From contig NC_005125.1 of the NCBI RefSeq assembly GCF_000011385.1, forward strand, positions 1,798,001-1,862,000: a stretch of DNA of 64,000 nt, given 5' to 3'. Of the stretch, positions 1 through 64,000 are shown one piece after another. The stretch's first letter is position 1; each line of letters begins with the position of its first letter. This stretch comes from Gloeobacter violaceus PCC 7421. GTDB taxonomy: Bacteria > Cyanobacteriota > Cyanobacteriia > Gloeobacterales > Gloeobacteraceae. A model generated the notes under the pieces. It worked only from the letters and a program-made list of their open reading frames with translations, searched no databases and was not told the origin of the DNA. Both the position numbers and the translations under genes were made by a program.

Positions 1-1198
1 CCAGGCCCAGGCCACTGCCGCCCGCCTGGCGGGTGCGGGCCGAATCGACCCGCCAGAAGCGCTCGAATATCCGTTCCAGGTGCTCCGGGGCGATGCCGAT
101 GCCGGTGTCGCTCACTTCCACCAGCGCGTCGCGGCCGTCGCGCGCAGTACCGAGGCATACCCGCCCCCCGGCGGGGGTGTAGCGAATGGCGTTGCTCAGC
201 AAATTGGTAAACAGTTGATGCATCTGGTCGGGGTTGGCGGTGACGGTGAGCGGCCCGCCGCTTTTGAGCTGCACCGCAAGATCCGCAGCCTGGGCGAGGG
301 GAGTCTGCTCCTCGACGACCTGTTGGAGGATCTCGGTGAGGTTGCAGCAGATCCGGCCCTCGGCGCTCTGCAGACCTTCGTTGCGCGCCAGGAACAACAA
401 ATCCGCCACCAGCCGCCCCAGGCGGCGGGTGAGCCGCTCGGTCACTTCCAGGCTCCTGCGGTACTCATCCACACTCGGCTGCGGGTCGGCGAGGGCCACC
501 TGCACGTTGGTCTGCAGCGCGGCTAGCGGCGTGCGCAGCTCGTGGCTCGCATCGGCGGTGAACTGTTTGAGCCGGTCGTAGGACTCGCGCACCGGTCTGA
601 GGGCGAGTTCCGTCAGAAACCAGCCGCCCAAGCCAATCATCACCATGGTGAGCACGACGCCCGCGCTCAGTTCGATAAAAAGCTGCCGGCTGGGTCTGTC
701 GACTTCGAACCACTGGTGCGAGACGCGCAGGTAGCCCAGCAGGTGGCCCGCACGGCGCATCGGCACCGTCACCTGCCGAAGCTTGTGATCCGGGCTCACT
801 TCGACCGTCGCGTGCAGCGAACCGCGCACCAGCGGCACCGGCCGCGGAAAGACGGCTGTCGAGCGCACCACCTGGCCGCGCCTATCGAACCACTCCAGAT
901 AAATCAAGTCCATCTCGACGGTCGGGTCGTCGTCGCCCCCCGCGAAGACGTAGTTGGCATCGACGACCGGTTCGCCGTCCGGTCCGGGCACCACCACCAG
1001 CGAGCGCTCGACAAGCTCCACGACGTGGTCGAGGGTATCGTCGACCCGTTCGACCAGGGTGCTGCGCACGTAGGTGTAAAAACCGACGGCAAACAGGGCC
1101 ATGATCGCGGCGGTGACGGCAATATAGCTCACCAACAACCGCAGGCGGGTCTGCTTGATCGGATTGCGCGGCTCGGCGCGCGGTCGGTCGGCGGGCAC
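1..1198 (-). CDS. Sensor histidine kinase (3' end outside window)
   Basis: Membrane sensor kinase of a two-component system; about 399 residues are visible and the C-terminus lies beyond the left edge. From a GTG at 1198 (an in-frame stop lies seven codons upstream) it has TM1 at about residues 20-42, a periplasmic sensing loop, TM2 and a short HAMP-like linker. The dimerisation box FTADASHELRTP carries the phospho-acceptor His219. The ATPase N-box is near Asn336, DTGIGIAPEH near 364, and GGSGLGL lies at the edge. The box is typical of the cyanobacterial RppB/NrsS/ManS-like group (recalled, not searched). It diverges from a Spy/CpxP-like gene, so envelope or metal stress sensing is a fair inference. 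The cognate regulator is not in the window and may lie further left. Confidence 0.9.
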   Translation of the reverse strand, partial: MPADRPRAEPRNPIKQTRLRLLVSYIAVTAAIMALFAVGFYTYVRSTLVERVDDTLDHVVELVERSLVVVPGPDGEPVVDANYVFAGGDDDPTVEMDLIYLEWFDRRGQVVRSTAVFPRPVPLVRGSLHATVEVSPDHKLRQVTVPMRRAGHLLGYLRVSHQWFEVDRPSRQLFIELSAGVVLTMVMIGLGGWFLTELALRPVRESYDRLKQFTADASHELRTPLAALQTNVQVALADPQPSVDEYRRSLEVTERLTRRLGRLVADLLFLARNEGLQSAEGRICCNLTEILQQVVEEQTPLAQAADLAVQLKSGGPLTVTANPDQMHQLFTNLLSNAIRYTPAGGRVCLGTARDGRDALVEVSDTGIGIAPEHLERIFERFWRVDSARTRQAGGSGLGL

Positions 1199-1307
1199 AG
1201 GTGCAGCGAGTGACGATTACTTTCTATTAAACCTGGCTCTGCGGTGTTGAACGCGGGCGCCGGGCCCGCCGTCCTAGTGGATACCGACCGTTTCGAAGGT
1301 AGTCACC

Positions 1308-1772
1308 ATGCAGAAATTTGCCGGCGTTCTCCTCGGTGCCCTGGTGCTGCTCGGCACCCCCGCGGCCTACGCCCAGCAGACTCCCGCTCCCGCCCCTGCT
1401 CCCGATGCCCAGCGCTACCCCGGCAAGGGCCACGGCAACAAGATGATGGTCTATGAGCGCTTGAATCTCACCTCCGACCAGCGCACCCAGATCGAGCAAA
1501 TCTACACGAGCGAAAAGCAAAAGAACGCGCCCCTCAAAGAACAGATGCGCCAGTTGCGCAGCGAGTACCAGGCCGCCCGCGAAGCGAACGACACCGCCAA
1601 AATCGAGAGCGTGCGCGAGCGGATGATGGTCCTCAAGCCGCAGATGCAGCAGGCCCGTACCGAGACCGAACAGCAGGTGGCGGCGATTCTCACCCCCGAG
1701 CAGCGCGCCCAGATGGAGCAGCTGCGCGCCCAGAAGCAGCGGCGCGGACCGGGTGGCCCCGCACCGCTCTAA
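1308..1772 (+). CDS. Spy/CpxP-like periplasmic LTxxQ protein
   Basis: 154-residue secreted protein. Residues 1-23 are a Sec signal peptide ending AYAQ, followed by a Pro/Ala-rich stretch and then a long charged helical region. Two LTxxQ motifs (LTSDQRTQIEQ and LTPEQRAQMEQ) define the Spy/CpxP fold, a periplasmic chaperone family that in enterobacteria is induced by Cpx/Bae envelope-stress systems and by metals. It is transcribed divergently from the sensor kinase to its left with about 110 bp between the starts, so it is a plausible target of that system. A strong hairpin follows the stop. Function is inferred from the motif, not shown. Confidence 0.8.
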   Translation: MQKFAGVLLGALVLLGTPAAYAQQTPAPAPAPDAQRYPGKGHGNKMMVYERLNLTSDQRTQIEQIYTSEKQKNAPLKEQMRQLRSEYQAAREANDTAKIESVRERMMVLKPQMQQARTETEQQVAAILTPEQRAQMEQLRAQKQRRGPGGPAPL

Positions 1773-1791
1773 GTTCTCCCAGTACCTAAAT

Positions 1792-1827
1792 CACAACCCG
1801 GCCGGGGCTCACCCCGGCCGGGTTGTG
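1792..1827 (+). terminator. Strong hairpin terminator after the LTxxQ gene
   Basis: Perfect 16-bp inverted repeat, arms 1792-1807 and 1812-1827 with a CTCA loop, followed by CTTCTTT. It lies 19 bp after the LTxxQ gene and before the convergent tRNA-Arg, so it may act in both directions. Confidence 0.8.
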
Positions 1828-1836
1828 CTTCTTTAG

Positions 1837-1910
1837 CGGGCACGGAGGGATTCGAACCCCCGTTAGTCCTGATCCGTAGTCAGGTGCCATATCCACTAGG
1901 CGACGTGCCC
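1837..1910 (-). tRNA. tRNA-Arg (anticodon ACG)
   Basis: Cloverleaf on the minus strand, 74 nt. The acceptor arm GGGCACG pairs with CGTGCCC and the discriminator is G. The anticodon stem CCTGA/TCAGG encloses loop CTACGGA, giving anticodon ACG. The T loop is GTTCGAATC. The 3' CCA is not encoded. Confidence 0.95.
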
Positions 1911-1975
1911 ACGAGAACTCAATATAACACCCGAGATCTGGGAGCCACAAGCTTGAGGTCCATGGGCCGCACGTC

Positions 1976-2440
1976 TTAGCTGCCGACGGTTTGCGGGGTC
2001 TTGGGCGCTTCGAAACTCTGGATTTGATCGAGGCGGCGCTGGTGGCGCTCGCCGCCAAATTCGGTGCTCAGCCAGGTTTCGAGCACGTCCTTGGCCACCT
2101 CCGGCCCGAGCACCCGCCCGCCCATGGCCAGCACATTGGCGTCGTTGTGTTCGCGGCTCATGCGGGCGGTGTAGTGATCGTGGGCGAGGGCGGCGCGGAT
2201 GCCGTCGAATTTGTTGGCGGCGATCGAGATGCCGATGCCGGTGCCGCACAGCAAGATGCCCCGATCCGCTTCGCCGCGCTGGATCTTTTCGGCGACGCTC
2301 TGAGCTACCAGCGGGTAGTCGCAGCGCTCGCCGTTGTAGGTGCCCACGTCTTCGAAAGCGTACTCGTGCTCGCCAAGCCAGGTTTTCAATTCTTCTTTGA
2401 GTTCGTAGGCGCCGTGGTCACTGCCGATCACAAGCTTCAT
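1976..2440 (-). CDS. rpiB: Ribose-5-phosphate isomerase B
   Basis: Interconverts ribose 5-phosphate and ribulose 5-phosphate in the pentose phosphate and Calvin cycles. The 154-residue product has the LacAB/RpiB fold with phosphate-binding GSDHG near residues 6-10, catalytic CGTGIG with Cys65, and SREHNDANVLAMGGR with His98. The frame is open to 2464, but ATG 2440 fits the family start (MKLVIGSDHG) and has GAGAGGA upstream. The C-terminal tail after WLSTEF is a normal family variation. It is divergent from the alpha/beta hydrolase at 2569. Confidence 0.93.
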   Translation of the reverse strand: MKLVIGSDHGAYELKEELKTWLGEHEYAFEDVGTYNGERCDYPLVAQSVAEKIQRGEADRGILLCGTGIGISIAANKFDGIRAALAHDHYTARMSREHNDANVLAMGGRVLGPEVAKDVLETWLSTEFGGERHQRRLDQIQSFEAPKTPQTVGS

Positions 2441-2568
2441 GCGGGGTCCTCTCAACTGCTGCACACCGATTGTACCGGCTTGGGCAACGGTCCCCGCAGA
2501 TAAAAAGGCGAAAGGAACATGCTATTTCTAGAGGGTCCACCTCCCCTTTTCTACGGAAGCATCCCAGC

Positions 2569-3564
2569 GTGCAATCCTCTGGCAGCAAATCTTTTGAAGT
2601 CGGCACCGTCGAGACGCTGCCGCTTGCGGACGCGAGCCGCCACCGCGAGATCCCGCTCAAGATTTTTTATCCGGTCGCCGCGGGCTCTTTCCCGCTCATT
2701 CTTTTTTCCCACGGCTCCGGCGGCTCGAAAGATTCTTATGACTATCTGGGGCAGTACTGGGCACGCCACGGCTACGTGAGCTTTCACCCCACCCACCACG
2801 GCAGCGACACCGCCGTACTCAAAAACGAAGGGCTGCGGGCGATGATGGGCAGCAACGACGACCCGCACCAGTGGGTGGATCGGGTGCGGGACATGGCTTT
2901 TTTGCTCGATTCGCTCGATCGCATCGGTCTGCAGGTGCCGGCGATCGCAGGCAAGATCGACCGGGAGCGCATCGCGGCGGCGGGGCACTCCTTTGGCGCT
3001 TATACCGCCATTTTGCTCGCCGGGGCGTCGGTGGTCATGCCGACAGGCGAGACCGTGGGCTTTCGCGACCCGCGCTTTCGGGCCTTTTTGACCATCTCAC
3101 CCCAGGGCTCGGGCCTCAACGGCCTGGTACCCAACTCCTGGATGCACATCGAAGCGCCGGTGATGAGCATCACCGGCTCCGAGGACAAGGGCCGCACCGG
3201 CCAGTCCGCCGAGTGGCGCCTCGAAGCCTACTACAATATGCCCCCCGGCAATAAGTACTTGATCGTCATCCAGGGGGCGGGCCATTTCGGTTTTTCTGAT
3301 CGCAGCCTCGAAGGACTGGGCGATGCCGAGAGCAGCAAGGGCGGTCGCTTCGGAGGGATGTTCCGCCGCGGCGAAGGGGGAGCAATGGCCAGGCGGATGG
3401 CCCGCATGCAAATCGACCCCCAGAGCGTTCACCAGTACACCCAAATCGCGAGCCTCGCCTTCTGGGACGCCTACCTCAAAGACGAGGCTGCCGCCCGCGA
3501 GCATCTGGCAAGCGGCGAAATTTTTGCCGACAACGAGCATCTGGTCTCGCTATGGGCGAAGTAA
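2569..3564 (+). CDS. Alpha/beta hydrolase (dienelactone/PAF-acetylhydrolase-like)
   Basis: 331-residue cytoplasmic hydrolase of unknown substrate. HGSGGS near residue 48 is the oxyanion-hole loop, GHSFG carries nucleophile Ser141, and GAGHFGF near the C-terminal third supplies the His. An Arg/Gly-rich insert (GGRFGGMFRRGEGGAMARR) follows that His. The frame is open from a TTG at 2470, but GTG 2569 has GGAAG nine bases upstream and sits just before recognisable family sequence, so I prefer it. It is divergent from rpiB. Substrate cannot be read from the sequence. Confidence 0.75.
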   Translation: MQSSGSKSFEVGTVETLPLADASRHREIPLKIFYPVAAGSFPLILFSHGSGGSKDSYDYLGQYWARHGYVSFHPTHHGSDTAVLKNEGLRAMMGSNDDPHQWVDRVRDMAFLLDSLDRIGLQVPAIAGKIDRERIAAAGHSFGAYTAILLAGASVVMPTGETVGFRDPRFRAFLTISPQGSGLNGLVPNSWMHIEAPVMSITGSEDKGRTGQSAEWRLEAYYNMPPGNKYLIVIQGAGHFGFSDRSLEGLGDAESSKGGRFGGMFRRGEGGAMARRMARMQIDPQSVHQYTQIASLAFWDAYLKDEAAAREHLASGEIFADNEHLVSLWAK

Positions 3565-3585
3565 GCGGGCACTCAGGGGCCGTTT

Positions 3586-3717
3586 ATGATCGGCTACGAG
3601 GCCCAGTGGGAGCGAACGTGCAAGGAAGTGCCAACTCGATCTCCGAAGGCTTGCCTGGAGCATACCCAGCCAATGATCAAATTCCAGCCCAACGGCAAAA
3701 AACACGAAACGTGGTGA
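3586..3717 (+). CDS. Small ORF of unknown status (43 aa)
   Basis: An ATG-started 43-codon frame rich in charged residues (ends NGKKHETW). I do not recognise it and see no convincing ribosome-binding site. It lies in a stretch of decayed sequence between the hydrolase and a damaged toxin-antitoxin pair, so it may equally be a gene fragment. Confidence 0.2.
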   Translation: MIGYEAQWERTCKEVPTRSPKACLEHTQPMIKFQPNGKKHETW

Positions 3718-3789
3718 GAGCGGAACGCAGGCACCGAGCCTTTTCTGGCACCCGTGTGGCACTCGGTTGCGGCTTCGCTCTCAGTGGGC

Positions 3790-3903
3790 CTATTTGGCGC
3801 CGTCGGTATGGAGGACTTTGCGGTTGAGGGCGTGCCGATACCAGTCGTTGGTACCGGTGAACTATGCCAGAGCAGCTTTGTCGAGCAGCGCGGCGAAGGC
3901 GCG
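3790..3903 (-). pseudogene. DUF6876-like gene remnant with two stop codons
   Basis: On the minus strand this stretch reads ALLDKAALA-stop-FTGTNDWYRHALNRKVLHTDGAK-stop. The FTGT..WYRH.LNR.VL.TDGAKY signature resembles the N-terminus of DUF6876-type proteins as I remember them. Both stops sit where a single change would restore the expected residue (CAG to TAG, TAT/TAC to TAG). Nothing recognisable continues afterwards. The rest of 3565-4064 holds no gene I can support. Confidence 0.4.
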
Positions 3904-4064
3904 GGTTGGGGGTTGACGAGCGGCCTGCTGCGGCCAGATTCCGCCACGCCCCGGCCATGGAATTACCAGAAGGGCAACAGGCCACGACGCGGAAAAAGAA
4001 GGGGGCAGGACAGAGACCACACGAAACACTTGAGGCAGAGGGCACATTTCTGTAAAATGCTGCC

Positions 4065-4283
4065 ATGGATGCACTGAGCCAGGATGAGATTACTCGGCTG
4101 ACGCCTCAAGAGCGACTGGCGCTTATCGAGCAGCTTTGGGACAGCCTTGACGAATCGGCTATCCCGTTACCGGATAGCCAGCAAGCCGAACTGTCCCGCC
4201 GTCTGGTCTCTCTGCACGATGATCGCTCTCAGGCTTTGACCTGGGAACAGCTGCGCTCTGAACTGGCGCGGCGGCGTTCTTGA
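4065..4283 (+). CDS. Antitoxin, addiction-module component (ParD/RelB-like)
   Basis: 72-residue protein of the type TIGR02574 describes: LTPQERLALIEQLWDSLDES, then a Pro-containing linker, QQAELSRRL and a basic tail. Such proteins neutralise ParE/RelE ribonuclease- or gyrase-type toxins. The stop overlaps the toxin's TTG start (TTGA at 4280-4283), the usual antitoxin-first arrangement. The antitoxin looks intact while its toxin appears damaged. Confidence 0.75.
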   Translation: MDALSQDEITRLTPQERLALIEQLWDSLDESAIPLPDSQQAELSRRLVSLHDDRSQALTWEQLRSELARRRS

Positions 4284-4611
4284 GCCTGCCGGTTCTCTTC
4301 ACGCCTGCGGCCGTTTCGGAGTTGATTGAAGCGGAAGACTGGCATGAGGCGCAAATGCCCGGCCTCGGCGTACAATTCCGCATTGCTCTTGATAGAGCCG
4401 TCGCGAGCATTGCCGAACAACCTCACCGTTTCCCCGTTGTTTTCCAGGATGTTGTGCGCCGGGCGCTGCTGCGGCGTTTTCCCTACGGGCTGTACTTCTG
4501 CATCGAACCCGATGCCGATCTCGCCGCCAGCTTTTGCGGATTTGGTTGTGGTGATCGGCGACCTGTTCGCGCGACCTGCTTGATCCCCGCTTTGCGCTGA
4601 TCTCGCTTTAA
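4280..4611 (+). pseudogene. ParE/RelE-family toxin, C-terminus frameshifted
   Basis: From TTG 4280 the frame gives a RelE/ParE fold: F.PAAVSELIEAEDWHE, a central helix, IAEQPHRFP and RRFPYGLYFCIEPDAD. After about residue 80 the family beta strand is lost, and the frame runs to 4600 with unrelated sequence. The missing strand appears in a second frame from 4536 (ADLVVVIGDLFAR). A third frame from 4573 ([12 protein letters not shown], stop 4609-4611) looks like the natural end. Two indels would explain this. It is adjacent to an intact antitoxin, which fits toxin inactivation. Confidence 0.6.
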
Positions 4612-6254
4612 TTTTGCCGCTTCGCTCGGCGGTAGCGCCGGATCAGGGCATTGGTGGAGCTGTCGTGGGCCAATTCGGGTTCCTCGGCGCTTTCCAGCTC
4701 GGGAATGATCCGCCCGGCAAGCACCTTGCCCAGTTCCACCCCCCACTGATCGAACGAATCGAGGTTCCAGATGACGCCCTGGGTAAAGACTTTGTGCTCG
4801 TAAAGGGCGATGAGCTTGCCCAAGACCTCCGGGGTGAGCCGCTCGGCCAGCAGCGTGTTGGTGGGCCGGTTGCCCTCGAAGACCCGGTGGGGCAACAGCC
4901 AGTCGGCCACCCCCTCGGCGCGCACCTCGGCTTCGGTCTTGCCGAAGGCGAGCGCCTCGGTCTGGGCGAAGAAGTTGGCCATCAGCTGATCGTGGTGCGG
5001 GGCAATCGGATTGAGCGTCTGGCAAAAGCCGATAAAGTCGCAGGGGATGAGCTTGGTGCCCTGGTGGATGAGTTGGTAGAACGAGTGCTGCCCGTCGGTG
5101 CCCGGCTGGCCCCAGATGATCGGACCGGTCTGATAGGTGACCGGCTGGCCGTCGATGTCGACGTGCTTGCCGTTGCTCTCCATGTCGAGCTGCTGCAAAT
5201 AGGCGGGCAGCTTGCCCAGGTAGTAGTCGTAGGGCAGCACTGCGAGTGTCTGGGCGCCGAAAAAGTTGTTGTACCACAGGCCAATCAGCGCCATCAGCAC
5301 CGGCAGGTTGCGCTCAAAGGGGGCGGTGCGAAAGTGCTCGTCCATCGCGTGGAAACCGGCGAGCATGGCGCGGAAATGCTCAGGCCCCACCGCGATCATC
5401 GTCGAGAGGCCGATGGCCGAATCCATCGAGTAGCGTCCCCCCACCCAGTCCCAAAAACCAAACATGTGGGCGGTGTCGATGCCGAACTTTTCGACCTCGG
5501 CCGCGTTGGTGGAGACGGCCACGAAGTGCTTGGCGATTGCTTGCTCGTCTCCCAAAGCCGCGAGACACCACTGCCGGGCGCTGTGGGCGTTGGTCATCGT
5601 CTCCAGGGTCGTAAAGGTCTTAGAGCAGACGATAAACAACGTTTCGTCGGGTTCAAGGTCGTGGATCACCTCGGCAAAGTTGGAACCATCGACGTTGGCT
5701 GCGAAGCGCACTTTCAAGTCGCGGTCGCTGTAGTGCTTGAGCGCGTCGTAGGCCATGTCCGGACCGAGATAAGAGCCGCCGATGCCGATATTGACGACGG
5801 TGCGGATACGCCTGCCGGTGTAGCCTCTCCACTCGCCGCCGCGCACCCGGTCGGCAAATTCGGCCATCCGGTCGAGAACGGCGTGCACCTCGGGCACGAC
5901 ATTCTCGCCGTCCTCGATCACCGTGGCTCCCCGGGGTGCGCGCAAGGCGGTATGCAGCACGGAGCGCTGCTCGGTGGTGTTGATCTTCTCGCCTGAGAAC
6001 ATCGCCTCAATGCGGCCGCGCAGGTCCGACTCCTCCGCCAAGACCGACAGCAGGCGCAAGGTCTCGTCGGTGAGCCGATTTTTGGAGTAATCGAGGTAGA
6101 AGCCTTCCGCTTCGAGGGCAAACCGCTCGCCGCGGCTAGGATCTTCAGCAAAAAGCGCGCGCAGATGGATCTCGCGGATTTGCTCGTAATGAGCTGCAAG
6201 CGCCTGCCAGGCCGCGCGCTGGGTGAGCGGTGTGGGTGCGAATGTCGAGGTCAT
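4608..6254 (-). CDS. pgi: Glucose-6-phosphate isomerase
   Basis: Converts glucose 6-phosphate to fructose 6-phosphate in glycolysis, gluconeogenesis and glycogen metabolism. The product is 548 residues, full length for the family. It shows [41 protein letters not shown]-type ([10 protein letters not shown]), QLDMESNGK with the catalytic Glu, [13 protein letters not shown] with the ring-opening His, and [23 protein letters not shown] with the catalytic Lys. The stop overlaps the damaged toxin frame by a few bases, so the two are convergent. Confidence 0.97.
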
Positions 6255-6404
6255 ACGAAAAGCCGTCTCCCTTGAGATTGTTTTGAGAATAGCCGCAGGG
6301 CGTTAACGCGAGACTAAATGCGCGCGAAGAGCCGTTTGCAACCGGGTCGGTGCGCACTTGGTGCCGATCCTACCAGCCGGGGGGCAAAGGAACACTGACC
6401 GGGC

Positions 6405-7253
6405 TCAACGCTTGGCCAGCCCTCGGCGCGCCAGCCAGTTCCGTCCAGAGTCGATCGCCAGTACCAGCAAGAATCCCGCGAAGACGACCACGACAATCGT
6501 CGCTCCCGACGGAACACTCAGGTAATAGCTCAAGTACAGGCCCACCACTCCGGCAGCGACCGCAAAGACCGTCCCCAAGAGCATCATGGTACCCAGGCGA
6601 TTGACCAGCAGATAAGCTGTCCCCGCCGGGCCGACCAGCAGGGCCGCCACCAGCACCACCCCTGCCGCCTGCATCCCGGCCACGATGGCGAGGGTGGCCG
6701 CCGTAAGCACCCCCCGCCCCAGAAGGCCCGCCGGCAAGCCGCAGGCCGCCGCCCCCTCCGGGTCGAAGGTATAAAAAAGCAGTTCTTTATAAAGCAGCCC
6801 GACTGCCGCGAGAACGACCGCCGCGAGCACCAGGGTGCGCAGGGTATCCGCGCTTGTGGCTGCCAGGATGTCGCCAAAAAGCAAGCTCTCCAGATCCACA
6901 CCCACGCGCACCCGCGACAGCCCAATCGTCCCCAAAGCCAAAAAACCGGCCGAGACTAACCCCAGCACCGCGTCGGCCTTCAGGCGCGAGCGCTCCTGCA
7001 CCCAGGCGACCAGCAGCATGCTCCCCGCCCCGGCAAGGAGTGCCCCCACGAACAAATCGATTTTGAGCAGCAGCGAAGCGGCCAGCCCCGGCAGCACCGC
7101 ATGGGAGATGACATCGCCCAATAGCGCCAGCCGCTGGACAATAAGCAGGCTACCCACCACCGGACAGAGCATCCCGAGCAGCACCGCGAGCACCAGCGCC
7201 TGGCGCATAAATTCGTACTCCAAAGGCTCCCATAGCCAGGACAGCAATCGCAC
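6405..7253 (-). CDS. znuB: Zinc/manganese ABC transporter permease (ZnuB/TroC family)
   Basis: 282-residue integral membrane permease, about eight TM helices, that passes a divalent metal delivered by a ZnuA-type binding protein. N-terminal EFMRQALVLAVLLGMLCPVVGSL and LALLGDVISHAVLPG (the coupling/family signature) are clear. GTG 7253 is chosen because the frame further upstream is the antisense of znuA; an internal ATG at 7208 is the alternative. It diverges from znuA across a Zur/Fur-type operator. No ATPase subunit (znuC) is adjacent: pgi follows, so the ATPase must be elsewhere. Confidence 0.88.
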   Translation of the reverse strand: MRLLSWLWEPLEYEFMRQALVLAVLLGMLCPVVGSLLIVQRLALLGDVISHAVLPGLAASLLLKIDLFVGALLAGAGSMLLVAWVQERSRLKADAVLGLVSAGFLALGTIGLSRVRVGVDLESLLFGDILAATSADTLRTLVLAAVVLAAVGLLYKELLFYTFDPEGAAACGLPAGLLGRGVLTAATLAIVAGMQAAGVVLVAALLVGPAGTAYLLVNRLGTMMLLGTVFAVAAGVVGLYLSYYLSVPSGATIVVVVFAGFLLVLAIDSGRNWLARRGLAKR

Positions 7254-7273
7254 ACCCCCGTGCCCAGCCCTCA

Positions 7274-7306
7274 GATTATCATGTAATCTAGAATGAGAAT
7301 CATTCT
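7274..7306. promoter_or_regulatory. Zur/Fur-type operator between znuB and znuA
   Basis: Two palindromes lie in the divergent intergenic region. AGAATGA-GAA-TCATTCT (7290-7306) has perfect 7-bp arms and matches the TGATAATNATTATCA-like Fur-superfamily pattern. GATTA-TCATG-TAATC (7274-7288) is a second inverted repeat just upstream. Position between two zinc-uptake genes makes Zur the likely regulator, repressing both when zinc is replete. Regulator identity is inference. Confidence 0.75.
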
Positions 7307-7325
7307 TGAATTGGGAGGGGTGCCG

Positions 7326-8588
7326 ATGGCGGCTTTCCGGCGTTGGGCGCTGGCGCTGGGATGGCTGTTGGCGGCGGGATGCACAGAGGCTCCCGATGGC
7401 CGCAAAGCCCCGCTGCAGGTGGTCGCGACCCACAGTGTGCTGTGCGATTTGACCCGGCAGGTGGCCGGGCCAACCGTGGCGCTCACCTGTTTGCTGTCCG
7501 CCGGGGCCGATCCCCACCTGCACGCCATCACACCCTTCGACCGCCGCGCCGTCGAACAGGCGGATCTGGTGCTCTACAACGGCTTTGGCCTGGAGCCATT
7601 CATCGAAGAGTTGGCCGTCGCGGGAAAACCCCCGGCGCTGGCAGTGGGTGAAGCGGTGCTCGCGTGGCCTTTGACAATCGAACAGGAGGGTAAGACTGTG
7701 TCGGATCCGCACCTGTGGCACGACGCGGCCCATGCCCGGCGCATGGTGGAGATCATCTGTGACCGGCTTATCGCCCTGGTGCCTGAGCGCGCCGGGGTGT
7801 ACCGGCAAAACGCCGCGCAGCTGGGTAGCGAATTGCTGCGCCTCGATGGATGGGTGCGGGGGCAGATCGCCTCAATTCCGGCCGCGCGCCGCACGCTGGT
7901 TACCACCCACGACGCCCTCGGCTACTACGGCCGGGCCTATGGCCTGGCGGTGGTCGGGATTGTCGAGGGGGGGAGCATGGGTGCCGGGCGGATCCGGGCG
8001 ATTGTCAAGCGCATCCAAGCGACCGGGGTGCCGGTAATCTTCGTCGAATCGTCCGCCAACCCCAAACTTGTCACTACCGTGGCCCAGGCAAGCCGGGTGG
8101 GCGTGGCGCGCGGGGCACTCTACGCCGATAGTCTCGGTGAGCCGGGTAGCGGGGCGCACAGTTACCAGGCAATGCTCATCGCCAACACCCGCACTATTGT
8201 CACCAACCTCGGGGGTAGATACACTCCCTTTGAACCTGCGAAGCCTCAAGCAAGCCTGGCTCCTGCCCTAAGTACCCTTCGGCGGGTTCTGCGCAGGCGG
8301 CGGCTCCAGCAATTTCTTGGTGCGCTTAAGCCGCTTCCAAAGCAAGCGGATCTGCTCGTAGGCTTCCTCGGCGCTCAGGTTGCCCCCGGTCTCCAGCGCG
8401 CAGATATAACCCACCCGTTGGGCAAATTCCTGCAAATTGGCGTCAAAAAGCAGCCTTTCGGGACTGAATGCACCGTAGTAGCGACTGCGCGGGTGCAAAA
8501 ACCGTTCGAGGGCGTCGCGCCCGTCGGGATCCTCCGGCTCGTTTGGCATTTCCCAAGTTCCTCCACAACGCGGGTACAACCGGCATAA
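7326..8588 (+). CDS. znuA: Zinc-binding lipoprotein ZnuA, with a read-through C-terminus
   Basis: Solute-binding protein of a zinc ABC importer. ATG 7326 is preceded by GGGAGGGG and starts a lipoprotein signal peptide (LAAGC). An earlier ATG at 7293 sits inside the operator and is rejected. Metal-binding histidines lie in ADPHLHAITPFD, DPHLWHDAAHARR and TTHDALGYYGRAYGL, with ESSANPKLV towards the end. Family sequence ends near GGRYTPFEP (about 8240). The frame then runs some 110 more codons, antisense to the gene at 8268-8549, to a stop at 8588. The +1 frame stops at 8271. The tail is probably non-homologous read-through or a sign of a small indel. Confidence 0.85.
   Translation: MAAFRRWALALGWLLAAGCTEAPDGRKAPLQVVATHSVLCDLTRQVAGPTVALTCLLSAGADPHLHAITPFDRRAVEQADLVLYNGFGLEPFIEELAVAGKPPALAVGEAVLAWPLTIEQEGKTVSDPHLWHDAAHARRMVEIICDRLIALVPERAGVYRQNAAQLGSELLRLDGWVRGQIASIPAARRTLVTTHDALGYYGRAYGLAVVGIVEGGSMGAGRIRAIVKRIQATGVPVIFVESSANPKLVTTVAQASRVGVARGALYADSLGEPGSGAHSYQAMLIANTRTIVTNLGGRYTPFEPAKPQASLAPALSTLRRVLRRRRLQQFLGALKPLPKQADLLVGFLGAQVAPGLQRADITHPLGKFLQIGVKKQPFGTECTVVATARVQKPFEGVAPVGILRLVWHFPSSSTTRVQPA
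8268..8549 (-). CDS. Conserved small cyanobacterial protein (DUF7219-like)
   Basis: 93-residue protein whose core (DPDGRDALERFLHPRSRYYG, LLFDANLQEFAQRVGYIC, ETGGNLSAEEAYEQIRLLWK) I recognise as a short conserved protein of cyanobacteria; its function is unknown. The basic C-terminal tail is Lys/Pro-rich. ATG 8549 fits the conserved start and has GAGGA nine bases before it; the frame is open to 8612. The convergent znuA frame overlaps this gene on the other strand. Confidence 0.75.
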   Translation of the reverse strand: MPNEPEDPDGRDALERFLHPRSRYYGAFSPERLLFDANLQEFAQRVGYICALETGGNLSAEEAYEQIRLLWKRLKRTKKLLEPPPAQNPPKGT

Positions 8589-8621
8589 GGTTAAGAATGG
8601 ATTAAACTTCAAACCTTCGGT

Positions 8622-9062
8622 TCATTGTAGACGGAAGTCCGCAGACAGCGGGTTGGTGAATAACACTCCCTCGATTGTCGAACTTGGGTTGAAATCTTCG
8701 CTGTATACAGATGGAATTTGGTTGAGGCGAGCAGCTGCCCAAATCTGGGCGTCCCAAAACTCGAACCGGTGCATTTCAACTCCTCGCAGAGCTTCCAGGA
8801 CCACAAACGGCGTCACATCGACCACCTCAAAAGTAGACAAATACCTCCGCACGCGTTCAATGGCTTCCTCAGCGCTGAGTAACTGCCGCCTAGTCCGGGT
8901 GGTAGCTGCAATGAATTCCCCAAGCACCTGGGTACTCACAACGGCCCGGGCCGTGCGCACCAAACCGTCGACAATTGCGATGGACCTCGCTTGCTTAGCA
9001 GCGTCAAAAGGATCGTAGACATATACCAAAATATTCGTGTCAAGAAAAACTTTAGCGTTCAT
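8622..9062 (-). CDS. PIN-domain toxin (VapC-like)
   Basis: 146-residue PIN ribonuclease. KVFLDTNILVYVYD supplies the first Asp, GEFIAAT the Glu, EFWDAQIWAAA the third acidic residue and YSEDF the fourth, so the active site looks complete. ATG 9062 starts inside the end of the upstream antitoxin (11-bp overlap), which supports a bicistronic toxin-antitoxin operon. Expected action is cleavage of a structured RNA, with the RHH protein as inhibitor and autorepressor. Confidence 0.85.
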   Translation of the reverse strand: MNAKVFLDTNILVYVYDPFDAAKQARSIAIVDGLVRTARAVVSTQVLGEFIAATTRTRRQLLSAEEAIERVRRYLSTFEVVDVTPFVVLEALRGVEMHRFEFWDAQIWAAARLNQIPSVYSEDFNPSSTIEGVLFTNPLSADFRLQ

Positions 9063-9309
9063 GGAGGTCTGTGCGATTCCAATCGCGACCCCCGGGCAAG
9101 GGAACTCGCTTTTGAATTTCGGCAATGAACGCTTTTTCCTTTTCCCACGCATCGAGGCTGGGACGCGTGGAAGCAAAGCCCCGCAGATGTCGATCGATGG
9201 CCTGACGAATGAGTTCGGCCTCACTGGTGCCGCTTTGCTGCGCCATTTCCTTGAGAAGCTTTTCTTGATAAGGCTCGATGTAAATCTGTTTGCGCACTTT
9301 AATTCCCAT
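9052..9309 (-). CDS. Ribbon-helix-helix antitoxin (CopG family)
   Basis: 85-residue antitoxin. The N-terminal VRKQIYIEPYQEKLLKEMA strand and helix, followed by SGTSEAELIRQAIDRHL, form the RHH DNA-binding fold. The C-terminal part (WEKEKAFIAEIQKR) would wrap the toxin. ATG 9309 is the start that begins at the RHH strand. It precedes and overlaps the PIN toxin, and likely represses the operon with the toxin as co-repressor. Confidence 0.82.
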   Translation of the reverse strand: MGIKVRKQIYIEPYQEKLLKEMAQQSGTSEAELIRQAIDRHLRGFASTRPSLDAWEKEKAFIAEIQKRVPLPGGRDWNRTDLHER

Positions 9310-9662
9310 CGGAGAATCTCTTCGGGGTTTATACATCATTTCATACATTATAGTAGGCGGTCTTCTGACCGACAGCATTCGATGATCAGTGTTTCGGATT
9401 TAGAGCGATTGGCGAGCATAGCCGTCGCCGGGCTTGCCCCCGCCGCAGTCCGTAAAACTTGCTGCCCGACGCGCCGTGGGTGTGGGCAAGGTCGGACGCG
9501 AACCGAGCCTGGTGACCCATGCCCTCGACGGCTACCCCGGTGGGGGCGGCATGCAAAATCATTCCTACGCATTGCCCAAGAACTCCTGCACCCGCCAAAA
9601 GGCTAGAATGCCCGCGTGTCCTCTTGCAAAGACGGCTTTATGTCTGCCGATTTTTGGAGCGC

Positions 9663-9923
9663 GTGGCGGTGCTTACCCGCGCGGGCGAGCGCGAGCGGCA
9701 TTTTCTCGATTTGCTCTACTTCAGCACCGGCACATTCTTCCGCATCGGCTACGGCGATCAGGTGCCCACGGGCTGGGCGCGTTTGCTGGTGGGCCTCGAA
9801 GCGTTTTGCAATTTTCTTTTGGGTCTCGCTTTTATCGCCCAGTTGGCCCCGGCCGCCTGGCAGCATCTGGCCCGGCTGAGTCTGCACAACCAACTGGAAG
9901 GTTTCATCCGCAGCCGCAATTGA
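9663..9923 (+). CDS. Potassium-channel pore fragment (no TM1)
   Basis: The frame encodes HFLDLLYFSTGTFFRIGYGDQVP, a pore helix plus GYGD selectivity filter, and a following hydrophobic helix (RLLVGLEAFCNFLLGLAFIAQL). The first transmembrane helix of a 2-TM channel is missing. GTG 9663 with TTGGAG upstream is one possible start; the open frame extends back to 9519 without a hydrophobic segment. This is either a truncated gene or a remnant. The 9379-9662 stretch before it shows no gene I recognise. Confidence 0.45.
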   Translation: MAVLTRAGERERHFLDLLYFSTGTFFRIGYGDQVPTGWARLLVGLEAFCNFLLGLAFIAQLAPAAWQHLARLSLHNQLEGFIRSRN

Positions 9924-10023
9924 TCGACGACGCCCGGGCTCGATCCCTCCACAAAAGGTAGATGCGCAGTCACGTTTTCGCGCGCTTGATCGAAGCAGTA
10001 CAAGACATATTTTTGGAGGTTGG

Positions 10024-10728
10024 GTGTTCGCTCCCCCCTTCGGACCGCTTGAGCCCCCAGTGGGTCATCTGGCCCAACAAGCCGACCACCGCCAGTTCCA
10101 GAGACAACGGATGGTCGACGAACAGTTGCGGCCCCGCGGCGTCGAGGCGCAGGCGGTGCTCGCGGCGATGGCGAAGGTGCCGCGCCACCGCTTTGTCCCG
10201 CCGCCCTATACCCGGCTTGCCTACGAGGACCGGCCGCTGCCCATCGGGCATAGCCAGACGATTTCCCAGCCGTTTATTGTCGCCTACATGAGCGAGGCCG
10301 CCCGCATCACACCGGGTGCGAAGGTGCTCGAAATCGGCACAGGCTCCGGTTACCAGGCTGCCGTGCTGGCCGAAATGGGGGCAGAGGTTTACACCGTCGA
10401 GATTGTACCGGAACTGGCCAAGCGGGCGGAGCGCACCCTGGAGGAACTGGGCTACCGCAGTGTGCGCGTGAGGAGCGGGGACGGTTATCAAGGCTGGCCG
10501 CAGCACGCCCCGTTCGATGCGATCGTGGTCACCGCCGCCCCGGAGCGCATCCCGCAGCCGCTCATCGATCAGCTCGCGGTGAACGGCCGGCTGATCGTTC
10601 CGGTGGGCACCCAGACGGAAGACCAGCGGATGACGGTACTGACCAGAACGCCCGGCGGCATCGTCGAGCAAAAAACATTTCCGGTGCGCTTTGTGCCCCT
10701 GACCCGGGAGAAGCCTCAGGAACATTGA
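10024..10728 (+). CDS. pcm: Protein-L-isoaspartate O-methyltransferase
   Basis: Cytoplasmic repair enzyme that methylates L-isoaspartyl residues using S-adenosylmethionine. The 234-residue product has the family start region RQRMVDEQLRPRGV, then RHRFVPP, Y.D.PLPIGHSQTISQP, and the SAM motif VLEIGTGSGYQAAVL. VTAAPERIPQPLIDQL and GRLIVPVG complete the fold. GTG 10024 has GGAGG four bases before it; ATG 10111 is possible but would cut into conserved sequence. Confidence 0.93.
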   Translation: MFAPPFGPLEPPVGHLAQQADHRQFQRQRMVDEQLRPRGVEAQAVLAAMAKVPRHRFVPPPYTRLAYEDRPLPIGHSQTISQPFIVAYMSEAARITPGAKVLEIGTGSGYQAAVLAEMGAEVYTVEIVPELAKRAERTLEELGYRSVRVRSGDGYQGWPQHAPFDAIVVTAAPERIPQPLIDQLAVNGRLIVPVGTQTEDQRMTVLTRTPGGIVEQKTFPVRFVPLTREKPQEH

Positions 10729-10825
10729 CCCCACCGATGAGCCGTCAGCGGGGAAGCCCGTGTTCGTCGCAGCCCGGAATTTGCTCGGGGGGGCAGGAGT
10801 CTAAAACCGGCAGGGCGGCGGTTTG

Positions 10826-11872
10826 TCACGCGATTTCGTCAAGTCCGCCCGCGAGAGCGCCGAGCCGTTCGCGGCCATGGGGTTCATTCAAGTTCGCCGG
10901 GTCGGGACCGGCGGGGACGATGCCGCCGGGGTTGAGGGGAAAGAGATTGCCGTAGTAATCGCGCTTGACGCTCTCGGCATCGCAGGTGCCCGCCACGCCC
11001 GCAAGCTGATAGAGATCTCTCAGGTATGCCCCCAGGTTGCGATAGTCGCGGATGCGGCGGCGGTTGCACTTGAACAGGCCATGGTAGGCGATGTCGAAGC
11101 GAAACAGCGTCGTAAACAACCGCACATCCGCCAGGGTGACCCGTTCGCCGCACAGATAGCGCCGGGTCTCCAGGGCCGCGTCGAGGGTGTCGAGGGCGGT
11201 GAACAACTCCTCGATCGCCCGGTCGTAAGCTTCCTGGGTCTGGGCGAAGCCGCAGCGGTAGACGCCGTTGTTGACCGAGTGATAGGTCTTTTCGTTCCAG
11301 CGGTCGATAGTTTCGCGCAGTTCGGCCGGATAGAGCTCAAGATCCGGGCGGCGGGCAAACTCATTGAATTCGCCGTCGAGTATGACAATAATCTCGGCGC
11401 TTTCGTTGTTGACGATTGCGCGGGTGCGCGTATCCCAAAGCACCGGCACCGTCGCCCGGCCGGTGTAGCCCGGCCGGGCCAGGGCGTACAGTTGTGCGAG
11501 CGAACGGCAGCCCTCCTCCGGTCGCTCCAGCACCCAGCCGCCCGCCTCTGGAGACGGCTGGACCACCGAAACGCCAATCGCTTCCTCCAGCCCTTTGAGG
11601 GCGCGCACCACCAGGGTGCGGTGCGCCCAGGGGCAGCCCAGGCCGACGTAGAGCCGGTAGCGCCCCGCCTCCGGCGGGTAGGGGCCGTGCGCACCGATGA
11701 CCCCGCGAAACTGGCCGGCCGGTCGCACGTATGCCCCTGTCCGGTCGCTGGGAGCGAGGCGTGCCATCATCGCGCGCCAGAGCGTCGTCCAGACTAAACG
11801 GCCCAGGCGGATGAGCAGACCGGGCGGCAGTCCCCCGGAGGGGCGCTTTGCAGCTGCAGATGATCGGGTCAT
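10826..11872 (-). CDS. Glutathionyl-hydroquinone reductase (Xi-class GST, YqjG/ECM4)
   Basis: 348-residue enzyme that reductively removes glutathione from glutathionyl-hydroquinones. The catalytic Cys lies in LGCPWAHRTLVVRAL in the thioredoxin-like domain. VPVLWDTRTRAIVNNESAEI and the Xi signature NNGVYRCGFAQTQEAYD are present, with a helical GST C-terminal domain (CGERVTLADVRLFTTLFRFD). The N-terminal 50 residues are more variable. It diverges from the Uma2-like gene, with a large hairpin between them. Confidence 0.9.
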   Translation of the reverse strand: MTRSSAAAKRPSGGLPPGLLIRLGRLVWTTLWRAMMARLAPSDRTGAYVRPAGQFRGVIGAHGPYPPEAGRYRLYVGLGCPWAHRTLVVRALKGLEEAIGVSVVQPSPEAGGWVLERPEEGCRSLAQLYALARPGYTGRATVPVLWDTRTRAIVNNESAEIIVILDGEFNEFARRPDLELYPAELRETIDRWNEKTYHSVNNGVYRCGFAQTQEAYDRAIEELFTALDTLDAALETRRYLCGERVTLADVRLFTTLFRFDIAYHGLFKCNRRRIRDYRNLGAYLRDLYQLAGVAGTCDAESVKRDYYGNLFPLNPGGIVPAGPDPANLNEPHGRERLGALAGGLDEIA

Positions 11873-11942
11873 AGGGGCAACCAGCGCTTAATGCCATTTA
11901 AGCCATTCGGCGGACCGGTTGGCAGTTGGAAAGCATGGGGCT

Positions 11943-11994
11943 GCCGCCGGACAGGCATGCTCTTGCAAAAACTGGAGCATGCCTGTCCGGCGGC
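11943..11994. repeat. 20-bp perfect hairpin in a divergent intergenic region
   Basis: Inverted repeat with 20-bp perfect arms (11943-11962 and 11975-11994) around a 12-base loop. It has no T-run, so it is not a classic terminator. It sits between two divergent starts (11872 and 12113), where an operator, a 5' leader structure or an extragenic palindrome is possible. Confidence 0.75.
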
Positions 11995-12112
11995 GGGTAG
12001 AACGTGCCGGCATAAAGTCGCCAACTCCCGTCTAGAGGTAGATGTATCCAGATCTGCAAGTCGTCATGATGAAGTACAGCTTTTCCCCCGGCAAACAGCG
12101 AAGGCGGCGGCG

Positions 12113-12643
12113 ATGACTCCCTCCCCAACGGCGGCGGATTACGAAGACGACCTCCCGAACGGCAGCTCCAAGGAGCATCCTGAACTGGACGAGCAAGCCG
12201 ATCCACAGGCGGCTGACGCGCAGGGCGCAGCCCTCAAGGTGATCTCCCGGTTGCAGCAGAAGCTGCTCAACTGGGTCGAGCCCATGGGATTGGGGCTGGT
12301 GCTCGGTTCGGAGGCGTTGCGTAAACTGGGCGCGAGCGATTTGCAGGTGCCGGATCTGGCGTTTTTTGCCCGTGAGCGCCCGCGCAGCCGGCCCTACCGC
12401 GTCTTTGCGCGGGTGCCGGATCTGGTGGTCCGGGTCGCCACCGCCCCCGGCCAACGCGAACTGCTCGAGAGGCAGATTCTGCGCTGGCTGGAGCGGGGTG
12501 CCCAGGTGGGTCTGCTGGTCGAGAACTGGGGGGCCACGATTAGCGTTTTTCGCAAGGGCCAGGTGATCACCCTAGGCTTCGGCCAGGTGCTGAGCCTGCC
12601 GGAGGTGCTCCCCGGCTGGGAAATGCAGCTCGCTGCCCTCTAA
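12113..12643 (+). CDS. Uma2-family protein with altered PD-(D/E)XK active site
   Basis: 176 residues from ATG 12113; the longer frame from 11891 runs through the intergenic hairpin and is unlikely. After an acidic N-terminal tail it shows the Uma2/DUF820 core: VPDLAFFARERP, PDLVVRVATAPGQRELLERQI, LERGAQVGLLVENWG and ISVFRKG. In typical members the second motif reads PDLVVEV.SP with a catalytic Glu; here that residue is Arg, so nuclease activity may be lost. Uma2 genes are greatly expanded in cyanobacteria and their role is unclear. Confidence 0.75.
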   Translation: MTPSPTAADYEDDLPNGSSKEHPELDEQADPQAADAQGAALKVISRLQQKLLNWVEPMGLGLVLGSEALRKLGASDLQVPDLAFFARERPRSRPYRVFARVPDLVVRVATAPGQRELLERQILRWLERGAQVGLLVENWGATISVFRKGQVITLGFGQVLSLPEVLPGWEMQLAAL

Positions 12644-13348
12644 TCAAGTTTGTGGCGCGACGCTGGTTGCGCTCTGGCCGAAGAGGATTTTGCGGCTTTC
12701 CTCGGTAACGGTGGGTTGAGTGGCAAGCGCTTTGCCCTTTTCGTAGGCGCGCATCACCGCGGGGCGCTCACCAATGCGGGCGAACCAGCGCTTGAGGTCG
12801 GCAAAGTCTTCGAGATTTTGTTGCTGGCGCTCGTAGGGCACGATCCAGGGATAGCAGGCCATGTCGGCAATCGAATAGTCGCCCGCCAGAAAGTCACGCC
12901 CGGCAAGGTGCCGGTCGAGGACGCCGTAGAGGCGGTTGGTTTCTTTGACGTAGCGCTCGATGGCGTAGGGAATCTTTTCAGGAGCGTAGACCCCGAAGTG
13001 GTGGTTCTGCCCCGCCATTGGCCCGAGCCCGCCCATCTGCCAGAACAGCCACTCCAGGGCCGTCTTGCGCCCGCGCAGGTCGGCGGGCAAAAATTGGCCG
13101 GTCTTCTCGGCCAGGTAGAGCAAAATCGCCCCCGACTCAAACACCGAAACCGCTTCGCCGCCCTCGCCGGGTGCGCTGTCGACGATGGCGGGCATGCGGT
13201 TGTTGGGTGCAATCTGCAAAAATGCGGGCTTGAATTGGTCCCCGGTGCCGATATTCACCGGCACAATCCGGTACTCCAGGCCCGCTTCCTCCAGAAAAAT
13301 GGTGATCTTGTGCCCGTTGGGCGTCGGCCAGTAGTACAGGTCGATCAT
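12644..13348 (-). CDS. Glutathione S-transferase (YfcG/YghU-like)
   Basis: 234-residue cytosolic GST. The N-terminal domain has LYYWPTPNGHKITIFLEEAG, the NIGTGDQF segment and APNNRMPAIVD, with SVFESGAILLYLAEK as the glutathione-binding turn. The C-terminal domain has FWQMGGLGPMAGQNHHF and DYSIADMACYPWI. The TPNG/NxxxMPA pattern is that of the disulfide-bond oxidoreductase YfcG group, which lacks a catalytic Ser/Tyr at the usual place. It is convergent with the Uma2-like gene, with no gap between their stops. Confidence 0.88.
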   Translation of the reverse strand: MIDLYYWPTPNGHKITIFLEEAGLEYRIVPVNIGTGDQFKPAFLQIAPNNRMPAIVDSAPGEGGEAVSVFESGAILLYLAEKTGQFLPADLRGRKTALEWLFWQMGGLGPMAGQNHHFGVYAPEKIPYAIERYVKETNRLYGVLDRHLAGRDFLAGDYSIADMACYPWIVPYERQQQNLEDFADLKRWFARIGERPAVMRAYEKGKALATQPTVTEESRKILFGQSATSVAPQT

Positions 13349-13445
13349 GCGCTTGCCCCCGAAACGGTCCGTTGCTCATAATCGAGTCTAGCCTTGGCTT
13401 GGGTGACCTTTTGGGCGGAGGGTAATTTATCGTGAGGGGCGGCCG

Positions 13446-13553
13446 ATGAACCGCGAATGGCTGGTGTTCCTGGCCTGCATGGCTGGACTGGTGCTCTACC
13501 TGGTCGCCTCGGCGCGGACCGAGATGTTTACGAAGTGGCCCCGGCGCCGGTGA
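13446..13553 (+). CDS. Predicted 35-aa single-TM small protein
   Basis: ATG 13446 is preceded by GTGAGGGG at a suitable distance. The frame gives a short start, one hydrophobic helix (WLVFLACMAGLVLYLVA) and a basic tail ending KWPRRR. The positive tail would lie in the cytoplasm. It is too small to classify. Support is the ribosome-binding site plus the membrane helix in an otherwise empty 250-bp gap. Confidence 0.4.
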   Translation: MNREWLVFLACMAGLVLYLVASARTEMFTKWPRRR

Positions 13554-13596
13554 AGTGAGAGTACCAGGCGGCAAGGCGCGCTGACTAAAACCTGTC

Positions 13597-15789
13597 CTAA
13601 GGGGCCTCCTGCCGCACCGGTCCGGCCGCAGGCAAGTCGTACTCGGGTTTGGGGACACCCTGCAAATATTTGTCGAACCAGCCCACGATGTGCTGCAGCC
13701 GCTCGATGCGGTACGAGGGCTTGCCCGTGCGCGACAGATCGTGGTTCTCGCCCGGAAATTGCACCATCACCACCGGCCGCTTCAGGTATTTGAGCGCCCG
13801 AAACAGTTGTTCGCCGCCGGCCCCGGGCGGGGTGCGCAGGTCCGCCTCCCCTTCGATGAGCATCAGGGGTGTCTTGATCTTTTCGACGTAAGTCATAGGC
13901 GAGCGGGCCTTGAAATCGGCCTCCTCCCGCCAGGGGGCTCCCCGAAACCAGGTCGGCGTAAAGAGGGTGAAGTCGGCGGTGTACCACCAGCTCGTCCAGT
14001 CGGCGATCGAGCGCTGGGATACCGCCGCTTTGAAGCGATCGGTGTGTCCCACCAGCCAGTTGGTGAGCACCCCGCCGCCGCTGCCGCCGGTCACCCCCAA
14101 CCGGTTCGCATCGACATAGCCGCGCGCCAGCAGATAGTCCACCCCAGCCATCAGATCTTTGGCATCGTCGCCGGGATAGTTGAACTGGATGCTGTTGCCG
14201 AACTTTTGGCCGTAGCCGGTGGAGCCGCGCGGGTTGGTGTAGAGCACCACGTAGCCCTTGGCGGCCATCCACTGGACTTCGTGGAAGAACGTGTACCCCC
14301 AGGCGATGTGGGGACCGCCGTGAATGTTGAGGATGAGCGGATATTTTTTGCCCGCCTCGAATCCCGGCGGCTTGAACAGCCAGCCCTGGATGGTCTGGCC
14401 GTCGAAGCTCGGATAGTTAATCTCCTCCGGCGCGCTGGTCTGGAGCGTGTCGAACAGCGGGGCATTTCCACGGGTAAGCCGTCGCGGCGATGCGCCCAAA
14501 GAGAGCAGATAGATGTCCCCCACTTCGGTGGGCCGGGAGATTACCCCGGCAAAGCGGCTGCCGTCGGGGGTGGCGGTGTACTCGGCGATTTCGTGATCGC
14601 CGGTGGTAACGTCACTCGCGCGGCCGTCCGCGGCGTCGAAGCGCTTGAGGTTGGCACGGCCCCGCTCGGCGGTCGCGATCACAATCGAGCGGCCGTCGCC
14701 GCTCCAGACAGGCCGGTAGTCCGCAGCAGCCCGAGGGGCGCGCTGATCGCCCCCGATGCCGTCCCCGGCGTCGAAGTCATAATCCGCCGTCAAATTTTTG
14801 GGAGCCGCTCCCGGACTGAGATCGGCCACGAACAGATCCGGTTGGGTGTAGGAATACTCGGGTTTGGCATTGACAAACCCGACAAAGGCGATCCGTCGGC
14901 CGTCGGGGCTCAGGGCGAAGGTGCCGATCGGTCCGTCGATGTTGACAACCCGGCTGATCTCCCCGCCACCTGCGGAGACAGTGTAAATATCGGTGTCTAC
15001 AGGCTCATAGTAAGCTTCGCGCGTCCGGTCGGAGGTGAAATACAGCCGCGTGCCGTCCGGCGACCAGGCAGGGGCATCTTCCTCGAATTCGCCTTTGGTG
15101 ATCTGTTTTGCCGCCGGGGGCGGAGCCGCCGGGTCGGTGGGCAGGTCGACTATCCAGATATGTCCGGGCCGGTCCTCCTCCAGGTAGCCGGCGCCGTTGA
15201 AGCGGTAGATGGCCCGCTTGATGACGCGCACATCGCTTTTTTTGGGCTTGTCGTCTTCGTTTTTTTTCTGCTTCTCGGCAATGTCTTCGTTCTTGGTGGA
15301 GGAAGTAAAGGCGATGCGTCGGCTGTCCGGGGACCAGGAGATCCCCCCGGCCCCCTTGGGCAGGTCGGTCAAAGCCCGCGCTTCGCCCCCGTCCAGGGAC
15401 AACAGATGAATCTGGGGCGGCTCGGATTTGCCGTCTTTTTCCGCCGAGCGCAAAAAAGCGAGGGTCTTGCCGTCCGGCGACCAGCGCGGGCTGCTGTCGC
15501 GCGCACCCGTGCTGAGCGGGCGCGCCTCGCCGGTGGCGGTCGCAACCTGCCAGAGGGAAGTGGTGTAAGTGTCCTTTTTCTCGTCGACGCTCACCCGCAC
15601 ATAGACGACGCGCGCGCCGTCGGGCGATAGGCGCGGGTCGGCGACCCAGTTGAATTTGAGCAAATCTTTTTCGGTGATCGGCCGTTTGGACTCGGCGGCA
15701 ATCCCCGGCAAGGGAACGGCAAAACCGGCGCAGCAGACAAAAAGGGCGGCAGCCAGGACGGCACGCCGGCAAAGACATTTCAATCCCAT
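13597..15789 (-). CDS. Secreted S9-family prolyl oligopeptidase
   Basis: 730-residue serine peptidase with a signal peptide (cleavage after about residue 31, GIAAES). Residues about 45-460 form a beta-propeller with repeated W.PDG/SPDG..IAF blades. The C-terminal alpha/beta-hydrolase domain has NIHGGPHIAWGY, NPRGSTGYGQKF, nucleophile Ser570 in GVTGGSGGGVLTNW, the Asp in EGEADLRTPP and the His in GENHDLSR. It resembles acylaminoacyl-peptidase/DPP-type enzymes and should act in the periplasm on peptides. Confidence 0.9.
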   Translation of the reverse strand: MGLKCLCRRAVLAAALFVCCAGFAVPLPGIAAESKRPITEKDLLKFNWVADPRLSPDGARVVYVRVSVDEKKDTYTTSLWQVATATGEARPLSTGARDSSPRWSPDGKTLAFLRSAEKDGKSEPPQIHLLSLDGGEARALTDLPKGAGGISWSPDSRRIAFTSSTKNEDIAEKQKKNEDDKPKKSDVRVIKRAIYRFNGAGYLEEDRPGHIWIVDLPTDPAAPPPAAKQITKGEFEEDAPAWSPDGTRLYFTSDRTREAYYEPVDTDIYTVSAGGGEISRVVNIDGPIGTFALSPDGRRIAFVGFVNAKPEYSYTQPDLFVADLSPGAAPKNLTADYDFDAGDGIGGDQRAPRAAADYRPVWSGDGRSIVIATAERGRANLKRFDAADGRASDVTTGDHEIAEYTATPDGSRFAGVISRPTEVGDIYLLSLGASPRRLTRGNAPLFDTLQTSAPEEINYPSFDGQTIQGWLFKPPGFEAGKKYPLILNIHGGPHIAWGYTFFHEVQWMAAKGYVVLYTNPRGSTGYGQKFGNSIQFNYPGDDAKDLMAGVDYLLARGYVDANRLGVTGGSGGGVLTNWLVGHTDRFKAAVSQRSIADWTSWWYTADFTLFTPTWFRGAPWREEADFKARSPMTYVEKIKTPLMLIEGEADLRTPPGAGGEQLFRALKYLKRPVVMVQFPGENHDLSRTGKPSYRIERLQHIVGWFDKYLQGVPKPEYDLPAAGPVRQEAP

Positions 15790-15892
15790 GGGCAGTCGCC
15801 TTCGGTGGAGTGTGGATCAGGAAGTCGGACTGTAAAATTTGTCCCGTGGTTCCAGGCCGCACCGAAAATCATCGCCCGCTGCAAATCGCCGC

Positions 15893-17002
15893 TCAAAGTT
15901 CACTGTTGATTTTGATCGAAAAGGTGTCCCCGCCGGTTTGTCCGGCCAGAGGCAGGTTGTACCAGTAATGAAATTCGATGCGCGGCAATTGCACCCCCAG
16001 GTGCAGGCGTTGGTGGGTCGCGCCGTAGCGGCCGGTGTCCCAGGCCATTCCCTCGCGCAGCTCGAAGCCGGTGGCCAACTGCAGTTCGGCGACGGGCTGA
16101 AATTTGACGTCGAGGCCCAGGCGCTGGTTGAACAGGCCGTTGCTCGGTTGGCGACCGTCATAACTCATGTCGAGGGCGGTGCGATCGAACAGCGGAAAAA
16201 GCAGGCGGGCGGTGGTGGCATCCTCTCCCCCCGTCTGGTAGCGAAACCGAATTTCGGTGGCGCCAATCAGGATGCGGATGTTGCCCGCGAGGGCCTCGCG
16301 CTCGCTGTTGGCCTGCTGCGTGACGCCGAAGCGTTCTAGCTGCCCATCCAGGCTGAAGCTGAGCGGCCCCAGGGTCCACTCGCCCGATTGAAAGCGAAAG
16401 CGGTCGTACCAGTTGGGGCCGTCCGCTTGATTCTGCCAGTCGTAGCTGAGCGCGCCCAGCAGCGTCATGTACTGCAGCCGTGTCGCGAAGCGCAGCCGCG
16501 AGTAGGGATCGGCACTCTGGCGCTCCAGTTGGGTGCTCAGCTGCACATTGTCGAGCGGTTGCCACTCCAGGCGGTTGGTGGCGCCCTGGGTGGGCGGCCC
16601 CCCCGCCGCACCGAACTCGCGGGCACCAAGCAGCCACTGCAGGTTCGGATCGAGGTAAAACCGGTTTTCTCCCGACAGCGCCGAGAGATCCGGACGGTCG
16701 GCCCCAAGCTGCCCCCGCGGGTCGCCCCGATCCACCACGGCCGTCCGGCTCAGACCCAGCTCAAAGGCCGCCAGGCCGCGCACGGAAGTGCCTTCGACGG
16801 CGCTGACGCGCAGGCTCTCGACCTCGCCGAGCTTGAAGGCCTCCAAGGGCGTGTCCGGGCGCGTAGCCAGGGACGGCCAGGTAAACAGCGGCTGCACGGT
16901 GAGCGGGTTCAACCACAACTCCTGCGCCGACAGGGGCGCAGTACAGCAGCACAGCAGGTTCAGGGCTACAAGCAAGGGGTTTCGGAACACTGCCCGTCTC
17001 AC
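15893..17002 (-). CDS. Putative outer-membrane beta-barrel protein
   Basis: 369 residues with an N-terminal signal peptide (cleavage after SAQ near residue 27). The mature chain is built of alternating amphipathic strands with frequent W, Y and F at strand ends (RLEWQPLDNVQLSTQLERQ, FRFQSGEWTLGPLSFSLDG, IEFHYWYNLPLAG), as expected for a beta-barrel. The last strand ends INSEL rather than in an aromatic residue. I cannot assign a family or cargo. It lies upstream of the S9 peptidase on the same strand, 103 bp apart. Confidence 0.55.
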   Translation of the reverse strand: MRRAVFRNPLLVALNLLCCCTAPLSAQELWLNPLTVQPLFTWPSLATRPDTPLEAFKLGEVESLRVSAVEGTSVRGLAAFELGLSRTAVVDRGDPRGQLGADRPDLSALSGENRFYLDPNLQWLLGAREFGAAGGPPTQGATNRLEWQPLDNVQLSTQLERQSADPYSRLRFATRLQYMTLLGALSYDWQNQADGPNWYDRFRFQSGEWTLGPLSFSLDGQLERFGVTQQANSEREALAGNIRILIGATEIRFRYQTGGEDATTARLLFPLFDRTALDMSYDGRQPSNGLFNQRLGLDVKFQPVAELQLATGFELREGMAWDTGRYGATHQRLHLGVQLPRIEFHYWYNLPLAGQTGGDTFSIKINSEL

Positions 17003-17208
17003 CTATTCTGGGGAGATTCTATCTATTTATTTCAATTTTGGCAGCCGTGACCCCCCCATTGGGCCCAAGATCCCATTTTGTTTGGGATCGAGGAGGCAAA
17101 TCGTCGGCTTCCTCCCAAGGCGCCTAGTCGGGCCGCTCGGGAAAATAGAATAGTGATAAAGCCCTGGGGTTCCTGCGGGGGAGCCCTGGCGCAGCCGACA
17201 GGTGGCCC

Positions 17209-17994
17209 GTGGCCGTGGACAACTCTGGCAGACACTACGACGAAGAGCAACTGGCGGCCATCCTCAAGCGCGCCGTCCAACTGCAGCAGCAGTCCGGCTC
17301 GTCCGACTCCCACCTCAGCCTGGGCGAGATCGAGCAGATCGCCCGCGAGGCGGGCATCGATCCGAGTTTCGTACGCCAGGCCGCCTCAGAACTGGCCGCC
17401 GGAGGTGGGCGGGACGCTCCCGCTTCGCCGCTCGGGGGGCCGTCCGCCCTTGCCTTCGAGCAGTCGATCGCAGGCATTCTGGTGGGCGACGACTTCGACC
17501 CGCTCCTTGAGGAAATCCGCAGCGCCTTCGCCGATCCCGGCCACCTCGAAGGCCCACGGTCAATCGACCGGCCCTGGCGCTTCGAGTGGCGGCTCTTTAA
17601 CTGGGGGGGAGTCTCGCTGCAGACGGGCAAGCAGTCCCCGATTACCCGTTCGCTCACCTGGCGCTCGTCCCAGGCGAGCATGCGCGAAATTGGCGTGCGC
17701 GTCTACTCACTGGGAGGGGCAACCGTCGTGCGCGTCGAGGAACAACTGGGCAACGCGGCGGTGGGCCTGCTCACTGGAATGATGACGCTACCGATTTTTC
17801 TAATCTTTCCCCTCACTTTGCTGCTGACCCACTCGGCGGCCATCGCCCTCGCCGCCACGGCCCTCTCGGCCCTGGGTGCCTACTGGCTTGCGCGCGGCTT
17901 CTACCGTGCGGTGACCCAAAAACGCAGCCGCCAACTCAGGCAACTGTTCGACCGGTTGGTCCTTCAGGTGCGTCAGACTCTGGGGATTGCTTAG
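17209..17994 (+). CDS. Two-TM protein with N-terminal helical domain
   Basis: 261 residues from a GTG start. The N-terminal segment EEQLAAILKRAVQLQQQ...LSLGEIEQIAREAGIDPSFVRQAASEL is a helical module found at the head of many uncharacterised 2-TM proteins. A central beta-rich region follows, then two adjacent membrane helices (about residues 186-225) and a basic cytoplasmic tail (TQKRSRQLRQLFDRLV). Function is unknown. A small hairpin (arms 17069-17075 and 17083-17089) lies upstream. Confidence 0.6.
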   Translation: MAVDNSGRHYDEEQLAAILKRAVQLQQQSGSSDSHLSLGEIEQIAREAGIDPSFVRQAASELAAGGGRDAPASPLGGPSALAFEQSIAGILVGDDFDPLLEEIRSAFADPGHLEGPRSIDRPWRFEWRLFNWGGVSLQTGKQSPITRSLTWRSSQASMREIGVRVYSLGGATVVRVEEQLGNAAVGLLTGMMTLPIFLIFPLTLLLTHSAAIALAATALSALGAYWLARGFYRAVTQKRSRQLRQLFDRLVLQVRQTLGIA

Positions 17995-18029
17995 GGTAGG
18001 CGTCAGAATAAAATCGCTCCTTAACCAGG

Positions 18030-18280
18030 TTTCCGACCATCTTTCTCGGCCTAGCGACAAGCCGGCCCCTCCGCCGCAGTCGACACGCGTCGTGCAGGCC
18101 CTGGAAGAGTAAGCCCATCCAACCTGCCAAGCCCCGTTCCCAACCGTGTCGCTAAGTTCGGGGGGTGTCGGGGGGCCGGCAGCCCCGCGAGGCGGGGAGG
18201 TTGGAGAGCGCGAGAGGGGAACCCGAAGGGGGTTCCGCCTCTCGCTCCACAGACTCGCGTGCAACACCAACCGCCAGGTA
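18030..18280 (+). repeat. Dispersed repeat, copy A (about 240 bp)
   Basis: This intergenic stretch recurs at about 37325-37566 in the same orientation. Long identical blocks include the 37-nt run from the CGCCGCAGTCGACACG motif to CTGGAAGA and the 33-nt run at about 18204-18236. Copy A contains a strong hairpin (stem 18210-18224 with 18230-18245, one bulged G, GAAGG loop) and a second small hairpin, CCCCGCGAGGCGGGG. No coding potential is convincing in either copy. It lies between the 2-TM gene and psbA. Confidence 0.85.
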
Positions 18281-18293
18281 CCAGGCCATTAAC

Positions 18294-18299
18294 TTGACA
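18294..18299 (+). promoter_or_regulatory. Candidate -35 element for psbA
   Basis: A perfect TTGACA lies 129 bp before the psbA start, directly after the dispersed repeat. No equally good -10 follows at 16-18 bp (nearest are TTAAGA and TAAGAC), so the promoter call is tentative. Confidence 0.35.
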
Positions 18300-18422
18300 A
18301 TTTTCTAACCGCTTAAGACAGAATCCACCCATTCCAATCTACCAAAAGATAGATGCGCGCCGAGCGAACCCATGTAGCTTTAGAAAGCACTGCAAAGCAC
18401 TTTTCTCACAGGGTTCGATACA

Positions 18423-19505
18423 ATGGCAACCATATTGCGCCGCCGCTCCCTGGGCAATCCCTGGGAGCAGTTCGCCAACTGGATTACCTCCACCGACAAC
18501 CGCTTTTACATCGGCTGGTTCGGTGTACTCATGGTCCCGACGTTGCTTTCTGCGACGATCTGCTTCGTCGTCGCCTTTATCGCCGCCCCACCCGTCGACA
18601 TGGACGGCATCCGCGAGCCGATTTCCGGTTCGCTGCTGTACGGCAACAACATCATCACCGGCGCGGTGATCCCGTCCTCCAACGCCATCGGCCTGCATTT
18701 TTATCCCATCTGGGAAGCGGCCAGCATGGACGAGTGGCTCTACAACGGCGGCCCCTACCAGTTGGTTGTGTTTCATTTTTTGATCGGCATTTTCGCCTAC
18801 CTGGGCCGGGAGTGGGAATTTTCCTATCGGCTGGGACTGCGCCCCTGGATCTGTGTCGCTTACTCGGCCCCAGTGGCCGCCGCCACCGCCGTGTTCTTGA
18901 TCTACCCAATGGGCCAAGGATCGTTTAGCGACGGGATGTCCTTGGGCATCTCCGGCACGTTCAATTTCATGTTCATCTTCCAGGCCGAGCACAACATTCT
19001 CAATCACCCGCTGCACATGTTCGGGGTGGCCGGGGTATTCGGCGGCTCCCTGTTCGCCGCCATGCACGGCAGTCTGGTGACTTCATCGCTGATCAAAGCG
19101 ACTTCCTACGAAGAGTCCCAGAACTACGGCTACAAGTTCGGACAGGAAGAAGAAACCTACAACATCGTCGCCGCCCACGGTTACTTCGGCCGCTTGATTT
19201 TTCAGTACGCCAGTTTCACCAACAGCCGCTCGCTGCACTTTTTCCTGGCGGCCTGGCCGGTGATTGGCATCTGGCTGACTTCCCTGGGCATCTGCGTCAT
19301 GGGTTTCAATCTCAACGGCTTCAACTTCAACGCCTCAATTACCGACAACCAGGGACGGACCATCTACACCTGGGCGGACATCGTCAACCGCGCCAATCTG
19401 GGCATCGAAGTGATGCACGAGCGCAACGCCCATAACTTCCCCCTGGATCTGGCCGGGACGGAGTCTGCTCCAGTGGCCTTCGCTGCAGCCCTGGGCGACG
19501 GCTGA
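18423..19505 (+). CDS. psbA: Photosystem II D1 protein
   Basis: 360-residue PSII reaction-centre core subunit. All key residues are in canonical positions: Glu130, YZ Tyr161, Mn-cluster ligands Asp170, Glu189, His332, Glu333, Asp342 and Ala344, P680 ligand His198, and QB-site Ser264. Five membrane helices are evident. The C-terminus has a 16-residue extension after Ala344 for removal by CtpA. Glu130 marks the D1:2-like (high-light) type. Gly80, Phe158 and Thr286 show it is not the low-oxygen D1' form. In Gloeobacter the protein resides in the cytoplasmic membrane because thylakoids are absent. Confidence 0.99.
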
Positions 19506-19519
19506 ACCTCCTCGCTTAA

Positions 19520-19563
19520 ACTTGAGCGGCACCGGCATCCTCAAATGTCGGTGCCGCTCAAGT
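19520..19563 (+). terminator. psbA terminator hairpin
   Basis: Perfect 15-bp arms at 19520-19534 and 19549-19563 around a 14-base loop, starting 15 bp after the psbA stop. It lacks a T-run, so it could also stabilise the mRNA 3' end. Confidence 0.7.
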
Positions 19564-19643
19564 CGGGAGCGCTTTGCGAGACAACCAGAAACGATCCGCC
19601 TGCTTTGCGCCCGGCGTATTGCTCATTAAATAGGAGAAATGCA

Positions 19644-20240
19644 ATGCGGGCTCTACTGCTGTCGACTTCCCTGTGCTTTTGTCTGGCTTCGCTTGCCCAG
19701 GCAGCACCCAAGACGCTCAAATTCGATCAGGGCACAGCGACTTACACCAACCGCGACGCCTTTGCCAGTTGGGAGGGCAATACCTCCGACATCGGCGGCA
19801 CGCTCATCCTGGATGATCAGACGGGTGAACTGGTCAAAGGCGAGATCCAGATTGGTCTTGCGGCCATCGACTCGGGCAACGGTGCGCGCGACGCCCGGAT
19901 GCGGGGCGAGTTTTTGCAGACCGAGAAATATCCCAAGGCGACTTTTGTCGTCACCAAGCTCGAAGGTTTCCCGAGTGTCGCCGAGTGGAAGAAATGGGGC
20001 CTCAAGCAGACCGGCAAGATCCACGGCGATCTGACCATCAAAGAAGTCACCCGCCCAGTGGTCTTCGAGGCCGAGGCCGTGTATCTCGGCACCGAGCTGA
20101 AGGTGAGCGGCAAGGGCCAGACCAAGATGACCGACTTTGGCATCTCCCCGCCGAGTCTGCTGTTTGTCACCGTCGATGACGCCATCGGCCTGAAATTTCA
20201 GGCGGTGGCACGACCGGTCAGCACCAATGCCGGGTTGTAG
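19644..20240 (+). CDS. YceI-family periplasmic lipid-binding protein
   Basis: 198 residues from ATG 19644, which has AGGAG eight bases upstream; the frame is open from 19545. A signal peptide ends near LAQA. The mature part has the YceI lipocalin-like barrel pattern: F.W.GN-type start, GGTLILDDQTGELVKGEIQI, DARMRGEFLQTEKYPKATF, G.LTIKEVTRPVVFEAE and a C-terminal DFGISPPS segment. Members bind isoprenoid or amide lipids in the periplasm; the ligand here is unknown. Confidence 0.88.
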   Translation: MRALLLSTSLCFCLASLAQAAPKTLKFDQGTATYTNRDAFASWEGNTSDIGGTLILDDQTGELVKGEIQIGLAAIDSGNGARDARMRGEFLQTEKYPKATFVVTKLEGFPSVAEWKKWGLKQTGKIHGDLTIKEVTRPVVFEAEAVYLGTELKVSGKGQTKMTDFGISPPSLLFVTVDDAIGLKFQAVARPVSTNAGL

Positions 20241-20252
20241 AAAGCTTCCTAT

Positions 20253-20690
20253 CTACAGTCGGGGTACCTGAACCAGGGAAGCTATTGGTTCCCCCAGCCG
20301 GGTAAAGTCATTGGGGTTCAGGGTCAACAGTACATCAGACTGGCTCTGTAGGGCTGTTTGAGCAATCAAGGCGTCGTAGATTCCGCCGCCCGGTAAGCCC
20401 AATTCCGCCATCAGAGCCACCACCGAACGGTAGTCACCCGCGGTAAGGGGAACGGTAGTCACGTACTCTGATACTTCCAAGATGAGGCGCTTGGCCAAAA
20501 GTGGTTGAATGCGAGGCCTGAGCGGCAGACGAGTCAGGACAGCATAACTTTCGGCAAGGGTGCGCACAGCCATCAATCCTTGAACTTGTCCGCTTCGCGC
20601 TCGCTCAACCCATGACCAGCAGATTTCGTGATTCTCATGGCTGTGCACAATGGCAGGCACCAGGACCGATGTGTCAAATAGAACCTTCAC
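20253..20690 (-). CDS. PIN-domain toxin (VapC-like)
   Basis: 145-residue PIN protein: MKVLFDTSVLVPAIV (first Asp), RTLAESYAVLTRLP (Glu), GIYDALIAQTA (third acidic residue) and LTLNPNDF (last). All four acidic positions are kept. The start overlaps the antitoxin stop (ATGA at 20687-20690). Expected role is an RNA-cleaving toxin controlled by the AbrB-type partner. Confidence 0.87.
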   Translation of the reverse strand: MKVLFDTSVLVPAIVHSHENHEICWSWVERARSGQVQGLMAVRTLAESYAVLTRLPLRPRIQPLLAKRLILEVSEYVTTVPLTAGDYRSVVALMAELGLPGGGIYDALIAQTALQSQSDVLLTLNPNDFTRLGEPIASLVQVPRL

Positions 20691-20944
20691 CGACCACCCA
20701 ATTTCCGAATGCGCTCCTCCCGCAGCTCCTGGATGACGGTCCTCAGGTCTCCAATGGGCTCAGAGTCCACCACGAGTACTCCCCCTTTGTAGTAAACCTT
20801 CTGCTCTTGTTGGATTGGAGCCAATAGTATCACTCCGTCTCGAATTTCTAAGTCGAGTTTGTCCGAGGCAGATAGCCCAAGCTGGTCACGGACCTTCTTC
20901 GGAATGAGAATGCGCCCGAACTTGTCGATTGTCAGGGTGTCCAT
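20687..20944 (-). CDS. AbrB/MazE-type antitoxin
   Basis: 85 residues from ATG 20944. The swapped-hairpin AbrB domain is clear: DTLTIDKFGRILIPKKVRDQLGLSASDKLDLEI, followed by a toxin-binding tail ending LREERIRKLGGR. A longer frame to 21097 adds sequence outside the domain. It forms an operon with the PIN toxin through a 4-bp overlap and probably autoregulates. The 20945-21484 stretch upstream contains no gene I can support. Confidence 0.83.
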   Translation of the reverse strand: MDTLTIDKFGRILIPKKVRDQLGLSASDKLDLEIRDGVILLAPIQQEQKVYYKGGVLVVDSEPIGDLRTVIQELREERIRKLGGR

Positions 20945-21484
20945 GGTTGGCAATTTTAGCTCAGATTTGGCAAACTGGATCCTGGCTGCAGTGATTGCGC
21001 CAACTCGGGCTGTAGCTTTGGGCGTAGCACAGACGACTTCACCGCTGGCTGCACTGGAGCAACTCACAACCAAAAAGCTCAGAACTCGGCGAGGCAAGGT
21101 AGCCTATACCAACCGCAACATTTCATCGGTTGGGGGCAAACACCCCTACCCTCACCCGTCCGTTAGTCTTCCGGGTGGAGGCAAGCTACTTGAGCAACGA
21201 TTTGAAGCATCGGTAGAGGAGCTGGTCGTCTTTGCCAGCATCGACACCTCCAAGCTTCATCTCTAAATGCTGCATAAACCTCGGCTTTGGCAACTAGATA
21301 GCTCCAGACGTAGCAGGTACAGATTCCATGGCTTGCAACGCATCTACGGAACGCTCCTTTGCAAATGCCAAGTTGCGATGCAATGGTTTATCCACCATCC
21401 AAGGGGTCTCCGCATTCGACAGGTGTGTTCACCAGCGGGAGAAAGTCGTGTCGGTGACCAAGAGTCAAATTACGAGGAAAAATC

Positions 21485-22432
21485 ATGGATTACGGCCCCG
21501 ACGCATTGTCTCAGGTGGACCTGGGTATGAGCAATCGAAATGCTAGTTCATACTTCGAACTTCCCCTAAAGTTTGATCGAAGAAAAATTCTGTTTGGGGG
21601 AGCTGCAATTTTGCTGGTTGGCTGCGGAGCTTCCATCAGCGAGTATCAACAGTTCGCCCAAGCCGGTACAGCCTATGCTGCCGCCCTTGACAAATTATTA
21701 GAAGCAACGGGTGCCATCCTGCTCGATGCAAGCTCAGAGAGATTGTTGGCTAATGATACCAACAGTGACGTCCAAGAAGATACCAAGAGGTACGACCGAA
21801 TCACCGACCTGGACGAGCGCTGGCTCGTATTGTTGCGCAGGATGCGCTCTCACACGTCACTGCTCAAACGCTATTTCGATACCCTCTACGAACTAGCCAC
21901 GTCCGATGCTCCTGCAAAAGCGCAAGCAGCTGCAGCGAAGATCGGAACTGAGCTTGCCAACCTGGGCGTTCTTTTTAGAACGGCTCCACCTACTGCTGGC
22001 CAAGTGTTTGGCAAGGTTGGTGAAATCGTCATCAAAGCACAGATCAGGGGAGCGCTGCGCGCAGAACTTGAAACTCGAGAAAAAACGATTCGCTCTGAAA
22101 TGAAGATTCAAGAAGAGCTGTTGAAATTTTTGGAGATTAAGCTCACAGAAGATCTTAAGCAGGTTCAAAGCATCAAAAGCGATAGGTACTTGCGTACTCC
22201 TTACATTGCCTTACAACCCGTAGAGAAATCAGAAGGTTGGGTGGAGAAACGCAAGGAAATTCGACTCATCACGTTTCGGATCGATGAGTTGGATAAAGCT
22301 CAAAAAGCGGCCAGCAGCTTATTAGAAGCTTTCGAGGCTCTATTGCAAAACGACCTCACTCCCGCTCGGGCTGCCGAACTTCTGGCAGACATTGAAGCTT
22401 TTCTCAAACTCACCCAAAGGCTAAATGCATAA
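21485..22432 (+). CDS. Helical lipoprotein of unknown function
   Basis: 315 residues from ATG 21485 with GAGGA upstream. A hydrophobic segment ending in LLVGCGAS forms a lipobox with Cys47, so it is probably a lipoprotein with an unusually long N-region; ATG 21527 would shorten it. The rest is almost entirely helical with charged heptad-like runs (ELETREKTIRSEMKIQEELLKFLEIKL, RIDELDKAQKAASSLLEAFEAL). I do not recognise a family. The base composition is visibly A+T-richer than its neighbours, which suggests acquisition by transfer. It is followed 75 bp later by a second unknown helical gene. Confidence 0.65.
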   Translation: MDYGPDALSQVDLGMSNRNASSYFELPLKFDRRKILFGGAAILLVGCGASISEYQQFAQAGTAYAAALDKLLEATGAILLDASSERLLANDTNSDVQEDTKRYDRITDLDERWLVLLRRMRSHTSLLKRYFDTLYELATSDAPAKAQAAAAKIGTELANLGVLFRTAPPTAGQVFGKVGEIVIKAQIRGALRAELETREKTIRSEMKIQEELLKFLEIKLTEDLKQVQSIKSDRYLRTPYIALQPVEKSEGWVEKRKEIRLITFRIDELDKAQKAASSLLEAFEALLQNDLTPARAAELLADIEAFLKLTQRLNA

Positions 22433-22507
22433 GCCGGTTTTTGGAGCCCACCCAAGTTATTGTCCACTCGCAGCAAACAAATCAGCATAAATCATGGAGG
22501 CGATGAG

Positions 22508-22849
22508 ATGCAAGTTCTCAATGTACAAAGAGCCCTGGTTTTTTATCAACAGATCAAGCAACGAGAAACGCAGTTGTACATAGAAGGAATTCTGGATCGC
22601 TTTGGCAGCGAAGCAGATAAAAATCGATTTAAGAAGGCTCGCAGCCAATACTCCATTTACGTAGAAACGGTGGAATTAGATATTGCCTCGGTCATCGTAA
22701 GGGAGTTGGAAAAGCTGAGAAATGACTTTGAGAGCGGCATCCGCGACCTCGATAAGGCAATCGACGATCTGGATGCTACTGTTGACCTTCTCAATGCTTT
22801 GGCAAGTGTACTGGGTATTCTGGCAAAAATTATCACCCTGCCGGTGTAG
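22508..22849 (+). CDS. Small helical protein, partner of the lipoprotein
   Basis: 113 residues from ATG 22508, with GGAGG seven bases upstream; the open frame to 22460 is less likely. The protein is helical and charged in its first 90 residues (ELEKLRNDFESGIRDLDKAIDDLD). It ends in a hydrophobic helix (LLNALASVLGILAKIITLPV) that could insert in or associate with a membrane. It shares the low G+C of the preceding lipoprotein gene and very likely its transcript. No family is recognised. Confidence 0.6.
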   Translation: MQVLNVQRALVFYQQIKQRETQLYIEGILDRFGSEADKNRFKKARSQYSIYVETVELDIASVIVRELEKLRNDFESGIRDLDKAIDDLDATVDLLNALASVLGILAKIITLPV

Positions 22850-22937
22850 TGAGCTCAAACGAAAAGATCTTGTACGGCAGCCTTTCCGATACGCTACGCA
22901 ACAAACGATTGTCCTCTCTGCCCGCGAGAAATAGCCT

Positions 22938-24083
22938 CTATTGTCTGCCGCCACTTTGCGCGTGGTTGTAGCCAACGAGCCGTTGTATCGCTCGCCCTGC
23001 AGCTTCTCGGTAACTCAGAGAGCCCGAAAGCAGTCTGCCCATCGTGCGGGTGGCGGAGGGGCGGTGAACGCCGACTTTGTAGGCGATGCGCGGAAAAGCG
23101 TAGAACACCTGGGCGAGGCGGTCGGCCCAGCGCAAATCCTCTCCCCACTCGCTTTTGATGTGCTCGCTGTAGCGGGCGAGCGCATGGGTGTCTCCTGCTA
23201 GAGCCTCGGCGACAGCGTGAGCGGCCTGCACACCGGTGTACAGCGCAGGGCGGATCCCCTCGGCGGTGAACGGGTCGACGATCCCGGCCGCCTCGCCGCA
23301 CAGAAGCGCGCCCTCGGTGTGCAGCAACGACGGGCCTTTCCAGAGCAAGAGCGGGTGGCCGTGCAGGGTGATTCCGTCCAGCGAAAGTCCAAAGTGGGCG
23401 ACGTACTGGGCCAAAGGGGTTTTGAGATCGACTTTGCGCCGCCCGAAGCTGCCGATACCGATCGAGTGGGCGCCGTTTTTGGGGAAGTTCCAGAGATAGC
23501 CGTCCTTGACCATCCCGAATTCGAAGTGGGCAAAGTTCGGCTCCGGTACCGGTGCGGAAATTTCGACTTCGATCGCCCCGCCAATGGCCACGGCCCGCTT
23601 TTCGAGGCCCAACCAGCGGGCGGTGGGACCTTTGGCGCCGTCTGCACCGATGAGGTAGCGGCTGTAAAACGGTCCCGCATCGGTGTCGAGCCGCCAGCGA
23701 TCCCCGCTGCGGGTAATCGCACCGACCGGGCAGGGCGCGTGCAACTCGGCCCCGCGCGCCACGGCCTGGGAGATCAAAAAATGGTCGAACACGTCGCGGC
23801 GGACCATCCAGATGGGTGTCTGCAGGCCCAAAGGCGCCTCGACCCGCTCACCCATCTGCCAGGTGTAGCGGATGGTGTCGACGTAGGCGCAGATGGCGGG
23901 AGAAAAATCAAAGTCGAACCAGGCGGCCACCGCCGGGGAGACGCCGCCGCCGCAGGGCTTGTAGCGCGGCAAAGATTGCTTTTCGAGCACCAGCACGCTG
24001 TGGCCGCACCGGGCCAGATGGTAAGCTGCCGCTCCGCCCCCCGGTCCCGCCCCAATCACCGCGCAGTCGAATATTTCCGCCAT
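22938..24083 (-). CDS. Geranylgeranyl-reductase-family flavoprotein
   Basis: 381 residues. The N-terminal FAD site is VIGAGPGGGAAAYHLA with the downstream E (VLEKQ). The family motif PRYKPCGGGV is present, as are DGAKGPTARWLG and the second FAD motif LLCGEAAGIVDPFTAEGIRPAL. This family reduces prenyl chains (ChlP in chlorophyll synthesis, archaeal lipids). The sequence differs from ordinary ChlP as I remember it, so it may be a paralogue acting on another isoprenoid. Neighbouring chlI and crtB are only loosely linked by position. Confidence 0.8.
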   Translation of the reverse strand: MAEIFDCAVIGAGPGGGAAAYHLARCGHSVLVLEKQSLPRYKPCGGGVSPAVAAWFDFDFSPAICAYVDTIRYTWQMGERVEAPLGLQTPIWMVRRDVFDHFLISQAVARGAELHAPCPVGAITRSGDRWRLDTDAGPFYSRYLIGADGAKGPTARWLGLEKRAVAIGGAIEVEISAPVPEPNFAHFEFGMVKDGYLWNFPKNGAHSIGIGSFGRRKVDLKTPLAQYVAHFGLSLDGITLHGHPLLLWKGPSLLHTEGALLCGEAAGIVDPFTAEGIRPALYTGVQAAHAVAEALAGDTHALARYSEHIKSEWGEDLRWADRLAQVFYAFPRIAYKVGVHRPSATRTMGRLLSGSLSYREAAGRAIQRLVGYNHAQSGGRQ

Positions 24084-24188
24084 CGCTTTGCCGCCTTGCG
24101 AGCCTCCGGAAGCTTATCGTGCCACAAAGATTGCGGCGATTCGGCCAGATCTTGGCAGATTATTACGACCAGTTGACACAATGGAGAA

Positions 24189-25730
24189 GTGATTACTTCG
24201 TCGCTGTTGATTCCTGCCTTGCTCGTTCTATCCAGCCTCGGTTTTCTGGGCTGGGGGTTTTTGCAGGCGCGCAAAGCCGGGCGGGTGGGCATCCTTGCCT
24301 GGCTGCAGGCCGTGGTGCTCTTTTTGCCCTGGGTCGGCTTTTTTGGTCTGTTCTGGCTCGGCATTCAGATCAACTTTGGGATATTGCTGGTGATTCTACT
24401 GGCCACCACCGGCGCCTACATCTGGCTGGGGCGCCTGCTGCGCGAGGCGGCGGGCGAACAGGAAAAGCGCCTGCGCGAGCGCTACCGGGCGGAACTGGAA
24501 GCCAGACGGCAAAGGGGAGAAGCCGGCGGGGACGGTCATGGAGAGGCGATGCCCCCGCCGATTGCCGAAATGCAGGCGGAAGCGCTCGCCATCCCCGAGG
24601 AGGACCGCCAGAAGCTGCAGAGTTTGTTCGGCATCGACACGTTCTTTGCCACCGAGACGCTGCCTTTTCGCCAGGGAGTGCTCTACCGGGGCAATTTGCG
24701 CGGCGACCCGGATATCGTCTTTCAAGCCCTCAACGAAAGGCTTCAGGCCCTGTTTGCCGATCGCTACCAGCTGTTTTTGCTCAACGACGAATCGGGTAAG
24801 CCGACGGTACTGGTGCTGCCCAGCGACCGCGACCCCTTCCAGGCACGCAAGCTGCCAATCGCCATCTCCATCGTCCTGATGGTGTTGTCGTTTGCGGCGG
24901 TCTATCTACTGGTCACCCCCAGCAGCGTCAACGCCTTCTCGCCCGAGGGCGTGTCTACGGCTCTGCCCATCGCCGTGGGTGTGCTGTTCACACTGTTTGC
25001 CCACGAGGCCGCCCACCGCTGGCAGGCGAAGCGCTACGGCGTGCGCCTCAGTTCGGCGTTCTTGCTGCCGCTGCTCACGCCGATTCCGGTGCCGCCCGCC
25101 GGTTTCGCGATTTACCCCGGCACCTTCGGCTCGCTGACGCGCCTCGATTCGCCCCCCCCGAGCCGCCGCGCCCTCTTTGACATCGCCTTTGCCGGACCGG
25201 CGGTGGGCGGGCTGGTGTCGCTGGGCTTTTTGCTGGTGGGATTGGCCCTTTCGGGTGTGGCAAATCAGGCGGGACCGCTCACGGTTCGGCCGGCTGACCT
25301 CAACGTGCTGGTCGGGATCTTCGTGCGCTTATTGCTGGGTCCAGTGACCGACAGCCAGTTTGTCAATTTGCATCCCTTGTCGATCGTGGGTATCTTCGGG
25401 TTGCAGATAACCGCCCTCAGTCTGCTTCCCGCAGGCCAACTCGACGGCGGTCGAATCGTCCAGGCGGTCTACGGTCGGCGCACGGCGCGCATCACCGGCA
25501 TCGTCACGCTGGTTTTGCTGGGCATCATCGGCATCTTTGTCCCCTGGTACCTCTACTGGGCGGTAATCGTGCTGTTGTTTGCCCGCACGCCGGAGCGGCC
25601 CACCCTCAACGAGATCACCGAGACCGACAGCCGCCGCGACGCGCTCGCTATTTTGGCCCTGTTTGCGATGGCCGCCATCTTGCTGCCGCTCACGCCGCAG
25701 ATCGCTCTTCGCCTGGGGCTTGGGGGCTGA
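24189..25730 (+). CDS. Site-2-protease-like membrane peptidase (EGY type, M50)
   Basis: 513 residues with two N-terminal TM helices, a coiled linker (EQEKRLRERYRAELEARRQ) and a soluble domain containing GNLRG, typical of the EGY proteins of plants and cyanobacteria. A multi-TM peptidase core follows with zinc motif HEAAH (FAHEAAHRWQAKRYGV) and LLPAGQLDGGR as the third ligand region. GTG 24189 is the frame start; GGAG lies rather close. EGY proteins cleave within membranes, and in plants they affect chloroplast development. Confidence 0.85.
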   Translation: MITSSLLIPALLVLSSLGFLGWGFLQARKAGRVGILAWLQAVVLFLPWVGFFGLFWLGIQINFGILLVILLATTGAYIWLGRLLREAAGEQEKRLRERYRAELEARRQRGEAGGDGHGEAMPPPIAEMQAEALAIPEEDRQKLQSLFGIDTFFATETLPFRQGVLYRGNLRGDPDIVFQALNERLQALFADRYQLFLLNDESGKPTVLVLPSDRDPFQARKLPIAISIVLMVLSFAAVYLLVTPSSVNAFSPEGVSTALPIAVGVLFTLFAHEAAHRWQAKRYGVRLSSAFLLPLLTPIPVPPAGFAIYPGTFGSLTRLDSPPPSRRALFDIAFAGPAVGGLVSLGFLLVGLALSGVANQAGPLTVRPADLNVLVGIFVRLLLGPVTDSQFVNLHPLSIVGIFGLQITALSLLPAGQLDGGRIVQAVYGRRTARITGIVTLVLLGIIGIFVPWYLYWAVIVLLFARTPERPTLNEITETDSRRDALAILALFAMAAILLPLTPQIALRLGLGG

Positions 25731-25792
25731 CGGCCTTTGCCGCCCAGACGTTAGAATCTTGACGCATCGGATACGAACGAAGGTACTTTGCC

Positions 25793-26869
25793 GTGGTTTC
25801 CCAGACGAGCGGCCGGCGGCCGGTCTTTCCTTTTACCGCCATCGTCGGCCAGGAGGAGATGAAACTGGCCCTCATCCTCAACGTCATCGACCCCAAGCTC
25901 GGAGGGGTAATGATCATGGGCGATCGGGGAACCGGCAAATCGACGACCGTGCGCGCCCTGGCCGAACTGCTTCCGGAGATCGAAGTAGTAACGGGAGATC
26001 CCTACCACAGCGACCCCTACAACCAGGATCTGATGAGCGACGAGGTGCGCGGGCGCAAACTGGCAGGTGAAGCGTTGCCCGTCGAGCGCCGCCAGGTGCA
26101 GATGGTGGATCTGCCCCTCGGGGCCACCGAAGACCGCGTCTGCGGCACGATCGACATCGAAAAAGCCCTCTCCGAGGGCGTCAAAGCCTTCGAGCCGGGG
26201 CTGCTCGCCCGTGCCAACCGGGGCATTCTCTACGTCGACGAGGTCAACCTGCTCGACGACCACCTGGTGGATGTACTGCTCGATTCGGCCGCTTCCGGCT
26301 GGAACACGGTCGAGCGCGAGGGCATCTCGGTGCGCCACCCGGCCCGCTTCGTGCTGGTCGGTTCGGGCAACCCTGAAGAAGGCGAACTCAGGCCCCAGTT
26401 GCTCGACCGCTTCGCCATGCACGCCGAGGTGCGCACGGTCAAAGATCCGAAATCGCGGGTGCAGATTGTCCAGCAACGTGGCGAATTTGACGGCAACCCC
26501 CAACGCTTTCTTGCCGCTCACCGCAAGGCGCAGCAGGAACTGACGCGGCGCATCGCCAAGGCCCAGCAGTTGCTCAAAAAAACCGAAGTCTCCGACGATT
26601 TGCAACTGAAGATCGCGCAGGTCTGCTCCGAACTGGATGTGGACGGGTTGCGCGGCGACATCGTCACTGACCGCGCCGCCCGGGCCCTGGCCGCCTTCGA
26701 AGGGCGCGGCCGGGTCACCGTCGAGGACATCCAGCGGGTGATCGTGCTGTGCTTGCGCCACCGGTTGCGCAAAGATCCGCTCGAATCGATCGACTCGGGC
26801 TACAAAGTCGAAAAAGTCTTCCGACGCATCTTCGACTTGCCCCCCCCCGAGACCAACGCCGCCCAGTAG
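25793..26869 (+). CDS. chlI: Magnesium chelatase ATPase subunit I
   Basis: 358-residue AAA+ subunit that powers Mg insertion into protoporphyrin IX, the first chlorophyll-specific step, with ChlD and ChlH (both outside the window). Walker A is GDRGTGKST, Walker B is [11 protein letters not shown], and sensor/arginine elements are in [21 protein letters not shown]. The ChlI insertion ([21 protein letters not shown]) is present. GTG start; AAGG lies upstream. Length and sequence are full for the family. Confidence 0.97.
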
Positions 26870-27102
26870 ATTGTTTTGCGGCAAATCGCAACACTAGATG
26901 TAGTGAATCCTCCAACGGCAAGTACATCGAACGCAGCTTTTGTTGCGAGGCTCGCCCTGCGGGGGGGGTGGCCGTTCCGTTAGGATAGGGACATACAGGG
27001 CAGCCGAGTTCAACCGTACGGGGGAGACCCCCATATTTGTCCCGGGCTAGGCTGACTGGTAAGTGAGCATTCCCACTCCACATTTCTGGGAGGAAGAAGA
27101 GT

Positions 27103-27735
27103 ATGAAACGGTCGCTGTTATCCCTCGCGGTTGTGGGCCTGGTGGGTGCCGCCGGTGCTTTCCTGCCCGTGCAGGCACAGCAGTATTCGCAGTACGAATA
27201 CAATCGCGGGGGCAACCGCCAGTTCGATGTCGGCGTCACCCGGCTTGCCCCTGGGACGATCGTGCCGGTGTCGCCCGCCGACCAGCAGGGAACCGTCTAC
27301 TTGGATCCGGGCACAGCCAAGTTGACTTCGATGGTGATTGCCGAGGACGTCTACGACGCCGGCGGCAACATCGCCTTGCCTGCGGGCACCGAGATCCGCG
27401 GCACCTTCAAGCCGGTCAAAGGGGGCCTGCGCTTCTTTGCCGACTCCGCTTCGATTAATGGCCGCTACTACACGATGCGCGCCAGTTCCCGCGTCTTGAA
27501 GGACATCAAAGATCCCCGTCAGACATCCGCCGGCAACATCGCCGCCGACGCCGGTATTGGTGCGGCAGGCGGTGCCCTGGTCGGTTCGCTGTTTGGCGGC
27601 GCGGGCTGGGGCGCTCTGGGCGGCGCCATCGCCGGTACTGCTATCGGCAACGCCGGTGCGTCCCAGGTCGTGGTCATCAGCGACAACGACCCGGTCGATC
27701 TGCGCCTCGAAGCCCCTCTGACGCTGCGCTACTAA
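27103..27735 (+). CDS. Secreted glycine-zipper protein, unknown function
   Basis: 210 residues with a Sec signal peptide (about 1-25, VQAQ). The central part has an SAF/VirB10-like flavour (APGTIVPV, EDVYDAGGNIALPAGTEIRGTFKP). Residues about 145-185 form a glycine zipper (GIGAAGGALVGSLFGGAGWGALGG), which usually inserts in a membrane. I would place it in the periplasm or outer membrane. Its ribosome-binding site (GGAGGAAGAAG) and terminator are both strong, suggesting a well-expressed single-gene unit. The 230 bp upstream hold nothing I recognise. Confidence 0.6.
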   Translation: MKRSLLSLAVVGLVGAAGAFLPVQAQQYSQYEYNRGGNRQFDVGVTRLAPGTIVPVSPADQQGTVYLDPGTAKLTSMVIAEDVYDAGGNIALPAGTEIRGTFKPVKGGLRFFADSASINGRYYTMRASSRVLKDIKDPRQTSAGNIAADAGIGAAGGALVGSLFGGAGWGALGGAIAGTAIGNAGASQVVVISDNDPVDLRLEAPLTLRY

Positions 27736-27758
27736 AATCGCATCTGCTTCAAGACTGC

Positions 27759-27788
27759 GCGCCCCGGCGGGATTTCCCGCCGGGGCGC
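27759..27788 (+). terminator. Rho-independent terminator
   Basis: Perfect 13-bp G+C arms (27759-27771 and 27776-27788) with an ATTT loop, followed by ACTTTTT. It ends the glycine-zipper gene and lies before the convergent YciI-like gene. Confidence 0.92.
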
Positions 27789-27859
27789 ACTTTTTAGTTG
27801 ACCGTTCCAGTTCGGTGCTTCTTGCTGTGGTCTGGCAGTTTCTAGGCCGCGGCGGATGC

Positions 27860-28129
27860 TCAGAAGGCCTGGATCCACTCGTGAATTTCGTAACCCGTCC
27901 AGATCTGGTTTTCCCAGTAAGGATCCGCTTCGACCAGGGTGCGGGCCTCCGCTTCCGTGTCGGCCTCGTAGATGCCGAAGACGCGGGTGAGGTCGCGGGT
28001 GGGGCCAATAGTGATCACTTTGCCCTCGGCTTTGAGTTGGGCGAGGCGGTTGAGGTGCGCCTCGCGGTAAGGGGCGCGCTTTTCGAGCACATCCGGGCAG
28101 TAGGTGCCGGTCAGAACGTACTTTGGCAT
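27860..28129 (-). CDS. YciI-like protein
   Basis: 89 residues from ATG 28129, where homology begins (PKYVLTGTYCPDVLEKRAPYREAHLNRL). The ferredoxin-like dimeric alpha-beta barrel of YciI/YCII is supported by the conserved His in REAHL and the Asp in EADPYWENQIWTGYEI. Members are small putative enzymes without a settled reaction. It is divergent from trpE, with 56 bp between the starts. Confidence 0.8.
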   Translation of the reverse strand: MPKYVLTGTYCPDVLEKRAPYREAHLNRLAQLKAEGKVITIGPTRDLTRVFGIYEADTEAEARTLVEADPYWENQIWTGYEIHEWIQAF

Positions 28130-28185
28130 GGGTCGATTGTGCCACAAGGGGGAGGCGATAATGGCGGGAAGACTGGAGGGTCGCG

Positions 28186-29712
28186 ATGGTTGCGCCGGAC
28201 TTTGAGCGCTTCGAGACACTGGCAAAAGACGGCAATTTTATTCCTGTGTACCGCGAGATTCTGGCGGATCTCGAAACGCCGGTCTCTGCCTGGTATCGAG
28301 TCTGTGACGGGGCGAGGGAAAGTTTTTTGCTCGAATCGGTCGAGGGGGGCGAGAGGCTGGGACGCTACAGCTTCCTGGGGTGCGAGCCGCTCTGGACCCT
28401 CGCCGCCCGGGGCGATACGTGCGAGCAGGTGTTTCGCGACGGTGGGCGGCTCACCCACACGGGCGACCCGTTCGCGGTGCTCGATCGCTGTTTGGAACCC
28501 TACCAGCCGGTGCACCTGCCGGAGTTGCCGCCGGGAATCGGTGGGCTTTTTGGTTACTGGGGCTATGAACTGATTCGCTGGATCGAACCGACGGTGCCCG
28601 TGTATAGCGATCCCGACGGCCTGCCCGACGGCTTCTGGATGCAGGTCGATTCGCTGCTCATCTTCGATCAAATCAAGCGCAAGATCTGGGTGATCGCCTA
28701 CGCGGATCTGCGCGAGGGCGACACGGCGAGCGCCTACCGGCTCGCCGGCCAAAAAGTGGACGCGCTGGTGGAACGATTGGCCCGGCCCGCCGCCAAGGCC
28801 GAGCCCCTGGGCCTGGAGTGGACGCCCCACAGGGTCCAAGCCCAAAGTACCTTCAGCCGCGAGCAGTACTGTGGGGCCGTCGAGCGCGCCCGCGAATATA
28901 TCCGGGCTGGGGATATCTTTCAGGTGGTACTCGCCCAGCGCTTCAGCACGCCCTTTGCGGGCGAGAGCTTTGATCTCTACCGGATGCTGAGGGCGATTAA
29001 CCCTTCGCCCTACATGGCTTACTACCAGTTCGGCGATTTTCAACTGATCGGTTCGAGCCCGGAGGTGATGGTGCGTCTGGATCGGCGCGACGGGGGAGCC
29101 CTCGCCACCGTCCGGCCGATCGCGGGCACCCGGCGGCGCGGCCAGAGCGAAGCGGAGGACCGCTGGCTCGAAAAAGATCTGCTCGCCGATCCCAAGGAGG
29201 TGGCCGAGCACGTCATGCTCGTGGATCTGGGCCGCAACGACCTGGGCCGGGTGTGCAAACCGGGCAGCGTGCGGGTGGACGAACTGCTCACCGTCGAGCG
29301 CTACTCCCACGTCATGCACATCGTCTCCAACGTCACCGGCGAACTAGCCTCCGGCCGAGGGGCCTGGGATCTGCTCAGGGCCACTTTTCCGGCCGGTACG
29401 GTGAGTGGCGCCCCCAAAATCCGGGCGATGGAGATTATCCACGCACTGGAACCGTTTCGGCGCGGACCCTACGCGGGCGCCTACGGCTACTACAGCTTCG
29501 ACGGCCAGCTCAACACCGCCATCACCATCCGCACGCTGGTCGTCCACGGGGGGCTCGCCAACATCCAGGCCGGGGCGGGGCTGGTGGCCGACTCGGTACC
29601 CGAGACCGAGTACGAGGAAACGCTCAACAAAGCCCGCGGCATGCTCGAAACGATCGCCCGCCTCGCCCGGAGCGGGGGCGCGTCCGCTAACGTAGAAGGG
29701 CAAGTGCAATAG
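28186..29712 (+). CDS. trpE: Anthranilate synthase component I
   Basis: 508 residues; makes anthranilate from chorismate with glutamine-derived ammonia in tryptophan synthesis. It shows the N-terminal feedback region (LLESVEGGERLGRYSFLG) and the chorismate-binding domain with QVVLAQRF, the Mg/active-site block RPIAGTRRRG, DLGRNDLGRV, FPAGTVSGAPKIRAMEII and YGYYSFDG. The component II gene is not nearby. GGAGGG precedes the ATG. A TxlA-like thiol-relay gene follows after 6 bp, probably in the same transcript. Confidence 0.95.
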   Translation: MVAPDFERFETLAKDGNFIPVYREILADLETPVSAWYRVCDGARESFLLESVEGGERLGRYSFLGCEPLWTLAARGDTCEQVFRDGGRLTHTGDPFAVLDRCLEPYQPVHLPELPPGIGGLFGYWGYELIRWIEPTVPVYSDPDGLPDGFWMQVDSLLIFDQIKRKIWVIAYADLREGDTASAYRLAGQKVDALVERLARPAAKAEPLGLEWTPHRVQAQSTFSREQYCGAVERAREYIRAGDIFQVVLAQRFSTPFAGESFDLYRMLRAINPSPYMAYYQFGDFQLIGSSPEVMVRLDRRDGGALATVRPIAGTRRRGQSEAEDRWLEKDLLADPKEVAEHVMLVDLGRNDLGRVCKPGSVRVDELLTVERYSHVMHIVSNVTGELASGRGAWDLLRATFPAGTVSGAPKIRAMEIIHALEPFRRGPYAGAYGYYSFDGQLNTAITIRTLVVHGGLANIQAGAGLVADSVPETEYEETLNKARGMLETIARLARSGGASANVEGQVQ

Positions 29713-29718
29713 CAACCC

Positions 29719-30258
29719 ATGGAAAGCGCCCCCGAGAACAAAACCGGCATCTGGCTGCGCAACGGCATCGTCGCGCTGGCCTCGGTGCTGATCGCGGTGC
29801 TCGTCTTTTTTGCCGCCCGCAACCAGGCCCCGACGATGCAGCAGTTGGCGGCCGAGGCGGTGCCGTTGGACGAAGCCCTCGCCAACGGCAAACCGACCCT
29901 GGTCGAGTTCTATGCCGACTGGTGCGCCAGTTGCCAGACGATGGCTCCGACTGTCGCCAGGCTCAAGGAGCGCTACGGCGAGCAGGCCAACTTTGTGATG
30001 CTCAACGTCGATAATCCCCGCTGGCTGCCCGAACTGCAGCAGTACAAGGTGTCTGGAATACCCCACTACGCATTTTTGGACGCGGCGGCCCGTCCTCTAG
30101 GATCGGCCATCGGTCTGCAGCCCTCGCAGATATTGGAAGACAATTTAACCGCCCTGGCGGCGGGGGCTGAAACGCTTCCCAAGGCAGGTGCCCCCGCCGG
30201 CCAGACTTCAAAATTCACGCCACCCAAAAAAGTCGACCAGCCCCGCGATCACTCTTAA
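29719..30258 (+). CDS. txlA: Membrane-anchored thioredoxin-like protein (TxlA/HCF164 type)
   Basis: 179 residues: one N-terminal TM anchor (about 15-33), then a thioredoxin domain with active site WCASC (Cys69, Cys72) and the cis-proline in VSGIPHYAF. The C-terminal tail is low complexity. HCF164/TxlA proteins carry reducing power across the membrane to apocytochrome c or b6f components. The downstream CcdA-like gene, 19 bp away, is the expected electron donor, so the pair forms one relay. Confidence 0.88.
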   Translation: MESAPENKTGIWLRNGIVALASVLIAVLVFFAARNQAPTMQQLAAEAVPLDEALANGKPTLVEFYADWCASCQTMAPTVARLKERYGEQANFVMLNVDNPRWLPELQQYKVSGIPHYAFLDAAARPLGSAIGLQPSQILEDNLTALAAGAETLPKAGAPAGQTSKFTPPKKVDQPRDHS

Positions 30259-30277
30259 GATTCCTAGCGAGCAAGCC

Positions 30278-31006
30278 GTGAGCGAAGCGTTGCAACTGTG
30301 GCTGTATCAGATCGAGCAGGGGGCCGAGCAACTGGCCAGGGCTCAGCTCACCCAGATTTCGCCCACCAGTTTTTTGCTGTTGTACCTGATTGGCCTCGCC
30401 ACCAGTTTCACCCCCTGCATCCTCTCGATGCTGCCGGTCACGATCGGCTACATCGGCGGCTACCAGTCGCGCTCGCGCTTCGAAGCGCTCGTGCAGTCCG
30501 GGTGGTTCGCCCTGGGTCTCGCCGTCACCATTACCGGCCTCGGCCTGGTGGCCACGATACCGGGTATGCTCTACGGCCAGGTGGGGACCGGTTGGTTCAT
30601 CGCCATGGGCGCTTTGGCCATCTTAATGGGTTTCAACCTGCTTGGGCTCATTCCCCTGAGCCTGCCCCAGTGGGGCGGCTTTGACCTTGCCAAGGACACC
30701 CCCCAGTCGCTCAAGTCGCTGGCCACCGGCGCCACCTTCGGCCTGGTGGCATCCCCCTGCTCGACACCGGTGCTCATCGCACTACTAGCCTGGGTCTCCA
30801 CCACCGGCAATCCGTGGGTAGGGGCGGGGCTGCTGTTTTCTTACTCCATCGGCCACGCCACGCCGCTTATCCTGGCCGGAGCCTTTACCGGCGCCCTCAA
30901 GGCGATGCTCTCGCTGCGCCGCTGGTCAGGTCTCATCAATCAGGTAAGCGGCATCCTGCTCATCTTCACCGGCACGCTTGCGATTTTGAATATTCTGAAT
31001 CGCTGA
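30278..31006 (+). CDS. ccdA: CcdA-like thiol transporter
   Basis: 242 residues from GTG 30278 with six predicted TM helices. The redox cysteines lie in SFTPCILSMLPVTIGY (TM1) and VASPCSTPVLIALLAW (TM4), the hallmark of CcdA/DsbD-beta. It passes electrons from cytoplasmic thioredoxin to the adjacent TxlA/HCF164-type protein for cytochrome c maturation. The frame is open from 30188 but overlaps txlA there. No strong ribosome-binding site is visible, so translation may be coupled. Confidence 0.9.
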   Translation: MSEALQLWLYQIEQGAEQLARAQLTQISPTSFLLLYLIGLATSFTPCILSMLPVTIGYIGGYQSRSRFEALVQSGWFALGLAVTITGLGLVATIPGMLYGQVGTGWFIAMGALAILMGFNLLGLIPLSLPQWGGFDLAKDTPQSLKSLATGATFGLVASPCSTPVLIALLAWVSTTGNPWVGAGLLFSYSIGHATPLILAGAFTGALKAMLSLRRWSGLINQVSGILLIFTGTLAILNILNR

Positions 31007-31015
31007 GGGACCGCG

Positions 31016-31504
31016 GTGAGAGTTGCGCTGATCGGAGCAAAGTTACTGTTGGTACTGCTGTCTGCCCAGGTTGCGCATGCACAGACGGCTGCGTATCTCG
31101 GTGGCGGGTTGAGTGCCGGATTGACCAGTGGCTCGGGGCCGGGGGAGGGGTCGAGCACGGGTGGGATGATCACGGGTCGCTACGCCTTGCCGCTGCCGGT
31201 TCGTCTTTCGCTGCGGGGCGATGTTCTTTTTGGGCGCAAGGCGGCCTTCGTGCCAACCTTGAGCCTCGATCTGCCCTTTGAGCGCAACGTCCTCAGCCTC
31301 GGAGCGGGGGCAAGCATCGCCACCGCAGGCGACGACGCCTCGCCCCTGGGTAGCCGCAGTGCCTTCGTGCTCCGCACCGGGTTCGACCGGTTTATCGAAC
31401 AGAGCAATCTGGTGCTGGTCAGCAGCTTCCTGGTCGGATTCGACGCTTACTCGGACGGCGGCACCGCCGTCGCCTTCAACCTGGGGCTGGCGGTGGGATT
31501 TTGA
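31016..31504 (+). CDS. Small putative outer-membrane barrel protein
   Basis: 162 residues from a GTG start with GAGGG upstream, 9 bp after ccdA. A signal peptide is cleaved after AHAQ near residue 23. The mature chain shows short amphipathic strands (PVRLSLRGDVLF, VPTLSLDLPF, NLVLVSSFLVGFDAY) and ends LGLAVGF with a terminal Phe, the usual outer-membrane barrel signature. No family is recognised. Cotranscription with ccdA could mean disulfide- or envelope-related expression, but the protein has no cysteine. Confidence 0.55.
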   Translation: MRVALIGAKLLLVLLSAQVAHAQTAAYLGGGLSAGLTSGSGPGEGSSTGGMITGRYALPLPVRLSLRGDVLFGRKAAFVPTLSLDLPFERNVLSLGAGASIATAGDDASPLGSRSAFVLRTGFDRFIEQSNLVLVSSFLVGFDAYSDGGTAVAFNLGLAVGF

Positions 31505-31599
31505 AACCATCGAAGCGCGGGGATCAGTCTTTGTATGGATGATGGTCGGCACCGATGATGGGTCAAATAGAGTCGGAAGCCAATATTGTTTGAACGCTT

Positions 31600-32691
31600 G
31601 TGAAAAATCGTGTTTTGATTCTCGGCGGGCAGGGGCGCATCGGCGCCGGTGTCGCCAGAGATTTAGTCAGCCACACCTCGATGCAGGTGGTAATCACCGG
31701 CCGCACCAAAAAGACCGGCCCCGCCTTCGCAGAGCAACTGGGTCCGCGCGCGAGTTTCATGGCACTGGACTTGGCTGACCGGTCCCGGTTGGAGGCGGCC
31801 ATCGCCGATACCGATCTGGTCATCCATTGCACCGGGCCGTTCCACCACCGCGACGGGACCGTGCTCAAGACCTGCATCGAGCGGCGGGTCGATTATCTCG
31901 ACGTCAGCGACTACCGCGACTACACGATTGCTGCTTTGGCATTGCGAGAGCAGGCCGAAGCGGCAGGGGTGACGGCGATCGTCAATTCGGGGATCTTTCC
32001 GGGGATCTCCAACAGCATGGTCCGGCAGGCGGCCGAGCAACTCGACAAGCCGGAAGCGATCCATCTGAGTTACGTCGTCCAGGGTTCCGGCGGAGCCGGG
32101 GTGACGGTGATGCGCACGACGTTCCTGGGGCTCAAGCGGCCCTTCAAAGCCTGGATCGGCGGCGAATGGCAGGAGGTTAAACCCTACACCGGCCGTCAAA
32201 CGGTGCAATTTTCCCAGGGACCGGGCTCGGTCTACTGGTTCGATATGCCCGAGAGTTACACACTGACCAAGACCTTCCCGGTACACACGGTGGTGACCAA
32301 GTTCGGCGTTGACCCGGACTTCTACAATCAACTCACCTGGATGGCTGCCCACTGGTTCCCGGACGAGTTGATGCACAATCCGGAGACAATCGAATTTTTA
32401 TCGCAGGTCAGCCACCAGATGACCTCGGTGACCGACAGCTTCAGCGGCATCGGCGTGCGCATCCGTGCAGAGGTTTTGGGCCTCAAGGACGGCCAATCCG
32501 CAAGACGTACCGCCCTGCTCACCCACGAGAACACCACCGCCGCCTGCGGCATCGGTACCGGCAGCCTTGCCGAATTGATGCTCACCGGCGAAGTGCACAA
32601 GCCCGGCGTGTGGACCGTGGACGAGGCGCTACCTACGCCGTTGTTTGAAAAAGCGATGGCCAGCCGAGGCATCCAGATATTGTTCGAGTGA
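31600..32691 (+). CDS. Saccharopine-dehydrogenase-like oxidoreductase
   Basis: 363 residues from a GTG start. The N-terminal Rossmann motif is VLILGGQGRIGAGVARDL, followed by VITGRTKKTG, DLVIHCTGPFHHRDG and the family block CIERRVDYLDVSDYRDY and NSGIFPGISN. Members of this family outside lysine metabolism have uncertain substrates. The C-terminal half is conserved-looking but gives no further clue. It is separated by 95 bp from the barrel gene, and the next gene starts a toxin-antitoxin pair. Confidence 0.75.
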   Translation: MKNRVLILGGQGRIGAGVARDLVSHTSMQVVITGRTKKTGPAFAEQLGPRASFMALDLADRSRLEAAIADTDLVIHCTGPFHHRDGTVLKTCIERRVDYLDVSDYRDYTIAALALREQAEAAGVTAIVNSGIFPGISNSMVRQAAEQLDKPEAIHLSYVVQGSGGAGVTVMRTTFLGLKRPFKAWIGGEWQEVKPYTGRQTVQFSQGPGSVYWFDMPESYTLTKTFPVHTVVTKFGVDPDFYNQLTWMAAHWFPDELMHNPETIEFLSQVSHQMTSVTDSFSGIGVRIRAEVLGLKDGQSARRTALLTHENTTAACGIGTGSLAELMLTGEVHKPGVWTVDEALPTPLFEKAMASRGIQILFE

Positions 32692-32777
32692 TGGCGGAGA
32701 TGCTCGGCGCTCTATCGTTTTGCGCGAGTCGGGAGCGACGAGTTGCGGATATAGCGTTTATCAAACAAACTGAAGGC

Positions 32778-33251
32778 ATGAGCACAACACCAGAAACCCG
32801 TTTCGATCCGTCCGCGCTGTCTGAAGTGGACAAGCAACGGCTGCAGCAGGCGTTGCAGTCGGATTTCCTGCCCGTGCTCTTGAGTAAGGGTGGCGATGTC
32901 GTCGAGTTACCGCAGCCGGTGAACGACCTATTCATCGAGATTTTACAGGCGGTCCGACGAAAGGAAGCCGTGTTTCTCATACACGAGGACGAGGCGTTCA
33001 CAACCCAAGCGGCAGCGGACTATATGGGCGTTTCGCGGCAGTTCTTCGTTCGACTCTTGGAAGATGGAAAACTCCCGTTCCACCGCGTCGGTACGCATCG
33101 CCGGGTTCTCTTTAAGGACCTTATCGCTTATCGCCAAGCCCGGAGCGGCGAACGACGGGCCAAGCTCGACAAAATGACGGAGGAGCTGGTGGAAGCTGAC
33201 CTTGACGCCCAATACGTCGATCTGACACGCCCCGACCCGGGGAGGAAATGA
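32778..33251 (+). CDS. Excisionase-type HTH antitoxin
   Basis: 157 residues from ATG 32778 (GAAGG upstream). The middle carries a MerR/Xis-like winged helix: AFTTQAAADYMGVSRQFFVRLLEDGKLPFHRVGTHRRVLFKDLIAYR. This module occurs in antitoxins paired with PIN toxins. Its stop overlaps the toxin start (ATGA, 33248-33251). The frame is open to 32688 but the extension looks non-coding. Confidence 0.8.
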   Translation: MSTTPETRFDPSALSEVDKQRLQQALQSDFLPVLLSKGGDVVELPQPVNDLFIEILQAVRRKEAVFLIHEDEAFTTQAAADYMGVSRQFFVRLLEDGKLPFHRVGTHRRVLFKDLIAYRQARSGERRAKLDKMTEELVEADLDAQYVDLTRPDPGRK

Positions 33252-33841
33252 GGGCGGACTACTCGGTGGTGCTCGATGCAAATATCCTCGCCGAGTCTGC
33301 CCTCTCCGATCTATTCCTCCGTCTGTCTGAGGAACCGCGGTTGCTCTTGCCAAAATGGACGGACGAAATCTGGCAGGAAGTGGAACGGACGATGCTCAAC
33401 GTTTTGAAGTGGCCGCAGGACACCATCACTTCACGCATCAACGCAGCAAAGCAGGCCTTCCCCGAAGCGATGATCACCGATTATCAGGTCTACCTCCCCA
33501 TGTGCACGAACGACCCAAAGGATTGGCATATTCTCGCCGCCGCGATTCGCGGGCAGGTAGAGACGATTCTGACCATGAACGTTCGCCACTTCAAACCCGC
33601 TGATGTTGAAATCTGGGGTGTGACCGTTGCTCACCCGGACGAGTATCTGAAAGTACTTTATGACCTTGACGAGGCGGTTGTGGTTCAAGTGCTGAACGAC
33701 ATGGCGAAGTGCCGTAGCAAACCAATCGGGCAAATGCTCTCGCGGTTGAGCGCTCCTGCCCCAGGATTTACGAAAAAAGTGGGCAACGGGCTGCAGTTGA
33801 CCGTTCCGCCCTACGATCCAGTCGCCTACCGGAATTCATAA
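33248..33841 (+). CDS. PIN-domain toxin (COG1569-like)
   Basis: 197 residues. VVLDANILAESALSDLFLRLS gives the first Asp, EIWQEVERTM the Glu, TNDPKDWHILAAAI the DxxD pair, and TMNVRHF the end of the PIN core. The C-terminal region (about 130-197) is an extra helical segment common in this longer PIN group. It is translationally coupled to the HTH antitoxin and is the fourth toxin-antitoxin locus in the window. Confidence 0.82.
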   Translation: MRADYSVVLDANILAESALSDLFLRLSEEPRLLLPKWTDEIWQEVERTMLNVLKWPQDTITSRINAAKQAFPEAMITDYQVYLPMCTNDPKDWHILAAAIRGQVETILTMNVRHFKPADVEIWGVTVAHPDEYLKVLYDLDEAVVVQVLNDMAKCRSKPIGQMLSRLSAPAPGFTKKVGNGLQLTVPPYDPVAYRNS

Positions 33842-33899
33842 AGCGGTCCTCGCGCCGGACAATCGACAGCTAATTGGTAAAAACGGCTCAAAAAGGAGC

Positions 33900-34142
33900 T
33901 ATGAAGCGGGTTTCGACGCTCACAAAAAGGTCAAAGGGCTCAAAAGACACCCAATGGTCGACGTGTTGGGCTTGGTGCCCAAGGTGTTTAACAGTTCCGA
34001 CCACGAGGGGTTGCAGGCTCTGGCGATGAGCATGAAAGGGAGGCTGGTACGCTTGAAGAAAATTATTGCCAACCAGGGATACACGGGCAGTTGCACCGAG
34101 GCGGTCGAACGGGTGTGCGGTTGGAAGGTGGATATCGTCTAA
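33900..34142 (+). pseudogene. IS5-family transposase remnant
   Basis: The frame reads YEAGFDAHKKVKGLKRHPMVDVLGL, then LKKIIANQGYTG and GWKVDIV. This matches the central DDE region of IS5-group transposases (DGHKKVKGRKRH..VDTLGL, W/ADxGYTG). The N-terminal third with the first catalytic Asp and the C-terminal Glu region are missing, and the second Asp of ADxGY is Asn here. No inverted repeats are evident. It is a dead fragment beside the toxin-antitoxin pair. Confidence 0.8.
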
Positions 34143-34223
34143 GTCAGTGATCCTAAAAAAACTGAGCTCCATATCCTAGAACCCAATCAGGGCAGGGATC
34201 TGCCCCAGTGAACCTTCTGCCCT

Positions 34224-34580
34224 TCACGGGGCACCTTCCACACCCGGCAATAACTGGTTCGCCCGCGCAACCATCAGCAGATTGGACAGGCGTTGCGCTT
34301 CGGCGGCGGCAACCCTTTTGCCGAACTCGCTCAACCGGTAGTAACGCCGCCGTTCCCCACCGGGTCCGGCGACTTCCTCAATCCATCCACTAGCCAGAAG
34401 CTGTTTGAGAGAGCCGTAGAGGATACCCGGCCCAAGTTTCAGCTTCCCCCCGGAGTACTCCTCAACAGCGCGCATCACTCCATAGCCGTGGCGGTCGCAC
34501 TCAGCCACGGCCAGAAGAATATGGAACACCGCCGGGGTGAGCGGAATAAAACACACGGGGTCCGCGTTGGCATCCGGCAT
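34224..34580 (-). CDS. PadR-family transcriptional regulator
   Basis: 118 residues from ATG 34580 with GGAGAGGG upstream. The PadR winged helix is clear: FHILLAVAECDRHGYGVMRAVEEYSGGKLKLGPGILYGSLKQLLASGWIEEV, then ERRRYYRLSEFGKR. The C-terminal dimerisation helix is short. The gene sits immediately downstream of a 22-bp perfect palindrome, almost certainly its own operator. The neighbouring target is unclear because an IS630-type element lies on the other side. Confidence 0.88.
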   Translation of the reverse strand: MPDANADPVCFIPLTPAVFHILLAVAECDRHGYGVMRAVEEYSGGKLKLGPGILYGSLKQLLASGWIEEVAGPGGERRRYYRLSEFGKRVAAAEAQRLSNLLMVARANQLLPGVEGAP

Positions 34581-34593
34581 CTTCACCCTCTCC

Positions 34594-34644
34594 AATAATC
34601 ACTTACTGATATATCTATAGCCGATATATCAGTAAGTGATTATT
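34594..34644. promoter_or_regulatory. 22-bp perfect inverted repeat, probable PadR operator
   Basis: Arms 34594-34615 and 34623-34644 are perfect complements around the 7-base spacer TATAGCC. Each arm ends in the self-complementary GATATATC. It begins 14 bp before the padR start, ideal for autorepression. Size and A+T content contrast with the G+C-rich surroundings. Confidence 0.8.
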
Positions 34645-34677
34645 GTCTACATGTCAAGAGTTCTGAAGCGGGTACTA

Positions 34678-35636
34678 TAGCTGTCGCCAACTTTATTAGG
34701 ACATAGGCTATAACTACCAGTAGTCTCTCGGCGACCGGCCATGGCAAAACCCTACAGTTACGACTTCCGCCAAAAAGTCCTGCAAGCCATCGAACTCAAC
34801 GGTCTCAAGAAAAGTGAAGCCAGCGAGCTGTTCGACATCAGTCGCAACACCATCAACTTGTGGTCTCAGCGCAAGGCAGAAACCGGAGATGTCCAGGCAA
34901 AGCCCAGACCGGCATCCCATAAGGGTCAGAAAATTACCGACTGGGAAAAGTTTCGGGCCTTCGTAGAAGCACATGGCGACAAAACCCAGGCCGAGATGGC
35001 GCAACTGTGGGATGGACAGATCAGTAGCCGCACGATTTCGCGGGCGTTGCACAAGCTTGGCATCACCCGAAAAAAAAGACCTACGGGTATCGCGAACGCG
35101 ATGAGGCGAAACGCTCAGCATTCCTAGAGCTTCTGCCGGACCCGAAAGCCGCGCACCTGGTGTATGTCGATCAGTCCGGCATGGACGAGCGCGACGATTA
35201 CGGATACGGTTGGTCGCCGTCGGGGGAGCGCTTTTACGGACTGAAAGCAGGTCGTCGTCAGGGTCGCATCAACATGATTGCGGGCTATCGAGCCGGTCAG
35301 CTGATCGCCCCGTTCACTGTCGAAGGGGCTTGCAATCGGACCGTGTTTGAAATTTGGCTGGAGAGCTGCTTGATTCCTGTGTTGCAGCCTGGCGAGTGGG
35401 TGATTCTGGATAACGCCACGTTTGATCATGGTGGCCGGATTGTCGCATTGATTGAAGCGGCCGGTGCCCACGTACTCTATTTACCCCCGTATTCCCCCGA
35501 CCTGAACCGCATTGAGAAGTGCTGGGCGTGGTTGAAAAGTCGGATTCGCAAACGGTTACGTGATTGCGGGCATTTGCGCAACGCGATGGATGCCGTTCTC
35601 AAACAGGCTGCGTCCTAACTTAAATGGCGACAGCTA
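34678..35636 (+). mobile_element. IS630-type insertion sequence
   Basis: 959-bp element bounded by 12-bp perfect inverted repeats TAGCTGTCGCCA / TGGCGACAGCTA, with a further match (TTAGGAC) inside both ends. It is flanked by a TA duplication (34676-34677 and 35637-35638), the target preference of the IS630/Tc1 group. It carries a single transposase in two overlapping-phase frames. Ends and catalytic residues look intact. Confidence 0.92.
34741..35618 (+). CDS. IS630-family transposase, two frames joined by -1 slippage
   Basis: Frame one (34741-35127) has the N-terminal HTH: YSYDFRQKVLQAIELNGLKKSEASELFDISRNTINLW and RTISRALHKLGITRKK. At 35070-35077 an A8 run allows a -1 shift into the second frame, which continues TYGYRERDEAKR...LLPDPKAAHLVYVDQSGMDE (first Asp), VILDNATFDHG (second Asp) and LPPYSPDLNRIEKCWAWLK (Glu), ending at 35618. 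The fused product is about 292 residues. Such programmed slippage is known in IS630 relatives; an inactivating indel is the alternative. Confidence 0.85.
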
Positions 35637-35711
35637 TATCTTTGGATTTCGGTTGCTGGTGCGTGTGGCTAGAACCGGCCTGGGATTTTGCAAAGGCAAT
35701 TCCGAAATGCC

Positions 35712-36485
35712 CTAGCGGCGCGCCTCGGGCAGCCGATGCCAGGGAACGAGCGGGTATTCGTGGTGCTCCCAGTGGTAGCCGAAGTGATAGCAGCTGACAA
35801 ATGACCAGAAGCTCGAAAGACGGTTGCTGGTGGCCCGGTGACGGTTGCGGTAGCCGCCGTCGGGTTGTCGGTGGGGCAAGTAGGTGCCGAAGTAGAACAA
35901 TTGCAAGGAACTGAGCACCAGCGGCAACAACCAGAACAGCGCCAGGTTGACGAGCGGAACGCCCATCAGCCAAGTGCACACCCCGAACACCACGGCCATG
36001 CCCGCGATCAAAAACGGGGTGTTCCGGCTCTCCATATAGTCCTTCATGAATTTCAAGTACCACTGAAAGAAGCCGCTATGTTCGCCGTCGTGGTAGTCGG
36101 GGTCTTTGCCGGTGGCTGGAAAGCGGTGGTGCAACTGATGTTTAATCAGTAGTTCGCGATAGGGCATAAAGGCGTACAGACCGACGGCGGCGGTACCAAG
36201 CCAATCGTTGATGCGGTGATTGGCGGGAAACACGGTTCGGTGCATCGCGTCGTGGGCAGTGATAAATAGACCTGTGTGCAGAAAGGTTCTGAGGATCACC
36301 ACGCCGATGACGGCCTGCAGCGATAACTCGCCAATAGGTAAGCGCAGCGCTGCGGCGAAACTGAAGATCCACAGGCCGATAATCACCAGAGCCCACCAGA
36401 GGCCGGAAGAATCGTTCTTATGGGTGATAACCCCTTCGGCAAGCCGCTTCGAAGTACGTTCCTTTACTGCCGAGCCACGCATCAT
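35712..36485 (-). CDS. crtW: Beta-carotene ketolase (CrtW type)
   Basis: 257 residues from ATG 36485 (the frame is open to 36569). It is a membrane-bound di-iron oxygenase that introduces the 4-keto group giving echinenone and canthaxanthin. The histidine boxes are [25 protein letters not shown] and [15 protein letters not shown], between TM helices. FGTYLPHR is a ketolase family signature. Gloeobacter is known to use a CrtW-type ketolase rather than CrtO alone. It lies just beyond the IS630-type element and diverges from def. Confidence 0.93.
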
Positions 36486-36695
36486 AGACCTTGTAGACCC
36501 GAAATAAAACTTTGCCTCCAGCCTGCAGACTGCGTCGCCTGCGGCGAAAGCGATCATTTCTATTTGCATCTTAAGCGTGCATACCCAAAAGACTGTCTAT
36601 CCGGAGTAGGGTCTAACGCCTGCCGAATTGGGGATCGTCAGAGTCGCTATCCGGTGACAATAGAGTGCGAATCCACGGGCACCAGCGGAGGGGGC

Positions 36696-37247
36696 GTGTA
36701 CGAAATCGTCAAAACCGGAGATCCGGTGCTGCGCCTGACGGCCAAGCCCTTGAACAGCGATGAAATTCAAAGCGAAGCGATCCAGCAACTGATCGCCGCG
36801 ATGGCCGAGCGGATGCGCGAGGCGCCGGGGGTAGGCCTCGCCGCCCCCCAAGTGGGCGTCTCGGTGCAACTGGTGGTCATCGAGGATCGCCCCGAGTACA
36901 TCGAGCGGCTGAGCGGTGCGGAGCGGCGCGAACGGGAGCGCGAGCCGGTGCCCTTTCATGTGCTCATCAACCCTGTGCTGAGCGTGGAAGGCGAAGAATC
37001 GGCCGTTTTTTTCGAGGGTTGTTTGAGCATTCCCGGTTACCAGGGGTTGGTGGCCCGGGCGCGGGTGGTGCGGGTCGAAGCACTCGACGAACGGGCCGCC
37101 CCGGTCGTCATCCGGGCACACGGCTGGTACGCCCGCATCCTCCAGCACGAAATCGATCACCTCAACGGCCTACTGTGCGTGGATCGCATGGATCTTCAGA
37201 CTTTCAGCACCCTCGAAAATTACGACCGCTTCTGGCGGGGAGGGTGA
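36696..37247 (+). CDS. def: Peptide deformylase
   Basis: 183 residues from GTG 36696, preceded by GGAGGGGG; the longer frame from 36420 overlaps crtW antisense and is rejected. It removes the N-terminal formyl group from nascent proteins. The three motifs are [19 protein letters not shown] with the metal Cys, and QHEIDHLNG with the two His and the catalytic Glu. An acidic/basic insert ([12 protein letters not shown]) lies between motifs 1 and 2. Confidence 0.95.
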
Positions 37248-37324
37248 TTGGACAGGTGCCAGGTGTCAGGGTAAAAACCGTTGTCCATCGGGTTTTTTAT
37301 TTGACCCTTGCCTGAGTTGCCCCA

Positions 37325-37566
37325 CTTCCCGATACTTCTGTAGCCCAATGGCGAGCCAGCCCCTTCGCCGCAGTCGACACGCGTCGTGCAGGCCCTGGAA
37401 GAATAAGCTTATCCAACCCACCAATTCTCGTTCCCAACCGTGCCCTGAAGTCCGGGGGGTGTCGGGGGGTGGCACGCCCCTGACGCGGGGAGGGGGAGAG
37501 CGCGAGAGGGGAACCCGAAGGGGGTTCCACCTCTCGCTCCACAGACTGTCGTGCCAAGCCAACAGC
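37325..37566 (+). repeat. Dispersed repeat, copy B (about 240 bp)
   Basis: Second copy of the element at 18030-18280, same strand, again between two genes (def and an rbsC-like gene). The blocks starting CGCCGCAGTCGACACG and GAGAGCGCGAGAGGGG and the terminal CCTCTCGCTCCACAGACT are shared. The middle has diverged, with small indels. The large hairpin is conserved, including its GAAGG loop region. There is no other feature in this gap. Confidence 0.85.
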
Positions 37567-37651
37567 AAGTGTCAGGTCACAGACATCGGTAGGAACTTCC
37601 GGCAATAGCGGCATTTCTCTGGCACACTGTGTCGAGAAGCCAGCGACAGTC

Positions 37652-38632
37652 ATGGGCGAGAGCACGTCAAAAAACCCAAAACTCCTCACCCTACCGGATT
37701 GGTTGCGTGAATGGCTCGCCCGCCAGACTGCCTACGGCCCGGCCATCGCCGTACTGATCGAGATCGTCGTCTTCAGCGCCATCGCCCCGGGCTTTTTTAC
37801 CCTCGAGAACTTCATCAACATCTCGCTGCAGACGGCGATTTTCGGCATCCTGGCGGTCGGAATGACACTGGTGATCCTGACGGGCGGCATCGATCTGTCG
37901 GTGGGATCGGTGGTGGCCCTTGCCGGGGTGAGCGGGGCCATGGTCGCCCAAGCGGGCGGGCTCGGCATGCCCGTGGCCATCGTGGTAGGCGGTGGGGTCG
38001 GGCTTTTGAGCGGTCTGTTGGTGGCGTACTTTCGGGTGGCTCCGTTTGTGGTCACCCTGGCCGGGCTCACCATTGCCCGCGGCCTCGCCTTTTTGCTCAC
38101 CGGCGGCCGGTCGATCGGCGGTTTGCCGCCCGACTTCACCTTCTGGGGCCAAAAACAGCTCGGCTTACTGCCGCTGCCAGTGCTCGTCTTGATGGTAGTG
38201 GTGACCGGAGGATACTTTTTGCTCACCCGCACAGTCTTCGGCCGCCAGATCTACGCCATCGGCGGCAACGCCGAGGCGAGTTGGCTCGCGGGAGTGCCGG
38301 TGCAAGGGGTGCTGGTGGCGGTCTATCTCATCAACGGCTTGCTCGCGGGGCTCGCGGGCGGGATGCTCGCCGCCCGGCTCGGAGCCGGAATTCCCAATAG
38401 CGGCCAACTCTACGAATTGGAGGTGATCGCAGCGGTAGTGGTGGGGGGCACCAGTTTGAGCGGCGGCCGAGGAGGAGTACTCGGCAGTCTGCTCGGGGCG
38501 CTGTTTATCGGCACCCTCGGCAACGGTCTCAATCTGCTGGGCGTCGATCCGTACCTGCAAAAAATCGTACTGGGAGTGGTGATCCTGGCGGCTGTGCTCG
38601 TCGATAGCGCCGGACGGCGGGGACAAAGATGA
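37652..38632 (+). CDS. Ribose-type sugar ABC transporter permease
   Basis: 326 residues, about ten TM helices, of the RbsC/BPD_transp_2 family. ILAVGMTLVILTGGIDLSVGSVVALAGV is the family signature, with VAPFVVTLAGLTIARGLAFLLTGG and GRQIYAIGGNAEASWLAGVPV following. No binding protein or ATPase gene is next to it, so substrate is unassigned. Its stop overlaps the lnt start by 4 bp (ATGA), so the two are cotranslated. Confidence 0.88.
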   Translation: MGESTSKNPKLLTLPDWLREWLARQTAYGPAIAVLIEIVVFSAIAPGFFTLENFINISLQTAIFGILAVGMTLVILTGGIDLSVGSVVALAGVSGAMVAQAGGLGMPVAIVVGGGVGLLSGLLVAYFRVAPFVVTLAGLTIARGLAFLLTGGRSIGGLPPDFTFWGQKQLGLLPLPVLVLMVVVTGGYFLLTRTVFGRQIYAIGGNAEASWLAGVPVQGVLVAVYLINGLLAGLAGGMLAARLGAGIPNSGQLYELEVIAAVVVGGTSLSGGRGGVLGSLLGALFIGTLGNGLNLLGVDPYLQKIVLGVVILAAVLVDSAGRRGQR

Positions 38633-40194
38633 GCGGGATCGCTCTGCGCAGGCGGCGGGAGCAAGCCCAACGGCGGCGCTCCATCGCGGGAGTGCTCGCG
38701 GCGGTGGGTGGGGGCACAGCCCTGGGCCTTGCCGCTCCGCCCACCGGCTGGGGGGTGCTGGTGTGGGTGGCCCTGGTGCCGTTGCTGGTCTACTTGCGCG
38801 CCGAGCACCGCCCCCGCGCTTTCTGGCTTGGAACCCTCGCGGGGATGGTCTACTACGCCATCTTGCTGCGCTGGCTGCTGGGATTTCATCCGCTCACCTG
38901 GCTGGGGATCGAGTGGTGGCCCAGCCTCGCGATCGCCCTGGGGGCGTGGCTGTTCGTGAGCGCGAGTCAAGCCTGGGTGATCGGACTCTGGGCGAGCCTG
39001 GTGGTCCGCACCCGCCTGAGCGGCCTGCGGCGGGTGCTCTTTGCCGTAGGTCTCTGGGTGGGACTGCACTGGCTTTGGGGCCAGGGGGAGACCGCCTTTC
39101 CCTGGGGGACACTTGCCCAGAGCCTGGCAGGTGACCTGTGGGCGGTGCAAACGGTCGCGCTGGGAGGCGCGCAGCTGCTGGTGGGATTGGCCGTCGCGGT
39201 CAATGCGCTGGTGGCCGAGAGCTGGAGCACGCGCCGTGTGGGCTACGCGGGCCTTGCAGCGCTCCTGGCGGCTTCGGTGTACCTATACGGATGGTGGCAA
39301 CTCGCCCAACCGCTGCCGGCAGGTGAGCCGTTGCGTATGGGCGTTATTCAGGGCAATATCGCCCAGGCGCGCAAGTGGACACCCGACGGCCGGCGCGAGA
39401 CCGTCGAGACCTACGTGCGCGGCTACGAAGAACTGGCGGCGGCCGGGGCGCAGCTGGTGCTCACCCCGGAGACGGCCTTTCCATTTATCTGGTCGCGCCC
39501 AACGAACCCGGCAGCACCGCTGGTCCCCGAGATTCAGTCCCGCCGGGTACCGGTGTTGCTCAGCGCCTTCGAGCGCCGCACCGACGGTCAGGTGGCCACC
39601 ACCCTGTTCGCCCTTGACGGCGACGCGCGGACCATAAGCACCTTCAACAAGATCCACCTGGTGCCCTTCGGAGAGCAAATCCCCCTCAAGGCGCTCATCG
39701 GGCCGCTGGTGCGCAAACTTTCCCCTGTTCAACAAGAAGTGTTTGCCGGCTCGCTGGGCCAGCGCCTGCAGACACCGGTGGGCCTTGTCGCCGCCGGAAT
39801 CTGCTTCGACTCGGCCTTTGCAGACGGCTTTCGCGCCCAGGTGGCCGCCGGGGCGCGCCTGCTGGTTCAATCGACCAACGACGCCTGGTACGGCCCGGCT
39901 ATGGCCCCCCAGCACCACGCCCTCGATGCGCTGCGGGCGGTGGAGACCGGCCGCTATCTGGTGCGCGCCTCCAACAACGGCACCAGTGCCGTTGTCGATC
40001 CGCTGGGCCGCACCACGCGGATCACCGGCTGGAACGTCTACGCGGCCTTTGTCGAACCGGTCCGGCTTCTTGAAGGGATGACGCTGTATGCCCTCTGGGG
40101 CGACTGGTTCGTGCCGCTCAGTGCGGCGCTGGCGCTCTTGGGGCTGATTGCCGGACGGAGCCCCGCCGGACGCCGGGGGCGCCGGAATTTTTAG
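38629..40194 (+). CDS. lnt: Apolipoprotein N-acyltransferase
   Basis: 521 residues. An N-terminal multi-TM domain (APPTGWGVLVWVALVPLL start) is followed by a nitrilase-like periplasmic domain from about residue 235. Catalytic Glu is in LTPETAFPF, Lys in FNKIHLVPFGEQIP and Cys in GICFDSAF; family members usually have ICYE here. It adds the third acyl chain to lipoproteins, several of which occur in this window. It is coupled to the sugar permease and convergent with the TPR gene. Confidence 0.93.
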   Translation: MSGIALRRRREQAQRRRSIAGVLAAVGGGTALGLAAPPTGWGVLVWVALVPLLVYLRAEHRPRAFWLGTLAGMVYYAILLRWLLGFHPLTWLGIEWWPSLAIALGAWLFVSASQAWVIGLWASLVVRTRLSGLRRVLFAVGLWVGLHWLWGQGETAFPWGTLAQSLAGDLWAVQTVALGGAQLLVGLAVAVNALVAESWSTRRVGYAGLAALLAASVYLYGWWQLAQPLPAGEPLRMGVIQGNIAQARKWTPDGRRETVETYVRGYEELAAAGAQLVLTPETAFPFIWSRPTNPAAPLVPEIQSRRVPVLLSAFERRTDGQVATTLFALDGDARTISTFNKIHLVPFGEQIPLKALIGPLVRKLSPVQQEVFAGSLGQRLQTPVGLVAAGICFDSAFADGFRAQVAAGARLLVQSTNDAWYGPAMAPQHHALDALRAVETGRYLVRASNNGTSAVVDPLGRTTRITGWNVYAAFVEPVRLLEGMTLYALWGDWFVPLSAALALLGLIAGRSPAGRRGRRNF

Positions 40195-40198
40195 GCTC

Positions 40199-40771
40199 TT
40201 ATTTTCTGCTGAGGTCTGTAGAGCGTTGTGCGTCCCTCAGGGCTCCCGGTGCGTCACCCAAGGCGCGCCGGACGGCGGCGCGCAAACGGTAGGCGGCCGG
40301 GTCGCCCGGATCTCGGCGGATCGCCTCGCTGCAATCGCTAAGCGCCGCCCGGTAGTGCGAAGCGGCCTGATGGGCTTCGCAGCGGCGCAGGTAGGCAATT
40401 GGGCGCGGCTGCAACGCAATGGAGCGGCTCAAGTCTGCAACGGCCGCGGCGTACTCGAAGAGCCATAGCCGCGCCAGACCGCGCTGAAGATAGAGATAAT
40501 CGTTGTCGGCGTCTGCTGCGAGCGCCTGGGTGAAAGTGGCTTCCGCCCCTCGCAGGTCACCTGTTTGCAACTTGTGGGTGCCCTCCTCCAGCATCGCTTG
40601 GGCAGCCCCCCAGTGATTTTCCTGGCGGACCCGCCACAGATGCAGACCGGCCAGCACCGTCAGGCCGGTGACCACCAGCCCGATGAGCAAAACCCGCTCC
40701 CGCACAGAGGAGGAAATGGCTTGATCCGCGAATTTGCCTGCCAACTTGTCACCGTGACACAGCGAGTGTAC
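40199..40771 (-). CDS. Membrane-anchored TPR protein
   Basis: About 190 residues from a GTG at 40771; the frame extends to 40825 and neither start has a good ribosome-binding site. One TM helix (VLLIGLVVTGLTVLAGLHLW) is followed by about four TPR units (AQAMLEEGTHKLQTGDLRGAEATFTQALAAD, YLQRGLARLWLFEYAAAVADLSRSIAL, HYRAALSDCSEAIRRDPGD). It probably acts as a scaffold. It lies 73 bp downstream of the large secreted protein on the same strand. Confidence 0.65.
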   Translation of the reverse strand, partial: VHSLCHGDKLAGKFADQAISSSVRERVLLIGLVVTGLTVLAGLHLWRVRQENHWGAAQAMLEEGTHKLQTGDLRGAEATFTQALAADADNDYLYLQRGLARLWLFEYAAAVADLSRSIALQPRPIAYLRRCEAHQAASHYRAALSDCSEAIRRDPGDPAAYRLRAAVRRALGDAPGALRDAQRSTDLSRK

Positions 40772-40897
40772 CCGCGCCTGTTGTGAAGGCGACAGGAAAC
40801 AACTAAACCTCCGCCAGACTGGCACAGCCTATCCTGTGAACCTGTTGCCAAGACGACAAGCCCACCAATATTTTGGGCGCACTTCGAAGCCAGGTGT

Positions 40898-42409
40898 TTA
40901 ATTTTTCGGTTTCTCTTGAGCTGGTGGTGGCGGCTGGGAGGGAGGCGCAGACTGATTTTTGGGCAAGATTTCGACTTTGGTATCGATTTTTTGACCGGCG
41001 CTCGGTGCCTGGATGTCGGCGGTAAAAGCGGCGAGAGGATTGTCCCGCTCCCAGCGATTTTTGACTTCGTCCGCCTGCTGAGTAATCTGGACGGCATAGA
41101 GCTGGTCGGCTTCCGCCTTCGACAGGGCACTGTCCTGGCGCTCGGAGCGGCCGGCCTCAGCCAGGGTACGGATCTCAACGCGATTGTCCTTGAGTTGCCA
41201 CAGCTCGATCTGGCTGCGGGAATTGAGCTGGCTGGCATTCCCTTCGTTGCGCGTCAGCATGTCGACGCGGGCGATGGCCAGGGCCGTCACCCCGGCGTAC
41301 TCAAAAAATGCTTTGACCAGGGCCGTGTCGGGCCGATCGCGATCGAGGATCTCGTGGAGCGGTCGGTCGATCTTGCGCACGATAGGCATCACCTCGTCGC
41401 GCTTGAGAAACGTGAGCGGCCCCACCTTCGGAAAAGCACCCGTGCGCACCAACTCCTCGGCAAGCCGCTGAGCGAGCGTATCGGTGACGGGCAGCGAGCC
41501 GACCCCGAGCAGGCCCACTCGGGTGGGTTCCTGCCTGGCGACCGAGCGGGGCAGCGCAAGGGAGAGGGTGGTCTTGAGACCCTCCACCAGCCAGATGCGC
41601 GTCTGTTTCTCGGTGTAGAGCGGGTGCTGAATCTTGACCTCCCAGCGGCCGGGGGTAAGTTTTTCGATGAGATAGCTGCCGCTGGCGTCGGTGCGGGCGG
41701 AGTGCTTACCGAGGCTCACCGTCGCCTCGGCGATTGGGTCACCCTGCTCGTTGCGGATTTGCCCGAGCAGCGTGGCCTGGGTGGGTACCGGGGCGGCAGC
41801 GCGGGGGGGGATCACGAATGTCGGGTTGGGCGCCCCCGGATCAGGTTTTGGTGCGCTCTGCACGGCCGGTTTGGCCGGGATCAAAGTTTTTGGCGCCGGG
41901 ACAGCGACGGGTTTCGGTTCGGCTTTGAGCATTGCGGGGGAAGGCTTGGCAGCCGCTCCTGGCGCTATGCCGGCAGGTGACGATTGTGGGGTCGTAGCGG
42001 CGGGTTTAGCCGGAGCCAAAGCCGGCTTGGCTGTGGAGGCCGGCCTGGAAAATGTGGGGATGGTGGGGGATTTGCCGGGTTGCGGCAGGGCGAGTGCCGG
42101 GGCGGCAAGCGGTTGGTCCTGGATGGGACCGGGTTTGGCCGGACCGGGCAAGGGTTGGGTCTGGCGAGTCCCGGATTTGGCCGCAGTCGGTACGGGTGGG
42201 CTCGGGGTGGCGGCGGGCTTTGACGGGGATACCGACGGCGTCTGCATCGGCTTGAAGGGAGGCTGAAGCTGGATCGCTCCGGCGGGAGCCGGGCGGGCCG
42301 GGGTAGTGGTGGGCTTGAAAGGGGCCGATGACTGGTCCTCGGGAGCGCCCCAGGCCGGAAGAGCGGCAGTGAGCATCGCGAGCCAGAGCCACTGAGGGAG
42401 AAGGCGCAT
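40898..42409 (-). CDS. Large secreted Pro/Ala-rich protein with a CarboxypepD_reg-like domain
   Basis: 503 residues. A signal peptide (about 1-21) leads into a 190-residue Pro/Ala/Lys-rich linker that should be disordered and might span the peptidoglycan. Residues about 215-290 form a beta-sandwich typical of carboxypeptidase regulatory-like domains (TLLGQIRNEQGDPIAEATVSL, TDASGSYLIEKLTPGRWEVKI). A mixed alpha/beta domain follows (RVGLLGVGSLPVTDTLAQRLAEELVRTGAF) that vaguely resembles CsgG/LpoB-type folds. The last 30 residues are again Pro-rich. Function is unknown. Confidence 0.6.
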   Translation of the reverse strand: MRLLPQWLWLAMLTAALPAWGAPEDQSSAPFKPTTTPARPAPAGAIQLQPPFKPMQTPSVSPSKPAATPSPPVPTAAKSGTRQTQPLPGPAKPGPIQDQPLAAPALALPQPGKSPTIPTFSRPASTAKPALAPAKPAATTPQSSPAGIAPGAAAKPSPAMLKAEPKPVAVPAPKTLIPAKPAVQSAPKPDPGAPNPTFVIPPRAAAPVPTQATLLGQIRNEQGDPIAEATVSLGKHSARTDASGSYLIEKLTPGRWEVKIQHPLYTEKQTRIWLVEGLKTTLSLALPRSVARQEPTRVGLLGVGSLPVTDTLAQRLAEELVRTGAFPKVGPLTFLKRDEVMPIVRKIDRPLHEILDRDRPDTALVKAFFEYAGVTALAIARVDMLTRNEGNASQLNSRSQIELWQLKDNRVEIRTLAEAGRSERQDSALSKAEADQLYAVQITQQADEVKNRWERDNPLAAFTADIQAPSAGQKIDTKVEILPKNQSAPPSQPPPPAQEKPKN

Positions 42410-42476
42410 AGAAAGCCCCGATGAATCGCAAAGACTGGCACCGATGGTAACTTACCCCCCTGCTATCCGGCTTCCC

Positions 42477-43187
42477 TCAGGCAAGCAGAATCGAGGCCGT
42501 ACCCAGGTAGCGCACCGATTGGGGGGTGATCTCGAAGCGGCAGGGCAAGACCAGCAGACCGCGCTCGATACCGGCACGCAGCAGTTGTCCATAAAGCGGA
42601 TCGAGGGAATCGCCCGGGCTGAAGGCCGTGCAGTCACCGCGGTTGATGAAGTACAGCATCGCTGCCCGCGTGCCGTGCTCACAAAGGCGGATCAGTTCGC
42701 GCAGGTGTTTCTGGCCGCGGGTGGTGACCGTATCCGGAAACAGGGCGAGGGTGCCCTGGTTGAGGGTAGTGCTCTTGACCTCCAGGTACAGCGGCTCCCC
42801 CTCGCCGGTGAGCAAAAAATCGATGCGGCTGTTTTCACTACCGTAAGGCACTTCGCGGCGAATGGTCCGGTAAGTGCCCACCTCGGCAATCACCCGCTCC
42901 ACCAGAGCCCGGTAGACGATGCGGTTGGGAAGGGCCGTATTCACCCCGACCCAGGTGCCGTCTAGGTCGATCATCTCCCAGGTGTAGGCGAGCTTGCGGG
43001 CCGGATCCGGTGAGCGCGACAGATATACCGGACTTCCGAGGGTGCTGATGGCCCGCATCGGACCGGTGTTCGGGCAGTGGGCGGTGACCAGTTGCCCGTC
43101 CTCCAGTTCAACCTCGGCAAAAAATCGCTTGTAGCGACGGCGCAGGATCCCCCGTACCAGGGGCGGGTACTCAAAAAGCACACTCAT
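42477..43187 (-). CDS. sfsA: SfsA family protein
   Basis: 236 residues from ATG 43187; the longer frame lies antisense to the neighbouring gene's coding phase. It shows the OB-like N-terminus (FAEVELEDGQLVTAHCPNTGPM) and a restriction-endonuclease-like core: SRIDFLLTGEGEPLYLEVKSTTL (D...ExK), FPDTVTTRGQKHLRELI and INRGDCTAFSPGDSLDPLY. SfsA was named sugar fermentation stimulation protein, and its fold suggests nucleic-acid processing. The start overlaps the upstream gene's stop (ATGA). Confidence 0.92.
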   Translation of the reverse strand: MSVLFEYPPLVRGILRRRYKRFFAEVELEDGQLVTAHCPNTGPMRAISTLGSPVYLSRSPDPARKLAYTWEMIDLDGTWVGVNTALPNRIVYRALVERVIAEVGTYRTIRREVPYGSENSRIDFLLTGEGEPLYLEVKSTTLNQGTLALFPDTVTTRGQKHLRELIRLCEHGTRAAMLYFINRGDCTAFSPGDSLDPLYGQLLRAGIERGLLVLPCRFEITPQSVRYLGTASILLA

Positions 43188-43801
43188 GGTTCGACGACGA
43201 TGGTGCGCCGGGAACGCAACAATCCCGTGGCCGCCCCGGGACAGATATGGCGGTAGGAGTAGGCACCCAGCCGCTCGACGCTCGCCAGTTGCCGTGGCCA
43301 ATGAAAGGTACGGCCCACCCGCACGGGCATGGCCCCCCCGTCGCTCGTCGGCAGCAGATGCCGGCCGCTGAAGAGCACTCCACCGTGTGCCTGCCAAAGC
43401 AGGCAACTGGACCCCGGCGAGTGACCGGGTGTCCAAAGGGCCGACAGTCCCGCGTCCAGTTCGCAGTCGCCGTCAAAGGCGCGCACTTCGACCTCGCGGG
43501 CTTTGACCAGATAAGCCTCCTGTTCGTGGATGCGCACGGCCGCCCGAAAATGACGGCAGAACTCCTCCACCTGGCCCATGGCCCCCCGGTGGGTCAGAAA
43601 AATCGCCCCGATTCCCCCAACCCCTTCAATCAAGGTGCAATTCTCTTCGACAAAGGCGGGACAATCGATCAGCCAGTTGCCCCGCAGGCCGTTGTCGGGG
43701 GTAGCAACGATGAGATAGCTCGCCCCGCCCAACGTGTGGCGATTGGGCTTGAAGCTGAGCAAATCGGCGAATATGCGGCGATCGGCGGCAAAATTTTCCA
43801 T
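43184..43801 (-). CDS. Metallo-beta-lactamase-fold protein with altered HxHxDH motif
   Basis: 205 residues from ATG 43801. The MBL fold is evident from ASYLIVATPDNGLRGNWLIDCP, TPGHSPGSSCLLW and GVLFSGRHLLP. The zinc motif that normally reads THxHxDH is THRGAMGQ here, and the late Asp of FSGD is Arg. Canonical dinuclear metal binding is therefore unlikely. I recall similar THR variants in other cyanobacteria, which would point to a conserved non-hydrolytic role. It is translationally coupled to sfsA. Confidence 0.75.
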   Translation of the reverse strand: MENFAADRRIFADLLSFKPNRHTLGGASYLIVATPDNGLRGNWLIDCPAFVEENCTLIEGVGGIGAIFLTHRGAMGQVEEFCRHFRAAVRIHEQEAYLVKAREVEVRAFDGDCELDAGLSALWTPGHSPGSSCLLWQAHGGVLFSGRHLLPTSDGGAMPVRVGRTFHWPRQLASVERLGAYSYRHICPGAATGLLRSRRTIVVEP

Positions 43802-43806
43802 GGGCC

Positions 43807-44004
43807 CTATCCGCCACCAGCCAGATTGTCCGGCAACAAACTGACCACTACGAACAAAATCTGATACAACTTTGCCTCTACAATCTCCCAAGTCCACTGT
43901 TCGCGATCGGCCAGGCCGCTATGGGTGGTGACGCGTACCCCGACCGGTGCAAGTCTTCTCAAATCAGTCACGCCCTTCCGGCTATCATGTTCAATGGCAT
44001 TCAT
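43807..44004 (-). CDS. Small hypothetical protein (65 aa)
   Basis: ATG 44004 opens a 65-codon frame ending 6 bp before the MBL-fold gene, so it could be the first gene of that operon. It contains RLAPVGVRVTTHSGLADREQWTWEIVEAKLYQILFVVVSLLPDN, with a likely C-terminal hydrophobic segment. Third-position G+C looks coding-like, but I do not recognise it. Confidence 0.4.
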   Translation of the reverse strand: MNAIEHDSRKGVTDLRRLAPVGVRVTTHSGLADREQWTWEIVEAKLYQILFVVVSLLPDNLAGGG

Positions 44005-44059
44005 CAATAAGTTAACAGGGTATTTGCCTGGCTCTCCTCCTAGCATAGGTTTTCAGACA

Positions 44060-44236
44060 ATGACTAAAAGTACAGAAAAGTACCATCAGCGTCTGCTCGA
44101 ATTGCGCCTCGACATCGAAAAGGTACAGGCTTACGTACTGACGTGCACCAGCCGTCCGTCCGCGCACCCGCCTGCAATGCTGCCGACCACCGGCCAGCAT
44201 CTGCAGCGCGAAATGGAGTCGGCTCGCAACAATTGA
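44060..44236 (+). CDS. Small hypothetical protein (58 aa)
   Basis: ATG 44060 opens a 58-codon frame with a charged helix (KYHQRLLELRLDIEKVQAYV) and a Pro-rich tail. No clear ribosome-binding site is seen. Third positions are G+C-rich. It is divergent from the small gene at 44004. This is a tentative call in a 600-bp stretch that otherwise holds only the other small ORF. Confidence 0.35.
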   Translation: MTKSTEKYHQRLLELRLDIEKVQAYVLTCTSRPSAHPPAMLPTTGQHLQREMESARNN

Positions 44237-44400
44237 GCGAATGTTGCCGGGTCGGCATAGGACTGGTGAAGATTTGCACGCGGTACCGGTGGCCAGTCCG
44301 CAGCTACAGGGCGTGAAGCCGGGGGTCCAAATGAGTGGCCTGCGGCTGTTGCTGTACATCCAGTTTTTCTAAAAGTTTTCGGCGTTCGAGGAGTGTACTT

Positions 44401-44880
44401 TTGGGTGTTACCGTGCGGGCGGCCTGTCCGGCAGATGTAGCGCTTGTCTTTGGACTCATCTGTGAACTGGCCGCCTACGAAAAGCTGTCCCACGCCGTGA
44501 CCGGCAGTGCCGAGGAGCTGGCGGCCCATCTGTTTGGCGAACACCCTTTCGCCCGAGTGGCCATTGCTGAAGTAGCAGCGGAGGCGGCCGGTTTCGCACT
44601 ATATTTTTTCAACTACTCGACTTTTCTCACCCGTCCCGGGATCTATCTCGAAGATCTCTATGTGCGTGCGCCGCTGCGCCACCGGGGTATCGGGCGGGAG
44701 CTGCTGCGCCATGTTGCCCGCGAAGCGGTAGCGGCGGGTTGCGGCCGGGTAGAGTGGAGCGTGCTCGACTGGAACGCCCCGGCCATCGCTTTCTACCGTC
44801 AGATGGGGGCTGTGATCCTCGACGACTGGCGCCAGTGCCGCCTGACCGGTGAGGCGCTTGCGACATTGGGTGCGCCTTGA
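44401..44880 (+). CDS. GNAT-family N-acetyltransferase
   Basis: 159 residues from TTG 44401, seven bases after GAGGAG. VRAACPADVALVFGLICELAAYEKL starts the fold, GFALYFFNYSTFLTRPGIYLEDLYV is the central sheet, and RHRGIGRELL is the acetyl-CoA loop. EWSVLDWNAPAIAFYRQMGA closes it. The pattern is that of the diamine/spermidine acetyltransferase group (SAT-like), so a polyamine or amine substrate is plausible. It is convergent with the sigma-factor cassette. Confidence 0.88.
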   Translation: MGVTVRAACPADVALVFGLICELAAYEKLSHAVTGSAEELAAHLFGEHPFARVAIAEVAAEAAGFALYFFNYSTFLTRPGIYLEDLYVRAPLRHRGIGRELLRHVAREAVAAGCGRVEWSVLDWNAPAIAFYRQMGAVILDDWRQCRLTGEALATLGAP

Positions 44881-44881
44881 G

Positions 44882-45244
44882 TTACTTATGCGGAATCGTA
44901 GAAAACGAGGGTGACAGGCACTCCTCGCGCCGCTGCCGCAGAATATATTCGATGGCCACTTGATCGCGCTTGGCTTTCCAGCTGATCAGCTCGCTGGTCA
45001 TCGTCTTGATTTGCTCCTCGGAGGCGCTCGGATCGGCGATCATTTTCTCAAGTTGCGCCTGCCTGGTGCGGATGTGATTGTTGATGGTCCGAAACTGGCG
45101 GCTGAAACTCTGATCGAACTCGCTGCGGTTGCAGGCGCTCTGGGCGCTCACCGGTAGGGCATGGCCCAAGAGCAACACCAGACAGCCCAGGTAGACAAGC
45201 GCCCACCCGAATCGTCGCTCAGCGCAGTGTAACAACCAGTTCAT
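44882..45244 (-). CDS. Secreted helical protein of the sigma/anti-sigma cassette
   Basis: 120 residues with an N-terminal hydrophobic signal (ALVYLGCLVLLLGHALPVSAQ) and a helical mature part (FDQSFSRQFRTINNHIRTRQAQLEKM, EEQIKTMTSELISWKAKRDQ), somewhat Spy-like in length and charge. Two cysteines remain after cleavage. The start overlaps the anti-sigma stop by one base (TGATG), so it is the third gene of the operon and probably acts in the envelope response. Confidence 0.65.
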   Translation of the reverse strand: MNWLLHCAERRFGWALVYLGCLVLLLGHALPVSAQSACNRSEFDQSFSRQFRTINNHIRTRQAQLEKMIADPSASEEQIKTMTSELISWKAKRDQVAIEYILRQRREECLSPSFSTIPHK

Positions 45245-45717
45245 CAGCGCTCGTTCGGCAGCGAGATCTCCTCGCGCTCGAGGAGAATGGCGTAGGCATC
45301 CTCGGGGGCACGATCCTCCAACAGGTAGCTGCGAGCCGCCATCTCCATCAGTGGTGGGGCGGGCTCGCGGGCGACTTCAACTCCGGTAAGGTCGGAGCCG
45401 GCGGTGAGGATCGGTTTGCGGTCGGGACTTTGCCACCAGTACCCTACCACGGCGAAGAGCAGGGCGGCGGCGGTGGTAAGGGAGCCGCTCAGCCACCGCC
45501 GCCGGGCCTCGAGACGGTCAAACACTCGATCGGACAGCCGCGGCGGCAAAGCCGGAGCGCCCAATGCGCGGCTGGAGCGCTGCAGTTTAAGCAGGTCTTC
45601 GTAGAGCTTGCGGGCCGCCGGATCCGCCTGGAGCCACTGCTCGACCTGTTGTTGTTCGGCGGTGGACAGTTCGCCGTCCAGATAAGCGCTCAGTTGTTCG
45701 AAGCGATGCGGGTCCAT
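45244..45717 (-). CDS. Anti-sigma factor, single TM
   Basis: 157 residues. The N-terminal domain (RFEQLSAYLDGELSTAEQQQVEQWLQADPAARKLYEDLLKLQR) is the anti-sigma domain without the zinc HxxxCxxC set. One TM helix (about 77-93) is followed by a periplasmic tail. It starts 24 bp after the ECF sigma gene and should hold that sigma factor at the membrane until the envelope is stressed. Confidence 0.83.
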   Translation of the reverse strand: MDPHRFEQLSAYLDGELSTAEQQQVEQWLQADPAARKLYEDLLKLQRSSRALGAPALPPRLSDRVFDRLEARRRWLSGSLTTAAALLFAVVGYWWQSPDRKPILTAGSDLTGVEVAREPAPPLMEMAARSYLLEDRAPEDAYAILLEREEISLPNER

Positions 45718-45740
45718 GGAATTACAGGGGGCAGGGGAGC

Positions 45741-46385
45741 TTACAGGTAAGCGTTCAGTTGCGACTGCAGACGGCGCCGGGCCCGGGCGATGCGGGACTT
45801 GACGGTGCCGACGGAGATACCCAGGGTCTCGGCGATTTCTTCGTAGGCCATCCCCTCGATTTCTCGAAGGACGATGGTGGTCCGAAAAGCTTCCGGCAGC
45901 TCGGCTATTGCCCGCCGCAGGTGCTCATAGAATTCACACGTTACCAGATTCTCATCCGGCCCGGGGGACTGGGCGGCAAGCTCCCAGTCCAGTTCGCCGT
46001 CCTTGGTCTGGATGGGTGCGTCGAGCGATAGAGGCGGCCAGCCGCGCCGCCGCCGCCGCAACTCGTCGTAGAACAGGTTGGTGGCGATTCGACCTGCCCA
46101 GGAGCGAAACTTTTCGGGTTCTTTGAGGCGCTTGACATAGCGGTAGACACGAATCCAGACCTCCTGGGCAAGGTCCGAGCGGTCCTGCCAGTCGGGTGCC
46201 AGATGGTAGAGCAATCGGTCGATGTGGGCTTGGTGGCGGCGCATTAGTTCGGCAAAGGCCGCCCGGTCGGGGCTGAACCCTTGCTGGCAGCGCACCACCA
46301 GTTCCTGGTTGCTCATTTTGTGCAGGCAGAGGGGCTCCTTGGCGGCGGAGACGAGGGGCCAGGGCAGAGGCAGACTGTTTTCCAT
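45741..46385 (-). CDS. sigG: ECF sigma factor (SigG-like)
   Basis: About 214 residues from ATG 46385; the frame is open to 46520 and ATG 46316 is also possible. Region 2 is FAELMRRHQAHIDRLLYHLAPDWQDRSDLAQEVWIRVYRYV with the following RSWAGRIATNLFYDELRRR. Region 4 is LRRAIAELPEAFRTTIVLREIEGMAYEEIAETLGISVGTVKSRIARARRRL. The sequence matches the cyanobacterial group-3 SigG type as I remember it. Linked anti-sigma and periplasmic genes support an envelope-stress regulon. Confidence 0.88.
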   Translation of the reverse strand: MENSLPLPWPLVSAAKEPLCLHKMSNQELVVRCQQGFSPDRAAFAELMRRHQAHIDRLLYHLAPDWQDRSDLAQEVWIRVYRYVKRLKEPEKFRSWAGRIATNLFYDELRRRRRGWPPLSLDAPIQTKDGELDWELAAQSPGPDENLVTCEFYEHLRRAIAELPEAFRTTIVLREIEGMAYEEIAETLGISVGTVKSRIARARRRLQSQLNAYL

Positions 46386-46528
46386 CGATTCGGGAGGCCG
46401 GGTGAAGTTCGCGGACAATGCCAGAAGTGACGTGCCCTCTACAACCCGGGTTCCTCGATTATCCGCAAAAGATTTGCAAGCCGCCTTGCGCCCGAGCGTA
46501 AGATTGAGTTGTTGCATCAACGACCGCT

Positions 46529-46951
46529 ATGGGCAAAAAAAGCCGCACCAAGCGCGAAGCGGCCCTTTCCGGCAGCCCCGAGGCTGCTCCTGGAGTCTCT
46601 CCTGCCGCCGAGAACAAGCTGGTTATCCCCAAAGAGATCAACGGTCGCTTCCTGGGGAGGATCGTCTTGTTTTCGGGGGTGCCTTTTGCCCTGGCCCTGG
46701 GTGTGCAGTTGATCGGCGCCACCCTGATTCGCGCGGGCTATCCGCTTCCGAGCGCCGTGGTGCTGCTGGTGAATTTGTTGTTTTTGGGCATCAGTGTCTT
46801 GGGGATCACCTATGCCATCCTCTCGGCTTCGTGGCATCCCCAGGTACCCGGCAGCCTGCTGGGCATCAAAGAATTCAAAGAAAACGGTGGGCGGCTGCTC
46901 GCGGCGCTGCAAAATGAAGGCGAGAAACGTCGAGTGGAGAAAAAATCTTGA
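46529..46951 (+). CDS. PAM68-family photosystem II assembly protein
   Basis: 140 residues: a polar, basic N-terminus (MGKKSRTKREAALSG), the family start IPKEINGRFLGRIVLFSGVPFALAL, two TM helices, then SASWHPQVPGSLLGIKEFKEN. This is the PAM68/DUF3464 pattern. PAM68 supports CP47 insertion and D1 maturation during PSII assembly. The stop overlaps the TTG start of the DAHP synthase (TTGA). Confidence 0.92.
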   Translation: MGKKSRTKREAALSGSPEAAPGVSPAAENKLVIPKEINGRFLGRIVLFSGVPFALALGVQLIGATLIRAGYPLPSAVVLLVNLLFLGISVLGITYAILSASWHPQVPGSLLGIKEFKENGGRLLAALQNEGEKRRVEKKS

Positions 46952-48012
46952 TTGTCGTGCTCAAGCCGGGTGCTCCCCAAGGCGTGGTGGACGCCCTCGT
47001 CGACCAGTTGCGCGGCTGGAATCTGGAAACCCAGACCATCGTCGGGCGTGAAAACGTGGTAATCGGCCTGATTGGTGACACCAGCAGTCTCTGCGACGAC
47101 CGCGTGCAGGAACTGAGCCCCTTCATCGACCGGGTTCTGCGGGTCAAAAAGCGCTTCAAGCGCGCCTCGCGCGAATTTCATCCCGAGCGCACTGTGGTGA
47201 GTGTCCCGACGGCGGGCGGCACGGTCGAAATTGGGGGCGAAGGGCCTCTGGTGTGTATGGCGGGTCCATGCTCGGTAGAATCCGAAGCGATGATCCTGGA
47301 GACGGCCCACCGGGTCAAAGCGGCCGGTGCCCGGATCCTGCGCGGCGGTGCCTACAAACCGCGCACCTCGCCCTACGACTTTCAAGGCCACGGCGAATCG
47401 GCTCTCGAACTGCTGGCTGCCGCCCGTACCGCGACAGGCCTGGCTATCGTCACTGAGGTGATGGACACCAGTGATCTCGAAGCCATTGCCGAGGTCGCCG
47501 ATATTGTGCAAGTCGGCGCGCGCAACATGCAGAATTATTCGCTGCTCAAAAAAGTCGGTCAGCAGCCCAAGCCGGTGCTGCTGAAGCGGGCTTTCTCCGC
47601 CACCATCGACGAGTGGCTGCTTGCGGCGGAGTATATTTTGGCGGCGGGCAATCCGAATGTGATTCTCTGCGAGCGGGGTATACGCACTTTCGACCGCCAG
47701 TACACCCGCAACACCCTCGATCTGGCCGCTGTGCCGGTTCTGCGCAGCATTACCCACCTGCCGGTGATTGTCGACCCGAGCCACGGCACTGGCCTATCGC
47801 AATTTGTCGAATCGTGCAGCAAGGCGGCGGTCGCCATCGGCGCCGACGGCTTGATGATCGAAGTACACCCCGATCCGGCCCGCGCCCTTTCGGACGGTCC
47901 GCAATGCCTGACGCCGGACGAGTTTGATGCTGCGATGGCGAACCTAGCCCCGATCGCCCTCGCGGTGGGGCGGCCGCTACAAACGGCCGCCCCGGCCGCA
48001 GCCCGTCCTTGA
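46948..48012 (+). CDS. aroF: 3-deoxy-7-phosphoheptulonate synthase (DAHP synthase, AroF type)
   Basis: 354 residues from a TTG start. An N-terminal ferredoxin-like regulatory domain (MIVVLKPGAPQGVVDALVDQL, about 1-70) precedes the Ibeta-type barrel: MAGPCSVES, LRGGAYKPRTSPYDFQG, VGARNMQNYSLLK, VLLKRAF, LCERGIRTFD, LPVIVDPSHGTG and MIEVHPDP. It condenses phosphoenolpyruvate with erythrose 4-phosphate as the first step to aromatic amino acids. It is coupled to the PAM68 gene. Confidence 0.95.
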   Translation: MIVVLKPGAPQGVVDALVDQLRGWNLETQTIVGRENVVIGLIGDTSSLCDDRVQELSPFIDRVLRVKKRFKRASREFHPERTVVSVPTAGGTVEIGGEGPLVCMAGPCSVESEAMILETAHRVKAAGARILRGGAYKPRTSPYDFQGHGESALELLAAARTATGLAIVTEVMDTSDLEAIAEVADIVQVGARNMQNYSLLKKVGQQPKPVLLKRAFSATIDEWLLAAEYILAAGNPNVILCERGIRTFDRQYTRNTLDLAAVPVLRSITHLPVIVDPSHGTGLSQFVESCSKAAVAIGADGLMIEVHPDPARALSDGPQCLTPDEFDAAMANLAPIALAVGRPLQTAAPAAARP

Positions 48013-48015
48013 GCG

Positions 48016-48624
48016 CTACGCCGCACTGATCAGGTGCAATTCCACTTGCAGTTCGTTTGCCTCGGTTGCCGCAACCTCGGGGAAAAAATTCAAACGGGCA
48101 TCGACGCCCTTGCCGAAAAAAGTTTTGAACTTCGGCAGGCGGTCCTCCCAACGCTGGCGATCCACTTTGAGCGAGTCAAAGCGCAACACCAGGGTGTAGC
48201 GGCCTTCGACAATCTCCTCGCGGTAGCCCAGCAACTCGGGCAACTCTTCATCGCGGCGGCTAAGTCCGATGCGCTTGAGGGCGTCGGCCATGTGGCGCGA
48301 CTTGAAGTAGCTGCGCTTCGAGATATCCGACAGTACCTGCTTTTGAATCTCGGTGGCCTGCGCGTCGCGCACCGCATCGATGTTGGCGGGCGGTGCAGCC
48401 AACACCGCTGAGGGCTTGACCTCCGAAAATCGCAGCGTGATCCCCCCCACCAGCGGAAACAGAAAGTAATTGAGGCCCACAAAGCTCAAATTGGCCCCCA
48501 GATCCGCAAGCCCCGGTTGGGTCTGCAGAATGTAGCCGACCACGAATAGAGCGAACAACAACAGACCGAGCCCGGTGAGCAGGGTCGGCAACGTTAAGAG
48601 GGGCGATTTTTTGGCAAGGCTCAT
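48016..48624 (-). CDS. DUF2854-family membrane protein
   Basis: 202 residues from ATG 48624. Two TM helices near the N-terminus (LLTGLGLLLFALFVVGYIL and FVGLNYFLFPLVGGITL) are followed by a soluble domain (VLSDISKRSYFKSRHMADALKRIGL, LPELLGYREEIVEGRYTLVLRFDS). I recognise it as the DUF2854 family of cyanobacteria and chloroplasts; its role is unknown. It is convergent with DAHP synthase, three bases apart. Confidence 0.85.
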   Translation of the reverse strand: MSLAKKSPLLTLPTLLTGLGLLLFALFVVGYILQTQPGLADLGANLSFVGLNYFLFPLVGGITLRFSEVKPSAVLAAPPANIDAVRDAQATEIQKQVLSDISKRSYFKSRHMADALKRIGLSRRDEELPELLGYREEIVEGRYTLVLRFDSLKVDRQRWEDRLPKFKTFFGKGVDARLNFFPEVAATEANELQVELHLISAA

Positions 48625-48683
48625 GCGCAACTGGATGCATCTTCATCCAGAATGCCCTAGATTCGGCCGCGGCGGTCCGGGAT

Positions 48684-48857
48684 TCACTGGCGAGGCTTGC
48701 ACTGGCCGCTGCGGATCAGCCCGACCCGACGGGCAATCGCGTCGCCACGGTCCTCAAAAGGACCCCAGGTTTTCTCGGCTGTCTCCAACTGCTGCTGGGT
48801 GATCTCGCAACTGCCGTCGGGAAGCTTGTGGATAAACCAGGGATGAGCCGATTCCAT
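48684..48857 (-). CDS. Small conserved cyanobacterial protein (57 aa)
   Basis: ATG 48857 opens a 57-codon frame: HPWFIHKLPDGSCEITQ, then TAEKTWGPFEDRGDAIARRV and GLIRSGQCKP. The WGPF.....AIARRVGLIR.GKC block is one I associate with a short conserved cyanobacterial protein, although I have no name for it. It has two cysteines, is soluble and is well balanced in charge. It probably shares a strand unit with the DUF2854 gene, 59 bp downstream. Confidence 0.65.
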   Translation of the reverse strand: MESAHPWFIHKLPDGSCEITQQQLETAEKTWGPFEDRGDAIARRVGLIRSGQCKPRQ

Positions 48858-49074
48858 AGACTCAAATAGGACGTAGGAAAGTAGAAAATAGGACCCGGCA
48901 ACTCCTGCTTTCTTCCCCCCAAGCCGAATCCTGTCTCTCTAAATACTAGCTTCCTGGCGGCAAGAAGACACCGAAAAATACACAGATTTTGGTAGGAGCG
49001 AATATTTGGCGGCGCAGGAGGCTTAACTTTTCGCTACAATCTGGATCGACGAAGCACGAAAAAGGCCGGTTGCC

Positions 49075-49332
49075 ATGCGAGTGCGGATAGCGGGGGCGGG
49101 TCTGTCGGGATTCAGTGGTGCGGGTGGTCCGACCGACCGTCGATTTACATCTATCGTGCTTGCACCTGGAGGTATTCCTGGGCAGCCGTTTGCCGATTTC
49201 TCACTAGAGGGCGGTTTTACCAAACGAGTCGATGTGGTCAGTATGGAAGGTGTGCTCCTCTCCGGTAAGCTATGTGCTGGTGCACTCACCGGATCTTTCG
49301 CCAACCGCTCTGCCACGGTCCATGCTTGCTAG
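49075..49332 (+). pseudogene. crtP: Relic of phytoene desaturase crtP (pds) fused N- to C-terminus
   Basis: An 85-codon frame. Residues 1-29 begin MRVRIAGAGLSG and align without gaps to the N-terminal FAD motif of cyanobacterial CrtP (MRVAIAGAGLAG...TPIVL), about 18 of 29 identical to the sequence I recall. From residue 38 it aligns, again without gaps, to the extreme C-terminus, with VSMEGVLLSGKLCAGAL against ASMEGAVLSGKLCAGAI. About 400 internal codons are missing, so it cannot be active. It overlaps the crtB start by 11 bp, and crtP-crtB is the normal cyanobacterial order. A TACAAT -10-like hexamer lies at 49035. Confidence 0.82.
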
Positions 49333-50185
49333 AGACAAGTCCCTGGAATCTTACGAGGCCTGCCGCCAGTTAACGGCGGAGTACTCCAAAACGTTCTACT
49401 TCGCCTCGCTGCTGTTTCCCATGGAGAAGCGCCGGGCGATCTGGGCGATTTATGCCTGGTGCCGCCGCACCGACGAGTTGGTGGACAGCCTTGACTTCAA
49501 GGCGGACCCGCGGATGCTCGACCGCTGGCAGGAGCGTCTGGATAAAATTTTTGGCGGTGGGGGCGAGGACGTTTATGATCTGGCTCTCGCAGACGCGGTG
49601 CGCAATTTTCCTCTAGAGATTCGACCTTTCCTCGACATGATCGAAGGCATGCGCATGGACCTCACCCAGGCTCGCTACGAGAACTGGGAGGAGCTGCATA
49701 CCTATTGCTACCGGGTGGCGGGCACGGTCGGGCTGATGTCCTGTGCGGTCATGGGATTGGTAGATGATTGTCCGGAGGCACGCAGGCGGGCTGTCGCCCT
49801 CGGGGTTGCCAAGCAGATGACCAACATTTTGCGCGATGTCGGCGAGGACGCCCGGCGCGGCCGAATCTATCTGCCGCTGGAGGATCTGCGCAAGTTCGGC
49901 TATTCGGAGGAAGACCTGTTTGCTTATGTGGTCGACGAGCGCTGGGCAGCGTTGATGGAATTTGAAATTGCCCGTGCCGAGGCAATTTATCTAGAAGCCG
50001 AAAAAGGCATCCCGTACTTGATCCCCGATGCCCGATGGCCGGTGTGGGCCTCGCTGATTCTCTACCGGCGCATCCTGACCAAGGTGCGCTCCAACGGCTA
50101 TCAAAATTTTTTACAAAGGGCCTATGTGCCCCGCGCCGAGAAGTTTCTGCTGCTGCCGGTCGCCTGGGCAAAGGCCCAGACATGA
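49322..50185 (+). CDS. crtB: Phytoene synthase
   Basis: 287 residues from ATG 49322. It condenses two geranylgeranyl diphosphates to phytoene, the entry step to carotenoids. Both Asp-rich motifs are present: RRTDELVDS in the first and RDVGEDARRGRIYLP in the second, with YCYRVAGTVG in the family signature. The frame is open to 49232, in a different phase from the crtP relic. The stop overlaps the next gene (ATGA). Intact phytoene desaturation must be encoded elsewhere, in Gloeobacter by a CrtI-type enzyme. Confidence 0.95.
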   Translation: MLARDKSLESYEACRQLTAEYSKTFYFASLLFPMEKRRAIWAIYAWCRRTDELVDSLDFKADPRMLDRWQERLDKIFGGGGEDVYDLALADAVRNFPLEIRPFLDMIEGMRMDLTQARYENWEELHTYCYRVAGTVGLMSCAVMGLVDDCPEARRRAVALGVAKQMTNILRDVGEDARRGRIYLPLEDLRKFGYSEEDLFAYVVDERWAALMEFEIARAEAIYLEAEKGIPYLIPDARWPVWASLILYRRILTKVRSNGYQNFLQRAYVPRAEKFLLLPVAWAKAQT

Positions 50186-50991
50186 AGGGGGCTTCCAGGG
50201 CAAGGCCCCTGAGCCTCAGTCCTACGGCGCTCAAGCTCTACGTGCGCTGTGCCTACGCCTACGCCCTTGACAAGATCGTCAAAGTCCCCGGATATCGACG
50301 GATAATCGCCGCCCACCTGCACACGGGCCGGGCGGTGCATACGGTGCTGGAGCAACTTGTCCGCCAGGAGCAGATCCGGCCCGAGGACGCGGTGAGTTCA
50401 CTGGAGCGGACTTTTAGTTGGGGAGCCTATACGGACCGTCAGACGGCTGAGGCTGCCTTCCAGACCGCCCGCGCGCGCCTCGACGCCTGGGTGGGAACGC
50501 CCTACGGCTGGGGAGCAGGCGAGCAACTCGCCGTCGAGAAGATGCTGCGCACCAGACCACGACCCCTGGGCAGCGCATCGATAGGCAGTGTAGTGTTGAT
50601 CGGGAAACCCGATCTGGTACGGGTGGACCCCGAAGGTACCCTCGAAGTGGTCGATCACAAGTCGGGTAAACCCGGCGATGGGGTCGAGGCTCTAAAGCGG
50701 GACTTCCAGGCGGCCATTTACCGCATTCTGGCCGAGGAACGTTGGCCAGATTATTCGGCTTACCGGGTCAGTTTCAGCTATCTGGCCACCGGTACCGTGA
50801 TCGGTCTTACCTACACGCGCGAAGAAGTGGAGGATTGGTGGCAGGCGTTGTTGACGGTGGCAGAGCGGATCGCCCGCGCCCGTCTGGCCGTCGAAAACGA
50901 CATTGCGCTCGAGGAAGCTTTTGTGCCCGCTCCTGGAGAGCAATGCGCAGCCTGCACGTTCCGGCGGGTCTGCGCTTTTCGGGCCAGTTAA
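50182..50991 (+). CDS. PD-(D/E)XK nuclease with probable Fe-S cluster (RecB/Cas4-like)
   Basis: 269 residues from ATG 50182. LSLSPTALKLYVRCAYAYAL carries the first Cys, HTGRAVHTVLEQLV the nuclease helix, GKPDLVRVDPEGTLEVVDHKSGKPG the D...DxK active site, and DFQAAIYRILAEE the QxxxY-like motif. CAACTFRRVC near the end gives the other three Cys of a 4Fe-4S cluster, as in AddB and Cas4. No CRISPR or cas gene is nearby, so a repair role is more likely. It is coupled to crtB by a 4-bp overlap. Confidence 0.85.
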   Translation: MKGASRARPLSLSPTALKLYVRCAYAYALDKIVKVPGYRRIIAAHLHTGRAVHTVLEQLVRQEQIRPEDAVSSLERTFSWGAYTDRQTAEAAFQTARARLDAWVGTPYGWGAGEQLAVEKMLRTRPRPLGSASIGSVVLIGKPDLVRVDPEGTLEVVDHKSGKPGDGVEALKRDFQAAIYRILAEERWPDYSAYRVSFSYLATGTVIGLTYTREEVEDWWQALLTVAERIARARLAVENDIALEEAFVPAPGEQCAACTFRRVCAFRAS

Positions 50992-51264
50992 AATGACCGG
51001 ACTGGCAGATTCAAGACGATTCAATTGGATTTATCTGTACTATAAGTTCGATTGATCGACAGTTCGCGTTATGTAGCGGCAATAGCAGTTTGACGGCGGG
51101 GAGCAACAAACAAGGACCGTTAGAGATTTTCTCTGGCATTGTCGTGGGGGGCTGCAGGTGGCATCTAAGCTGGAAGAATGTCCACAGTCCAGGTTCGCTC
51201 GGGTGGATTGCAGTTGCTCGCAATGCGCTTCCGAAACTGCCCCCCGTCGAGGCCGGTGGACTAT

Positions 51265-51426
51265 TTAGGGCGTGCTCTTCATCCCTTCGGCCGGGGCGCT
51301 CATTGCTCCGCCGGGTTCGCTTGTCGACTCGGTGGTGGTTGTGGTGGTCGTTTCCGATTCGGTGGCAGGGCTTGAGCAACCGACCAACAAGGCTCCAAGA
51401 GCGAACACGATCAGGTACTTTTTCAT
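51265..51426 (-). CDS. Small Thr-rich lipoprotein, copy 2
   Basis: 53 residues starting at ATG 51426. The lipoprotein signal MKKYLIVFALGALLVGCSSP gives lipidated Cys17, followed by seven consecutive Thr and a Pro/Ala/Met-rich tail. It is a clear paralogue of the gene immediately upstream, and their junction is TAATG (one-base overlap). The 50992-51264 gap downstream shows no gene. Confidence 0.75.
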   Translation of the reverse strand: MKKYLIVFALGALLVGCSSPATESETTTTTTTESTSEPGGAMSAPAEGMKSTP

Positions 51427-51584
51427 TACGGTTTGCTCTCCGTGGTGGTCGTGGTGGTCGTTGAAGTCTCACCCATCGGGGTCGACTCGGTGGTGGTCGT
51501 GGTGTTCGTCTCAGTCTCGGTCTCCGGACTGGAGCAACCGACCAGCAACGCTCCCAGTGCAAGAACAATCGCGAACTTCTTCAT
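51426..51584 (-). CDS. Small Thr-rich lipoprotein, copy 1
   Basis: 52 residues from ATG 51584. The signal MKKFAIVLALGALLVGCSSP has lipobox Cys17. The mature part is two runs of Thr separated by ESTPMGE. GGTGAA precedes the ATG. Together with its downstream copy it forms a tandem duplication. Such short lipoproteins resemble entericidin-like peptides in size and class, but that name is not supported by sequence beyond this. Confidence 0.75.
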   Translation of the reverse strand: MKKFAIVLALGALLVGCSSPETETETNTTTTTESTPMGETSTTTTTTTESKP

Positions 51585-51841
51585 CGGATGTTCACCTTTA
51601 GAGTTTCCAACCGCAAAACAAAACGCTGTCAATGTGAAGAACAGCTTTTCGCTTTGCGCCTCAGTCCAAAACGAATCATACCAGAAAGCTCAAACGGGAC
51701 AATCCTTCAGAAGATGGGGCACCTGCAGGAATGCCCGCCCGGATCCCAAGGAAATCGGATGCTGTGCGGAGCGCTCCCCACCGCGCTCCCGGGCGGATCG
51801 CCAACTACCGCGGAGCGCGCTATGATGTTGGCTGCCCTCGG

Positions 51842-51912
51842 GCGGGTATAGTTTAGTGGTAAAACGAAAGCTTCCCAAGCTTTAGTTGCGGGTTCGATTC
51901 CCGCTACCCGCT
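51842..51912 (+). tRNA. tRNA-Gly (anticodon CCC)
   Basis: 71-nt cloverleaf: acceptor GCGGGTA with TACCCGC and discriminator T. The anticodon stem AAAGC/GCTTT encloses loop TTCCCAA, giving CCC. The T arm is GCGGGTTCGATTCCCGC. CCA is not encoded. Confidence 0.95.
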
Positions 51913-52077
51913 TAAACAGCGATTGACGCCTTTGCACAAGACGGTTCAGCCTGAACAATTTTGTTGCGGTGACGGACTTTTCTGAGCTGCGGGTCTTCGG
52001 CGACTGGGATCTGCAACCCCGGCTAGGATGATCGAAAGGACGCGGGGTCCGGTTGTACCTGCGTGCAGCACCGCTCA

Positions 52078-54615
52078 ATGGCAGGACAGTCGCTTCGGGA
52101 ACGCTGGAATATCTCGCGCCTGGCTCTTAAATACCCCTGGCTGACCCTCGGTTTTTGGGTGGCCCTGAGTGTGGCTGGGATATTTGCCTTCGGATCGCTC
52201 AAATACGCGCTTTTTCCGGACATCACCTTTCCGGTGCTCGTGGTCAACGGCAGCCATTCTTCACTAAGCGCCGAGGACACCGAGGCGAATCTCACCCGCC
52301 CGCTTGAACAACGGCTCAAAAATCTCGCGGGGGTGGACAAAGTCCGCTCCCAAAGTTACCCGGGCCAGTCGGTGGTCAGTCTGGCCCTGGCGGTAGGCAC
52401 CGACCTGGAAGCGGCAAAGCGCGAGGTGCAAACGGCGCTTGCGCAGGCGGCTCTACCCGCCGATGCCACGGTCACAGTCGCTCCCGTCAACCTCAACGAG
52501 ACGGCGGTAGCCAGTTACGCCATCCAAAGCGACACGAGCGATTTAGACACCCTGGCCAAGGTCGCCCGTGCCCGCATCGTGCCGGCTCTCGAAAAGGTAC
52601 CGGGGGTGCTCAAGGTCACGCTTCTCGGTGAGCGCGGCCTGGCGGACAATCCCACCGCCGTTCGCTTTGGCGGCAAGGACGCCCTGGCTGTGCAGGTGAT
52701 CAAGCGCGCTCGGGCCAACACGCTGGAGGTGGTGCGCTCGGTGGACCAGGAGGTAGAACGCCTGCGCCAAGCACTGACGGGGATCGAGCTACGCCTTGCC
52801 GCCACCCAGGCCGACTACATCCGCGAAGCGAGCCAAGCCACCGTCGAAGCGCTGGCCCTGGCGGTCGCCCTCTCGGTGATGGTAATCTTTCCGTTTCTCG
52901 GCAGCTGGCGGGCTACGCTCATCTCGGCCCTGGCCATTCCGATTTCGCTGCTGGGTACATTCATTGTGATGGCGCTTTTGGGTTTCAACCTGGAGACCAT
53001 CACGCTGTTGGCACTGGCGCTGGTCATTGGAATCATCATCGATGACGCCATTGTCGACGTTGAGAATATTGCCCGGCACCTCGATGAGGGGGAGTCGCCT
53101 TACCAGGCGGCGGTCTTGGCCACCGACGAAATCGGCCTGACGGTGACAGCGGCCACCATGACGATCGTGGCGGTCTTTTTGCCCGTGGGTCTGATGGGGG
53201 GCGTACTTGGCCAATTTTTTCGTCCCTTCGGAATCACCGTTTCGGCGGCGGTGATCACCTCGCTGTTGGTGGCGCGCACGCTCTCGCCGCTGCTCGCCTC
53301 GCGCTGGCTCAAGGCGCGCCCGCATCGGCCCGCCAAAATCGAGGCTTCCTGGCAGACTGGATTGGTGTGCCGCTACCGACGCATTCTCACCTGGGCGCTT
53401 GAACATCGCCCCGCGGTGATCGCTCTTGCCCTGGCAAGCTTCGTGGCTGGGCTGGCACTCATCCCACTGATTCCCAAGGGTTTTATTCCCCACCTCGACC
53501 GTGGCGAATTCAATGTCCAGTTCGCAGCATCCCTCGGTACACCGGTTGAAGACTCGCTGGCGGTGGCCAAGCAACTTGAAGACATACTGCGCGGGTTCCC
53601 CGATGTAGCGGCAATTTTTACGACGGTCGGGGAGCGGGGGGCAAGCCACAGGGGTTTGCTCTACGTGAAGCTGCGCGAGGAGCGCACCCTCAAAACTTTT
53701 GACCTGCAAGACCAACTGCGCGACCGTCTGCCGCCGCTTGAAGGCGTGGATGTGAGCGTCGAAGATATTCCTTTTGTGGACAATGGTGCCCAGAAACCCC
53801 TGGAAGTCGCCCTTTTGGGTCAAGATCTAGAGCAACTGCAGAGTGCTGCCGCCGCGCTAAAAGAGCGGCTTGCCAAGCAGCCGGGCTTTGCGGATCTGGC
53901 CGTCGGTGGGGCGGGGCAGTACGAGGGGCTCACCGTCGAAATTTCGCACCTGGATGGCGAGCGGGCGGTGTATCTGAGCAGCAACCTCAGCCGCGGGCTG
54001 ACCATCGGCGAGGCGACCGATCGCGTCAAAGCGGCGGCAAAGACGGTGCTTCCCGCCGGGGTGCGCCTCAGCTTTGGAGGCGATACCGAAAATGTCTCCA
54101 ATGTCTTTGGCGGCTTTGCGGCGACGCTGGTGCTCTCGGTGGTCTGTATCCTGGGGGTGCTGCTGTGGCTATTTCGCAGTTGGACCGACCCGTTGGTGGT
54201 GCTGCTGTCGCTGCCGCTTTCGGTGGTGGGAGCGATGCTCGCGCAATTTGTCACCCGCAGCGATTTCGGGATGATCTCGGTGATCGGGATCATCTTTTTG
54301 TTGGGTCTGGTCAATAAAAATGCGATTATCCTGGTCGATTACATCAACCAACTGCGCGCCGGTGGACTCGCGACCCGCGAAGCGATTCTCAAGGCGGGAC
54401 CGATTCGCCTCAGGCCCATCTTGATGACCACGGCAGCGGCGATACTCGGCATGCTGCCCATTGCCCTGGGGCTTGGGGCGGGGGCCGAACTGCGCGCGCC
54501 GATGGCTATCGCCATCATCGGCGGGCTGTTGACCTCGACGCTGCTCAGCCTTATCGTGGTCCCCGTTGCCTATAGCCTGTTCGCCCCCTTGAAAGAATCC
54601 AAACACACCCTATGA
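52078..54615 (+). CDS. Compact RND-family efflux permease
   Basis: 845 residues from ATG 52078 (GTG 52063 is possible). It has twelve TM helices in two repeats. The proton-relay motif is GIIIDDAIVDVENI in the first half, and the partner Lys is in GLVNKNAIILVDYINQ in the second. AcrB-class pumps are about 1,030 residues. Here both porter halves are shortened: the segments that would form the docking subdomains are missing after VLKVTLLGE and around GGAGQYEGLTVEI. No adaptor or outer-membrane gene is nearby. It overlaps hpnA, so it belongs to the hopanoid operon. Confidence 0.85.
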   Translation: MAGQSLRERWNISRLALKYPWLTLGFWVALSVAGIFAFGSLKYALFPDITFPVLVVNGSHSSLSAEDTEANLTRPLEQRLKNLAGVDKVRSQSYPGQSVVSLALAVGTDLEAAKREVQTALAQAALPADATVTVAPVNLNETAVASYAIQSDTSDLDTLAKVARARIVPALEKVPGVLKVTLLGERGLADNPTAVRFGGKDALAVQVIKRARANTLEVVRSVDQEVERLRQALTGIELRLAATQADYIREASQATVEALALAVALSVMVIFPFLGSWRATLISALAIPISLLGTFIVMALLGFNLETITLLALALVIGIIIDDAIVDVENIARHLDEGESPYQAAVLATDEIGLTVTAATMTIVAVFLPVGLMGGVLGQFFRPFGITVSAAVITSLLVARTLSPLLASRWLKARPHRPAKIEASWQTGLVCRYRRILTWALEHRPAVIALALASFVAGLALIPLIPKGFIPHLDRGEFNVQFAASLGTPVEDSLAVAKQLEDILRGFPDVAAIFTTVGERGASHRGLLYVKLREERTLKTFDLQDQLRDRLPPLEGVDVSVEDIPFVDNGAQKPLEVALLGQDLEQLQSAAAALKERLAKQPGFADLAVGGAGQYEGLTVEISHLDGERAVYLSSNLSRGLTIGEATDRVKAAAKTVLPAGVRLSFGGDTENVSNVFGGFAATLVLSVVCILGVLLWLFRSWTDPLVVLLSLPLSVVGAMLAQFVTRSDFGMISVIGIIFLLGLVNKNAIILVDYINQLRAGGLATREAILKAGPIRLRPILMTTAAAILGMLPIALGLGAGAELRAPMAIAIIGGLLTSTLLSLIVVPVAYSLFAPLKESKHTL

Positions 54616-55625
54616 CCCTGCGCGTGTTCGTGACGGGCGGCACCGGCTTCGTGGGAGCCAACCTCGTGCGCTTGCTGCTCACCGAAGGTTACAGCGTGCG
54701 CGCCCTGGTGCGTGAACCTGCGAAGGCACAAGATCTGGCGGCCCTCGGTGCCGAAGTGGTAGCCGGAGATCTGGGCAGTCGCGCTCTGGCTGGGCAGATG
54801 GCGGGCTGCCGGGCGCTCTTTCACGTCGCCGCCCACTACAGCTTGCTGCAGGCCGATCGCGAGCGGCTCTGGCAATCGAACGTGCTCGGAACCCGCAACG
54901 TGCTCGCGGCAGCCCGCGAGGCAGGGGTAGAGCGGACGGTCTACACCTCATCGGTGGCGGCCATCGGCGTCAAAAGCCCCCGCGCCGATGAAAACCACCA
55001 GAGCCCACCGGACAAACTCGTGGGCGTCTACAAACAGTCGAAATATTGGGCGGAGCAGGAAGCACGTCGGGCCGCTGCCCGCGGCCAGGATGTGGTGATC
55101 GTCAACCCGACCGCGCCAGTGGGTCCCTTCGACAGCAAACCGACGCCGACCGGCGACATCGTGTTGCGCTTCTTGCGCCGCCAGATGCCCTTTTATCTGG
55201 AGACCGGCCTCAACTTCGTCCACGTGCGCGACGTGGTCCAGGGGCACCTGGCTGCCCTGGAGCGGGGCCGCTCAGGGGAGCGCTACATCCTCGGACACCG
55301 AGATTTGTCTTTCAAAGCGCTGCTCGACACGCTGGCGGAGGTGACCGGCATACCAGCCCCACAGATGGCTGTTCCCGATTGGCTGCCCCTGGGAGTGGCC
55401 TGGATCGACGAGCAGCTGCTCTCGCCCTTGCTCGGCCGCCCCCCCAGCGTGCCCATCGACGGCGTGCGCATGGCCGCCCAGCCGATGTACTACGACGCCT
55501 CGAAGGCCGTGCGCGAACTGGGGCTGCCCCAGACCCCCGTCCGGGAAGCGCTCGTCGATGCCGTAGACTGGTTTAGAAAGAACGGATACATCGGCAACGG
55601 GGGGGGATTCCGGCATGGCGGTTAG
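54612..55625 (+). CDS. hpnA: Hopanoid-associated sugar epimerase HpnA
   Basis: 337-residue extended short-chain dehydrogenase. The NAD motif is [18 protein letters not shown], and the active-site Tyr-Lys is in [23 protein letters not shown] and [17 protein letters not shown] are typical of HpnA. The family clusters with hopanoid genes and is thought to process the sugar side chain. The start overlaps the RND gene (ATGA) and its end overlaps hpnH by 11 bp. Confidence 0.9.
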
Positions 55626-56634
55626 TCTCAAACAAGCGTTCGAAGTCGGAAAGTATTTGATTTCCCAGCGTCTCGCGGGCCGCGAGCGCTTCCCGCTGGT
55701 GTTGATGCTCGAGCCGCTGTTTCGCTGCAATTTGGCTTGCCCAGGCTGCGGCAAGATTCAGCACCCGGGCGAGATTTTGCGGCGCAACCTGACGCCTGAG
55801 GAGTGCTCTCGGGCGGTGGAGGAGTGCGGCGCTCCGATCGTCACCATCCCGGGAGGCGAACCGCTGCTGCACCCGCAGATCGACCAGATTGTCGAGGGGC
55901 TGGTCGACCGCGGCAAGTTCGTCTATCTGTGCACCAACGCCATCTTGCTCGAAAAAAATCTTGACAAATTCACACCCTCCGATTATTTCAGCTTCAGTGT
56001 GCATCTCGACGGTTTGCGCGAGGAGCACGACCAGGCGGTAGACCGCGAGGGCGTCTTCGATATCGCCATGCGGGCCATCAAAGCGGCAAAGGCGCGCGGC
56101 TTCCGGGTGACCACCAACACGACCATCTTCAACAACGCCGATCCGCAGCGGGTGCGGGAATTTTTCGATTTTCTGGGCGGACTCGACATCGACGGCATGA
56201 TGGTCTCGCCCGGCTACAGCTACGAGTGGGCGCCCGATCAGGAGCACTTTTTGCAGCGCGATCAGACCCGAGCACTTTTTCGCGAGATTCTTGCTCCCTA
56301 CCGTTCGGGGGAGGCGCGCTGGAACTTCAATCACAATCCGCTGTTTCTCGATTTTCTCGAAGGGCTCAAAGATTACGAGTGCACCCCCTGGGGAATGCCC
56401 AGCTACAGCGTGCTGGGCTGGCAGAAACCCTGCTATCTGCTCAACGAAGGTCACTACGCCACCTGGCAGGAACTGCTCGACAACACCCGCTGGGAGGATT
56501 ACGGACATGCCAGCGGCAACCCCAAGTGCCGCGACTGCATGGTCCACTGCGGCTATGAGCAGACTGCCGCCATCGACGCGATGGAAATCGCCAACATCCC
56601 GCGGGTGCTTGCCAGCGTCATCACCGGCCGCTGA
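55615..56634 (+). CDS. hpnH: Hopanoid radical SAM protein HpnH (adenosylhopane synthase)
   Basis: 339 residues. The radical SAM cluster motif is CNLACPGC, followed by [14 protein letters not shown] and SFSVHLDGL. The C-terminal [11 protein letters not shown] Cys group is characteristic of HpnH. It adds an adenosyl group to diploptene, making the precursor of extended C35 hopanoids. Cotranscribed with hpnA and the RND pump. The squalene-hopene cyclase is not in this window. Confidence 0.94.
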
Positions 56635-56640
56635 CGGTCG

Positions 56641-58113
56641 ATGATCCGCTCGCTGGTCTGGTTTCGCAAGGGTTTGCGACTACACGACAATCCGGCATTA
56701 CTAGATGCAGCCCGGGACGCTGCGCGGCTCTACCCGCTGTTTATTGTCGATCCGTGGTTTGTGAACCCAGAGCGGGTCGGTGTCAACCGGATGCGCTTTT
56801 TGCTTGAAAGTCTGGGGGAGATTGACGGCAACCTTCGCCGACTTGGCTCGCGCCTGATTGTTCTGCAGGGCAGACCTCAGGAAGTGCTTGAGCGCGTACT
56901 TTCACGTTGGCAAATCGGCAGACTTTGCTTCGAGCGGGACACCGAGCCCTACGCCCGCAGGCGCGACGAAGCGATCCGCTCGATGGCCGAGCGCGTCGGG
57001 GTGCGGGTAATTTCCCCCACCGCCCACACCCTCTACGACCCCGATGAGCTTATCGAGTTGGGCCGTGGGAAAGTTCCCACCACCTACGGCGCCTTCGGGC
57101 GGTTGGCGGCAAAATTGGGCGAACCGGACGCCCCCGTGGCTTCTCCGTCGCACTTGCCGCCGCCAGGAGAATTGGACGCGGACTATGGCATCCCGACCCT
57201 GGCGGAGTTGGGCTACCCTGATCCCGAGTGCCCGTCCAGGGGGATCATCCCACCGGGAGGTGAAGGAGAAGGGCTGCGGCGCCTGCACGTCTACCTATCC
57301 GACCGGCAGCGATCGGCCGGATTTGCCAAACCCGACACCGACCCCACCGCTTTCGATCCGCCCTCTACCACCGCCCTGGGAGCGCATCTCAAATTCGGAT
57401 GCCTCTCAGCCAGAACATTTTATGCCGAGGTCCAGAAAGTCTACCGGGAGGTGGGCGAGCATACCGAGCCGCCAATGTCTCTCATTGGCCAGATCCTCTG
57501 GCGCGAATTTTTCTACACCGTGGGCTACGCGACCCCGAACTACGACCGCATCGAAGGTAACCCCGTGTGCCGCCAGATTCCCTGGGACGACAATCCCGAA
57601 TACCTGGCCGCCTGGAGCGAGGCGCGCACGGGATTCCCGTGGATCGACGCCGCGATGACCCAGCTGCGCACCGAAGGCTGGCTGCACCACCTGAGCCGCC
57701 ACGCGGTTGCCTGCTTTCTCACGCGCGGGGATCTATGGGTGAGTTGGGAAAAAGGCCAGGCCGTCTTCGAGCGCTTGCTGCTCGATCAAGACTGGAGCCT
57801 CAACGCGAGTAACTGGATGTGGCTTTCAGCGAGCGCTTTTTTTAACGCCTACTACCGGGTCTACAGCCCGATCAGCTTTGCCAAAAAGTACGACCCCGAG
57901 GGCCGCTACGTCCGCCGCTACCTGCCGAAGCTAGCCCGGGTACCCGCCGAATTTATCTACGAACCCTGGAGGGCGCCCCTGTTGGTCCAGAAGCAGGCGG
58001 GCTGCGTCGTGGGCCGCGACTATCCGGATCCCATCGTCGATCACGAACAGGCCAAGGCCTGCAACCTTGAACGGATGCGACTGGCCTACGAGCAGAACGC
58101 CAAAGGTGGCTGA
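56641..58113 (+). CDS. (6-4) photolyase / animal-cryptochrome-like flavoprotein
   Basis: 490 residues: an N-terminal photolyase domain (SLVWFRKGLRLHDNPALL, LFIVDPWF) and a C-terminal FAD domain. The sequence resembles eukaryotic (6-4) photolyases more than bacterial CPD enzymes: GNPVCRQIPWDDNPE, RTGFPWIDAAMTQLRTEGW, HHLSRHAVACFLTRGDLW, DWSLNASNWMWLSASAFF and YVRRYLPKL. His350 and His354 occupy the two His positions needed for (6-4) repair. Asn388 faces the flavin N5, as in photolyases. It starts 6 bp after hpnH. Damage specificity is inferred. Confidence 0.85.
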   Translation: MIRSLVWFRKGLRLHDNPALLDAARDAARLYPLFIVDPWFVNPERVGVNRMRFLLESLGEIDGNLRRLGSRLIVLQGRPQEVLERVLSRWQIGRLCFERDTEPYARRRDEAIRSMAERVGVRVISPTAHTLYDPDELIELGRGKVPTTYGAFGRLAAKLGEPDAPVASPSHLPPPGELDADYGIPTLAELGYPDPECPSRGIIPPGGEGEGLRRLHVYLSDRQRSAGFAKPDTDPTAFDPPSTTALGAHLKFGCLSARTFYAEVQKVYREVGEHTEPPMSLIGQILWREFFYTVGYATPNYDRIEGNPVCRQIPWDDNPEYLAAWSEARTGFPWIDAAMTQLRTEGWLHHLSRHAVACFLTRGDLWVSWEKGQAVFERLLLDQDWSLNASNWMWLSASAFFNAYYRVYSPISFAKKYDPEGRYVRRYLPKLARVPAEFIYEPWRAPLLVQKQAGCVVGRDYPDPIVDHEQAKACNLERMRLAYEQNAKGG

Positions 58114-58119
58114 GCGCTT

Positions 58120-58221
58120 AGAGCGGTTTTCGGGTGCTTGCTACACACCTCATCTTCTAAAGCGCTTGCCGGGAGCACGTTTCAAAACGTGGCTATGTAG
58201 TGTCGGGCTGCGAACCGCTCT
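58120..58221. repeat. Short element with 9-bp terminal inverted repeats
   Basis: AGAGCGGTT (58120-58128) and its complement AACCGCTCT (58213-58221) bound about 102 bp containing a second palindrome, CACGTTT-CA-AAACGTG. It fills the gap between two convergent genes. It may be a terminator region, or a small non-autonomous repeat if it recurs elsewhere. Confidence 0.4.
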
Positions 58222-58960
58222 AGGAAGGAAATTGCTCGGCGTAGATTTCGACCAGAATTTGCAATGCCCCCGGGCGCACCTCGAATTCGAGCAGCTTCAA
58301 GGACATGCCTTCGAGTTCAAAATTGCTGATGTTCCCCAAGTCGTTGGCTTTTTGCAATAGACCCTGAGTGAGTTGAGGTGAGAGCGCTTCGCCTTCGGGG
58401 TACTGCACATCCTCCAGACGGATGCGGTTGGACTGCCTGTCACCCACCATATGGGCATCGAAGGTGACTTCGCGCTCTTCGCGGGTCTGGTGAATGAGAA
58501 TGAGTGCCCGCATGCGGATGCGCTCGCCCCCGGGTAGTTTCACCTCGACGCGCCGGGTGTCGACGGTGAGTTGCTGACCGTCCGCCTGCACCTGCATATT
58601 CTTGAGCATGCCGAGGATGTATTCGGAATTGAAGGAGCGGTTGATATCCGCCTCGGTGAGCAGCACGCGGCAGGTGGCCTCGGTGGGGCGCTCCAGTTCG
58701 ATTTTGCCCATCGCCGCCGCCAGCGGGTTGATCGAGATGCGTCCCACCTCGATCTCCATCTTCTCGACGCGCAGGTTCTTCTGCATCACCAGCCCTTCGC
58801 CCTCGACGGTGACCGAATCGACCTCACCGGTGATCAGCTTGAGCGGGTTGGTCTTGATGGAGACATCCATGTTCTCCACTTCGCGAAGTTGGCTTGACAG
58901 GCCAATCTCGGCCACTTTATTGAGCGCCTGTTCCCCAAGTCCTGCCGTGTCCTCGGCCAT
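58220..58960 (-). CDS. DUF2993/LmeA-family protein
   Basis: 246 residues without an obvious signal peptide. The family pattern is VENMDVSIKTNPLKLITGEVDSVTVEGEGLV, VGRISINPLAAAMGKIELERPTEATCRVLLTEADINRSFNS and an amphipathic beta-rich end. DUF2993 proteins are frequent in cyanobacteria and actinobacteria; in mycobacteria LmeA acts in envelope lipoglycan synthesis. A membrane-surface or lipid-linked role is a reasonable but unproven inference. Confidence 0.85.
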   Translation of the reverse strand: MAEDTAGLGEQALNKVAEIGLSSQLREVENMDVSIKTNPLKLITGEVDSVTVEGEGLVMQKNLRVEKMEIEVGRISINPLAAAMGKIELERPTEATCRVLLTEADINRSFNSEYILGMLKNMQVQADGQQLTVDTRRVEVKLPGGERIRMRALILIHQTREEREVTFDAHMVGDRQSNRIRLEDVQYPEGEALSPQLTQGLLQKANDLGNISNFELEGMSLKLLEFEVRPGALQILVEIYAEQFPS

Positions 58961-59080
58961 GGTGTCGCCTTCCGGTAATCGTTTCGAGGTCCACTGTAGG
59001 TGCTCACTGCGCGACGGGAGAGAGCACCAGGATAGACAAAGGTGGCCAGGCGTCTCCCTCCTGCGGGGGAAGGTTTCTTA

Positions 59081-60547
59081 CTAACGCACCCACTCGCGCG
59101 AGCGCTCGACCGCCCGCTGCCAGACTGCGTAGTGCGCCTGCAGAACAAGTTGCCGTTCGCCCGATTCGAAGACGCGGTCGATGGGACGGGCAGCTACCAA
59201 TTCGGCGTAGTCGCCCCAGAAGCCGGTCCCCAAGCCGGCGGCAAAGGCGGCGCCCTGGGCGGTGGTGTCGATGAGCTGCGGCCGTTCGACCGGCACCCCG
59301 AGCACGTCCGCCTGCAACTGCATCAGCAAGTTGTTGCGCACCGCACCGCCGTCCACTTTGAGCCGGGTGAGGGGCGTGCCCATGTCGGCGGCGAGGGCGT
59401 CGGTCACCTCCCGAGTCTGAAAGGCGATGGCTTCGAGCACCGCCCTTGCTATCTGGCCCCGCCCGCTGCCGCGCGTGAGGCCAATCAGCAACCCCCGCGC
59501 CCCCATATCCCAGTGGGGAGCCCCCAGACCACTCAGGGCGGGGACAAAATAGACTCCGCCGCTGTCGGGGACGCTCGCGGCAAGCGCCTCACTCTCATCG
59601 GCAGTCTCGATGATCCCGAGGCCGTCGCGCAGCCACTGCACGCTCGCCCCGGTCGTAAACAGCGCCCCCTCCAGCGCGTAGCCGGTGGAGGTGCGGTCGC
59701 TCCAGGCGACGGTAGTCAACAGTTGGTGGCGCGAGCGGATGGGGCGGTCGCCCGTGTGGGCCACCAGAAAAGAGCCCGTGCCGTAGGTGCATTTGACCAG
59801 GCCCGGCCGGTCGCAGCCGTGGGCAAACAGAGCCGCCTGCTGATCGCCCAGAATGCCCGCGATCGGCGCACTGTAACCCAAAACCCGCACGTCGGTCTCG
59901 GCGAGTACCCCGAGGGAAGGCTTGATCGCAGGCAAAATTTCCGCCGGGATGGCCAGAAGCTCCAACAGCTCCGGATCCCAGTCGCGGGTGTGCAAATTGA
60001 ACAGCATCGTGCGCGAGGCGTTACTGGTGTCGGTGGCGTGCACCCGCCCGCCGGTGAGCTTCCAGATAATCCAGCTGTCGATGGTGCCCGCTTTGAGGCC
60101 GGGATAGTAGGGCCGGCGGTGGGCCAGCAACCAGGCCAGTTTGGTGGCCGAAAAATAGGCGTCGATCACCAGACCGGTGCGCTGCCGGATAGGGGCTTCC
60201 CAGCCTTCGGCGCGCAATTTCTGGCAAAGTGCGGCGGTGCGGCGGTCCTGCCAGACGATCGCGTTGCCGTGGGGGGTGCCGGTGGCCGCGTCCCACAACA
60301 GGCACGTCTCGCGCTGGTTGGTGAGGCCGACCGCGGCGATGCGCGCTGCACTTTGCGCCTGGACCTCGGCCACTACTTCGCAGGTAAGCTGCCAGATTGT
60401 CTGCGGGTCGTGCTCGACCCAGCCCGGCTGCGGGTAGATCTGCGGCACTTCCCGGTAGGCTCCTGCCGCCACCGCCCCGGACGGGTCGAACAGCAGCGCC
60501 CGGATGCCCGTCGTCCCCAGATCGAGGGCCAGAATCGCCCCGCTCAC
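59081..60547 (-). CDS. glpK: Glycerol kinase
   Basis: 488 residues from GTG 60547. FGGY fold: ILALDLGTTGIRALLFD is the phosphate-1 motif, GLTNQRETCLLWD and IVWQDRRTA the glycerol-binding blocks, GILGDQQAALFAHGC phosphate 2, and DGGAVRNNLLMQLQADVLGVPVERP the adenosine motif. It makes glycerol 3-phosphate for lipid synthesis and glycerol use. The start overlaps the stop of sixA (GTGA at 60544-60547), so the two are cotranslated. Confidence 0.95.
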   Translation of the reverse strand: MSGAILALDLGTTGIRALLFDPSGAVAAGAYREVPQIYPQPGWVEHDPQTIWQLTCEVVAEVQAQSAARIAAVGLTNQRETCLLWDAATGTPHGNAIVWQDRRTAALCQKLRAEGWEAPIRQRTGLVIDAYFSATKLAWLLAHRRPYYPGLKAGTIDSWIIWKLTGGRVHATDTSNASRTMLFNLHTRDWDPELLELLAIPAEILPAIKPSLGVLAETDVRVLGYSAPIAGILGDQQAALFAHGCDRPGLVKCTYGTGSFLVAHTGDRPIRSRHQLLTTVAWSDRTSTGYALEGALFTTGASVQWLRDGLGIIETADESEALAASVPDSGGVYFVPALSGLGAPHWDMGARGLLIGLTRGSGRGQIARAVLEAIAFQTREVTDALAADMGTPLTRLKVDGGAVRNNLLMQLQADVLGVPVERPQLIDTTAQGAAFAAGLGTGFWGDYAELVAARPIDRVFESGERQLVLQAHYAVWQRAVERSREWVR

Positions 60548-61020
60548 AGCAGCACCCGCGGAGGCAAAAACCACACCAACCGCCCCTGGTCCTGGGGATG
60601 GAGCAGGTCGATGCGCACCACCCCCGCCTTTTTGATGTCGAACCCCTGCCGGAAGCTCCCCCAAAGCAAAGTCTCCGCCCACGATCCAAGATCGGGCTGA
60701 TGACCCACCAGCCCCACCGCCTGCAGCTCGGGATTGGCCTCCAGCCAGACGCGCAGATCCGACAGAGCGCCGCCTGGGGCCAGAGGAGCGAAGCGCTCCA
60801 GGCGCGGCGCGACGCCTTCGTCGATCAAAATCTCGGCCGTCTGGTGCGCGCGCACGAGGGGGCTGGTGAGCACGATTTGCAGTTTCACGTCCAGTTCAGC
60901 CAGACGCCGGGCGATGCGGCGCGTTTTTTTGCGCCCCTCGTCTGTGAGCATCCGCTCGTCGTCGTTGTCGCGCGTACCACGCTCCTCGGCGATGCCATGC
61001 CGCAGGATAAGAAGATCCAT
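60544..61020 (-). CDS. sixA: SixA-like phosphohistidine phosphatase
   Basis: 158 residues from ATG 61020; upstream sequence of the same open frame is antisense to the Tic22-like gene. The histidine phosphatase motif is LLILRHGIAEERG, TDEGRKKTRRIARRL follows, SPLVRAHQTAEIL has the second Arg, and VGLVGHQPDLGSW the second His. SixA removes phosphate from phosphohistidine proteins such as PtsN/NPr or HPt domains. Coupling to glycerol kinase is unusual. Confidence 0.9.
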   Translation of the reverse strand: MDLLILRHGIAEERGTRDNDDERMLTDEGRKKTRRIARRLAELDVKLQIVLTSPLVRAHQTAEILIDEGVAPRLERFAPLAPGGALSDLRVWLEANPELQAVGLVGHQPDLGSWAETLLWGSFRQGFDIKKAGVVRIDLLHPQDQGRLVWFLPPRVLL

Positions 61021-61083
61021 CGAAGCCCTTCCGGTCGTACCGGCACAATGAGCTAATATATCCCCGTGCAACTGGGTTACACC

Positions 61084-61839
61084 ATGAATTTTTCCGGAGC
61101 CATGCTTTTCCGGTTGGTCGCCTCGGCCCTCGCCGCCCTCGTTTTTTTGTTCCAGGCGTCTTTCGCCTTTGCCCTTTCTGAAGATCAGCTTGTCGCCAAG
61201 CTCAACCTTGTCCCGGTCTTCACCATCGCCGACGCCAAGAACACCCCGCTGCTGCTGGTTCCCAAAAACGACAAGAACACGGCGGTCTTGAACTTCTACC
61301 TGGACCCGGCCCTGGCCAAACAGGCGATGCAGGTGGTAAAGACCCAGAACCCCGACAAGAACAAGACCTACCGGGTAGCAATCACCAGCCTCGGCCAGGC
61401 CTACAAAGTCGCCAAAGACGAACAAAAGAAACAGAGCGCCAAGGTGCGCTTTCAGTTTCTGAGCAGTCCCAAAAGCGTCGAGTATGCTACCGAGTTCTTC
61501 CGCAAAAAGGATCCCAACTTCAAGATGTTTCAAGGGGTGCCGGTGTTCTTTCTTTCCGGTGGCTCGGGCAACGGTATTCTGACGCTCAAGCGCGACGGTC
61601 AGGAGTACCTGCCGATGTTTTTCTCGGAGGTGGACCTGCAGCGTAACCTGCTTGAGCTGCGTAAAGTGCGCTCCGATCTGCCCAAGAACCTCTCCGTCGA
61701 AGCGACCACCCTCGATTCGATCGTCGGCACGATATTGAACGGCAAAAACGACAACGACTCGCAGAAGATCACTTTCGTTCCGGCCAAAGACGCCCTCGAT
61801 TATGCCAAGACCGTCCAGAAGGACGCCAAACCCAAATAG
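61084..61839 (+). CDS. Tic22-like periplasmic protein, copy 1
   Basis: About 251 residues from ATG 61084 (GTG 61066 is possible). A signal peptide ends near FAFA. The mature chain has the Tic22 pattern: KLNLVPVFTIADAKNTPLLLV, AVLNFYLDPALAKQAMQVV, YRVAITSLGQAYKVA, GVPVFFLSG and QEYLPMFFSEVDLQRNLLEL. Cyanobacterial Tic22 proteins work in the periplasm or thylakoid lumen in outer-membrane biogenesis. It is followed by a clear paralogue. Confidence 0.88.
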   Translation: MNFSGAMLFRLVASALAALVFLFQASFAFALSEDQLVAKLNLVPVFTIADAKNTPLLLVPKNDKNTAVLNFYLDPALAKQAMQVVKTQNPDKNKTYRVAITSLGQAYKVAKDEQKKQSAKVRFQFLSSPKSVEYATEFFRKKDPNFKMFQGVPVFFLSGGSGNGILTLKRDGQEYLPMFFSEVDLQRNLLELRKVRSDLPKNLSVEATTLDSIVGTILNGKNDNDSQKITFVPAKDALDYAKTVQKDAKPK

Positions 61840-61934
61840 AGGAACCCCGTTCCCGGTTTTGCCGTCTTGCACTAGGATGACAAGGGCTGCTGTCGGCTCG
61901 TCGTTCAGACAACCTATACATTCCCTGGAGCATC

Positions 61935-62753
61935 ATGCAACAACGTTCACTGCAGAGAGTCGCCGCGTTGGGCTTCGCCGCCTTCCTGACTTCGCTGATG
62001 ACCTGCACGCCCGCCCGGGCGATCCCCGAGGACGAGGTGATCAAAAAGCTCGATTCCGTCCCGGTCTTCTTGATCGCCGATACCAAGGGCAACCCCCTCA
62101 TCGTCACCGTTAAAGACGACAAGACAAAAAAGGACACCTCCATCCTCTGGCTGTTCCTGGACCAGAACGCGGCCAAGGAGGCCTACGGCAATCTCCAAAA
62201 GAGCAACGACAAAGCCGCCAAAGAATCGCAAATCGGTGTGATTAGCCTCGGGCAAGCCTTTAAGGCGGCCAAAGAAGAACAGAAGAAAAAAGAGAACAAA
62301 GTCAATTTCCAATTCCAATCCGACCCCAAGACGGTCACCGCCGCCCTTGATCTGGCCAAGAAGGTCGACCCCAAGACCAAGGACTTCCCGGGCATCCCGG
62401 TTTTCTACGCCATGGGTACCGACGAGAAGACCAAGGCCAAAGGTTTTGTCACCTTCGAAAAGGACAACAAGCAGTACGTGCCGCTGTTCTTCGACAAAGA
62501 CGATCTCGAACGCAACGTCGATCAGATCAAGCGCTCCAAGCCGGAACTGGCCAAGCAGATGAATATCGAGGTCGCTCCCCTCGACGCGGTGGTGGGCAAC
62601 ATGCTCGAAGGCAAGAACGACACCGAATTCAACAAGCTGACCTTCGTGCCTTCATTCAAGGCGGTGGAGTACGTGCAGTCGCTGAAGAAGGCTGCCGCTC
62701 CGGGTGCGGCCCCGGCTTCGGTGACCCCGGCTTCTTCCGCCCCGAAGCCGTAG
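61935..62753 (+). CDS. Tic22-like periplasmic protein, copy 2
   Basis: 272 residues with a signal peptide (cleavage near ARAIP). It shares with copy 1 the order KLDSVPVFLIADTKGNPLIV, LWLFLDQNAAKEAY, IGVISLGQAFKAAKEEQKKK, GIPVFYAMG and KQYVPLFFDKDDLERNVDQI. The tail is Ala/Pro-rich. The two genes are tandem duplicates, 95 bp apart on the same strand. prmC follows 10 bp later. Confidence 0.9.
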   Translation: MQQRSLQRVAALGFAAFLTSLMTCTPARAIPEDEVIKKLDSVPVFLIADTKGNPLIVTVKDDKTKKDTSILWLFLDQNAAKEAYGNLQKSNDKAAKESQIGVISLGQAFKAAKEEQKKKENKVNFQFQSDPKTVTAALDLAKKVDPKTKDFPGIPVFYAMGTDEKTKAKGFVTFEKDNKQYVPLFFDKDDLERNVDQIKRSKPELAKQMNIEVAPLDAVVGNMLEGKNDTEFNKLTFVPSFKAVEYVQSLKKAAAPGAAPASVTPASSAPKP

Positions 62754-62763
62754 CGCTGCGGCG

Positions 62764-63624
62764 GTGAGACAGCCGGCCGACGGTTGGCGGGAGCAAGCCC
62801 TGGCCGAGGCCCGGGTTCACGACATTGATGCGGCCGAAATCGACTACCTGATCGAAGCGGTCACAGGTCTCGACCGGCTGCGGGTACGCCTTGGCGGGCC
62901 ACAAGCACTCGAAGCACACCGCGAAAAGCTCGCCGCCCTTTGGCGTCGGCGTATCGAAGAAGCGATGCCGCTGCAGTACCTGCTGGGCACCGCCCACTGG
63001 CGCGATCTGCAATTGCAGGTGAACCCTGCGGTGCTCATTCCCCGACCGGAGAGCGAGGCGCTGGTGGATGTTGCCGTCGATTTTTGCCGCTCCTGCGCCG
63101 GGGCGCGGGTGGTGGATTTGGGCACCGGTTCCGGGGCAATCGCCGTCGCCGTGGCCCGCGCCCTACCGGGAGCCACCGTCTGGGCGGTGGACGCTTCGGA
63201 GGCGGCTCTCGTGGTGGCAGGAGCCAATATCGAGCGCTACGGGCTTTCTGAACAGGTGCATTTGCTGCGGGGCAACTGGTTTGTACCTTTGCCCACGCAG
63301 CCCTTCGATGCCGTGTTGAGCAACCCGCCCTACATCCCGAGCGCTGAAATTGCCGCACTGATGCCCGAGGTGCGCCTGCACGAACCGCTCTCGGCTCTCG
63401 ACGGCGGTTCAGACGGTCTTGATGCAGTCCGGCAGATTATTGCCGATGCCGCCCGGCATCTGCGGCCGGGCGGCATCCTCGCTCTCGAAGTGATGGCGGG
63501 TCAGGGCCCGACGGTAGTGCAACTATTGGCCCGCGACAGTCGCTACGGCTGTATCCGCACGGTGCGCGACTGGGCGGGGATCGAACGCATCGTGGTTACG
63601 TACGCTTGGGCGAGAGGATCATAA
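62764..63624 (+). CDS. prmC: Release factor glutamine methyltransferase
   Basis: 286 residues from a GTG start. The N-terminal helical domain ([30 protein letters not shown]) precedes the SAM domain [16 protein letters not shown] and the catalytic motif SNPPYIP. It methylates the GGQ Gln of peptide release factors. Its 3' end overlaps that of the convergent infC by 29 bp. Confidence 0.95.
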
Positions 63625-64000
63625 TCATGTTGCGCCCCTCCACCGAGGGCTCCTGCTGCACCTCGCCGATCTCGGCGGAGTCGGCGGCAAGCTGCATGAG
63701 CAAATCTTTGGCCAGATTGGCATGCTGGATCTCGCGGCCCCGGAACATGATGGTCGCTTTGACCTTGTCGCCGTCTTTGAGAAAGCGGATCGTATCGCGC
63801 AGACGCACCTGGTAATCGTGCTCGCCAATCGTATAGCGCATCTTGACTTCTTTGACGTCGGCGGTGTGCTGTTTCTTGCGCGCTTCTTTGGCCCGTTTCT
63901 CTTGCTCGAATTTGTATTTACCATAATCCATGATCCGGCAGACCGGCGGCTGGGCGTCTTCGCTGACTACCACCAGATCGAGATTGCGTTCCTCGGCAAT
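63596..64000 (-). CDS. infC: Translation initiation factor IF-3 (5' end outside window)
   Basis: 134 C-terminal residues are visible; the gene continues beyond the right edge. The visible start ([36 protein letters not shown]) contains the end of the IF-3 N-domain and its linker. [44 protein letters not shown] is the C-domain. IF-3 separates ribosomal subunits and proofreads initiator tRNA selection. Confidence 0.95.

Follow-up and report, generated by a model that had tools for sequence, protein, structure and literature searches.

The known hosts of photolyases of the eukaryotic (6-4) type are otherwise plants, algae and animals, and the occurrence of one of them in Gloeobacter, a thylakoid-less cyanobacterium, is an oddity for a bacterium. 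Lucas-Lledo and Lynch (2009), as summarised in PMC7560933, placed the G. violaceus protein in the (6-4)/CRY clade and proposed green algae as the donor. Mei and Dvornyk (2015; PMC4564169) had it as the bacterial (6-4) sequence of their set, and in the searches published there a gene of this type was found, among bacteria, only in Gloeobacter. The histidine, the tryptophan tetrad and the GC content of the protein and its gene were described in 2020, including a W(x)SW motif and a tryptophan at the fourth position (PMC7560933). The protein is also counted among the few bacterial members of its family (PMC9498864), and PMC9426592, where the absence of FeS-BCP from G. violaceus was already noted, termed it a 'plant-like (6-4) photolyase'. 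With its placement under discussion from 2009 and its residues from 2020 (PMC4564169, PMC7560933, PMC9426592, PMC9498864), the call made in the preliminary description of this gene, a eukaryote-type (6-4) photolyase homologue in a cyanobacterium, is right but was known before. The basic observation being published, the gain of the present analysis lies in distribution and context.

Among the described systems, the nearest solved relative is CraCRY, the animal-like cryptochrome of Chlamydomonas reinhardtii (PDB 6fn0 and 5zm0), which has in common with the Gloeobacter protein the pair of repair histidines, the flavin-facing asparagine and the tryptophan chain. The two differ in that CraCRY is a light sensor too and that the Gloeobacter protein has no C-terminal extension. 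The (6-4) photolyases of Arabidopsis (PDB 3fy4) and Drosophila (PDB 2wb2) share the (6-4) active-site pattern at 53-55% identity and differ in their hosts, which are eukaryotes. The usual bacterial (6-4) photolyase is FeS-BCP, the prokaryotic type represented by PhrB and CryB (PDB 4dja and 3zxs). Although the presumed lesion is the same, the cyanobacterial members of FeS-BCP are 22-26% identical to the Gloeobacter protein, a very long branch lies between them in the tree, and the Pfam search of the Gloeobacter protein gave no match to PF04244 (DPRP domain).

Class assignment and active site

The gene is an intact open reading frame in the ORF listing of the window (the whole stretch of 64,000 nucleotides analysed here), with an ATG start and a product of 490 amino acids (Table 1). 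The source genome is a single contig of 4,659,019 bases. Pfam detected DNA_photolyase with 160 bits and FAD_binding_7 with 250 bits. None of the NCBIfam models was above its own cut-off; TIGR02765 (CRY-DASH) reached 204 bits against a cut-off of 317, which argues against membership of CRY-DASH. The product is evidently WP_011141747.1 / NP_924695 of G. violaceus, because the GC content of the gene (62.25%) equals the 62.3% published for WP_011141747.1 (PMC7560933). The tetrad is also equal, the identities to animal and Chlamydomonas proteins are similar, and no difference was found between the two. The orthologue of G. kilaueensis is WP_023172734.1 (PMC4564169, PMC7560933).

Table 1 Features of the photolyase locus. 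Positions are those of the window unless residues of the protein are given.
Feature	Position	Strand	Basis
hpnH (adenosyl-hopene transferase), upstream neighbour	55615..56634	+	NCBIfam TIGR03470, 535 bits
Eukaryote-type (6-4) photolyase gene	56641..58113	+	ORF, Pfam, PDB homologues, tree
Photolyase alpha/beta domain	residues 4-161		
FAD domain	residues 282-480		
Trp315, third Trp of electron-transfer chain (= CraCRY W322)	57583..57585	+	alignment
Repair histidines H350 and H354 (codons 350-354, H-L-S-R-H; = CraCRY H357/H361)	57688..57702	+	alignment
Trp366-x-x-Trp369: W366 fourth (Tyr373 in CraCRY), W369 second of tetrad (= CraCRY W376)	57736..57747	+	
Asn388, faces flavin N5 (= CraCRY N395)	57802..57804	+	alignment
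Trp392, flavin-proximal Trp (= CraCRY W399)	57814..57816	+	alignment

We compared the protein to all PDB chains with phmmer. The scores were 647 bits for CraCRY, 582 for the Arabidopsis (6-4) photolyase, 569 for mammalian CRY1 and 548 for the Drosophila (6-4) photolyase. Much lower scores were obtained for Anacystis class I (199), Synechocystis DASH (170) and E. coli photolyase (155), with plant CRY within the range of about 155-199. The corresponding pairwise identities of the first four are 58.1% (CraCRY, across the whole photolyase core), 54.5%, 50.3% and 52.6%, whereas the other non-FeS classes, cyanobacterial ones included, are 27-37% identical. This closeness to (6-4)/CRY proteins is far beyond chance. 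The preliminary description had put the motifs closest to animal (6-4) photolyases and cryptochromes and not to cyanobacterial CPD photolyases or DASH proteins, which agrees with the values of 50-58% versus 27-37% identity and 548-647 versus 155-200 bits.

A maximum likelihood tree was computed with IQ-TREE from 48 proteins, comprising six Gloeobacterales and five eukaryotic (6-4)/CRY sequences together with class I, class III/plant CRY, DASH and FeS-BCP. The Drosophila sequences were identical, letter for letter, to the PDB chains, the other references were taken from PDB alignments, and the orthologue of one draft genome (G387) was entered as its two pieces joined end to end. Gloeobacterales and eukaryotic (6-4)/CRY proteins formed one clade (95/98), to which none of the class I, class III/plant CRY, DASH or FeS-BCP proteins belonged. 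The support for the (6-4)/CRY clade holding the window protein was 100/100 once the long rows (Drosophila CRY, Thermus, E. coli, FeS-BCP) were dropped. The phylogeny that had been proposed as a check thus placed the protein in the eukaryotic (6-4)/animal-CRY clade and not inside class I or FeS-BCP.

The alignment confirmed the two repair histidines (350 and 354) and the flavin-facing Asn388 that had been read from the sequence. The tryptophan tetrad is complete (W392, W369, W315, W366); at the fourth position animal proteins also have Trp, whereas CraCRY has Tyr. The three residues H350, H354 and N388 and the tetrad are kept in all six of the six Gloeobacterales sequences. Asn388 is not discriminating by itself, an Asn being common to other photolyase classes too. 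His354 aligns with a Met of E. coli photolyase that contacts the lesion, so that the class I residue is not found here. Two paralogues in the same genome, a class I CPD photolyase (C1:835971) and a CRY-DASH (C1:890439), have the superfamily domains in common with the window protein; they are about 33-34% identical to it and have Asn and Met (class I) or Asn and Gln (DASH) at the two histidine positions. A cyanobacterial CPD photolyase (class I/III) or CRY-DASH merely resembling (6-4) enzymes would have identical Pfam domains, but such a reading is hardly conceivable, as it is contradicted by the placement in the tree, by His-His in place of Asn-Met or Asn-Gln and by the separate class I and DASH genes that the genome already holds. 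The tree and the residues rule out a class I, class III, DASH, plant CRY or FeS-BCP identity of the window protein. An AlphaFold model computed from five orthologues was of no use (mean pLDDT 36, low alignment depth), and with solved structures of relatives at 53-58% identity a model is not needed.

Distribution and repair complement in Gloeobacterales

The gene was found in 7 of the 9 Gloeobacterales genomes; four of these are Gloeobacter, two more belong to the family of Gloeobacter and one to a different family. The copy in G392 stops at the end of its contig (contig 3,816 bases; match 3591-3815). In the draft genome G387 the locus (L068, contig C169, 325-1775) is split over two overlapping frames by a single frameshift that follows closely on the codon of the second repair histidine; the split reflects either an assembly fault or a pseudogene. 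Both the eukaryote-type (6-4) photolyase and FeS-BCP are missing from two members of the order, G386 and G393. Outside Gloeobacterales there was no match above 240 bits or better than E 1e-75 in two sets of cyanobacterial genomes (386 and 390, with overlap), and a contig scan across genomes with patterns from one protein gave matches in two Gloeobacterales only. No eukaryote-type relative was found in the viral contigs and phages searched; the plasmids searched held distant photolyases only, with identity of about 31% or less.

FeS-BCP (PF04244) was present in 14 of the 18 other cyanobacteria sampled and in none of the nine Gloeobacterales, the source genome included. This absence from 9/9 genomes, together with the distribution of the eukaryote-type gene in 7/9, is what the present analysis adds to the published record. 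An order lacking the normal bacterial (6-4) photolyase has the eukaryotic type, which looks like non-orthologous replacement. The source genome has three PF03441 genes, the eukaryote-type (6-4) gene and the class I and CRY-DASH paralogues. With the enzymes encoded by these two paralogues the genome already provides for CPD repair, and the simplest reading is that the window protein performs the (6-4) repair of the cell.

We therefore consider it highly probable that the window protein, which belongs to the eukaryotic (6-4)/animal-cryptochrome clade and is resident in Gloeobacterales, acts as a (6-4) photolyase, repairing the (6-4) pyrimidine photoproducts that UV light induces. The conserved residues alone are no proof of repair, because non-repairing cryptochromes of the clade such as mammalian CRY1 keep both histidines, and the substrate of the Gloeobacter enzyme is here a prediction from sequence. 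We found no assay of its activity in the literature searched. By analogy to characterised relatives, FAD would be reduced to FADH- by electron transfer along W366-W315-W369-W392, and blue or UV-A light, partly gathered by 8-HDF, would excite the FADH-. The excited FADH- would give an electron to the flipped-out lesion, a proton from the repair histidines would serve the return of the OH or NH2 group to the 5' base, and the electron would go back to the flavin at the end. The predicted antenna is probably 8-HDF; cofH, for 8-HDF synthesis, was above the cut-off in 8 of the 9 Gloeobacterales, including the source genome. A small, bacterial, extension-free predicted (6-4) photolyase with a full tryptophan tetrad would be suitable as a model enzyme.

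As a separate observation, some 5 kb separate cofH of the source genome (G000:C1:829552-830595) from the class I CPD photolyase (835971-837374), the would-be user of the chromophore.

Gene neighbourhood and a possible role in light signalling

The end of hpnH is 6 nt from the ATG of the photolyase gene, and hpnA (TIGR03466) precedes hpnH in the window. At the corresponding loci of two sister Gloeobacter genomes (L034:5188-7918 and L070:10224-12955), about 3 kb lie between hpnH and the photolyase gene instead of 6 nt. This interval holds a lactonase-like beta-propeller, an ECF sigma factor and an RskA-type anti-sigma factor, and the anti-sigma gene stops about 80 nt before the photolyase gene. 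There is no close copy of either the sigma or the anti-sigma gene in the window genome (best 52% and 36%, respectively). In G388, ES-bin-141 and G387, none of the neighbour genes of the window was found beside the photolyase gene. A link with the hopanoid genes (hpnA, hpnH) was considered and rejected, given the 3 kb in the sister strains and the other neighbours beyond those strains; the hopanoid neighbourhood is a local feature.

Elsewhere in the window, two adjacent genes (61066-61839 and 61935-62753) are related to each other with 39% identity and are, as judged by eye, probably Tic22-like.

The protein might act as a blue-light receptor (cryptochrome) instead of, or besides, a repair enzyme, and we consider this improbable. 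Its nearest solved relative CraCRY is bifunctional, combining gene regulation and repair according to PMC10551024, and a sigma and anti-sigma factor precede the gene in the two sister genomes. However, the protein stops a few residues beyond the photolyase core (core homology reaches residue 486-488 of 490) and has no C-terminal extension of the kind seen in signalling cryptochromes, the sigma/anti-sigma cassette is absent from the window genome, the neighbours of the gene are not conserved beyond the closest relatives, and the set of repair residues is full. For control by stress or light, the sigma and anti-sigma genes of the sister strains offer a lead and not evidence. Of the label 'animal cryptochrome homologue' in the preliminary description, the membership of the clade holds, but the signalling extension is missing.

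Origin of the gene

The photolyase has very few bacterial counterparts in the family that gave rise to the animal clock cryptochromes, and so it bears on whether eukaryotes received this family from bacteria or bacteria from eukaryotes. The gene would have passed, in one direction or the other, between an ancestor of Gloeobacterales and an early lineage of eukaryotes. The preliminary description had allowed for both a bacterial relative of the animal CRY lineage and a gene taken from a eukaryote, and the trees and AU tests presented here are compatible with either. Its composition and codon use make a recent transfer unlikely.

Transfer from a eukaryote to Gloeobacterales has, in our estimation, an even chance. 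The gene is confined to Gloeobacterales in the cyanobacterial samples while the clade is widespread in eukaryotes, and the highest identity (58%) is to a green algal protein. In the AU test, a grouping of Gloeobacterales with Chlamydomonas and Arabidopsis (p 0.406) or with Chlamydomonas (CraCRY) alone (p 0.137) was not rejected. Against this direction, the best tree, free of long branches, sets Gloeobacterales outside the four eukaryotic sequences, which group together (94/85, not starred) with Gloeobacterales as their sister. The composition of the gene is also native (GC 62.3% versus 61.5% for the window), which argues only against recent transfer.

The opposite direction, in which an ancestral bacterium gave the gene to early eukaryotes and Gloeobacterales hold the last known copy, is compatible with the (6-4) photolyase reading and we regard it as plausible, if somewhat short of an even chance. 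A bacterial contribution to eukaryotes is the direction favoured by PMC7560933. The monophyly of the eukaryotic sequences with Gloeobacterales as sister points the same way, as do the age of the gene in the order, where it is present in two families, and the full tryptophan tetrad. This direction needs loss in all other sampled cyanobacteria, the sister position carries no star, the AU tests do not reject nesting, and the tree had five eukaryotic sequences only. A further proposal makes Gloeobacterales the one bacterial sister lineage of the eukaryotic (6-4)/animal-CRY family that still survives. The animal clock cryptochromes would then descend from a gene that early eukaryotes had received from a bacterium, and Gloeobacter would not have borrowed an algal gene. 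We regard this reading, which was already proposed in PMC7560933, as less likely than not.

Within the order, the rooted gene tree groups the copy of G388 (L038), which is of the same genus, with those of other genera and another family and not with the trio of the window (97/96). A species-like grouping for this copy was not rejected (AU p 0.14).
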